Positions 1 through 32,544 of a DNA stretch of 32,544 nt are shown here, piece by piece. Every line of letters starts with the position of its first letter. Positions within the stretch are counted from its first letter, which is position 1. Under the pieces are notes generated by a model. That model was not told the origin of the DNA. It ran no database searches and worked only from the letters and a program-made list of their open reading frames with translations. Origin of the DNA: an uncultured beta proteobacterium (lineage in GTDB: Bacteria; Pseudomonadota; Gammaproteobacteria; Burkholderiales; Burkholderiaceae_C); NCBI GenBank assembly GCA_903828665.1, contig CAIKMZ010000010.1, forward strand, positions 1 through 32,544, given 5' to 3'. A program made the translations under genes and the position numbers.

Positions 1-43
1 AGTTTCAATTCACTTCAGCCAAAGTCAGCAAGTCGCAATTTCG

Positions 44-220
44 ATGAGCAAGAAGGCACCAAGAGCGCAGAAGCCGATTCGTCGCTGCTACACCGTGCTG
101 CAAAACGTTGTCAAAGGTTCTATCGTGCGTTTCGATGGATCGTTCAGCGAGAACATCCACATGCGACGGGATCACAGCTTAATTTTGACTTCAGCGTATC
201 TGCGACTAGATGATCTCTAG
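44..220 (+). CDS. Small hypothetical protein (58 aa), possibly the 3' end of a longer gene
   Basis: The reading frame runs from an ATG at 44 to a TAG at 218-220 and would give a basic 58-residue protein beginning MSKKAPRAQKPIRR and ending AYLRLDDL. The same frame is open upstream to the window edge without a stop, and no good ribosome binding site precedes the ATG. It may therefore be the C-terminal part of a gene that begins outside the window. I recognise no family. It has no membrane segment or signal peptide. Its base composition is like the AT-richer island to its right. Confidence 0.4.
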   Translation: MSKKAPRAQKPIRRCYTVLQNVVKGSIVRFDGSFSENIHMRRDHSLILTSAYLRLDDL

Positions 221-284
221 GCGCGACAGCAGTGTCGCTGCTGCTACACGCTGAAAATCGCTCTGTGGGGCTGTTTGGGGGCTT

Positions 285-334
285 GCTTTGGATGTTAGAG
301 CGTGGGCATTCGTGCGTGGCGCGAGTGCGCTTGG
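285..334. repeat. 50-bp direct repeat, copy 1
   Basis: This copy matches 439-488 at 46 of 50 positions; the differences are one base near the start and a three-base block. The shared core includes GCGTGGGCATTCGTGCGTGG. A shorter match (TCGGCGCAGA) follows both copies at slightly different distances. The two copies bracket the GGAA tract. Confidence 0.85.
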
Positions 335-371
335 GATCGGCGCAGAAGTCTCACAATCGCAAGGAAAGCGT

Positions 372-439
372 GGAAGGAAGGAAGGACGAGGAAGGAAGGA
401 AGGAAGGAAGGAAGGAAGGAAGGAAGGAAGGAAGGAAGG
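372..439. repeat. GGAA tetranucleotide microsatellite
   Basis: GGAA units run uninterrupted from 390 to 439 (12.5 units). A shorter run of almost four units lies at 372-386, and the two are separated by the three bases CGA. Tetranucleotide tracts of this length are prone to slipped-strand mispairing and in several bacteria act as phase-variable switches. Here the tract is not inside a recognisable gene, so a switching role is only a possibility. Confidence 0.9.
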
Positions 440-488
440 CTTTAGATGTTGCTGCGTGGGCATTCGTGCGTGGCGCGAGTGCGCTTGG
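439..488. repeat. 50-bp direct repeat, copy 2
   Basis: Second copy of the repeat at 285-334. It begins with the last base of the GGAA tract, and 46 of 50 bases are identical to copy 1. Confidence 0.85.
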
Positions 489-679
489 ACTATGGGTTCG
501 GCGCAGAGGCGTGCGAAGCACGGTTCTGTGGAACGCTGTGGTTCTATAGCGAAAAGAAGTAAAGGTCTTCAAAACGGCAACTATCTTTGACTTTGGACAC
601 TCCTCATTGAGCGAAAGCATTGCGTAACGACAAGAAGAAGCGTAATGTGAGCGCAATATATCTAACAACGGGCACAGCG

Positions 680-1342
680 ATGAAAACATCATCAAAGCAA
701 ACCAGAAAAACAAAAATATGGGTAAATATTGTCAAGTGCAAATCGTTGATTCCACTTCTGTTATTTTGCTTTTCCAGCAACATTTTTGCTGAAAAAGTAT
801 ATATGGGTATAGCAAAAAATGAAACTGATTACAGCGCACTTGTGACATTAATAGACAGGCAATGCTCTAATCCTGAGGGAAATGCAATGTACGTCAGCGG
901 TAAGAACGGCGGCGTCGGTTGCTGGACTGCGGATGGAGACAAAGTGAAGTTGGAAATATTTGAAAATGGGAAGACACTCTATTTTGATAAAAATATCTTT
1001 TCACTAATCAACGATACAAATGACAAATCATCAATAAGCGATGTCAAGCGACAAAATACAAAGGTGATCCTAAACTGCATAGCTGATGCTTGGATTGGTG
1101 ATGTTGATGTTGAAAGAGATGCCTCTGGTGCGTTAGTGAAAGTTGTCATCAATGGCGAAGTCGTTACGGCGATTGAAAAATCAAACGCAATCAACTTTGC
1201 TTATAACAAAATGGATATTAGTCTAAGCACGTTAACTGGAATGTTCAGTTACGAAACTTCGACAATCTTTAAGTTGCTAAGTGCCAACGTAAGGCGTGGA
1301 ACAGGACGTTGCAATCTTGTTCAAAACGTAAAAAAGTTCTGA
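680..1342 (+). CDS. Hypothetical secreted protein (220 aa)
   Basis: The ATG at 680 gives a protein whose first ~37 residues look like a Sec signal peptide: a Lys/Arg-rich start, then a hydrophobic stretch (SLIPLLLFCFSSNIFA) with likely cleavage after FA and a mature start at EKVYMG. The frame is open upstream to a TTG at 620, but that would put a long polar extension before the signal, so 680 is preferred. The mature part has three cysteines and no motif I recognise; a pattern such as GGVGCWTADGDKVKLEI suggests a small beta-rich exported domain. It is the first of four co-directional genes, ending 12 bases before the Sel1-repeat gene, so it is probably in an operon with it. Base composition is AT-rich relative to the right half of the window. 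Confidence 0.6.
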   Translation: MKTSSKQTRKTKIWVNIVKCKSLIPLLLFCFSSNIFAEKVYMGIAKNETDYSALVTLIDRQCSNPEGNAMYVSGKNGGVGCWTADGDKVKLEIFENGKTLYFDKNIFSLINDTNDKSSISDVKRQNTKVILNCIADAWIGDVDVERDASGALVKVVINGEVVTAIEKSNAINFAYNKMDISLSTLTGMFSYETSTIFKLLSANVRRGTGRCNLVQNVKKF

Positions 1343-1354
1343 TGGAATGTAGAG

Positions 1355-2275
1355 ATGAGTAAAGGTATATTTACACTAATCGTGACACTTTCTTTATACG
1401 CGAGTGCAGCGTTGGCAGGAGACTTGGAAGATGGTTCGTCGGCTTTGGCAAAAAAAGACTATGTAACAGCACTTAAAAAATATATGAGTGCAGCTACAAA
1501 TGACGGGAACGCAAACGCACAACTCCAAATAGGAAATATTTATCTATCGGGGCTTGGTGTTAAAGAAAACTACGTCGAAGCAGCGAAGTGGTACAGGATG
1601 GCTGCTGAACAGGGAAATGCTTCTGCGCAGGTCAAGATTGGATTGAGATACACAAGCGGAGAAGGCGTCACACAAAATCACGTAGAAGCGGCGCGCTGGT
1701 ACAAGTTGGCTGCCGAACAGGGAAATCTTTTTGCTCAGTATGCACTCGCAACTGAGTATCAACGAGGACGAGGTTTAGCTCAAGATTACGCCGAAGCGGT
1801 TCGATGGTACAAGTTGGCTGCTGCACAGGGAGATATTGATGCGAAGTACAACATAGGAAATATGTACAGCAAAGGACAAGGTGTCGTACAAGATTATTCG
1901 GAAGCGATAAGTTGGTACAAGTTGGCTGCCGAAAAGGGAAATGCATTAGCTCAATACGCACTGGGCTTGGCGTACAAGCAAGGACAAGGTGTCGTGCAAG
2001 ATTACGCCGAAGCAGTTCGATGGTACAAGTTGGCTGCTGCACAGGGAAATAGTATTGCGCAAAACAATCTCGGTTCTATGTATAGTGAAGGACAGGGTGT
2101 CGCACAAGACTACACACGAGCACATATGTGGTACAACTTGGCAGCGATAAAAGGTGGTGCGCGTACAACAAAAAACCGCGACACTATCGCAGCGAAAATG
2201 ACGCCACAACAAATCGCTGAAGCACAAAAACTTGCGCACGAATGTCAGGCAAGAAACTTCAAAAAATGTGATTGA
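1355..2275 (+). CDS. Secreted Sel1-repeat (tetratricopeptide-like) protein, 306 aa
   Basis: The N-terminus is a clear Sec signal peptide (MSKGIFTLIVTLSLYASAALA, cleavage before GDLEDG). From about residue 50 to 270 there are six full 36-residue Sel1 repeats with the usual signature (AQ..IG..Y..G.GV..DY.EA..WYKLAA.QGN) plus a degenerate one at the start. The protein ends in a short tail with two cysteines (HECQARNFKKC). Sel1 proteins are alpha-solenoid scaffolds for protein-protein contacts; an exported one probably acts in the periplasm or at the cell surface. Several repeats are almost identical at DNA level, which suggests recent internal duplication. It lies between the secreted unknown gene and a small basic protein gene, in the same direction and with short gaps. 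The partner of this scaffold cannot be deduced from the sequence. Confidence 0.9.
   Translation: MSKGIFTLIVTLSLYASAALAGDLEDGSSALAKKDYVTALKKYMSAATNDGNANAQLQIGNIYLSGLGVKENYVEAAKWYRMAAEQGNASAQVKIGLRYTSGEGVTQNHVEAARWYKLAAEQGNLFAQYALATEYQRGRGLAQDYAEAVRWYKLAAAQGDIDAKYNIGNMYSKGQGVVQDYSEAISWYKLAAEKGNALAQYALGLAYKQGQGVVQDYAEAVRWYKLAAAQGNSIAQNNLGSMYSEGQGVAQDYTRAHMWYNLAAIKGGARTTKNRDTIAAKMTPQQIAEAQKLAHECQARNFKKCD
1781..2047. repeat. Near-identical internal repeats in the Sel1 gene
   Basis: Bases 1781-1831 and 1997-2047 match at 50 of 51 positions and lie exactly 216 bases apart, which is two Sel1 units of 108 bases. A second pair one unit apart shares AAGGACAAGGTGTCGT. Such repeats can recombine and change the number of Sel1 units. 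Confidence 0.8.
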
Positions 2276-2297
2276 ACTTTAACAACGGAGAATGGCA

Positions 2298-2630
2298 ATG
2301 GCAACATCATCAAAGTCAAGCAGTAAACCAAAAGCAACAGCGAAGAGCCCACGCAAAAAACTTTCAATCGCAGAGCAACGAGCGAAGATTGAAGCAGCAA
2401 GAGCGAAGTTGTCGGCGCAAGAGGCAAAACTTGCCGTAAACGATCTGCGCGAATACATAACCACGCTGAAAGTTCCTACCGTAGGAAATCTGTTTACTTT
2501 CGCACTGAACAACAGAAAAGATGTGAAGAAGATTGATGTGCTGCGAACACTTGCTGAAATCGGTGGATTAAAAGTGACGATCACTGAGAAAGTAAAGACA
2601 CCGCGCAAGGCAAAAACCGCTGCGAAGTAA
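2298..2630 (+). CDS. Small basic Lys/Ala-rich hypothetical protein (110 aa)
   Basis: Two in-frame ATGs lie at 2292 and 2298. The GGAG at 2287-2290 is one base from the first and seven from the second, so 2298 is preferred. The protein has a Ser/Lys/Ala-rich disordered start, a charged helical part (SIAEQRAKIEAARAKLSAQEAKL) likely to form a coiled coil, and a compact C-terminal segment (VPTVGNLFTFALNN onward) ending in a basic tail (TPRKAKTAAK). The strong positive charge is compatible with nucleic-acid binding, but I recognise no domain. It lies 22 bases after the Sel1 gene and 30 before the adhesin-E-like gene. Unlike those neighbours it has no signal peptide. Confidence 0.65.
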   Translation: MATSSKSSSKPKATAKSPRKKLSIAEQRAKIEAARAKLSAQEAKLAVNDLREYITTLKVPTVGNLFTFALNNRKDVKKIDVLRTLAEIGGLKVTITEKVKTPRKAKTAAK

Positions 2631-2660
2631 CAACAAGCCATTTGTGATAACAGAGGACGT

Positions 2661-3053
2661 ATGAGAACTTCAAAATATTTGCTTGTTATCACAATGGTCA
2701 TTATTTCATCATTGGCTCGCGCTGAGTGGCAGGAAGTTGCGACAACGAACGATCAATCACATTTCTTCGTAGACTGGAGCACGTTGAAGGTAAATGGGAG
2801 CGTACGTCGTGCTTGGACACTTCGAAGTTTTGTCAATATCAGCCCGAAATCACAACCCAGCTCTATAACGTCAGTAACCGAGTTTGAGTGTGTCAATGAT
2901 AAGATAAGAGAGATGCAAGTGACTGGATACGAGAAACAGATGGCTAAAGGCAAAAGTGGTGAGTTATCGAGTGACAGCGTCGGAAAGTGGTATTTTCCAG
3001 AGCCGCAAGCGCCGATGTTTCAAGTTCTAAAGGCTGTCTGCAACAAACGCTAA
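2661..3053 (+). CDS. Secreted surface-adhesin-E-like protein (130 aa)
   Basis: A Sec signal peptide (MRTSKYLLVITMVIISSLARA) precedes a mature domain that starts EWQEVATTNDQSHFFVDWSTL. The pattern W-x5-T-x7-F-V-D-W-x2-L, followed by R-x-A-W-T-L, an F-E-C segment and a final V-C near the end, matches my recollection of the small surface-adhesin-E-like family often found in beta- and gammaproteobacteria. The two cysteines (FEC and AVC) could form the disulphide of that fold. The ATG is preceded by AGAGGA five or so bases upstream. The stop codon overlaps the stop of the convergent recombinase gene by three bases. Exported role; ligand unknown. Confidence 0.65.
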   Translation: MRTSKYLLVITMVIISSLARAEWQEVATTNDQSHFFVDWSTLKVNGSVRRAWTLRSFVNISPKSQPSSITSVTEFECVNDKIREMQVTGYEKQMAKGKSGELSSDSVGKWYFPEPQAPMFQVLKAVCNKR

Positions 3054-3649
3054 ATCATCTCAACAGCGTTACGCATCATTGAATGATTGACTTCAATGTA
3101 TTTCTGCGTCACAGCCATTGACGAATGTCCCGCGAGTTCCATCAACACACGCACAGACACGCCTTTGTTTGCCAAGTTTGTAATGAAGCCGCGACGACCG
3201 CTGTGACTTGACGCTCCGTCGATCCCGACACGCGCATAAAGTGTTGTAAAGAACTGAGCAAGTGTGTTCGCAGAAAAACCTCGATGGCAGTTCTTTTGAT
3301 TTGCGAACAGAGCGCGATTTGTATCAGTCAGCGTCACAGCAAGCAAATCCTTCAACTTGAAGCGCACAGACAGATAGTTGTGGATTTCTTCTTGTATCTT
3401 CTTTGACAGCATCACCGTGCGACCCTTGTTGCCCTTCGTTTGTTCTGCTTTCAAATGTATTTCGTCGCGTATCTTCCCGTCTGCCGTTAGCACATCGCAA
3501 AGACGCACAGCAGCGACTTCTCCGACGCGCATCCCGCAGTTCGTTGTCATCAAAAAGATTGCGCGATTGCGCGATGCGTGTTTGTTTGCTGCGATGTGAA
3601 GCAGAACACGGCGCGTGTCTTTCTCACTTAAAACTTTTGCTTGTGCCAT
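3050..3649 (-). CDS. Short tyrosine recombinase, catalytic domain only (199 aa)
   Basis: The product has the conserved residues of the phage-integrase/XerD catalytic domain: Arg41 in CGMRVGE, basic residues around 67-77 (KAEQTKGNKGR), His149 and Arg152 in SHSGRRG, His175 in AGHSS and the nucleophile Tyr184 in QKYIEVN. It lacks the usual N-terminal core-binding domain, since the catalytic fold begins within the first 30 residues. The start is the ATG at 3647-3649, preceded by AGGAG at seven bases; the frame continues upstream by eight codons without a better start. It is convergent with the secreted-protein genes and downstream of the polymerase-like gene on the same strand. It probably catalyses DNA integration, inversion or dimer resolution for this island. 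All catalytic residues are present, so it is likely active. Confidence 0.9.
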   Translation of the reverse strand: MAQAKVLSEKDTRRVLLHIAANKHASRNRAIFLMTTNCGMRVGEVAAVRLCDVLTADGKIRDEIHLKAEQTKGNKGRTVMLSKKIQEEIHNYLSVRFKLKDLLAVTLTDTNRALFANQKNCHRGFSANTLAQFFTTLYARVGIDGASSHSGRRGFITNLANKGVSVRVLMELAGHSSMAVTQKYIEVNHSMMRNAVEMI

Positions 3650-3805
3650 TTGATTTCTCCTGAAAATAAACACTTGATATGTATTTATTGTGAACCCTTT
3701 AGTTCAGTCAGAAAAGCCTTTTTTGAGAAAAAAGATTACCTATGGAAATCAACAACTTGCGCGAAAACTACACGCTTCTATAGTTATATGTAGTTTCAAG
3801 ATTGG

Positions 3806-5362
3806 TCAAATGTTTTTTGATTTGTAGTTCTTTGCGCGTTCACTTTCCGCAGCAATGTGCTGTTTGTGTCTTTCCTCTTCGTGCTTCACTTCATCACTGA
3901 CGACTTCGTATCGCTCGTATTTCGTTTCACCCAATCTCCAATACTCAATGCCCGTTGTGTCGCGCATCTTGTATTCAATCTTTTCTCTGTCGTAATCGCT
4001 CAACTTGCTGCGAATGACGATTGCGTCGTGGACATTTGCCAGCACTTCGCGTTGAAGTATTCCGAGTTCCTTCCTTACAATATCCATCACAATCGTTTCC
4101 GCGTGTTGATACTGATAAGCAACGACCTTGCTCTTGCTTGTTCTTCCACTCTTCGTTTGAAGTTCCTTGTAAGTTAAAAGCAATGGATTTGCTTTGATTC
4201 CCGTTTCAGATATGTAAGTGTCAAGTGCTTTCTGTTCATCGCGGAACTTCACAACTAACTTGCTGTCCGCAAAGCGTTTGCGTTCATCGGGATTCTTCAA
4301 AATATCAACAATCGCGGGATTCGTCCAGTTTCCGCTGTCGTCCTTCCATCCACGGACCGTCAGTCGCGCTCCAAAACTTAACGCAGTGATCGCTTCCTTA
4401 ACTAACTTCACTTGATGATCGGGTTTGCTGTTGCTGTTCGCGCGAAATGTCGCAGCGATTACCGTTTTTGTGAAGTCGTCTTTGCGCTCCAGGTATTGAA
4501 GCATCGCAGAAAACTCTTGCTTGAATGTTCCCTTCGTCTTCATCTTCGCGTAGCAATCCTTCGCAAATCCCATCTTCCACGAGATTGCGCTTGATTTGAT
4601 GTCGTATTCATAGCAGTTCCCGAGCATCGCCTTTCGCAATGTCTTATGAACACCTTGAACACTGATCCCTTCGTAGTAAGTGCGACCGAAGAAACTCGGT
4701 TTCATCTTCTGCGGGAATATCCCATTAGTGAACTGAGCAACGCGCAGAATGATTTGAGCGTGTCGCAGATTGGTATCAATCTGTTGCTTCGTCATCAATG
4801 TTGCTTCATTCAGCAGCCAACGGATATAACTCTTCACGGATTCAATATCAATCTCGGCGATGTGATATTTCTCCAGAACCTGTGCGTCATCAAGTTGCGC
4901 TAACTCTGGCAACAGACGATTGACGAACTCTTTATCCGTTTCCGTTTCTACATTGAGAAAGTCTTCAAGTTCCGCTGCCGATTTCATCTTCAAATGACTT
5001 GCGCTCGTATCGTCAGTCATCGTTACAAGATCGGTAAGTCTCATAACAGAAACAAGACCACTGATATTTGTTCCGACTTCTACATCTTCAAGGAGGGATA
5101 GATTGTTTTGTTCCAACCACGCTTGAACTCGTATCAAGTTTGGTCCGATCTGTCCGCCTTCGGCTCCTAACTTATCTTTCGGTATGCTGAAGAACTTCAT
5201 CTTGCGCTCGTATTCGGTTTGTCCTTTGTTGAGCGATTCGGTCAGTTTCTGTTCCAGAACTCGTTTGTATTTGGCAAGATGATTTCTCGCGCAGTTTGGT
5301 GGTTTCGGGAACGCTTCGCGCATCTTCTCTAAAACTACTGCTTTAATGGTGAGTTGGATCAT
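3806..5362 (-). CDS. Divergent polymerase-like protein (family A DNA polymerase / T7-type RNA polymerase palm), 518 aa
   Basis: I see three motifs in the order and spacing of single-subunit polymerases. A motif-A-like strand is CYEYDIKSSAISW with Asp254. A motif-B-like helix is VKEAITALSFGA, where Lys322 and Phe330-Gly331 keep the K-x7-[YF]-G spacing of PolA (KAINFGLIYG) and T7 RNA polymerase (KRSVMTLAYG). A motif-C-like hairpin is LANVHDAIVI with His445-Asp446, as in PolA VHDE and T7 IHDS. Between B and C, QYQHAETIVMDIV resembles the Q-x3-A-[DE]-x-I helix of PolA. The Arg normally four residues before the motif-B Lys is not present (Val318). The first ~230 residues and the Lys/Glu-rich tail match nothing I know, and no exonuclease motifs are seen. 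Context (two recombinases, AT-rich island) suggests a replication or repair enzyme of a mobile element. A non-polymerase function remains possible. Confidence 0.55.
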   Translation of the reverse strand: MIQLTIKAVVLEKMREAFPKPPNCARNHLAKYKRVLEQKLTESLNKGQTEYERKMKFFSIPKDKLGAEGGQIGPNLIRVQAWLEQNNLSLLEDVEVGTNISGLVSVMRLTDLVTMTDDTSASHLKMKSAAELEDFLNVETETDKEFVNRLLPELAQLDDAQVLEKYHIAEIDIESVKSYIRWLLNEATLMTKQQIDTNLRHAQIILRVAQFTNGIFPQKMKPSFFGRTYYEGISVQGVHKTLRKAMLGNCYEYDIKSSAISWKMGFAKDCYAKMKTKGTFKQEFSAMLQYLERKDDFTKTVIAATFRANSNSKPDHQVKLVKEAITALSFGARLTVRGWKDDSGNWTNPAIVDILKNPDERKRFADSKLVVKFRDEQKALDTYISETGIKANPLLLTYKELQTKSGRTSKSKVVAYQYQHAETIVMDIVRKELGILQREVLANVHDAIVIRSKLSDYDREKIEYKMRDTTGIEYWRLGETKYERYEVVSDEVKHEEERHKQHIAAESERAKNYKSKNI

Positions 5363-5550
5363 TTCGGCACTCTTATCTTGCTAAGTTGTGTGTTCGCTAT
5401 TATGGAGACGATTACAAAAAAAGTCACGGGCTTATAGTAAATACTTAATACAAAGAAATACCACATATCACAGACAAGTGATAGGTATTGGTTGTTAAGT
5501 GGTTCATAAGCGCAGCACTCTAACTTGTTCATCTCTTTGTTCACTTTCAT
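5359..5550 (-). CDS. Small ORF overlapping the polymerase-like gene, possible membrane peptide (63 aa)
   Basis: This frame ends with a TGA that overlaps the ATG of the polymerase-like gene (ATGA), an arrangement typical of translational coupling. The product has a polar N-terminus and a hydrophobic, aromatic middle (about residues 22-52, including WYFFVLSIYY and FFVIVSIIAN) that could span the membrane once or twice. A GAGGA lies rather far (about 15 bases) upstream of the ATG; a second ATG six codons later is also possible. I recognise no family. It may be a real leader gene or simply an open frame in AT-rich DNA. Confidence 0.35.
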   Translation of the reverse strand: MKVNKEMNKLECCAYEPLNNQYLSLVCDMWYFFVLSIYYKPVTFFVIVSIIANTQLSKIRVPK

Positions 5551-5581
5551 TTCGTTTCGCTTTCGGTCCTCTTGTTTCGCA

Positions 5582-5604
5582 CATAACTATTTATCCATAA
5601 CTAC
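5582..5604. repeat. Short direct repeat CATAACTA in the divergent intergenic region
   Basis: CATAACTA occurs at 5582 and again at 5596, fourteen bases apart, in the AT-rich region between the minus-strand polymerase unit and the plus-strand DUF6641-like gene. It could be an operator or iteron-like site, but two short copies are weak evidence. Confidence 0.25.
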
Positions 5605-5706
5605 AGGATTTCAATAAAAACCAAATGATTTCGCATCAACGAGGATAGGAATGAAATGGAATCGGTAACAGAATAAGTGCTTTCTACAACTCATTGAAAG
5701 CAAGTT

Positions 5707-6150
5707 ATGGCAACAATATTGAGCGCATTTAAGATGGTAAATGCTGTGCGTCAAGTTAAGATGGATTCAACGCAGTTTCGTCGTCAAAAGATGGCAAAGA
5801 AGATTGACGAACAAGTCAAGTTGGCAATCGCAATGCGTGATGGACAGACTTGCGTCATCAAGCGTCTGCGCTCAATCACAGACAAAGCGACTGGACTGGT
5901 CAGTCAAATGGAAGTGGCAAGGCGTGTCAATGGCTGGTGGTGGACAGAAGGCAATCGGATTCTGCTTCAACTGAAATACGGCACTCGCGTTCTGTTGCTC
6001 AACGGAAAGGACAAGAATACGATTGAAGTCGGCAGCGGCGATGAACTTATCAAAGTGCTTGAACTTGTGAAAACAAGCGTCAACAACGGCGAGCTTGACG
6101 CTGCTATTGAAGTAGCAAGTGTGAAGGTGCGCGAACGCTTTAAGAAGTAG
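5707..6150 (+). CDS. DUF6641-like protein (147 aa)
   Basis: The protein starts MATILSAFKMVNAVRQ, has a charged helix with an RRQKMAKKIDEQVKLAIA segment, then VNGWWWTEGNRILLQLKYG followed by KDKNTIEVGSGDELIKVLELVKTSVNNGELD. This pattern (short helical start, a WWW/WW block before a beta strand ending in YG, then an EVG..DEL and GELD tail) matches what I remember of the DUF6641 family, found in phages and mobile elements of betaproteobacteria. Its function is not known. It is divergent from the polymerase-like unit and followed 42 bases later by another unknown gene in the same direction. The family call rests on memory of the pattern. Confidence 0.65.
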   Translation: MATILSAFKMVNAVRQVKMDSTQFRRQKMAKKIDEQVKLAIAMRDGQTCVIKRLRSITDKATGLVSQMEVARRVNGWWWTEGNRILLQLKYGTRVLLLNGKDKNTIEVGSGDELIKVLELVKTSVNNGELDAAIEVASVKVRERFKK

Positions 6151-6192
6151 TTTGCGGAAATCAGTGGAAGGTGGGCAACGATAAATAGTCGT

Positions 6193-6540
6193 ATGCTCAT
6201 CAACGAAATCACCAGTTCACTTCCACTCTTCATTGCGACGGTTCGCGTGAAAACGGCAAGTTCAACTTGGACACTGAAAACAGCAATACACGCTGAAGGT
6301 GTGGCACAAGCGCGGCAGCTGCTCACGGCGATCTACGGCGAGGGAAGTGTGATGTCGCTGTCGCTTAGCGAAAGTTTCGGAACTCAAACAATTGACTCAG
6401 GTCAACTACGCATAAAGTCAATGTCCGATCAGAAAGCGTTGCTATCAAAGAATATGGAACGCGAACGCGCAAGGCAGAAGTTGGTGAAAGCGCAGCAAGC
6501 GGTTCAGAAGGCAAATGCTGCGAAAACTTCGGTGAACTGA
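6193..6540 (+). CDS. Hypothetical protein (115 aa) with C-terminal coiled coil
   Basis: The ATG at 6193 gives MLINEITSSLPLFIATVRVKTASSTWTLKTAIHAEGVAQARQLL as a probable alpha/beta N-terminal domain, then a Ser-rich middle, and a C-terminal charged helix rich in Ala, Lys and Gln (residues ~80-115) likely to be a coiled coil. No good ribosome binding site is visible right before the ATG. It follows the DUF6641-like gene and its stop is four bases from the stop of the convergent integrase. I recognise no family. Association with the neighbouring genes suggests an island function rather than a host one. Confidence 0.6.
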   Translation: MLINEITSSLPLFIATVRVKTASSTWTLKTAIHAEGVAQARQLLTAIYGEGSVMSLSLSESFGTQTIDSGQLRIKSMSDQKALLSKNMERERARQKLVKAQQAVQKANAAKTSVN

Positions 6541-6544
6541 TCGC

Positions 6545-7918
6545 TTATTCTTTCGCTTCTTCTATTTCTGGTGTGTAGAGATATTTCGTATCAACTTTTC
6601 CAGGTGCTTCTAACAACTTTCTGCTTTCATCGCCGCGAAGTTGCTTGTGCGCTTTCATAACATCTAAGTGCGAGTAATGCGCTTCAATCATCCCGACACT
6701 CGTTCCCATTTGCGTTGCGAGTGTGTGTATTGCGATCTTGTCGTGTTCAAGTGATAGCGTTGCGTAAGTGTGGCGAAGGCTGTAAAGAACGCGCTTTTGT
6801 TTGTCGCGCGGATCAATCTGTAGTTTGTGTCTTACGAGGTAGTTATCAAATAGTTTCGGAAAACTTGTTGGTGTTTTCAGTTTCGCTTTCTTGTTCGTTT
6901 TAACATCTTCTTCGCTGAGAACTTCGCGGTAAAGAAAAATCTTCTCTTCGCTGCCAAGTTCAACCATTTCAACTAATGACTTTCCGTAGTTGCGTTTGGC
7001 AATCGCATCAAACGCTTCATACGATGGAAGTCGTCCCATTGAAATGCGCTTCTTTGTTTTGTTCTGCGGAATCTCAATAAACACGGTGCGATGTGCGTTT
7101 ATTTGAACAATCTCTTCAACATTTCCTTCGCCATCGTCGGAGAAAACACCAGTTTTTATTGCTTCTGGATACATCTCAAGTGTGATGTGCGTCCATTTCA
7201 AACTCAGCAACTCTTTTCCTGGTCTTGCGCCTGTGTCGAGCAAGACAGCAACATAGTCTTTCATCAGTTGTCGGATTGGCAGACTATCGGCACGCGCTTC
7301 TGCGATCCATTCATCGAGGTGCGCTATCAACGCTCTTGCTTCGCGCAAAGTGAAGTCGGGGCGTCTTACGCTGTCTTTCGCTTTCGCGTCGAGCGTGGGG
7401 CGATTGCCTTTGACGATGTAGCCTTTTTCTTCTGCGACTTCTAACACTCGGTTGAGCGCGGCGTTGTGATTGAGCAATGTGCTGTGCTTCGGCGCGGCTC
7501 CCATCTTGTTCGTGCGCCATTTGTCGAACTCTTCAAGCACGGTGTAGTCAATGCTATCGACGCGATATTTGCCGAAGAACGGGATCAGATAGTTGTCGAT
7601 GGTGACTTTGTATTCTTTGAAACTGACCTTGCCTTTGCCTTGCGCTGTGTCGTCGTCCATCTTTCGCACTGCTAAGTGGGCGATGTCGCGGAAGTAGCGA
7701 GTGATCGGCGCAGCGTTCATCTTCTTGCGAACATTCGCTTCAATGAGGATTTCGTGCGCTCTCTTCGAGGCATCAGCAAGATTGCGCTCGTTCGTGCTGT
7801 TGCGCTGCCACTTTCCGTCGATCTGAAAGCGACACTGCCACACGGTGCTTCGAGGACGCAAAAAGACGACAAGTTGCCTTGGGATCAGTGCGTGTGTAGT
7901 GGTCTTTTTTTCGCTCAT
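6545..7918 (-). CDS. Phage-type tyrosine integrase, full length (457 aa)
   Basis: The product has an N-terminal DNA-binding part, a SAM-like core-binding domain (about residues 75-165) and a C-terminal catalytic domain with Arg232 in DTGARPGKE, Arg382-His383 in YSLRHTYAT and the nucleophile Tyr415 in EAHYSHL. The usual first His of HxxR is Tyr and the second His of GHS is not evident (MGTSV), both tolerated in phage integrases. The start is the ATG at 7916-7918 (MSEKKTTTH). A longer frame reaches 8086, but its extra 56 codons include the insertion-sequence end (a repeated RFRLIPRW peptide) and are not part of the gene. It likely integrates and excises the island. A 17-bp-spaced promoter-like pair lies just upstream. 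The gene is convergent with the 115-aa unknown gene. Confidence 0.9.
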   Translation of the reverse strand: MSEKKTTTHALIPRQLVVFLRPRSTVWQCRFQIDGKWQRNSTNERNLADASKRAHEILIEANVRKKMNAAPITRYFRDIAHLAVRKMDDDTAQGKGKVSFKEYKVTIDNYLIPFFGKYRVDSIDYTVLEEFDKWRTNKMGAAPKHSTLLNHNAALNRVLEVAEEKGYIVKGNRPTLDAKAKDSVRRPDFTLREARALIAHLDEWIAEARADSLPIRQLMKDYVAVLLDTGARPGKELLSLKWTHITLEMYPEAIKTGVFSDDGEGNVEEIVQINAHRTVFIEIPQNKTKKRISMGRLPSYEAFDAIAKRNYGKSLVEMVELGSEEKIFLYREVLSEEDVKTNKKAKLKTPTSFPKLFDNYLVRHKLQIDPRDKQKRVLYSLRHTYATLSLEHDKIAIHTLATQMGTSVGMIEAHYSHLDVMKAHKQLRGDESRKLLEAPGKVDTKYLYTPEIEEAKE

Positions 7919-7945
7919 CGCGTCATTTTTCTGCTTTGTTGTCTC

Positions 7946-7974
7946 AGCATACAGACGACAAGAGAAAAGGACAA
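7946..7974 (-). promoter_or_regulatory. Probable sigma70 promoter of the integrase
   Basis: On the minus strand TTGTCC (7974-7969) and TATGCT (7951-7946) are separated by 17 bases and lie 28 bases before the integrase start. The -35 box is only about a dozen bases from the first insertion-sequence repeat, so the insertion appears to leave this promoter intact. Confidence 0.4.
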
Positions 7975-7986
7975 GTGACAGCCTTA

Positions 7987-8044
7987 TCCAACGAGGTATG
8001 AGCCTGAAGCGGTGTCCGTGATTCCAACGAGGTATGAGCCTGAA
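7987..8044. repeat. Tandem left terminal repeat of the insertion sequence
   Basis: A 22-bp sequence containing AGGTATGAGCCTG occurs at 7987-8008 and again, identical, at 8023-8044. The right end has only one matching inverted copy. Confidence 0.85.
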
Positions 8045-8072
8045 CTGCGGGCTTGGGTCGATCATTTCCCAC

Positions 8073-9332
8073 ATGGTGATCGACATGGACGAGACCCGTC
8101 TGCAAACAATTTCGCAACTTCAGTCGTTTTTGGCTGGTACGGCTGAGGTTCAATTTCGTGTTCCCGACACGGACGAGGCCCGCTACGCTCACATCGTGTC
8201 AGTGGCTCAGCGCTTTGGCTATGGCCGCCTGAATCGACCCGACAAGGGCGTGGTGCTGCGCTACTTGATCGCCACCTGCGGCTACGGTCGCGCCCAACTC
8301 ACACGACTGCTGGCACGCGTCCTGGATGGCCAAAACCTGTACAAGCGCTACCGTGCCCCAGCACATGCGTTTGCGCGTCGCTACACCCCGGCTGATGCCC
8401 TGCTGCTGGCCGAGGTGGATCGTGCCCACGGCACGATGTCGGGTCCGGCCACCGTGCATTTGCTCAGACGTGCTTTGCACGTGCATGGGGACACACGCTT
8501 TGAGCGTCTGGCCAACCTGTCGGTGTCGCACCTGTACAACCTGCGTCACAGCGTGACTTACCAGAATCAACGCGTGAGTTTTACCAAGACGCGCCCCGTG
8601 GTCAATGCGATTGGCATTCGGCGTGCCCCACGTCCTGAAGGCCGTCCAGGGTTCATTCGCATCGACTCGGTTCACCAGGGGGATATGGACGGCACCAAGG
8701 GGGTCTATCACATCAACGCAGTCGATATCGTCACCCAGTGGGAGGTGGTGGCCACCTGCGAGCGCATCAGCGAGGCGTATCTGTTGCCGGTGCTCAAAGA
8801 CCTCATCGATCAGTTTCCCTTCGAGATTCTGGGCTTTCACTCCGACAACGGCAGCGAGTACATCAACAAGACGGTGGCCACGCTTTTGGAGAAGATGCGG
8901 GTGGAACAGACCAAGTCGCGCTCACGGCATTCCAATGACAACGCCCTGGCCGAAAGCAAGAACGGCTCGGTGGTCAGAAAGGCCTTCGGCTACAGCCACA
9001 TCCCGCAACGCTTTGCTGCCCACATCAACGTGTTCTGCCGTGATCATCTCAACCCGTACGTCAACCTGCACCGCCCTTGTCTGTTTGCCATGGAGGTCAT
9101 CGACGCCAAGGGCAAGATCCGAAAGACCTACCCACTGGACATGGTGCAAACGCCTTTGGACAAGCTGGCAAGTCTGGCCGGTGTGGACGACTTCTTGCGC
9201 GAGAGCGTCACCATCGCCCAGCTTCAACTGCAAGCAACCGCTCTGAGCGATCTGGACGCCGCCAACGCCCTGAATGTGGCCAGGCTTAAACTGTTCGACT
9301 TGTTCAACCGACGATCCAAACCCGCAGCCTGA
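8073..9332 (+). CDS. IS transposase, rve-type DD(35)E
   Basis: The gene encodes about 419 aa from the ATG at 8073 (alternatives: 8034, which lies within the terminal repeat, and 8085, which has GGTGA upstream). The N-terminal half has helix-turn-helix-like segments (YLIATCGYGRAQLTRLLARV, and LSVSHLYNLRH). The central catalytic core has Asp in FIRIDSVHQGD, Asp in GFHSDNGSEY and Glu in NALAESKNGSV; there are 35 residues between the second Asp and the Glu, the classic DD(35)E arrangement. The frame is intact and all three acidic residues are present, so the transposase is probably functional. It cuts and joins the element ends by the RNase-H-fold mechanism. GC content is like the right part of the window and unlike the island, which shows it arrived separately. 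Confidence 0.9.
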   Translation: MVIDMDETRLQTISQLQSFLAGTAEVQFRVPDTDEARYAHIVSVAQRFGYGRLNRPDKGVVLRYLIATCGYGRAQLTRLLARVLDGQNLYKRYRAPAHAFARRYTPADALLLAEVDRAHGTMSGPATVHLLRRALHVHGDTRFERLANLSVSHLYNLRHSVTYQNQRVSFTKTRPVVNAIGIRRAPRPEGRPGFIRIDSVHQGDMDGTKGVYHINAVDIVTQWEVVATCERISEAYLLPVLKDLIDQFPFEILGFHSDNGSEYINKTVATLLEKMRVEQTKSRSRHSNDNALAESKNGSVVRKAFGYSHIPQRFAAHINVFCRDHLNPYVNLHRPCLFAMEVIDAKGKIRKTYPLDMVQTPLDKLASLAGVDDFLRESVTIAQLQLQATALSDLDAANALNVARLKLFDLFNRRSKPAA

Positions 9333-9357
9333 TTCATCCCGTCAATCCAGCTTCGCC

Positions 9358-9370
9358 CAGGCTCATACCT
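9358..9370. repeat. Right inverted terminal motif of the insertion sequence
   Basis: CAGGCTCATACCT is the exact reverse complement of AGGTATGAGCCTG found twice at the left end. It lies 26 bases after the transposase stop. Confidence 0.8.
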
Positions 9371-9426
9371 GATTTGGAAAATACTCGAATTCCCTCAATT
9401 AGCTGAATTTCGGGCGTTGCCAAAAG

Positions 9427-9542
9427 TTGACGATTTGTACGTGGATGTTACACAGAACAGAGGTCAAGCACACGGCGGGGTCACATGCCGCAACAATATC
9501 GGATACTAGCGCCGCGGTGCAACACACCAAGATTTTTATAAT
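9427..9542 (+). promoter_or_regulatory. Possible promoter elements upstream of mrcA
   Basis: A perfect -10 hexamer TATAAT lies at 9537-9542, 26 bases before the mrcA start, but without a good -35. Further upstream TTGACG (9427-9432) is followed after 16 bases by TACACA. Either could drive mrcA. The ~200 bases between the insertion sequence and mrcA hold no gene. Confidence 0.35.
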
Positions 9543-9568
9543 ACTGACGCGTTTCCATTAAGTCCCCT

Positions 9569-11962
9569 ATGCCCTCCAAACCCTCACCTGGCGACGCAAG
9601 TCCGCCGAAAGCTCACCCTGCGCGTCCAACCACGAGGAATTGGCTGGTGCGACTTGCGCTATGGGCAGGAGCCGTCGCCCTGGCCGGTGTCTTGTCCGTA
9701 GTAATCATCGTCGGCATCGCCATGGCCGTCGCATTCCCGAACCTGCCCGATATCTCCGCCCTGTCCGATTACCGCCCAAAGCTGCCCTTGCGCGTGTTCT
9801 CGGCAGAAGGCGACCTGATCGGCGAATTTGGCGAAGAGCGCCGACATCTCACCCCGATCAAGGAGATACCGAAGATCATGACCGATGCCGTGCTGGCCAT
9901 TGAGGACTCCCGTTTCTATGAACATGGCGGTGTCGACTACAAGGGCATGCTGCGCGCCGGACTTGCCAATCTCGGACGCTTCAAGAGCCAGGGCGCGTCG
10001 ACCATCACCATGCAGGTGGCACGCAATGTTTATCTGTCGTCGGAGAAGACCTACACGCGCAAGATCTACGAAATCCTGCTGACTTTCAAACTCGAACACA
10101 TGTTGACCAAGGACCAGATTCTTGAGATCTACATGAACCAGATCTTCCTGGGAAACCGTGCCTACGGCTTCGCCGCCGCATCCGAAGCGTACTTTGGCAA
10201 GCAATTGAAGGACATCACGATTGCCGAGGCTGCCATGCTGGCGGGGCTGCCGAAGGCACCTTCAGCATACAACCCGATCAGCAATCCAAACCGGGCCCGG
10301 GCGCGCCAACTCCACATCATTGAACGCATGGAGGAGAACGGCTTCATCACCGCGGCGCAGGCCAGCGCGGCCAAGACGGAAGAACTCAGGGTCAAGTCGA
10401 ATGCCGACCCGACCAAAGTGCATGCGGAGTATGTGGCAGAAACCGTGCGCCAGCTGATGTTTGCGCAATATGGAGAAGACACCTACACGCGCGGCCTGAA
10501 CGTCTACACGACCTTGCGCACGGCAGATCAGGATGCAGCCTACCGGTCCTTGCGCCGCGGCATCATGGACTTCGAGCGGCATCAGGTTTACCGTGGCCCG
10601 GAAGAATTCGTGAGCCTGCCAACCGATCCGCAGGAACTTGAGGACGCGATCTCCGACGCGCTCGACGACCACCCGGACAACGGTGACGTCATGTCGGCCC
10701 TGGTGCTCGAGGCCGATACGCGACATATCAAGGCGGTTCGCCAGACCACAGAGGTCATTGACATCACCGGCGAAGGCCTGAAACCGGCTCAATCGGGTCT
10801 GTCGGACAAAGCGCCGCCGCATATCAGGATTCGGCGCGGCGCCATCATCCGGGTCACTAAGACACCCAAGAATACGTGGGAAATCACGCAACTTCCGGAA
10901 GTGGAAGGGGCCTTTGTGGCGCTGGACCCGCGCGATGGCTCGATCAAGGCGCTGGTCGGAGGCTTTGACTTCGAGAAGAACAAGTTCAATCACGTCACGC
11001 AGGCCTGGCGGCAACCGGGCTCCAGTTTCAAGCCCTTCATCTATTCGTCTGCCCTCGAAAAAGGATTCACCCCGGCCACTGTCATCAACGACGCGCCACT
11101 CTTCTTTGATGCGGGAGTGACTGGCGGTCAACCCTGGGAGCCGAAAAACTATGACGGCAAATTCGAAGGGCCGATGACCATGCGCCAGGGCCTGGCCAAA
11201 TCCAAGAACATGATCTCGATCCGCATCCTGCAGGCCGTGGGCGCCCAGTATGCGCAGGAATGGATCACACGTTTCGGCTTCGATGAAGACAAGCACCCAG
11301 CTTATCTGACGATGGCCCTAGGCGCCGGGTCGGTCACGCCCATGCAGATGGTTTCAGCCTACTCGGTCTTTGCCAATGGCGGCTACCGCATCAATCCCTG
11401 GTTGATCACCAAGGTTACTGAACAAAAGGGCAAGCTTCTGGTGGAAACCAAACCGCCAGTGCTGGACGAATCGATGCGCGCTATTGATGCACGCAACGCG
11501 TTCATGATGGAGAGTCTGCTGCAAACCGTCACACGCTCCGGCACGGCGGCCTCCGCGCAGGCCACCTTGAAGCGTCCAGACCTGTATGGGAAAACGGGGA
11601 CCACCAACGATTCGATCGACGCCTGGTTTGCCGGGTTTCAGCCGACCCTGGCGGCGGTCACCTGGATCGGCTACGACACCCCACGCAAACTTGGAGACCG
11701 TGAAACGGGCGGCGGCCTGAGCCTGCCGGTCTGGATCCGTTTCATGGAGCATGCGCTGAAGAACGTCCCGGTCATGGAACCCGATGCGCCCGAAGGAGTT
11801 GTCCACATCGGCGGCGAATGGTTCTATGACGAATACGCCAAGAACGCAGGCATCAGCAGCGTCGGATTGGGCGAAAAGCCCAATGGTCCAGCCGGCGCGC
11901 CGGTTCAGGGCTTGCCGGCGGCCGACGAGCGAAAGAACATCCTCGATCTGTTCAAAAACTGA
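9569..11962 (+). CDS. mrcA: Penicillin-binding protein 1A, bifunctional peptidoglycan glycosyltransferase/transpeptidase
   Basis: This class A PBP (797 aa) polymerises lipid II into glycan strands and cross-links the peptides in the periplasm, anchored in the inner membrane by one N-terminal helix (about residues 27-55). The GT51 domain shows [10 protein letters not shown] with catalytic Glu112 and GASTITMQ at 142-149. The transpeptidase domain shows the SxxK motif at Ser485-Lys488 (SSFK), SKN at 545-547 and KTGT at 675-678. A long inserted region between them (roughly residues 330-450) is typical of PBP1A. Length is normal for the family. The gene is convergent with cyaY and overlaps it by 11 bases. 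In many betaproteobacteria the gene next to mrcA is a divergent pilM operon; here the mobile DNA takes that place. Confidence 0.97.
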
Positions 11963-12275
11963 GCGGACATGCGGCCTGCTCGCTGGCCAGACGCGAGAGG
12001 CCAGCAAAAAATTCACCTTGGCCTTTGGTGTCCAACCACGAACTGCCGTCGAATTTGTAGTGATAACCGCCTGCCTTGGCAGCCAGCCAGACCTCGTGAA
12101 GGGGTTTTTGCAAATTGATGACGATCTGGCTGTCGTTTGAAAAAACCAGTGTCACCATTCCGCCGACCCGCTGACTGTCGATATCGGCTCGGTTCTCGTC
12201 GTTGATGCGGTCGCAGCTGACCTCGACTCTGTGCAGCAGCATTTCCGCGCGGTCCATGAATTCTGTGTCAGTCAT
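11952..12275 (-). CDS. cyaY: Frataxin homologue CyaY, iron-sulfur cluster assembly protein
   Basis: The 107-aa product starts [18 protein letters not shown] and contains an acidic first helix (EDxEF-like, with [18 protein letters not shown]) and the strand block [25 protein letters not shown], followed by [24 protein letters not shown], all characteristic of frataxin/CyaY. It is a cytosolic iron-binding regulator of IscS-dependent Fe-S cluster assembly. The frame is open upstream of the chosen ATG (12273-12275), but family length favours this start. Its start codon is only 12 bases from that of the divergent lptM, a conserved-looking cyaY/lptM-lysA arrangement. The 3' end overlaps mrcA. Confidence 0.95.
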
Positions 12276-12287
12276 TACAATTTCACC

Positions 12288-12476
12288 ATGTTGCGTTTTG
12301 AGCAAATTCTAGTCAGTGCGCTTGTCCTTGCCGCCAGTGGGGCGAGTCTTTGCGCCTGCGGTCAGCAAGGTGCACTGTACCTGCCCACCCAGCCCGTCCC
12401 GGCCAAACAGACCACCACACCGGCGCCAATCAAGCCGGCTGCCGCAACTTCCGCCACAAACTCCGCCTCGCAATGA
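12288..12476 (+). CDS. lptM: LptM (YifL-type) small lipoprotein
   Basis: The 62-aa product has a lipoprotein signal peptide ([20 protein letters not shown]) with a lipobox L-C-A-C at residues 21-24. The mature N-terminus [10 protein letters not shown] matches the CGQKGPLYLP signature of the YifL/LptM family. LptM is an outer-membrane lipoprotein that assists oxidative maturation of the LPS translocon LptD. The remainder is a Pro/Thr/Ala-rich tail. The gene lies immediately upstream of lysA, and its TGA overlaps the lysA ATG (ATGA), so the two are translationally coupled, the usual context for this family. Confidence 0.88.
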
Positions 12477-13747
12477 ATTCCCCCGACCTTCCCGGCCAAC
12501 CCCAACTTGCCTACCGGGGCAATGAACTTTTTCTGGAAGACGTCCGGCTCAGTGACTTGGCAAAGCAGCACGGCACCCCGCTTTTCGTCTACTCCAAGGG
12601 CGCCATGCTGGCTGCGCTGGCAGCCTACCAGCGCGGCTTTGCCGGACGAGACGTGCAAATTTGTTATGCCGTCAAAGCCAACTCCAGCTTGAGCGTCATT
12701 CAGGTCTTTGCCCTGGCCGGTTGCGGCTTTGACATTGTTTCGGGCGGCGAGATCGAACGCGTGCTGGCTGCCGGTGGCCAAGCCGATCGGATCATCTTCT
12801 CGGGCGTCGGCAAGACCCGGGCTGAAATGCGCCGCGCGCTCGACGTCGGCATCGGTTGCTTCAATGTCGAAAGCGAAGCCGAGCTCGATGTCCTGAACGA
12901 AGTGGCCTCGGCCATGGGTGTGCGCGCACCGGTGAGCATCCGCGTCAATCCCAACGTCGATCCGAAAACGCACCCCTACATATCAACCGGTCTCAAGAGC
13001 AGCAAGTTCGGCATTCCCCACGAACGGGTGCTGCCCACCTACCAACGGGCCGCCGCGCTCAAGGGCCTGCGCGTGATCGGCATCGACTGCCATATCGGCT
13101 CCCAGATCACGCAGGAAGAGCCTTATCTGGAAACCGTGGATCGGATGATCGATCTGGTCGAAGCCATCGAGGCGGCTGGCATCCCGATTCAGCACATCGA
13201 TTTTGGCGGCGGGCTGGGCATCAACTACAACGGCGAAACGCCACCGGGCGCGGAGCAACTCTGGAAAAAACTGCTGGCACGGCTCGACGCACGCGGCTTC
13301 GGACGGCGCCAATTGATGATCGAACCCGGCCGCTCGCTGGTCGGCAATGCCGGCGTCTGTCTGACCGAAGTGCTCTACCTCAAGCCCGGTGCGCAGAAGA
13401 ATTTCTGCATCATCGACGCCGCGATGAACGATCTGCCGCGCCCTGCCATGTACCAGGCTTTCCATCAGATCGTGCCGCTGCACCAACGCGAGGCCGCAGC
13501 CGTCACTTGGGATGTGGTGGGCCCGGTCTGCGAAAGCGGTGACTGGATCGGGCACGACCGCGAGTTGGCGGTCCAGGCGGGAGACTTGCTGGCGGTGCTG
13601 TCTGCGGGCGCCTTTTGCATGAGCATGGCCAGCAACTACAACGCCCGCGGACGCGCGCCGGAAATCCTGGTGACAGGCGAGCAGGCACACGTCATTCGTC
13701 TGCGCGAAACGCTAGCCGACCAGATGCGCCAGGAAAAACTGCTCTGA
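12473..13747 (+). CDS. lysA: Diaminopimelate decarboxylase
   Basis: LysA (424 aa from the ATG at 12473) converts meso-diaminopimelate to L-lysine with pyridoxal phosphate, the last step of lysine biosynthesis. The PLP lysine is Lys68 in CYAVKANSS. Other family motifs are HIGSQI, the glycine-rich phosphate site FGGGLG, EPGRSLVGNAG and the dimer-interface CESGD, which supplies active-site residues. A longer frame exists upstream, but it runs through lptM; the ATGA overlap with the lptM stop fixes the start. Length is standard. The plus-strand unit ends here, 33 bases before the convergent msrQ stop. Confidence 0.97.
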   Translation: MNSPDLPGQPQLAYRGNELFLEDVRLSDLAKQHGTPLFVYSKGAMLAALAAYQRGFAGRDVQICYAVKANSSLSVIQVFALAGCGFDIVSGGEIERVLAAGGQADRIIFSGVGKTRAEMRRALDVGIGCFNVESEAELDVLNEVASAMGVRAPVSIRVNPNVDPKTHPYISTGLKSSKFGIPHERVLPTYQRAAALKGLRVIGIDCHIGSQITQEEPYLETVDRMIDLVEAIEAAGIPIQHIDFGGGLGINYNGETPPGAEQLWKKLLARLDARGFGRRQLMIEPGRSLVGNAGVCLTEVLYLKPGAQKNFCIIDAAMNDLPRPAMYQAFHQIVPLHQREAAAVTWDVVGPVCESGDWIGHDRELAVQAGDLLAVLSAGAFCMSMASNYNARGRAPEILVTGEQAHVIRLRETLADQMRQEKLL

Positions 13748-13780
13748 ATTGCAGCGTGACCTGACCTGATTGAGCGACGC

Positions 13781-14413
13781 CTAGGCGCCGTTCTTCTTCA
13801 CGAAGCGAACAACACGCCAGCCCAGCAACAGGCCCAGAATGGCGGCATAAACCAGGACCTCGGCAAAATTGTGTTTGCCGGCGCGCATCCAGAAGAAGTG
13901 CAGCAGCGCCAGACCGGCAACCAGGTAAACCAGCCGGTGCAGGCGCTGCCAGCGCTTGCCACCGAGCAATCGGATGACGCGGTTCGACGATGTCGCCGCC
14001 AGTGCCGTGAGCAGCACGAAGGCCGAAAATCCGACCAGGATGAACGGGCGCTTGGCAATGTCGCGCGCAATATCGGTGAGCTCAAACGCCATGTCGAAGC
14101 CGCTGTAGCTCAGCAGATGCACGATGAGATAGAAATAGACGAAGAGGCCCAGCATGCGGCGCAGACGCGCCAGCGCGGGCGTCGCCGTGATGATGCGCAG
14201 TGGCGTCACCGCCAGCACCAGGCAAAGGGCGCGCAAAGTCCAGTCACCGCTCGCGCGAATCAGGGCCTCGGCCGGATTGGCGCCCAACTGGTTTGTGAGC
14301 GTCGCATAGAGCAACCAACAAAACGGCAGCAACATCAAACCGAAAACGATCGGCTTGGCTGCACGGTGTAGCAGCAAGGCCCGTGCCTTCTCGGCTGGGC
14401 GCAACGGCGGCAT
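13781..14413 (-). CDS. msrQ: MsrQ, haem-binding membrane subunit of the periplasmic methionine sulfoxide reductase
   Basis: The 210-aa protein has about six hydrophobic helices with the family pattern: KPIVFGLMLLPFCWLLYA, then a TLRALCLVLAVTPLR helix, LGLFVYFYLIVHLLSY with a haem-ligand-type His, KRWQRLHRLVYLVAGLALLHFFWM with further His, and a basic C-terminus. It is a b-type cytochrome of the ferric-reductase-like superfamily that passes electrons from the quinone pool to MsrP. Its ATG overlaps the last base of the msrP stop (TGATG), so the two are coupled, as in most proteobacteria. Confidence 0.93.
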   Translation of the reverse strand: MPPLRPAEKARALLLHRAAKPIVFGLMLLPFCWLLYATLTNQLGANPAEALIRASGDWTLRALCLVLAVTPLRIITATPALARLRRMLGLFVYFYLIVHLLSYSGFDMAFELTDIARDIAKRPFILVGFSAFVLLTALAATSSNRVIRLLGGKRWQRLHRLVYLVAGLALLHFFWMRAGKHNFAEVLVYAAILGLLLGWRVVRFVKKNGA

Positions 14414-15414
14414 CAGATGAATTTCTTGAGATCCATGCCGGCGTACAACTGTCCGACCTGTGCCTCGTAACCATTGAACATCAGGGTCTTGCGCTTTTTC
14501 GCAAACAGGCCGTCCTCGCCGATGCGCCGCTCCGTCGCCTGGCTCCAGCGCGGATGGTCCACGTTCGGATTGACGTTGGAATAGAAACCGTATTCATTTG
14601 CCGCCGCCTTGTTCCATGCGGTGGCCGGTTGCTTGTCGGTGAAGCGGATCTTGACGAGGCTCTTGCCGCTCTTGAATCCGTATTTCCACGGCACAACGAG
14701 CCGAACCGGCGCGCCGTTCTGCTTGGGCAGCACCTCGCCGTACATGCCGAAGCTCAGCAGCGTCAGCGGGTGCATCGCCTCATCCATGCGCAGTCCTTCG
14801 ATATACGGCCAATCCAGCACGCGCGAGCCGACGAAGGGCATGGTCTTCGGATCGGCCTGGGTCACAAACTCGACGTACTTGGCACTGCCCAGCGGCTCCA
14901 CTTTGCGGATCAATTCGCGCAAGGAATAGCCAACCCACGGAATCACCATCGACCAGCCTTCCACGCAGCGCAGACGGTAGACCCGCTCCTCCATCGCACT
15001 GAGCTTGAGCAGATCTTCAAGCGTGTAGCGGGCCGGCTTCTTCACCAGACCCTCGACTTCGACTGTCCACGGACTGGTCACCAGCGTGTGTGCGTTTTGC
15101 GCCGGGTCTGTCTTGTCGGTTCCGAATTCGTAGAAATTGTTGTAGCTGGTGGCGTCCTTGTATTCGGTCGGCTTTTCCATCGTGACAGCACCAGCCAAGT
15201 CCGACTTTGCACCCGGCAGCGCGGCCAGTTTGCCGGGGCGGGCCGTTGCACCCTGCGCCAGTGCGTCACGCGAGGCCCAGGAGGCGATTGCGGCACCAGC
15301 GACGCCACCGGCCAGCAGCTTGATCAGATCACGTCGACCCGCGTACACGCGCTGCGGCGTGATCTCGCTGGCAAGAGCGTGCGAAAGTCCGTCCTGGCTG
15401 TTTTTGATGAGCAT
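14413..15414 (-). CDS. msrP: MsrP, molybdopterin-dependent periplasmic methionine sulfoxide reductase catalytic subunit
   Basis: The 333-aa product repairs oxidised methionine residues in periplasmic proteins. A twin-arginine signal is present (Arg27-Arg28 in [12 protein letters not shown], cleavage near ALAQG), as required for a folded Mo-cofactor protein. The sulfite-oxidase-type core shows [11 protein letters not shown], with Cys150 the expected molybdenum ligand, and later family blocks [17 protein letters not shown] and [15 protein letters not shown]. The start at 15412-15414 has GAGG eight bases upstream; the frame extends further, but without a signal-compatible start. Co-transcribed with msrQ. 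Confidence 0.96.
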
Positions 15415-15573
15415 GCTGTGATCCTCGTTGCAGTGGCAAAGCCGGGGCGGCGATCGCCGCATAACCGGTGGCAAACCGACCCCGCCATCAGGACCTGATT
15501 GTCATCAACTCAAATGAAAAGGGCAGGCGCCATCGAAATGGACCTGCCCCTGTCAGGGTTTGTAGAGAGCGAT

Positions 15574-16230
15574 TCAGTGCAGGCCAGCGACGTAATCGGC
15601 AACCGCCTTGATTTCCGAATCATTCAACTTGGCCGCCACCTGCGTCATCTGCAGACTGTTCTTGCGCACACCGGCACGAAAGTTGGCCAGCTGAGTCGCC
15701 GCGTAGTCCGCATGCTGGCCGCTCAGGCGCGGATACTGGGCCGGGATCCCGGCGCCATTGGGGCTGTGGCAACCGGCACAGGCTGGAATCTGGCGGTCCG
15801 CGATACCGCCGCGGAAGATGCGCTCACCGAGGGTCACCAATTCCCGGTCTTTGGCAAAACCGGGCTTGGCCGTCCGGCTACCCAGCCAGTAGGCAATGTT
15901 CTTGACATCGGCATCGGAGAGCGTTGCCGCCATGCCCGACATCACGGCGCTGGCGCGCTTGCCCGATTTGAAGTCATACAACTGCTTGACCAGGTAGTCT
16001 GGATGCTGTTGCGCCAATTTCGGATTGACCGGAATCGTCGAGTTGCCGTCAGCGCCGTGGCAGGCCGCGCACACCGCGTTGAAACTGGCCTCGCCCTTGG
16101 CCAGGTCCGGCTTGATCACTGCCGGCGCAGGCGCAGCCTTGACCTCAGCCGGCTTGGCCTCTTCAGCCAAAGCGGTAACAACAGGCGCTGCCAGGCAGGC
16201 GGCAAATAGGAGGGAAGCAAGCAACTTCAT
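15574..16230 (-). CDS. Di-haem cytochrome c4 (periplasmic)
   Basis: The 218-aa product has a Sec signal peptide (MKLLASLLFAACLAAPVVTALA), an Ala/Pro/Lys linker and two cytochrome c class I domains with haem motifs CAACH (54-58) and CAGCH (151-155). Likely axial methionines lie in VMSGMAATL and SLQMTQVAA. The two-domain layout and length match cytochrome c4, a periplasmic electron carrier to terminal oxidases. It is divergent from engB, a common pairing in betaproteobacteria. The ATG at 16228-16230 is chosen because the signal peptide starts there; the frame extends much further upstream over the engB start and is not coding there. Confidence 0.94.
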   Translation of the reverse strand: MKLLASLLFAACLAAPVVTALAEEAKPAEVKAAPAPAVIKPDLAKGEASFNAVCAACHGADGNSTIPVNPKLAQQHPDYLVKQLYDFKSGKRASAVMSGMAATLSDADVKNIAYWLGSRTAKPGFAKDRELVTLGERIFRGGIADRQIPACAGCHSPNGAGIPAQYPRLSGQHADYAATQLANFRAGVRKNSLQMTQVAAKLNDSEIKAVADYVAGLH

Positions 16231-16253
16231 AGGGGATTGGCTGGTCAAGTCAG

Positions 16254-16281
16254 TTGGGCAAAACAGGGGGCATTCTACAAT
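16254..16281 (+). promoter_or_regulatory. Probable sigma70 promoter of engB
   Basis: TTGGGC at 16254-16259 and TACAAT at 16276-16281 are 16 bases apart and lie 28 bases before the engB ATG, in the gap between engB and the divergent cytochrome c4 gene. Confidence 0.45.
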
Positions 16282-16309
16282 GCAGCCTGGGGTTTTATCC
16301 CTGCACCCA

Positions 16310-17002
16310 ATGACTAACCCCTCAAACACAAGTACGCCGGCACCCCGGCCCGCCCCTGCAGCGAGCGACGTTGCCAGTACGAATGCCGTCGCGTCAGGCT
16401 GGCTGCACACCGCCAAATTCCTCACGACCGCGCCCCAACTGCACTTTCTGCCGGCGCTCGATGTGCCCGAAATCGCCTTCGTCGGCCGCTCCAACGCGGG
16501 AAAGTCCACGTGCATCAACACGTTGACGCAACAAAAGCAACTGGCCTTTGCCTCCAAGAAACCCGGGCGCACCCAGCACATCAACCTGTTTTCCCTTGGC
16601 AAACAAGGGGTGACGGACGCCGTGCTGGCCGACCTGCCGGGCTACGGCTACGCGGCCGTGCCGAAGCAGGACAAGATCCGCTGGCAGCAGGTGATGGCCA
16701 ATTACCTCGTGACACGCGAGAACCTAAAAGGCATCGTGCTGATGTGCGACCCGCGCCATGGCCTGACCGAGCTCGACGAAATCCTGCTCGACATCATCCG
16801 GCCACGGGTGGAGGAAGGCCTCAAATTCCTGGTCATCCTCACCAAGGCCGACAAACTGACCCGCGTCGAGCAGAACAAAGCGCTGTCGATCATGAAACTG
16901 CAAGCCGGTGGCGGTGAGGTCCGGCTCTTTTCCGCCACCAAACGGCAGGGTATCGACGAGATCTCGACCCTGTTGTGGCAGTGGGCGCATCCGACGCCAT
17001 GA
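16310..17002 (+). CDS. engB: Ribosome-biogenesis GTPase EngB (YihA/YsxC)
   Basis: The 230-aa product is a TRAFAC GTPase needed for assembly of the large ribosomal subunit. The P-loop GRSNAGKS is at residues 59-66, the T-loop segment KKPGRTQHINLF follows, G3 is DLPGYGYA (from 108), G4 is LTKADKL and G5 is LFSATKRQG. A Pro/Ser/Thr-rich 30-residue N-terminal extension precedes the domain, common in Burkholderiales. The ATG at 16310 is chosen; an earlier ATG at 16280 falls in the promoter -10. The TGA overlaps the start of the hydrolase gene (ATGA). Confidence 0.95.
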   Translation: MTNPSNTSTPAPRPAPAASDVASTNAVASGWLHTAKFLTTAPQLHFLPALDVPEIAFVGRSNAGKSTCINTLTQQKQLAFASKKPGRTQHINLFSLGKQGVTDAVLADLPGYGYAAVPKQDKIRWQQVMANYLVTRENLKGIVLMCDPRHGLTELDEILLDIIRPRVEEGLKFLVILTKADKLTRVEQNKALSIMKLQAGGGEVRLFSATKRQGIDEISTLLWQWAHPTP

Positions 17003-17913
17003 TCGAAACCTGCGAACGCCCCCTGCCACATGGCATCACCCTGAGCTGCCGTGCCGCCGGCGAAGCGGGGCGTCCCGTGTTGCTGTTCCTGCATGGCTTT
17101 CCGGAAGGCGCTTTCGTCTGGGATTTCCATCTGGCGTATTTTTCCCGCCCTGAACACGGCGGCTACCGCTGCATCGCGCCCAATCTGCGCGGCTTTGAGC
17201 GCTCCAGCGCGCCAACCGAGGTCAGCGCCTATCGGCCCAAGCACTTGGTGCAAGACATCGCCGCTTTGATCGCCATCGAAACACAAGGCCAGGGCGGTCA
17301 TCTAGCCGCCCTCGTGGCGCACGACTGGGGCGGCGCCGTGGCTTGGAACCTGGCTAACCAGTTGCCTGAGTTGACGCAGAAACTCGTCATCATCAATTCA
17401 CCGCACCCTGGGACGTTTCTGCGCGAGCTGCAGCACAACCCGGCACAGCAGGCGGCCAGCGCCTACATGAATTTCCTGATCCGGCCGGACGCCGAGGAAT
17501 TGCTGGCGCAGGACGACTACCGGCGGCTTTGGGAATTCCTGACCCACGGGAAGAATGGATTGGAGGCACCTGCATGGCTGACGCCTGAGGTCAGGGACCA
17601 ATACCGGGAGGTCTGGCGCGCCGGTCTGCGCGGCGGCTGCAACCTGTACCGCGCTTCGCCCTTGCGCCCCGCGAGCGCGCAGGACCCGGCGGCCGCAGCC
17701 GTGAGCATTCCCAAGGAGTTGTTGACCGTGACCTTGCCCACGCTGGTGATCTGGGCACTCGACGACATTGCGCTGCCGCCGGGCCTGATCGAAGGCCTGG
17801 ACCAGTATGTCAGGCAACTGACCCTGCGCACGGTGCCCGGCGCCTCACACTGGATTGTGCACGAGCAAGCCCAGCACATCGCCGACTTGATCGATTCGTT
17901 TCTGCATCAGTAG
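16999..17913 (+). CDS. Alpha/beta hydrolase, epoxide-hydrolase-like
   Basis: The 304-aa cytosolic protein has the oxyanion-hole motif HGFPEG (32-37), the nucleophile elbow AHDWGG with Asp109, an acidic DDIALP segment and the catalytic His in ASHWIVHEQ near the C-terminus. An Asp nucleophile in HDWGG is characteristic of epoxide hydrolases and haloalkane or fluoroacetate dehalogenases rather than esterases. The cap domain holds an NLYRAS segment, where epoxide hydrolases usually place a ring-opening Tyr, so epoxide hydrolase is the better guess. Substrate is unknown. The gene is translationally coupled to engB by an ATGA overlap, and its 3' end overlaps the convergent acyltransferase by seven bases. 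Confidence 0.85.
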   Translation: MIETCERPLPHGITLSCRAAGEAGRPVLLFLHGFPEGAFVWDFHLAYFSRPEHGGYRCIAPNLRGFERSSAPTEVSAYRPKHLVQDIAALIAIETQGQGGHLAALVAHDWGGAVAWNLANQLPELTQKLVIINSPHPGTFLRELQHNPAQQAASAYMNFLIRPDAEELLAQDDYRRLWEFLTHGKNGLEAPAWLTPEVRDQYREVWRAGLRGGCNLYRASPLRPASAQDPAAAAVSIPKELLTVTLPTLVIWALDDIALPPGLIEGLDQYVRQLTLRTVPGASHWIVHEQAQHIADLIDSFLHQ

Positions 17914-18773
17914 ACGCCGGGGACACCGGGAGGACGGTCCTTGAAGCGTTTGTGGACCCAGAAGTACTGGTCCGGCATGGTATCGATGAACGACTGCAGG
18001 CGCTGGTTCATGACGGCGGTGTCGGCAAGCATATCGTCGGACGGGAAGTCCGCCCACGCCGGCATCACCTGCACCTCGTAGCCCTGGCTCGTCATGCGCG
18101 TGATCACCGGCACCACCTTGGCACGCGCCAATCGGGCAAAGCGCGACAGAGAGGGCACGGTGGCCGCCGCAACACCGTAGAAAGGCACAAAGACCGACTC
18201 CTGCGGACCGTAATTCATGTCGGGCAGCAGGTAAAGCGGCTCACCTGCGCGCAGCGCCGCCACGATCGCCTTGACGCCTTGCACCCGACCGAACAGGCGC
18301 ACTTTTCCAAAGCGCTGGCGCCCGGCCAGAATCCAGGCATCGACCACCTTATTGGCCTGATTGGTGTAGATCGTGGTGAAGCGGCGCGGCAACTGCTGGG
18401 TCAGTGCGGTCCAGCCGGCGTCGAGTCCGACAAAGTGCGGCGCAAAAATCACCACGGGCGCGTCGCCGCGGAGTTCGTCCACGGCGCCGGTCAGCCTCAG
18501 TCGCGCGCGCACCAACTCGGGCGAACCATGCCAGAGCCAGGCCCGGTCCAGCCAGGCCTGTGCAAAATGAACAAAGAGCCGGATCACCCGCATGCGGATT
18601 TGCGACGCCGACAGCGCCGGAAAACACAGTCGCAGATTGGTTGTCGCAACCCGGCGCCGCGGGACGATCAGCACATAGAGCACACAGCCGAGCAGGAAAC
18701 CCAAGGCGCGCAGCCACCCCAGCGGCAAGCGCCCCAACACACGCATCATCTGGATGCCGAATCGGCTCAACAT
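17907..18773 (-). CDS. Lipid A biosynthesis late acyltransferase (LpxL/HtrB family), HX4D paralogue
   Basis: The 288-aa inner-membrane protein has an N-terminal hydrophobic helix (LRALGFLLGCVLYVLIVPRRR), the family block RVATTNLRLCFP, and the catalytic HX4D motif in APHFVGLDAG (His113, Asp118), with later blocks YLLPDMNYGPQESVFVPF and a C-terminal DQYFWVHKRFK. Such enzymes transfer an acyl chain from acyl-ACP to lipid A on the cytoplasmic face. The ATG overlaps the TGA of the upstream paralogue by one base (TGATG), so the pair is co-translated. Which acyl position it modifies cannot be told from sequence. Confidence 0.92.
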   Translation of the reverse strand: MLSRFGIQMMRVLGRLPLGWLRALGFLLGCVLYVLIVPRRRVATTNLRLCFPALSASQIRMRVIRLFVHFAQAWLDRAWLWHGSPELVRARLRLTGAVDELRGDAPVVIFAPHFVGLDAGWTALTQQLPRRFTTIYTNQANKVVDAWILAGRQRFGKVRLFGRVQGVKAIVAALRAGEPLYLLPDMNYGPQESVFVPFYGVAAATVPSLSRFARLARAKVVPVITRMTSQGYEVQVMPAWADFPSDDMLADTAVMNQRLQSFIDTMPDQYFWVHKRFKDRPPGVPGVY

Positions 18774-19603
18774 CAGAGTTCCTGCCTCGGCTGTTTGTAG
18801 CGCGCATAGCCCCACAGGTATTGCCCGGGGCAGACGCGGATCAGCGACTCCATCGCCTTATTGATCAGCGTCGCCGCCTGCGCGCCATCGGCCGGCAGGA
18901 CCGCCGAAAACGGCAGAAACCGGATGCAATAGCCACGCCCCCAGGACAAACGCTCGCCCCAGCCCAGGACAATGGTCGCCCCGGTCTGTTGCGCCAGACG
19001 AGCCGACAGCGTCATCGTGTAGGCATCGCGGCCAAAGAACGGCACCCAGAGCCCCAGGCCTTGCGGCGGAACCTGGTCCGGCAACAGGCCGACCGAATGC
19101 CCGTTCTTGAGCGCCTTGATCATCTGCTTGACGCCAGCCATGGTAGTTGGCGCCATCGCCATCCCAGGCCGGTTGCGCGCGTTGGCAACCAGCCCACGCA
19201 ACCACAACTGGCGCGGCGGGCGAAACAAGGCCGTCAGCGGATGACCGGCGCGGCCATAGCGCTCGGCATAAGCCTGTGCCGTGATCTCGAAGCAGCCCAG
19301 ATGCGGTGTCAGGAAGACCACGCCGCGGCCCCGTGCCAAGGCCTCTTGCACATGGTGCTCGCCCTCCATGCGCACCGGCACCGGCCGCCCCAGCCACAGG
19401 CGCGGCAACTCGGCCACCAGTTTGCCGGCTTCGCCGACCGCCGTTCGCCATTGCGGCCAGCCGATCCCGGCCTGCCGGACATTGGCCAGGAAACGCCGTC
19501 GGTAGACACCGGAGAAAGCGAACACCAGCCAGCCGGCGAGCCAGCCCAGGCCGTGCGCCAGCCACAAAGGCAGCAGGGAGAATATTTTGAAAAACCGGAT
19601 CAT
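18773..19603 (-). CDS. Lipid A biosynthesis late acyltransferase (LpxL/HtrB family), HX4E paralogue
   Basis: The 276-aa protein starts MIRFFKIFSLLPLW and has a hydrophobic anchor, the block RRRFLANVRQAG and the catalytic HX4E motif in TPHLGCFEITA (His101, Glu106). It also has HSVGLLPDQVPPQGLGLWVPFFG and a C-terminal GQYLWGYARYK. Family members with Glu in this position are common among LpxL/LpxM-like enzymes. It is the first gene of a two-gene unit with the HX4D paralogue and is divergent from metK, with ~190 bases between. The frame extends 28 codons further upstream, but the ATG at 19601-19603 fits the family start. Confidence 0.92.
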   Translation of the reverse strand: MIRFFKIFSLLPLWLAHGLGWLAGWLVFAFSGVYRRRFLANVRQAGIGWPQWRTAVGEAGKLVAELPRLWLGRPVPVRMEGEHHVQEALARGRGVVFLTPHLGCFEITAQAYAERYGRAGHPLTALFRPPRQLWLRGLVANARNRPGMAMAPTTMAGVKQMIKALKNGHSVGLLPDQVPPQGLGLWVPFFGRDAYTMTLSARLAQQTGATIVLGWGERLSWGRGYCIRFLPFSAVLPADGAQAATLINKAMESLIRVCPGQYLWGYARYKQPRQEL

Positions 19604-19657
19604 CACTCGGATAAAATTGAGAGGTCGCTGAGTTACGGAACTACTTGCAGGGCGACA

Positions 19658-19691
19658 CACAATGGAGGGCTCGCCACGGGTTGCCATTGTG
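19658..19691. promoter_or_regulatory. Inverted repeat / hairpin in the metK leader
   Basis: CACAATGG (19658-19665) and CCATTGTG (19684-19691) form a perfect 8-bp stem with an 18-base loop. Outer GACA and TGTC can extend it across a three-base bulge. It lies in the 193-bp region between the divergent acyltransferase and metK, about 105 bases before the metK ATG. There is no T-run, so it is not an intrinsic terminator. It could be an RNA leader structure or an operator. Confidence 0.5.
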
Positions 19692-19796
19692 CCTTGTCAA
19701 ATCTGACACTTCTGCTAAAGCGTTCGCCGAAGCTCCCCAGCCCAAGCAACGCGGTATTGAACTTGTTGCAATCATTGAAACTGGAGCGAAATAACA

Positions 19797-20978
19797 ATGG
19801 CGAACGATTTTCTCTTTACTTCCGAGTCTGTCTCCGAAGGCCACCCCGACAAGGTGGCCGACCAGATCTCCGATGCCATTCTGGACGCGATCTTCCGCCA
19901 GGACCCCAAATCCCGCGTGGCCGCGGAAACCCTGTGCAATACCGGCCTGGTCGTGCTCGCCGGTGAGATCACCACCAACGCGCATGTGGACTACATCCAG
20001 GTGGCGCGCGACGTGCTCAAGCGCATCGGCTACGACAACACCGAATACGGCATCGACTACAAGGGTTGCGCCGTGCTGGTGGCCTACGACAAGCAGAGCA
20101 ACGACATCGCCCAGGGCGTGGACCACGCCAGCGACGATCACCTCAACACCGGTGCCGGCGACCAGGGCCTGATGTTCGGCTACGCCTGCAATGAAACCCC
20201 GGAGCTGATGCCTGCGCCGATCTACTACGCACACCGCCTGGTGGAGCGCCAGGCGCAGCTGCGAAAGGACGGGCGCATGCCGTTCCTGCGCCCCGATGCC
20301 AAGAGCCAGGTCACGATGCGCTACGTGGACGGCAAGCCGCATTCGATCGACACCGTGGTGCTGTCGAGCCAGCACAGCCCGGAGATGAGCGACGGCCTGA
20401 CCATGAAGCCGGCCTTCATCGAAGCGGTGATCGAGGACATCATCAAGCCGGTGCTGCCCAAGGAGTGGATCACGTCGGACACCAAGTACCTGATCAACCC
20501 GACCGGGCGCTTCGTCATCGGCGGCCCGCAGGGCGACTGCGGCCTGACCGGGCGCAAGATCATCGTCGACACCTACGGCGGCGCCTGCCCGCACGGCGGT
20601 GGCGCGTTCAGCGGCAAGGACCCGACCAAGGTGGACCGCTCGGCCGCCTATGCCGCGCGTTACGTGGCCAAGAACATCGTGGCCGCCGGTCTGGCGCGGC
20701 AATGCCAGATCCAGGTTGCCTATGCCATTGGTGTGGCGCACCCGATGAACGTGACGGTCTACACCGAAGGCACGGGCGTGATTCCGGACGACCAGATTGC
20801 AGCGCTGGTGAGCGAATATTTCGACCTGCGGCCCAAGGGCATCATCCAGATGCTCGACTTGCTGCGCCCGATCTACGAGAAGACGGCCGCTTACGGTCAC
20901 TTCGGCCGCGAAGAGCCCGAGTTCACCTGGGAGCGCACCGACAAGGCCCAGGCGCTAAGGGCGGCGGCGGGACTTTAA
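19797..20978 (+). CDS. metK: S-adenosylmethionine synthetase
   Basis: MetK (393 aa) makes S-adenosylmethionine from ATP and methionine in the cytosol. The sequence shows [17 protein letters not shown] with the ATP-binding His, [11 protein letters not shown], the [18 protein letters not shown] block, [21 protein letters not shown] and the signature [19 protein letters not shown]. Length is full. GGAGC lies about ten bases before the ATG. It has a ~190-base upstream region with a strong inverted repeat. The GT9 gene follows 27 bases downstream in the same direction. Confidence 0.98.
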
Positions 20979-21005
20979 TTCCGCCACAGCACCCGACCGG
21001 AACGC

Positions 21006-22247
21006 ATGAAGCTGCAGACGCAACGCTGGATTGATCGCTGGGTCGGCCAGCTTCTTTGCGCGGCGGTATCGGCTTGGGTTCGCCTCAAGGGCCTGTTTGG
21101 CAAGCCCGGTGGCTTGGTCGCCAGGCCGCGCCACATTCTGGTCATCCTGCTTTCGGAAATGGGCAGTATTGTGCTGGCCGGGCCGATGTTCGCCGCCCTG
21201 CGCCGCAACTACCCCGGCGCGGCGATTCACGTTCTGCAACTCAAGAAAAACCAGGAAGTCTCGCGGCTGCTGGGCCTGACCCAGGCGCAATACCTGCACG
21301 CGCTGGACGACAGCTCCGGTCTGACCCTGCTGCGCGACATCCTGCGGGTGAGCCTGTCGATGCGCCGTATCCAACTCGACGCCGTGGTGGACTGTGAACT
21401 GTTCTCGCGGATCAGCGCCCTGCTCTCCTTTGCCTGCGGTGCGTCGGTGCGGGTCGGATTTACCGCCCACACTCAGGAAGGGCTGTACCGAGGCAGCTTC
21501 ATCAACCACGCTATTCCCTACAACCCCTACCAGCACATCAGCAAGCAGTTCCTCTCGCTGGTCGATGCGCTCGAAGACGGTGCCGCAGCGCCGCGCAACA
21601 AGACCGCGCCGATTCGCAGTCTGCCCGTGGATACCGAGCTGTCAGTGCCGTTTGATGCCGACGAGTTGCAGGTCTACCGCGCGCAGGTGATGAGCGATCA
21701 CAGCGCGCTGGCCGGGCGCAAGGTGGTGCTGCTGTACGCCGGTGGCGGCATCCTGCCCGAGCGCGCCTGGCCCGCCGCACATTACGCGCGTGTGGCCCAG
21801 GGTCTGTGCGAGGCAGGTCATGCGGTCGGGCTGATTGGCCTGAAAGACGACGCCGCGCTCGCGCGCAGTCTGATCACCGAAGTCGGCCATTCGGCATGCG
21901 TCGATCTGACCGGCTACACGCGCAGCATCCGCGAGTTGCTGATGCTGTTTCACGCATGCGATCTGCTCATCACCAACGACGGCGGCCCCGGACATTTCGC
22001 CACGCTGACGCCGATCCAGACCATGGTGTTCTTCGGCCCGGAAACCGGCCGCCTGTACGGGCCGCTGGGTCAACGCAACCAGGTGCTGGAGTCAGGCCTT
22101 GCCTGTTCGCCATGCCTGTCGGCCTACAACCATCGCCTAACCTTTTGCGATGGCGACAACCAGTGCCTGAAACGCATTGCGCCCGACCCTGTGCTGGTCG
22201 ACGCACTGGCCTACCTGCGCCGCGACCGGGTGCCCGCCGCAGCATGA
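21006..22247 (+). CDS. Glycosyltransferase family 9 (heptosyltransferase-like)
   Basis: The 413-aa protein has the GT-B architecture of ADP-heptose:LPS heptosyltransferases. The N-terminal Rossmann domain opens HILVILLSEMGSIVLAGPMF, followed by YPGAAIHVLQLKKNQEV. The C-terminal nucleotide-sugar domain contains VVLLYAGGGILPERAWPAAHYA, GLIGLKDD and the late block LLITNDGGPGHFATLTPIQTMVFFGPETGRLYGPLG. A C-terminal cysteine-containing segment (GLACSPCLSAYNHRLTFCDGDNQC) is typical of many GT9 members. It probably adds a sugar to LPS core or a related glycolipid at the inner-membrane face. The ATGA overlap with the GtrA gene indicates coupling. Confidence 0.9.
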   Translation: MKLQTQRWIDRWVGQLLCAAVSAWVRLKGLFGKPGGLVARPRHILVILLSEMGSIVLAGPMFAALRRNYPGAAIHVLQLKKNQEVSRLLGLTQAQYLHALDDSSGLTLLRDILRVSLSMRRIQLDAVVDCELFSRISALLSFACGASVRVGFTAHTQEGLYRGSFINHAIPYNPYQHISKQFLSLVDALEDGAAAPRNKTAPIRSLPVDTELSVPFDADELQVYRAQVMSDHSALAGRKVVLLYAGGGILPERAWPAAHYARVAQGLCEAGHAVGLIGLKDDAALARSLITEVGHSACVDLTGYTRSIRELLMLFHACDLLITNDGGPGHFATLTPIQTMVFFGPETGRLYGPLGQRNQVLESGLACSPCLSAYNHRLTFCDGDNQCLKRIAPDPVLVDALAYLRRDRVPAAA

Positions 22248-22741
22248 GCGCATCGCACCCCATGCAACGCGCGCTGCTGCGGTCGCTGGCCTGGATCGCG
22301 CGTTACCGTTACCTCAAGTTCGGCATTGTCGGCGCGAGCGGCACGGTGGTGAACCTGGTGATGCTGCACATCGGGCACGAGTACCTGTTTCATTCGATCG
22401 AAGCGGCCTACAAGAAACCGTATGCGTCGCTGGCGCTGGCCATAACGCTGGCAACCCTCAACAACTTCACCTGGAACCGCTTGTGGACCTGGTCTGATCG
22501 TGTCCGAGCGTTGGAGAAAGGACTGACCAGCGGCCACGTCAATCTGCGCTTGCTCGGCACCGAGTTTGGTCAATACGTCACGGCGTCGAGCTTTGGCAGT
22601 GCCGTGCAGTACTTTCTAACGCTGCTGCTGGCCGGCTATATCGACTACCGCATCGCCAACATCATCGCCATCCTCAGCGCCAGTGTCAGCAATTTTCTGG
22701 CCAACGACCGCTGGACTTTTCGCCGGCGCAAGCCGCATTGA
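22244..22741 (+). CDS. GtrA family membrane protein
   Basis: The 165-aa protein has four predicted membrane helices: YLKFGIVGASGTVVNLVMLH, then one around ASLALAITLATLNNFTWN, SFGSAVQYFLTLLLAGYIDY and IANIIAILSASVSNFLANDRWTF. The NNFTWNRLWTW and SNFLANDRWTF repeats are characteristic of the GtrA family, small proteins implicated in flipping undecaprenyl-linked sugars or in cell-surface polysaccharide synthesis. The start ATG overlaps the GT9 stop. The polytopic glycosyltransferase gene begins three bases after its stop, so the three genes form a tight unit and probably work on the same lipid-linked sugar. Confidence 0.9.
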   Translation: MSASHPMQRALLRSLAWIARYRYLKFGIVGASGTVVNLVMLHIGHEYLFHSIEAAYKKPYASLALAITLATLNNFTWNRLWTWSDRVRALEKGLTSGHVNLRLLGTEFGQYVTASSFGSAVQYFLTLLLAGYIDYRIANIIAILSASVSNFLANDRWTFRRRKPH

Positions 22742-22744
22742 GCC

Positions 22745-24517
22745 ATGCCAACTGAGTCGTCAAGGTCCCAACGCGTGCCTGACGCCGCGACCCTGGCCTG
22801 GATCGCCTTGCTGGCCATGGCCGTTCTGATCTATGCGCTGGGCCTGGGCGGTCAATACAACCCGAGCAACGGCGACGAGCTCGTCTACACCCATATCGCG
22901 CGCCTGACCGCCGCCTCCGACCACTGGCTGCCACTGGTCTCGGAACTCGACCACATGCGCAACACCAAGCCGCCCCTGCTGTTCTGGCAGGCGATGGTGG
23001 CGGGTGACTGGGGCCAGCACTGGAACATGACCGCGCTGCGCCTGCCCAGCCTGCTCTACACGCTGCTGATCACAGGTGCCGTGGCCTGGACCACGCGGCG
23101 CATGACAGGCTCGACGCGCAGCGCCTGCATCGCCGCGTGTCTGTACCTGGCATTCTTTTGCACCTATCGATTTGGTCGGACTTACCTGACCAGCGCCCCG
23201 GAAACATTCTGGTTCGGCCTGCCGATGTTCTGGCTGCTGCGCCAGCGTGAAGGCACCGATGCAAACCGCCCCGCGGTTGCGGCAAGCATTGGCTGGCCGA
23301 GCCATATCGCCTTCGGGCTCGCACTGGGTTTGGGATTGGCCTACAAATCCTTCGCCCTGATTGCCCCCGCTGCGGCCACGCTGTGGTGCGCCCAATTGCT
23401 CAGCGGACCGACGCTGAAATGGCGTGTCGTGTTGCAGTTCACGCTCAAGGTGGGCTTGAGCGCCGTGCTGGCGCTTGGCATTTTTGCGCTGTGGTTTGTG
23501 CTGGACCCGGACCCGACGGCTGTGTGGCGGGAGTTCGTCATCGGTGAAAACGCCGGCAAGCTGTCCAACGCTCAGGGCTACTGGCATACCGCCCTGCTCG
23601 GCGGGGGCTTCAGCATCTGGGCACAGTTGCTGGGCTACGTGCAAAACGCCGGGCTGCTGGCCTTTGTTGTTCTGGGCTGGATGGTGCTCGGGTTGCGAAC
23701 ACGCTTTCGCTCGACCGACACCACACAGTCGGTTCAGCGCGTGATCTTGTTGACGTGGCTGGCGGTGTGGCTGATCGTTTTCACACTGCCAAGCCAGCGC
23801 TCGGCGCGCTACCTGATCCCGGCCATGCCGGCGCTCGCCATCCTGCTGGCGCTCGAATGGCAGCGCATCGCACGGGCCTGGTTCCTGCTGACCTTGTTGT
23901 TGTGCGGCATCCTGATCGCCGGTCTGGGTCGCATTGCCTGGGCCGCGCACGAACTGGGCATTGGCAGCGGCCTTGAGTTGGGGCTGACGCTGCTCACCGT
24001 CGCGGCCGGCTTGACGCTGGTCCTGGCGGGCCTGTTCAAACCGGCCTGGACGCGCACCTGCAGCGTGGCCGCGGGCCTGGCCGTGTTCGCCTGCTTCAGC
24101 CTGAGCACCGCACCACTGAACGGCGCCGACGGGCTGTACGGCAACGATGTGACAGCCCAACTGCGCCAAGCCCGCATCGCGGTGCCCAACGGGTTCAACG
24201 GCCAGTTCGAGCGCTTTGAATTCCTGCTGCCGAGCAATCGCTTCATCCCCTACGACAGCGACGAGCGGGCCAGCGCCAGTGCGGGTGCCGCTGACCTGCA
24301 GCGCTTGCTGTCCACTCACGATGCCGTGATCTGGTTGCAGTCGAGTCCGCAGGAACTGGCGCCGCCCTGCGCGCCGAACTGCAGGGTGCTGGGCAGCCGC
24401 TGGGAGGTCAAGGGCCGGCACCAGAGCGGCGAGATCAACTGGGGCAACGTCTGGTACCCGCAGTACTGGCTGTTCAGGCGCGAGTGGCTGCTGGCCGCCA
24501 CTGGCGCGCCGCGCTGA
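22745..24517 (+). CDS. Polytopic glycosyltransferase, ArnT/PMT (GT-C) type
   Basis: The 590-aa protein has about a dozen hydrophobic helices and a soluble C-terminal tail of roughly 130 residues. The first periplasmic loop carries NPSNGDELVYTHIARL (Asp44-Glu45) followed by the TKPPLLFWQ block, the acidic active-site layout of the PMT/ArnT superfamily. The SQRSARYLIPAMPALAILLALEW segment matches the late P-A-(L/I) region of that family. Such enzymes transfer a sugar from a polyprenyl-phosphate donor to lipid A, LPS or protein on the periplasmic side. It directly follows the GtrA gene, a plausible source of flipped donor. The 3' end overlaps the convergent membrane protein gene by 44 bases. Confidence 0.87.
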   Translation: MPTESSRSQRVPDAATLAWIALLAMAVLIYALGLGGQYNPSNGDELVYTHIARLTAASDHWLPLVSELDHMRNTKPPLLFWQAMVAGDWGQHWNMTALRLPSLLYTLLITGAVAWTTRRMTGSTRSACIAACLYLAFFCTYRFGRTYLTSAPETFWFGLPMFWLLRQREGTDANRPAVAASIGWPSHIAFGLALGLGLAYKSFALIAPAAATLWCAQLLSGPTLKWRVVLQFTLKVGLSAVLALGIFALWFVLDPDPTAVWREFVIGENAGKLSNAQGYWHTALLGGGFSIWAQLLGYVQNAGLLAFVVLGWMVLGLRTRFRSTDTTQSVQRVILLTWLAVWLIVFTLPSQRSARYLIPAMPALAILLALEWQRIARAWFLLTLLLCGILIAGLGRIAWAAHELGIGSGLELGLTLLTVAAGLTLVLAGLFKPAWTRTCSVAAGLAVFACFSLSTAPLNGADGLYGNDVTAQLRQARIAVPNGFNGQFERFEFLLPSNRFIPYDSDERASASAGAADLQRLLSTHDAVIWLQSSPQELAPPCAPNCRVLGSRWEVKGRHQSGEINWGNVWYPQYWLFRREWLLAATGAPR

Positions 24518-25145
24518 AAAGCCAACCGGCCTGCAGCGCCAGCCAGAGCCAGGGGTCGAGCAGCGCGTCCCACAGATTGCCGCTGGGCAGGCGCGTGAGC
24601 ACGAACAAGGCCAGCACGCAAAGCGGCAGGGTCGATGCGCGCGTGCCCTGCTGCAACCAGAACAGCGCGGCCACCACCACCGTGACCACAACAGCGGGCG
24701 CCGCAAAGCCCGACGCGTAAACCGACACCGGAAACCAGGCCAGCGTATCGAGCAGCAAGACCCAGCCCAGCACGATGCCTGGCAGCAGCAAGAGCCTGAC
24801 TGACCGCGCATCGGCAACGGCGCACGACACCGCGCTCGCCGGCTTGCGCCCGAACCGCGGCAATAACCATCCCAGACAAAGGATGACCGTCATGGTGCTC
24901 GGACTTTGAAAGGCCAGGCCCAGCCAGAACGCGGGCGACAGCGCCCCCGGCAGCAGAGTCCAGAGCAGGACCAGCCAAGCCAAGGCCCACTCGTAGCGCG
25001 GCACGAAACGGCGTGCGAGCCCGTGCGCGCCGCTGGCCAGCACGATGGCCCAACCCAGGTGCAGTGCCAGCCAGAGTGAACTGGCGCTCGGCAACAGCGC
25101 GCCTTGAGCCGAAGACAGCGTCTTGAAGAATGTGCTGATGTCCAT
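24474..25145 (-). CDS. Hypothetical polytopic membrane protein (223 aa)
   Basis: The product starts MDISTFFKTLSSAQGALLP and has about six hydrophobic helices, for example LWLALHLGWAIVLASG, EWALAWLVLLWTLLPGALS, TMTVILCLGWLLP, LLLLPGIVLGWVLLLDTLAW, a PAVVVTVVVAALFWL helix and LPLCVLALFVLTRL. I recognise no catalytic motif or family. It lies 13 bases after the sialidase-like gene and is probably co-transcribed with it. It overlaps the end of the ArnT-like gene on the other strand by 44 bases. A role as membrane partner of the sialidase-like protein is a guess from position. Confidence 0.75.
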   Translation of the reverse strand: MDISTFFKTLSSAQGALLPSASSLWLALHLGWAIVLASGAHGLARRFVPRYEWALAWLVLLWTLLPGALSPAFWLGLAFQSPSTMTVILCLGWLLPRFGRKPASAVSCAVADARSVRLLLLPGIVLGWVLLLDTLAWFPVSVYASGFAAPAVVVTVVVAALFWLQQGTRASTLPLCVLALFVLTRLPSGNLWDALLDPWLWLALQAGWLFSAARQWRPAATRA

Positions 25146-25158
25146 CGCGTGTCGGCCT

Positions 25159-26331
25159 TCAGTGTGCCGGCGCGGAAAAAGAGAATCGTTGCCAGGCGAT
25201 CGCCTTGCGCTGATCGGTGTAGCTGACCCACAGGCTGTCGTCAGCCCAGGCCAGGGCCGGGTAGGAATACTCGTCCGCGCCCGTGCCGTGCGCCAGCACC
25301 TGCGCCAGCGCCCAGGACCGACCGTCGGCAGACAAACTCAGATCGAGCGCCGTGCGGTCATGCGGCGACGAGTTGTGCGCCAGCAGCATGCTCCCATCCC
25401 CGAGAGTCAGTGCGGCCACGGATGCGTCGGGATTGGTCAGCTCAAGGTCCTCGGAATCGGTCCAGCTTAGTCCGCCATCGCGTGTCTGCGCCGCTGCCAC
25501 CCTGCCCTGCGCCCGCTGATCACGCATCAGCGCCAGCCAGTGCGAGGGACTGGCTGTCAGCAGCGTCGGCTGCAGCAGATGGTGACGATTGGAGATGCGC
25601 GTCATCCCGAGGAATTCACCGCTCGCGTCGAAACGCAGGGCGACCGGGTACTTGATGCCGAGCTCGAAATGCACCGGCAGCACCATGCCGCCATCGGTCA
25701 AAGGCAGCGGCGCACTGCGCACCAGGAAACTGGTATTCCACAACCACGACAAGGGCAGCACCCGCACGGCATCGAAGGCAAGCGCATCAAAAGCCTGCGC
25801 CGGATCGCTTTGCCTCAAATGGACGATGCGCGACGCCGCCCACCCGCCGAGACCGGTCGCCACCACAAACAAGTGAATCCGGTGCTCGCCATCGAGCCAG
25901 GCCACCGGGTTGCCGATCCGGCGCACGCCGAACCCCAATTGGCCACCCAGCGTCTGGCGGTTCACGACGAACCGCACCGCGCTCCATTGCTGTGTCCTGC
26001 GGTCAAAGCTGGAGGCCGCAATCTGGACGTCGGCGTCGCTCTCGCGGGTGCCGGCGAACCAGAATGCCATCAGCGCCGAGGAATGCACTGCCGGCATGGC
26101 CAGCAGCGTGCTCGCATGTGCGGCCGGCGTGCCCAGAGGCATCGGAATCCGGCCGCTGCCCACGGGCGTCAACGCAGCAGCGGGCGCGGCTGCTGTGGCT
26201 GCAGGTGACAATGCCCGCGCCATCGACACCGGCGCCGCGCGGCGACCGGTCTCCAGCGCAACCATGGCAGCACCGAGCAACACGGCAAGCAGCAGTCTTT
26301 GTTTGAGGGAAAACGTGGCGAGGGCGATCAA
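25159..26331 (-). CDS. Sialidase-like (BNR repeat) exported protein, 390 aa
   Basis: An N-terminal hydrophobic segment (LLLAVLLGAAMVALETG) follows a short basic start and could be a signal anchor. An Ala/Pro-rich linker follows, then a predicted beta-propeller. It shows neuraminidase-type features: Asp-box-like SxDxGxxW patterns (TRDGGLSWTDSEDL, LSADGRSWALAQVL), a WFAGTRESDADVQI strand, NTSFLVRSAPLPLTDGGMVLPVHFEL and LQPTLLTASPSHWLALMRDQ. This corresponds to the BNR_2 sialidase-like group. Whether it cleaves sialic acid or another sugar acid cannot be decided. It precedes the unknown membrane protein gene and faces the LPS-type glycosyltransferases, so it probably acts on an envelope glycan. 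Confidence 0.8.
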   Translation of the reverse strand: MIALATFSLKQRLLLAVLLGAAMVALETGRRAAPVSMARALSPAATAAAPAAALTPVGSGRIPMPLGTPAAHASTLLAMPAVHSSALMAFWFAGTRESDADVQIAASSFDRRTQQWSAVRFVVNRQTLGGQLGFGVRRIGNPVAWLDGEHRIHLFVVATGLGGWAASRIVHLRQSDPAQAFDALAFDAVRVLPLSWLWNTSFLVRSAPLPLTDGGMVLPVHFELGIKYPVALRFDASGEFLGMTRISNRHHLLQPTLLTASPSHWLALMRDQRAQGRVAAAQTRDGGLSWTDSEDLELTNPDASVAALTLGDGSMLLAHNSSPHDRTALDLSLSADGRSWALAQVLAHGTGADEYSYPALAWADDSLWVSYTDQRKAIAWQRFSFSAPAH

Positions 26332-26527
26332 GAAATCAGACTCAGCAATGAATACGCGTTACAGGAACCCACGGTGACGACGAGGCGGTCGGCGCTCTGG
26401 CAAGTCCGTATCTTAAGTCGCTCCGCGATGAGCCGTTGCGGCGCCGGCGCTACGCGATAATCGGGACTTCATTTGAAGCCTTGGGTGCCTCCTGGTGAGT
26501 TGCTTGCGGTCCCGCAAAAGAAGAGCC

Positions 26528-27118
26528 ATGCACCACACCATTTTCGACACCCCCATCATCAACACGCTGTTGCGCGCCTTCTCGGTTGTCTTTCTGAAAC
26601 TCAGCGGCTGGAAGATCGAAGGCAGCCTGCCACCCGGCGGCAACAAGAGCGTGTTGATCGCCGCACCCCACACCAGCAACTGGGACCTGCCCTACACGCT
26701 GATGGTGGCCTTCGTGCTGCGCCTGAATATCTACTGGATGGGCAAGGAGCAGATCTTCAAGCCGCCTTTTCGCGGCCTGATGCGCTGGCTCGGCGGCATC
26801 CCAGTGCAGCGCGAGAAAAGCAGCAATCTGGTGGCGGCATCGATCGATGCCATCAGGGCGGCAGCGGGGCCGCTGCAGTTGATCGTGCCGCCCGAAGGCA
26901 CGCGCAGCAACACGCGCTACTGGAAGACCGGGTTTTACTACATCGCCGTCGGCGCCCAGGTGCCGATCGTGATGGCCTACATGGATTACAAGAGGAAGAT
27001 CAGCGGACTGGGTCCGGTGTTCCAGCCGACTGGCGACATCGAGGCCGACATGGCTGCGATCAAGTCCTTCTACGCGCCCTTCACCGGCAAGAACGCCGAC
27101 CAGTTTCACGCCGGGTGA
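26528..27118 (+). CDS. PlsC-type lysophospholipid acyltransferase (short form, 196 aa)
   Basis: The protein has the catalytic HX4D motif in APHTSNWDLP (His48, Asp53), a GKEQIFKPPFRGLMRWLGGIPVQRE block and the acceptor-binding motif PPEGTRS (Glu123-Gly-Thr-Arg), followed by KTGFYYIAVGAQVPI. This is the short 1-acylglycerol-3-phosphate acyltransferase-like family. Such enzymes acylate a lysophospholipid or related lipid at the membrane. The true substrate is unknown; main PlsC proteins are usually longer. The ATG at 26528 has AAGAAGAG just upstream. It is divergent from the sialidase-like gene across 196 bases that hold no gene, and convergent with dnaE2. Confidence 0.87.
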   Translation: MHHTIFDTPIINTLLRAFSVVFLKLSGWKIEGSLPPGGNKSVLIAAPHTSNWDLPYTLMVAFVLRLNIYWMGKEQIFKPPFRGLMRWLGGIPVQREKSSNLVAASIDAIRAAAGPLQLIVPPEGTRSNTRYWKTGFYYIAVGAQVPIVMAYMDYKRKISGLGPVFQPTGDIEADMAAIKSFYAPFTGKNADQFHAG

Positions 27119-27158
27119 ATCGGCCAGGCGCACGACCTGACAGATTCATTTCGCGCGC

Positions 27159-30100
27159 TCAATGGAACTCCCGGCTTGCCGTGCGCAGGCCGCCCAGCAA
27201 AGGCGTCAAGTCCTGCAGGCTCTGGGCGATCAGGTGCCGCACCTCGCCGCCGCTCTCGACATCGCGCTGCCAGACCCCCGATACCACGAGCAGGCGCGCG
27301 CGCAGCAAGGCATTGCGTTGCCTGTCCTTGAGTGACTTCCAGACAATCACATTGACGCTGCCGGTTTCGTCTTCCAGCGTGACGAAGGTCACCCCCTTGG
27401 CGGTCTGCGGCTGCTGGCGCATGACGACAATGCCGCCGGCCCTGACCAGCCGGCCATCGGGCAGGTCGTGCAATTGCGCGGCGGTGCGCAGCCGCATCCG
27501 GGCCAGTTGGGGGCGCAGGAGCAACAAGGGGTGACTGCGCAGGCTCAGACCGAGCGCGGCGTAGTCGAAAAACACTTCTTCGCTCAGCGCTGCCGGCGGC
27601 AGATTCAGCACCGGTTCATTGACCGCCACGCTTTTGAGCAGCGCCGGCGCGGGTGTCAGGGCGGCCGCATCCCACACCTGCTGACGCCGGTGGCCTGACA
27701 GGCTCAGCAGCGCATCGGCGCTAGCCAGCGCCTTGAGATCGCCTTGGTCGAGTTCGCAGCGCAAAGCCAGATCTTCGGTGCTGACGAAAGGGCACTGCAG
27801 ACGCGCCGCGACGATGCGCTGTGCGGCGGTTTGCGCCAGGCTGCTGACCATGCGCAGGCCCAGACGCACGGCGGCTTGGCCCTTGCTGTCTGCTTCAGAA
27901 TACTCCAGCGTGCAATCCCAATCGCTGTGCGCTACATCGACGGCACGCACCGGCACGCCGTGGCGCTGCGCGTCCTGCACTAGTTGCGAGGCGCTGTAAA
28001 AACCCAGCGGCTGGCTGTTGAGCATGGCGGCCAGAAAGCAGGCAGGTTCATGCTGCTTGAGCCAGCAGCTCACATACACCAGCAGCGCAAAACTGGCGGC
28101 ATGGCTCTCGGGAAAACCGTATTCGCCAAAGCCCTCGATCTGTTTGAAGATGCCGTCGGCAAACTCCTGCGTGTAACCGCGCGCCAGCATGCCGCTGACC
28201 ATGCGCTCGTAGAACTTGTGCACGCCGCCCTTGCGTTTCCAGGCCGCCATGGAGCGGCGCAGGCTGTCGGCCTCACCGGCACTGAAACCCGCCGCCAGCA
28301 TCGCAATCTGCATCACCTGTTCCTGGAAAATCGGCACACCCAGCGTGCGCTGCAAGGCCTCGCGCAGGACATCGCTCGGGTAGTGGACCGGCTCGACGCC
28401 GGAGCGCCGGCGCAGGTAAGGGTGCACCATGCCGCCCTGGATCGGGCCCGGGCGCACGATGGCGACCTCGATCACCAGGTCGTAAAAACAGCGGGGTTTG
28501 AGGCGCGGCAGCATGCTCATCTGGGCCCGGCTCTCGATCTGGAACACGCCCACGGTGTCGGCCCGGCAGATCATGTCGTAGGTGGCTGCATCCTCGGCCG
28601 GGATGTCCTGCATCAACAGGGGACGGCCACGGCGCGCACCGACCAGATCGAGACAGCGGCGGATGGCGCTGAGCATGCCCAAGGCGAGCACATCGACCTT
28701 GAGCAGGCCCATGGCGTCCAGATCGTCCTTGTCCCACTGGATGATGGAGCGCTCCGGCATGGCGGCGTTCTCCACCGGCACCAGACGCGTGAGCTTGCCC
28801 TGCGTCAGCACAAAGCCGCCCACATGCTGGCTCAGATGGCGCGGAAAGCGCTGCAGTTGCGTGCTCAGGTTCAGCCAGAGCTGCAGGCGGCTCGCAGGCG
28901 GCGGCACAAAGTCCGGCCCGAGTTGCGCCAGCGCCGATTGCAATCGTTCGCTCAGCACCGCACGGCTGTACATGCCGGGATGCTCCTTGGCCAGGGAAGC
29001 GATCAGGGCATCGTCGAGCCCGAGCGCGCGCCCGACGTCGCGCAGGGCACTGCGCGGGCGGTAGCTCACGACCACAGCCGTGAGTGCCGCGCGCTCGCGC
29101 CCATACTTGGCATAGATGTACTGGATCACTTCCTCGCGCCGCTGGTGCTCGAAGTCGACATCGATGTCGGGCGGCTCGTTGCGCTCGCGGCTGATAAAGC
29201 GCTCGAACAGCATGGTCATGCGCGAGGGATCGACCTCCGTGATGCCCAGGCAGTAGCAGACCGCTGAATTGGCCGCCGAACCACGCCCCTGGCACAGGAT
29301 ATGGCGCTCGCGGGCAAAGGCCACGATGTCATGCACGGTCAGAAAATACATCTCGTAGCGCAGTTCGGCAATCAGCGCCAGTTCGTGCTCGATCAGTTCC
29401 TGCACCGACGCCGCAATACCTTCGGGATAGCGCCTGGCCGCACCCTCCAGCGCGAATTGGCGCAGGGTTTGCGCCGGCGTGCGACCCGGCAGCACGGTCT
29501 CCAGCGGGTACTGGTAGCGCAATTCATCCAGACTGAAACTGCAGCGCTGCGCGATGCGCACGGTGTTGGCCAGCAACTGTGGCGGGTACAGGGCAGCCAA
29601 TCGCGCACGCGAACGCAGATGCGCCTCGGCATTGGGCTGCAAGGCAAAACCGCATTCGGACACCGCTTGCCCCAGCCGCACCGCGGTGATCGCATCCTGA
29701 AGCGGCTTGCGCGAACGCACGTGCATATGCACCTGACCCGTGGCCACCAACGGCACGCCCGTCAGCAGCGAGACCTGCGTCAGCTTGTGCAGCACCAGTG
29801 CATCGTCGAGCCCCAGCAACAATTCGACGGTCAACCATAGATACTGGCCAAAAATATGTCGGGCTGTTCTGCTGATGGCGCAGGCCACTTCAACATCCAG
29901 ACCGGTCGGCAGCGCCAGCAAGATCTCACAGTCTGTCAACCGGGTCCACTGCGCGTCCGGCCAGCTGACACGGTATTGGCCTTTGGGCGCGGCCCGCCGC
30001 GCGTGCGTGATGAACTCACACAGATCGCCCCAGCCCTGCAGCGTATGCGGCAGGGCGATGAGCGTGAAACCGGCCCCGCAGCCCGGCAGCGGAACCACAA

Positions 30101-30326
30101 ACTCGGCACCGGGCAGCAGTTGCAAACCCAGCTTTTTCGCCTCGCTGTGGGCCCGCACCACGCCGGCCACCGAGCACTCGTCGGTCAGTGCCAGCGCCGC
30201 ATAGCCCAGCGCGGCCGCGCGTGCCACCAGCTCTTCCGGATGCGAGGCCCCGCGCTGAAAGCTGAAGTTCGACAGGCAGTGCAGCTCGGCATACGCGGGC
30301 AATGCAGATTCAGGCAAACAATCCAT
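27159..30326 (-). CDS. dnaE2: Error-prone DNA polymerase DnaE2 (translesion synthesis)
   Basis: DnaE2 (1055 aa) is the SOS-induced C-family polymerase that extends across DNA damage together with ImuA and ImuB. The N-terminal PHP domain begins YAELHCLSNFSFQRGASHPEEL. The polymerase active site has Asp387, Asp389 and Asp391 in PDIDVDF and Asp545 in KVDVLALG. A helix-hairpin-helix region follows, and a C-terminal OB fold contains AKGVTFVTLEDETGSVNVIVW. The ATG at 30324-30326 overlaps the imuB stop by 17 bases; an alternative ATG at 30348-30350 would overlap by 41. A much longer frame inside imuB is not expected to be coding. Length is typical. It is the last gene of the cassette. Confidence 0.97.
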   Translation of the reverse strand: MDCLPESALPAYAELHCLSNFSFQRGASHPEELVARAAALGYAALALTDECSVAGVVRAHSEAKKLGLQLLPGAEFVVPLPGCGAGFTLIALPHTLQGWGDLCEFITHARRAAPKGQYRVSWPDAQWTRLTDCEILLALPTGLDVEVACAISRTARHIFGQYLWLTVELLLGLDDALVLHKLTQVSLLTGVPLVATGQVHMHVRSRKPLQDAITAVRLGQAVSECGFALQPNAEAHLRSRARLAALYPPQLLANTVRIAQRCSFSLDELRYQYPLETVLPGRTPAQTLRQFALEGAARRYPEGIAASVQELIEHELALIAELRYEMYFLTVHDIVAFARERHILCQGRGSAANSAVCYCLGITEVDPSRMTMLFERFISRERNEPPDIDVDFEHQRREEVIQYIYAKYGRERAALTAVVVSYRPRSALRDVGRALGLDDALIASLAKEHPGMYSRAVLSERLQSALAQLGPDFVPPPASRLQLWLNLSTQLQRFPRHLSQHVGGFVLTQGKLTRLVPVENAAMPERSIIQWDKDDLDAMGLLKVDVLALGMLSAIRRCLDLVGARRGRPLLMQDIPAEDAATYDMICRADTVGVFQIESRAQMSMLPRLKPRCFYDLVIEVAIVRPGPIQGGMVHPYLRRRSGVEPVHYPSDVLREALQRTLGVPIFQEQVMQIAMLAAGFSAGEADSLRRSMAAWKRKGGVHKFYERMVSGMLARGYTQEFADGIFKQIEGFGEYGFPESHAASFALLVYVSCWLKQHEPACFLAAMLNSQPLGFYSASQLVQDAQRHGVPVRAVDVAHSDWDCTLEYSEADSKGQAAVRLGLRMVSSLAQTAAQRIVAARLQCPFVSTEDLALRCELDQGDLKALASADALLSLSGHRRQQVWDAAALTPAPALLKSVAVNEPVLNLPPAALSEEVFFDYAALGLSLRSHPLLLLRPQLARMRLRTAAQLHDLPDGRLVRAGGIVVMRQQPQTAKGVTFVTLEDETGSVNVIVWKSLKDRQRNALLRARLLVVSGVWQRDVESGGEVRHLIAQSLQDLTPLLGGLRTASREFH

Positions 30327-31617
30327 GCAAATACCAGGTCGGTTCAGCATCGGCTGTGGCACCCGAAGGCGCCAGGCGCTCCCGAAAAATCCACAGCAAA
30401 CCGCGCTGCGCACTGCGCGCCACAAAATAGTCGCGCAAGGCGCAGTACCCATCGTCCCACCAGGCAGACTCCAGCCGCTGCGGCCCGGCGAGCAGGGTCA
30501 GCGGACCGCCATATTGCGGGCACTGATCGCGCACTGCCAGCTTGAGCGGGGCGGCCAGCAACCAGCTGGGATAAAGCGCTTCAGCCCTGAATTCATGCAA
30601 GCCTTTGCCACCCGGTGCGGCGGCGCCCGACGTCACGGACGGCACCTGCGTTTGCCAGGTCTGCATGCGCTCGGGCCGGTACTCGTCGCAACCCTGCGCC
30701 TGCAATACCTGCTGCGCGCCCAGACGCGCACTCAGCCGCTCGATCAGTTGCTGCAGGCTGTCGCCAGTGGCTTGCGCATCGGGCAGCAAACTCTGGCTTT
30801 GCCCGCGCAGCTTCTGCGTTTCCAGGGTGCGCAGGCGCAAGGCCAGCACCGGGGCCGGCAAGCTGACGTGCGCCAGTTGTTCGGCCAGCAAGCGCTGCAG
30901 GTGCGCCGTGTCGATGGCGGGCTCGGCGGTGCGCAAAACCAGTTCGCCCTGCGCAGGTGTGTCGCGCCGGGGGTCCATGGTCCACAGCAAGGCCAGTGCG
31001 AGCACACCGCAATGGCGCAGCTGCAGCCAGACCTGCAACTGGTTGAGCAGGCGGCGGGCGCCAAACAGCAGCGCCTGGGCCGTCTCGACCTGGGATGGCA
31101 ACTCCAGCGTGGCGTCAAACACCTCAGGCAGCGTCAGCCAGGGGTAGAGCTCGGGCCGCAGACCATAAGCGTGGTCCAGGGCATCGAGCAAAGGCGCGCC
31201 AAAACGCCGCACCACGCCAGTGCGCGGCAAGGATCGCAATTGTCCCCAGCAGGTGCAACCAATTCTTTCAAGCGTGGCCAGATGGGGGTGGGCTGCCGCC
31301 AGCGCCGACAGCGGCAAATCGTCGGGCTTGCTGCGCGCCAAGCCGCTTGCCTGCAGCCGCGCCATGGCCACCAAAGATGTAGCACCGCGTGCCATCTTGA
31401 CGGCGGTGATCAACTTGCTCGATTCGTGAATCTGGCTCAGCAATTGAATCCGTCCACGCCACAGGCGCTCGCTGGCCGACAACTCCAGCAGCAGCGTGTC
31501 GTCCACACGCGCCACTTTGGGCGTGAATTGCAAGGCCCACCATGCCAGAGACGCGGTGCAGTCGGCCAGTCGCATGGATGCATCTTCAGGCAGCGCTTGC
31601 AATGCGACCCACAACAT
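30310..31617 (-). CDS. imuB: ImuB, Y-family-like accessory factor of SOS mutagenesis
   Basis: The 435-aa product starts MLWVALQALPEDASM with AAGGAG seven bases upstream and overlaps the imuA end by 32 bases. It has the Y-family-like layout: a palm/fingers part with TLLLELSASERLWRGRIQLL, a thumb with LERIGCTCWGQLRSLPRTGVVRRFG, and a little-finger domain from about residue 220. Like other ImuB proteins it lacks the acidic catalytic residues of true Y-family polymerases. ImuB is the hub that binds the beta clamp, ImuA and DnaE2. The C-terminal part (WWDDGYCALRDYFVARSAQRGLLWIFRE) matches the family tail. Confidence 0.94.
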   Translation of the reverse strand: MLWVALQALPEDASMRLADCTASLAWWALQFTPKVARVDDTLLLELSASERLWRGRIQLLSQIHESSKLITAVKMARGATSLVAMARLQASGLARSKPDDLPLSALAAAHPHLATLERIGCTCWGQLRSLPRTGVVRRFGAPLLDALDHAYGLRPELYPWLTLPEVFDATLELPSQVETAQALLFGARRLLNQLQVWLQLRHCGVLALALLWTMDPRRDTPAQGELVLRTAEPAIDTAHLQRLLAEQLAHVSLPAPVLALRLRTLETQKLRGQSQSLLPDAQATGDSLQQLIERLSARLGAQQVLQAQGCDEYRPERMQTWQTQVPSVTSGAAAPGGKGLHEFRAEALYPSWLLAAPLKLAVRDQCPQYGGPLTLLAGPQRLESAWWDDGYCALRDYFVARSAQRGLLWIFRERLAPSGATADAEPTWYLHGLFA

Positions 31618-32365
31618 CACGCACTCCTTGCAGAAAGTCGGCAACAGGCTCGGATGACACCGCTGACGCGACGACCGCAGGACGCGCCGGACCGCACCAG
31701 GTGGCCAGCAGGGCAGACAGCCGCGCCGTGCGTGCCGGCAGCGCCAAGGGCTGCTCCAGTGGCCGACCGCGTCGCTTGAGAATGTGCAGCAACAGTGCAT
31801 CGCTCTGCTGCTGGCAAGCCAGTAGCAAGCGCAGCACGGCGGGCGACGACTCGACCCTGGCTTGCGCCGGGCGCATCACAAACAGGAGTTTGCTGTTCGC
31901 GTGCGCCGCCATTTGCAAGCGCCGCAATTGATCGGCCTGCGCCTGCGGCAACCAGGCCAGGACGGCCCGCACCGCGGCGCAACGCAGGGCTTGCTCGGCC
32001 GCCCACAAGCGCTCGCCCGGCGCACTAGCAAGCACTTGCACCAGTCGCCGTGCATCCAGCCCTTGAGCAGCCAACCCCGGACCAAACGGGACATGGGGCG
32101 CGCCCACCAGTACCAAAGGAGAAGGCATTGTTGAAGCAAGCACCGCGCGTTTGAGCGCCGGCAACAGTAGACGCCATTCGTTGTACTCGCCATGCGCTTG
32201 CAAGATTTCGCACATGGCGCCTTCGGGCCAGCCACCACCGGGCAATTGGGCGTCCAGCACCGTATGGCCGCTGGCGACGGTGACGCCCGCCGCATCGGCC
32301 AGGCTATCGGCGCGCCAGACAGCCTCGCTCAAGTGAAGAAAAGAAACCGACAGGGATTCGGACAC
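31586..32365 (-). CDS. imuA: ImuA, translesion synthesis-associated protein (RecA/SulA-like)
   Basis: The protein is about 259 aa if the GTG at 32363-32365 (VSESLSVSFLHLS) is used; a TTG at 32389 is the only other upstream candidate, and no ATG is suitably placed. The family block SGHTVLDAQLPGGGWPEGAMCEIL is present, followed by the RecA-like core (PLVLVGAPHVPFGPGLAAQGLDARRLV and LLFVMRPAQARVESSPAVLRLLL). ImuA binds ImuB and RecA in the mutasome. It is the first gene of imuA-imuB-dnaE2, with a LexA box 74 bases upstream of the chosen start. The start codon choice is the main uncertainty. Confidence 0.9.
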   Translation of the reverse strand: MSESLSVSFLHLSEAVWRADSLADAAGVTVASGHTVLDAQLPGGGWPEGAMCEILQAHGEYNEWRLLLPALKRAVLASTMPSPLVLVGAPHVPFGPGLAAQGLDARRLVQVLASAPGERLWAAEQALRCAAVRAVLAWLPQAQADQLRRLQMAAHANSKLLFVMRPAQARVESSPAVLRLLLACQQQSDALLLHILKRRGRPLEQPLALPARTARLSALLATWCGPARPAVVASAVSSEPVADFLQGVRDVVGRIASAA

Positions 32366-32403
32366 AATGACAAGGCACCTGGAAATCAAGAATTAACTGT
32401 ATG

Positions 32404-32420
32404 TAAGGGGTATCCCCTTA
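32404..32420. repeat. 17-bp palindrome between the LexA box and imuA
   Basis: TAAGGGGTATCCCCTTA reads as TAAGGGG-TAT-CCCCTTA, a perfect inverted repeat with a three-base centre. It falls in the probable 5' untranslated region of the imuA transcript, where it could form a short hairpin or bind a dimeric regulator. No T-run follows on either strand. Confidence 0.6.
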
Positions 32421-32434
32421 GCTCCAGTAGACTG

Positions 32435-32458
32435 TTTATACTGGATGAAACAACAGTA
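32435..32458 (-). promoter_or_regulatory. LexA (SOS) box overlapping the imuA promoter
   Basis: TACTGGATGAAACAACAGTA (32439-32458) fits the TACTG-N10-CAGTA LexA consensus exactly at both half-sites. On the minus strand a TATAAA (32440-32435) overlaps the inner edge and is a good -10 for the imuA operon, although no good -35 is visible. LexA bound here would block the promoter, giving DNA-damage induction of imuA-imuB-dnaE2. Confidence 0.85.
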
Positions 32459-32489
32459 TATGACTTTTTGTGGCGCGGACCAAAAGAGT

Positions 32490-32544
32490 TCAATTCTTCG
32501 ACACGACATCGTCGTAGGTCACCGGTCCGGTGACCACCGCTTGC
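32490..32544 (-). CDS. Possible 3' end of an upstream minus-strand gene (17 codons visible)
   Basis: Read on the minus strand from the window edge, one frame gives QAVVTGPVTYDDVVSKN followed by TGA at 32492-32490. The residue pattern and GC-rich third positions look like a real protein C-terminus. If so, the gene upstream of imuA is co-oriented and ends about 30 bases before the LexA box. Too little is visible to name a family. Confidence 0.35.
   Translation of the reverse strand, partial: QAVVTGPVTYDDVVSKN
32517..32535. repeat. 19-bp perfect palindrome at the window end
   Basis: GGTCACCGGTCCGGTGACC has 9-base arms around a single T. It lies within the possible 3' end of the partial minus-strand gene and has no T-run, so it may be chance in coding DNA. 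Confidence 0.4.

What the first reader, a model, noticed from the sequence alone, without database searches (positions are those of the whole stretch)
3806..5362. Divergent single-subunit polymerase in a small integrase-bearing island
The 518-aa protein carries D254 in a motif-A-like strand, K322-x7-F330-G331 in a motif-B-like helix and H445-D446 in a motif-C-like hairpin, plus a Q-x3-A-E-x-I helix before motif C. This order and the motif B spacing are those of family A DNA polymerases and T7-type RNA polymerases. The 230-residue N-terminus is unlike either, no 3'-5' exonuclease motifs are seen, and the motif-B Arg is absent. Position 330 is Phe where T7 RNA polymerase has Tyr639 and Klenow Tyr766. 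It could be an uncharacterised replication, primase-like or transcription enzyme of a mobile element. The motifs are seen in the sequence; the function is inferred.
Basis: partly seen in the sequence, partly recalled or inferred. Interest (0 to 1): 0.8.

Follow-up and report, generated by a model that had tools for sequence, protein, structure and literature searches.

The report
PolA-like polymerase of mobile DNA islands
A bacterial integrating DNA island carries its own very distant cousin of DNA polymerase I, probably used to copy or prime the island's DNA; its kind was described in 2008, but this branch has a different active site and has not been tested.

Summary
The 518-aa ORF is on the minus strand. 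It does not match T7 RNA polymerases, a test without power. It is a PolA-like palm polymerase linked by sequence to TV-Pol (Iyer 2008), but lacks the RxxxK arginine and the PolA steric-gate glutamate (0 of 21 each). It sits in an island with a small tyrosine recombinase, DUF6641 and a large integrase. Two sister islands in the same genome lack it and carry a ~190-aa, HUH-like (by eye) protein in that slot. Best reading: the island's own polymerase, possibly primase. Function is inferred; no structure could be predicted.

The parts
3806..5362 (-). PolA-like (TV-Pol-like) polymerase, 518 aa, ATG start
4577..4612 (-). residues 251-262, motif A with D254; Ala at D+5, aligned to the steric-gate Glu of PolA
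4367..4411 (-). residues 318-332, motif B: K322-x7-F330-G331-A332; Val at K-4 (no RxxxK Arg)
4013..4117 (-). residues 416-450, Q419/E422 helix and motif C H445-D446
3050..3673 (-). small stand-alone tyrosine recombinase (PF00589; GTG start 3673, ATG at 3649)
5707..6150 (+). DUF6641 protein (PF20346), 147 aa, transcribed divergently from the polymerase; recurring gene of the island family
6193..6540 (+). conserved 115-aa protein of unknown function (also in L018, L024; profile hits in L080, L019, L094)
6545..8086 (-). large integrase of tyrosine-recombinase type: LRHTYAT...HYSH region seen by eye, Pfam gives only sub-threshold SAM-like hits; true start probably ATG at 7918, the longer frame runs into the IS
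680..3053 (+). four cargo-like genes: 220 aa unknown, 306 aa Sel1 repeats, 112 aa unknown, 130 aa Adhesin_E
7994..9370 (+). insertion sequence with rve-type transposase (ORF 8034-9332; rve hit just below cut-off); end sequence AGGTATGAGCCT at 7994 and 8030, AGGCTCATACCT at 9359-9370; marks the right flank, probably not part of the system
   Evidence: ends read by eye

Best explanation
The gene encodes a PolA-like palm polymerase belonging to, or next to, the TV-Pol polymerases of transposons and viruses. In this island it is the element's own DNA-synthesis enzyme. After the recombinases excise the island, the polymerase would make the first strand, or the primers, on exposed single-stranded element DNA, probably with a host helicase since none was recognised in the island; the copy is then reintegrated or passed on. 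Shown: motif conservation, profile match to PolA, integrative-element context, other proteins in the same slot of sister islands. Inferred: catalytic activity, use on the element's DNA, priming, the role of DUF6641, the nucleotide used.
For: Catalytic positions conserved in 21 of 21 sequences. Family profile against 11 diverse PolA sequences: probability 93.3, E 2.7e-7 (for one comparison), score 64.8, 264 columns, with GR...Q, D254 on the D of DYSQIE, K322 and F330-G331 on the Lys and Tyr-Gly of motif B, Q419 on the Gln of QGTAAD, and VHD in register. Gap-poor core 42.2 against shuffles mean 13.7, sd 1.9, max 22.5, n=150; reversed 16.2. Context: recombinase, DUF6641, integrase. Sister islands of the same genome: L080 has recombinase(-), 193-aa protein(-), DUF6641(+), 116-aa homologue(+), integrase-like(-); L081 has recombinase(-), 189-aa protein(-), DUF6641(+) and, after one more gene, a 398-aa (-) ORF that my integrase profile did not label. 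Relatives on plasmids pW9NP1 (10 bp before annotated repA) and pH8NP1 and in phage records and viral contigs. Precedent: TV-Pols (PMC2579912, whole main text) and the tested CcPol-MP primase-polymerase (PMC7581432, passages).
Against: No Pfam, NCBIfam, PHROG or PDB sequence match worth the name for the window protein or the first profile. Ordinary HMM searches between the family and PolA are weak: best E 0.0034 either way in small sets, 0.13 for the window protein. The profile-profile match depends on diversity: window branch alone (9 sequences) 31.9, E 0.0058; two-sequence middle group E 0.065; 19-member family against 15 similar bacterial PolAs only 30.4, E 0.007. The fold was not predicted. 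The fingers Arg and steric-gate Glu are missing, so activity is not assured. Both Polaromonas plasmids carry a separate Rep. The HUH identity of the slot proteins rests on motifs seen by eye; 2 of 4 have H-x-N in place of H-x-H, and only 1 of 4 has a Pfam Rep hit, sub-threshold, E 0.0045. No helicase or ssDNA-binding protein was recognised among the window proteins scanned; excision was not shown.
Confidence: 0.7

Rival explanations
1. It is a single-subunit RNA polymerase that transcribes the island's genes, T7-like.
For: K-x7-[YF]-G spacing and HD motif fit T7 RNA polymerase too; the best local profile matches to 8 phage RNA polymerases are the HD region and then the GR region. No Glu at D+5; T7-type sequences have Gly there in the 5 of 8 that show DGSC[SN]G.
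Against: Profile score only 21.5 (E 0.19; 26.2, E 0.053 for the 19-member profile) against 64.8 for PolA. This is weak: PolA and T7-type profiles, known kin, also fail to find each other (18.0, E 0.42). The window branch has Phe where the 6 of 8 T7-type sequences that show K-x7-YG have Tyr. Its slot is taken by HUH-like proteins in sister islands.
Confidence: 0.1
2. It is an accessory or defence-related polymerase (repair, or an anti-phage cargo gene) rather than the element's replication enzyme.
For: Neighbours in relatives include restriction systems: type I in L021 and L022, type IIG in L016, type III plus a DrmD-like helicase in L099. The Polaromonas plasmids have their own Rep. DUF6641 islands usually do without it: polymerase in 0 of 18 other DUF6641 stretches.
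Against: In the window the gene sits between recurring genes, not in the cargo zone; restriction operons are also reported around TV-Pol elements (PMC2579912) and in PolA-SSB elements (PMC10061031).
Confidence: 0.15
3. It is a degenerate, catalytically dead palm protein used for DNA binding.
For: Rice 2023 reports palm-only proteins, unlikely to be active, in similar elements (PMC10061031, Results part 1 of 2). Two usual active-site residues are missing here.
Against: Both Asp, the Lys and the hairpin Arg are invariant in 21 of 21.
Confidence: 0.05

Closest known systems
TV-Pol family (Iyer, Abhiman, Aravind 2008, PMC2579912)
   Same: Minimal PolA-like polymerase of mobile elements and viruses, no nuclease, linked to integrases and RM operons; hairpin Arg and two palm Asp. 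In the first 50 kb of Microcystis phage Ma-LMM01 the 19-member family profile hits one of 49 ORFs (E 1.6e-5), a gene beside two transposase genes. The paper names Ma-LMM01 as a TV-Pol carrier; that this is the same gene is my inference.
   Different: RxxxK Arg absent in 21 of 21; no helicase recognised in the window island; a new island context with DUF6641 and two tyrosine-type recombinases.
CcPol-MP / PolA-SSB primases of SCC elements (Bebel 2020, Rice 2023)
   Same: Truncated PolA-type enzyme on an integrative island, small protein gene nearby, RM cargo reported.
   Different: CcPol is annotated as family A and keeps the E710 and F762 equivalents (PMC7581432, passage); here D+5 is Ala and K+4 is Thr. 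Helicase in the operon and serine recombinases there, neither here; partner fold untested.
DNA polymerase I (PF00476)
   Same: GR...Q...R, motifs A, B, C in order and register; the plasmid branch has Tyr-Gly in motif B.
   Different: Not detected by Pfam; no exonuclease domain found; no DYSQIE-type Glu; no RxxxK.
divPolA2 of phages (PMC11348598, passages and one section read), tested with AUR84708 of a Vibrio phage
   Same: GGRMY...QN...R...YDF segment; profile comparison E 0.0024 to the 21-member family against 0.16 to PolA.
   Different: Not significant: HMM search E 0.15 with the 21-member profile, and not among the listed hits of the 19-member one; motif C reads FDE, not HD. That paper suggests a repair or RNA polymerase.

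Membership tests
TV-Pol | Hairpin with absolutely conserved Arg | tested here: met
   R227 in 21 of 21
TV-Pol | Two palm aspartates | tested here: met
   D254 and D446 in 21 of 21
TV-Pol | Fingers RxxxK motif | tested here: not met
   K322 in 21 of 21, Arg at K-4 in 0 of 21, the Microcystis phage MaMV sequence included. Hence filed as a TV-Pol-like variant, not as a plain member
TV-Pol | Two-helix thumb | not testable with these tools
   structure prediction not available
TV-Pol | No nuclease fusion; mobile-element neighbours (integrase, resolvase or transposase) | tested here: met
   no nuclease domain; recombinases
TV-Pol | D5-like helicase fused or adjacent (a subset of the family only) | tested here: not met
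   none among the 9 window proteins scanned
DNA polymerase A (PF00476) | Pfam match over cut-off | tested here: not met
   no such hit for the window protein or the 6 relatives scanned in Pfam; the other members were not scanned in Pfam
DNA polymerase A (PF00476) | Steric-gate Glu five residues after motif-A Asp | tested here: not met
   0 of 21: Val 8, His 8, Ala 3, Ser 1, Gln 1
PolA-SSB primase (CcPol-MP) | Adjacent OB-fold protein and helicase in an operon | tested here: inconclusive
   DUF6641 is adjacent but divergent and not specific to the polymerase; its fold untested; no helicase recognised
T7-like RNA polymerase | Profile similarity to phage RNA polymerases | tested here: inconclusive
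   score 21.5, E 0.19, but PolA against T7-type also fails
HUH Rep (slot proteins of sister islands) | HUH motif and Rep family match | tested here: inconclusive
   H-x-H in 2 of 4, H-x-N in 2 of 4; Pfam REP_ORF2-G2P below cut-off in 1 of 4; no relevant PDB match and no PHROG of named function

The most novel reading that the evidence does not exclude
A helicase-free mobile island that replaced a rolling-circle HUH initiator by a self-priming PolA-like enzyme. Having lost two sugar-selecting features (no steric-gate Glu; Phe for Tyr in motif B), the enzyme would use ribo- and deoxyribonucleotides alike, so that one protein lays mixed RNA-DNA primers and extends them, with DUF6641 as its single-strand-binding partner.
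Probability: 0.15. Interest if true: 0.75.

Novelty: new variant of a known kind. Interest (0 to 1): 0.5.

Why it matters
It extends the PolA-type polymerases of mobile elements (the CcPol authors knew in 2020 of no other biochemically characterised TV-Pol; PMC7581432, passage) to a branch in islands, plasmids and phages that the annotation sources used here leave unnamed or misname. The missing steric gate and fingers Arg make it a natural test of which residues the family A active site really needs, and the swap with an HUH-like protein in the same genome makes the question of how such islands copy themselves directly testable.

Tried and rejected
Sequence searches of Pfam, PHROGs, NCBIfam and the PDB with the window protein or the first profiles gave nothing useful. 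Weak hits were taken as chance: Helicase_dom4_arc E 1.7 and phosphomevalonate kinase E 1 for the window protein, pepcterm_ATPase E 0.024, and in single relatives DIL E 0.013 and phrog_12951 E 0.0057. tblastn of the window protein in phages and plasmids: no match. Single-protein scans of viral contigs: nothing or the query itself. Class-wide search: own genome only, 1 of 369.

DUF6641 as a dedicated partner (an MP-like SSB) was considered and lowered: 18 other DUF6641 stretches show no polymerase. A PDB profile search with the four HUH-like proteins found nothing relevant; PHROGs gave unknown-function families for two of them. No flanking attachment repeat was recognised: the window's left end is the contig end, and blast of the first 9700 bases against themselves shows no pair at the island's two ends.

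Null models: shuffling all alignment columns, gap columns included, gave 4 of 150 shuffles against PolA with scores of 130-134; these were matches of 4-13 columns at the profile end, which I put down to gap columns. I therefore used the gap-poor core (439 columns) for the null. The diverse PolA set used 5 of the 15 bacterial PolA sequences at hand plus 6 phage ones, some cut. Control profiles gave E 0.035 (DUF6641, 11 columns) to 0.84. Of 10 neighbour proteins scanned in PADLOC 3 had no hit. The neighbour profiles were built from members of these loci, so those members match by construction. Fold search was never used for want of a model.

Full report
Observation. The ORF is on the minus strand, 518 codons, ATG to stop. 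No curated library names it: Pfam, PHROGs, NCBIfam and PDB sequence searches give only chance-level matches, and tblastn of 50,697 phage and 72,556 plasmid records gives none.

Relatives. A relatives search hit 5 of 148 genomes, own included; a family-level profile search 7 of 299, own included; a class-wide search 1 of 369, the own genome only; and one contig titled Rhizobiales MAG (L007) came from the GTDB collection. A chain of searches that does not use the later members leads outward: the window protein finds L006 (E 1.4e-15); profile A1 finds the genes later read in L021, L022, L023 (E 2e-14, 2e-10, 1e-6, each for one genome); the L021 protein finds two Polaromonas plasmids (E 2e-42, 2e-33) and six phage records: three of Microcystis (2e-4 to 4e-4), two of Desulfovibrio type (1e-5) and one of Erwinia (3e-2, not significant alone). 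Viral contigs L025, L026, L037, L038 were added by pattern scans. The alignment used from then on has 21 members; the contig-end fragment L004/L024 was left out, and L026 is partial.

Motifs. Across 21 members R227, Q236, D254, K322, A332, E422, H445 and D446 do not vary; G331 and Q419 vary once each, in the Erwinia phage protein; G226 twice. Position 330 is Phe in 12, Tyr in 8, Asn in 1. The residue five after D254, the steric-gate position of PolA, is never Glu: Val 8, His 8, Ala 3, Ser 1, Gln 1. The residue four before K322 is never Arg. The placing of L029 and L031 in the alignment is the least sure.

Relation to known polymerases. With 15 similar bacterial PolA sequences the two best local profile matches of the 19-member family were GR...LQN...R.A (E 0.007) and the VHD region (E 0.074), both in the right register; the 21-member family gave E 0.00014 against the same set. 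With a diverse set of 11 (5 of those 15 plus 6 phage enzymes) one alignment of 264 columns covers residues 171-477, E 2.7e-7, probability 93.3; these E-values are for single comparisons. Without the phage members L029-L031 it is 4.4e-6; the window's branch alone (9) gives 0.0058, the plasmid branch (7) 0.00026, the three phage proteins 0.00092, L016 with L017 0.065. The gap-poor core scores 42.2; 150 column shuffles reach at most 22.5, the reversed core 16.2. Unrelated profiles give E 0.035 or worse. One-sided HMM searches are weak: best 0.0034 in either direction, 0.13 for the window protein. T7-type RNA polymerases (8 sequences) give E 0.19, or 0.053 with the 19-member profile, but PolA and T7-type fail to find each other as well (E 0.42), so this does not exclude an RNA polymerase.

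Island. The low-GC part of the contig holds a small tyrosine recombinase (PF00589, E 4.9e-27), the polymerase, DUF6641 (PF20346, E 9.1e-7), a 115-aa protein, a large integrase (tyrosine type by eye; Pfam only sub-threshold) and cargo (Sel1 repeats, Adhesin_E). Of 18 loci with the polymerase examined (13 from genomes, some cut by contig ends; 5 plasmid or viral) 7 have the small recombinase in the fetched stretch and 6 have DUF6641, all among the 13. A search of 250 genomes of the order for DUF6641 hit 10 genomes with 19 matches, 3 in the own genome. In the 18 stretches around the matches other than the window's the polymerase profile found 0, on ORFs chosen by a simple length rule that can miss genes. 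In L080 (own genome) gene order and strands match the window, with a 193-aa protein where the polymerase would be; in L081 (own genome) the recombinase, a 189-aa protein and DUF6641 match, but the ORF at the integrase position was not labelled by my profile. Similar slot proteins stand in L083 and L093. The four share I-E-G, H-x-H (2 of 4) or H-x-N (2 of 4) and Y-x2-K in the order of HUH Rep motifs (the motif reading is by eye and recalled); Pfam gives one sub-threshold Rep hit, E 0.0045, for L081. Other islands have other proteins there. Replacement of unrelated genes in one place was used as a sign of equal function by Iyer et al. (PMC2579912).

Cargo near the relatives includes restriction systems: type I (L021, L022; L023 by similarity to L021), type IIG (L016), type III with a DrmD-like helicase (L099) (7 of 10 proteins scanned had a hit). 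On plasmid pW9NP1 the polymerase gene ends 10 bp before the annotated repA; the authors class both plasmids by their RepA_C protein, and the passages I saw do not mention the polymerase-like gene (PMC6015842, passages).

Literature. TV-Pols (PMC2579912, whole main text in three parts; no figures or supplement): PolA-like enzymes of transposons and viruses, predicted primase-polymerases, Ma-LMM01 among carriers. CcPol-MP (PMC7581432, passages): tested primase-polymerase that keeps E710 and F762 equivalents and uses dNTPs to prime. PolA-SSB primases (PMC10061031: abstract, introduction, Results part 1 of 2). divPolA1/2 (PMC11348598: passages and one section). A search for DUF6641 returned 0 papers, and the listings showed no title on these islands; this covers only the open-licence library. 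The effect of the steric gate and of Tyr-to-Phe in T7 RNA polymerase is recalled, apart from the CcPol passage.

Verdict. A PolA-like, TV-Pol-related polymerase of integrative islands, plasmids and phages: real, conserved, probably active, most likely serving element replication or priming. The kind is known; this branch, its active-site departures and its island family appear undescribed in what I could search. 

Noticed in passing
L080 (G000:C70) and L081 (G000:C23): Two more DUF6641 islands in the same genome, without the polymerase, with a ~190-aa HUH-like protein in its slot.
   Followed up: partly
L018 1-19001: Array of related islands: DUF6641 and integrase genes occur twice, the small recombinase three times, but the polymerase once.
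   Followed up: partly
L027 6095-7600 (pH8NP1) and L028 37-1653 (pW9NP1): Polymerase relatives on small Polaromonas plasmids, annotated as 'Clp protease N-terminal domain-containing protein' and 'hypothetical protein'.
   Followed up: yes
L105 22746-24218 and L031 2110-3708: phrog_34692 and phrog_30690, both 'unknown function', hold proteins of this wider group; the second is the least sure member.
   Followed up: partly
L030 2185-4467: 760-aa version in a Desulfovibrio-type phage with long N- and C-terminal additions; a weak excisionase-type HTH match (E 0.03) before the polymerase part.
   Followed up: no
window 376-440: Run of GGAA tetranucleotide repeats, with a 50-bp near-repeat (285-334 / 439-488, 92%) on either side.
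   Followed up: no
window 7994-9370: Insertion sequence with rve-type transposase at the right edge of the island; its end sequence occurs twice on the left, 36 bases apart.
   Followed up: no
L038 3687-6698: Polymerase relative beside a ParA-like gene amid phage structural genes (both by eye), as in a phage-plasmid.
   Followed up: no
L085, L086, L091; L018, L089, L092, L095: Other recurring slot proteins of DUF6641 islands: one of 152-177 aa (looks excisionase-like by eye) and one of 120-149 aa.
   Followed up: no
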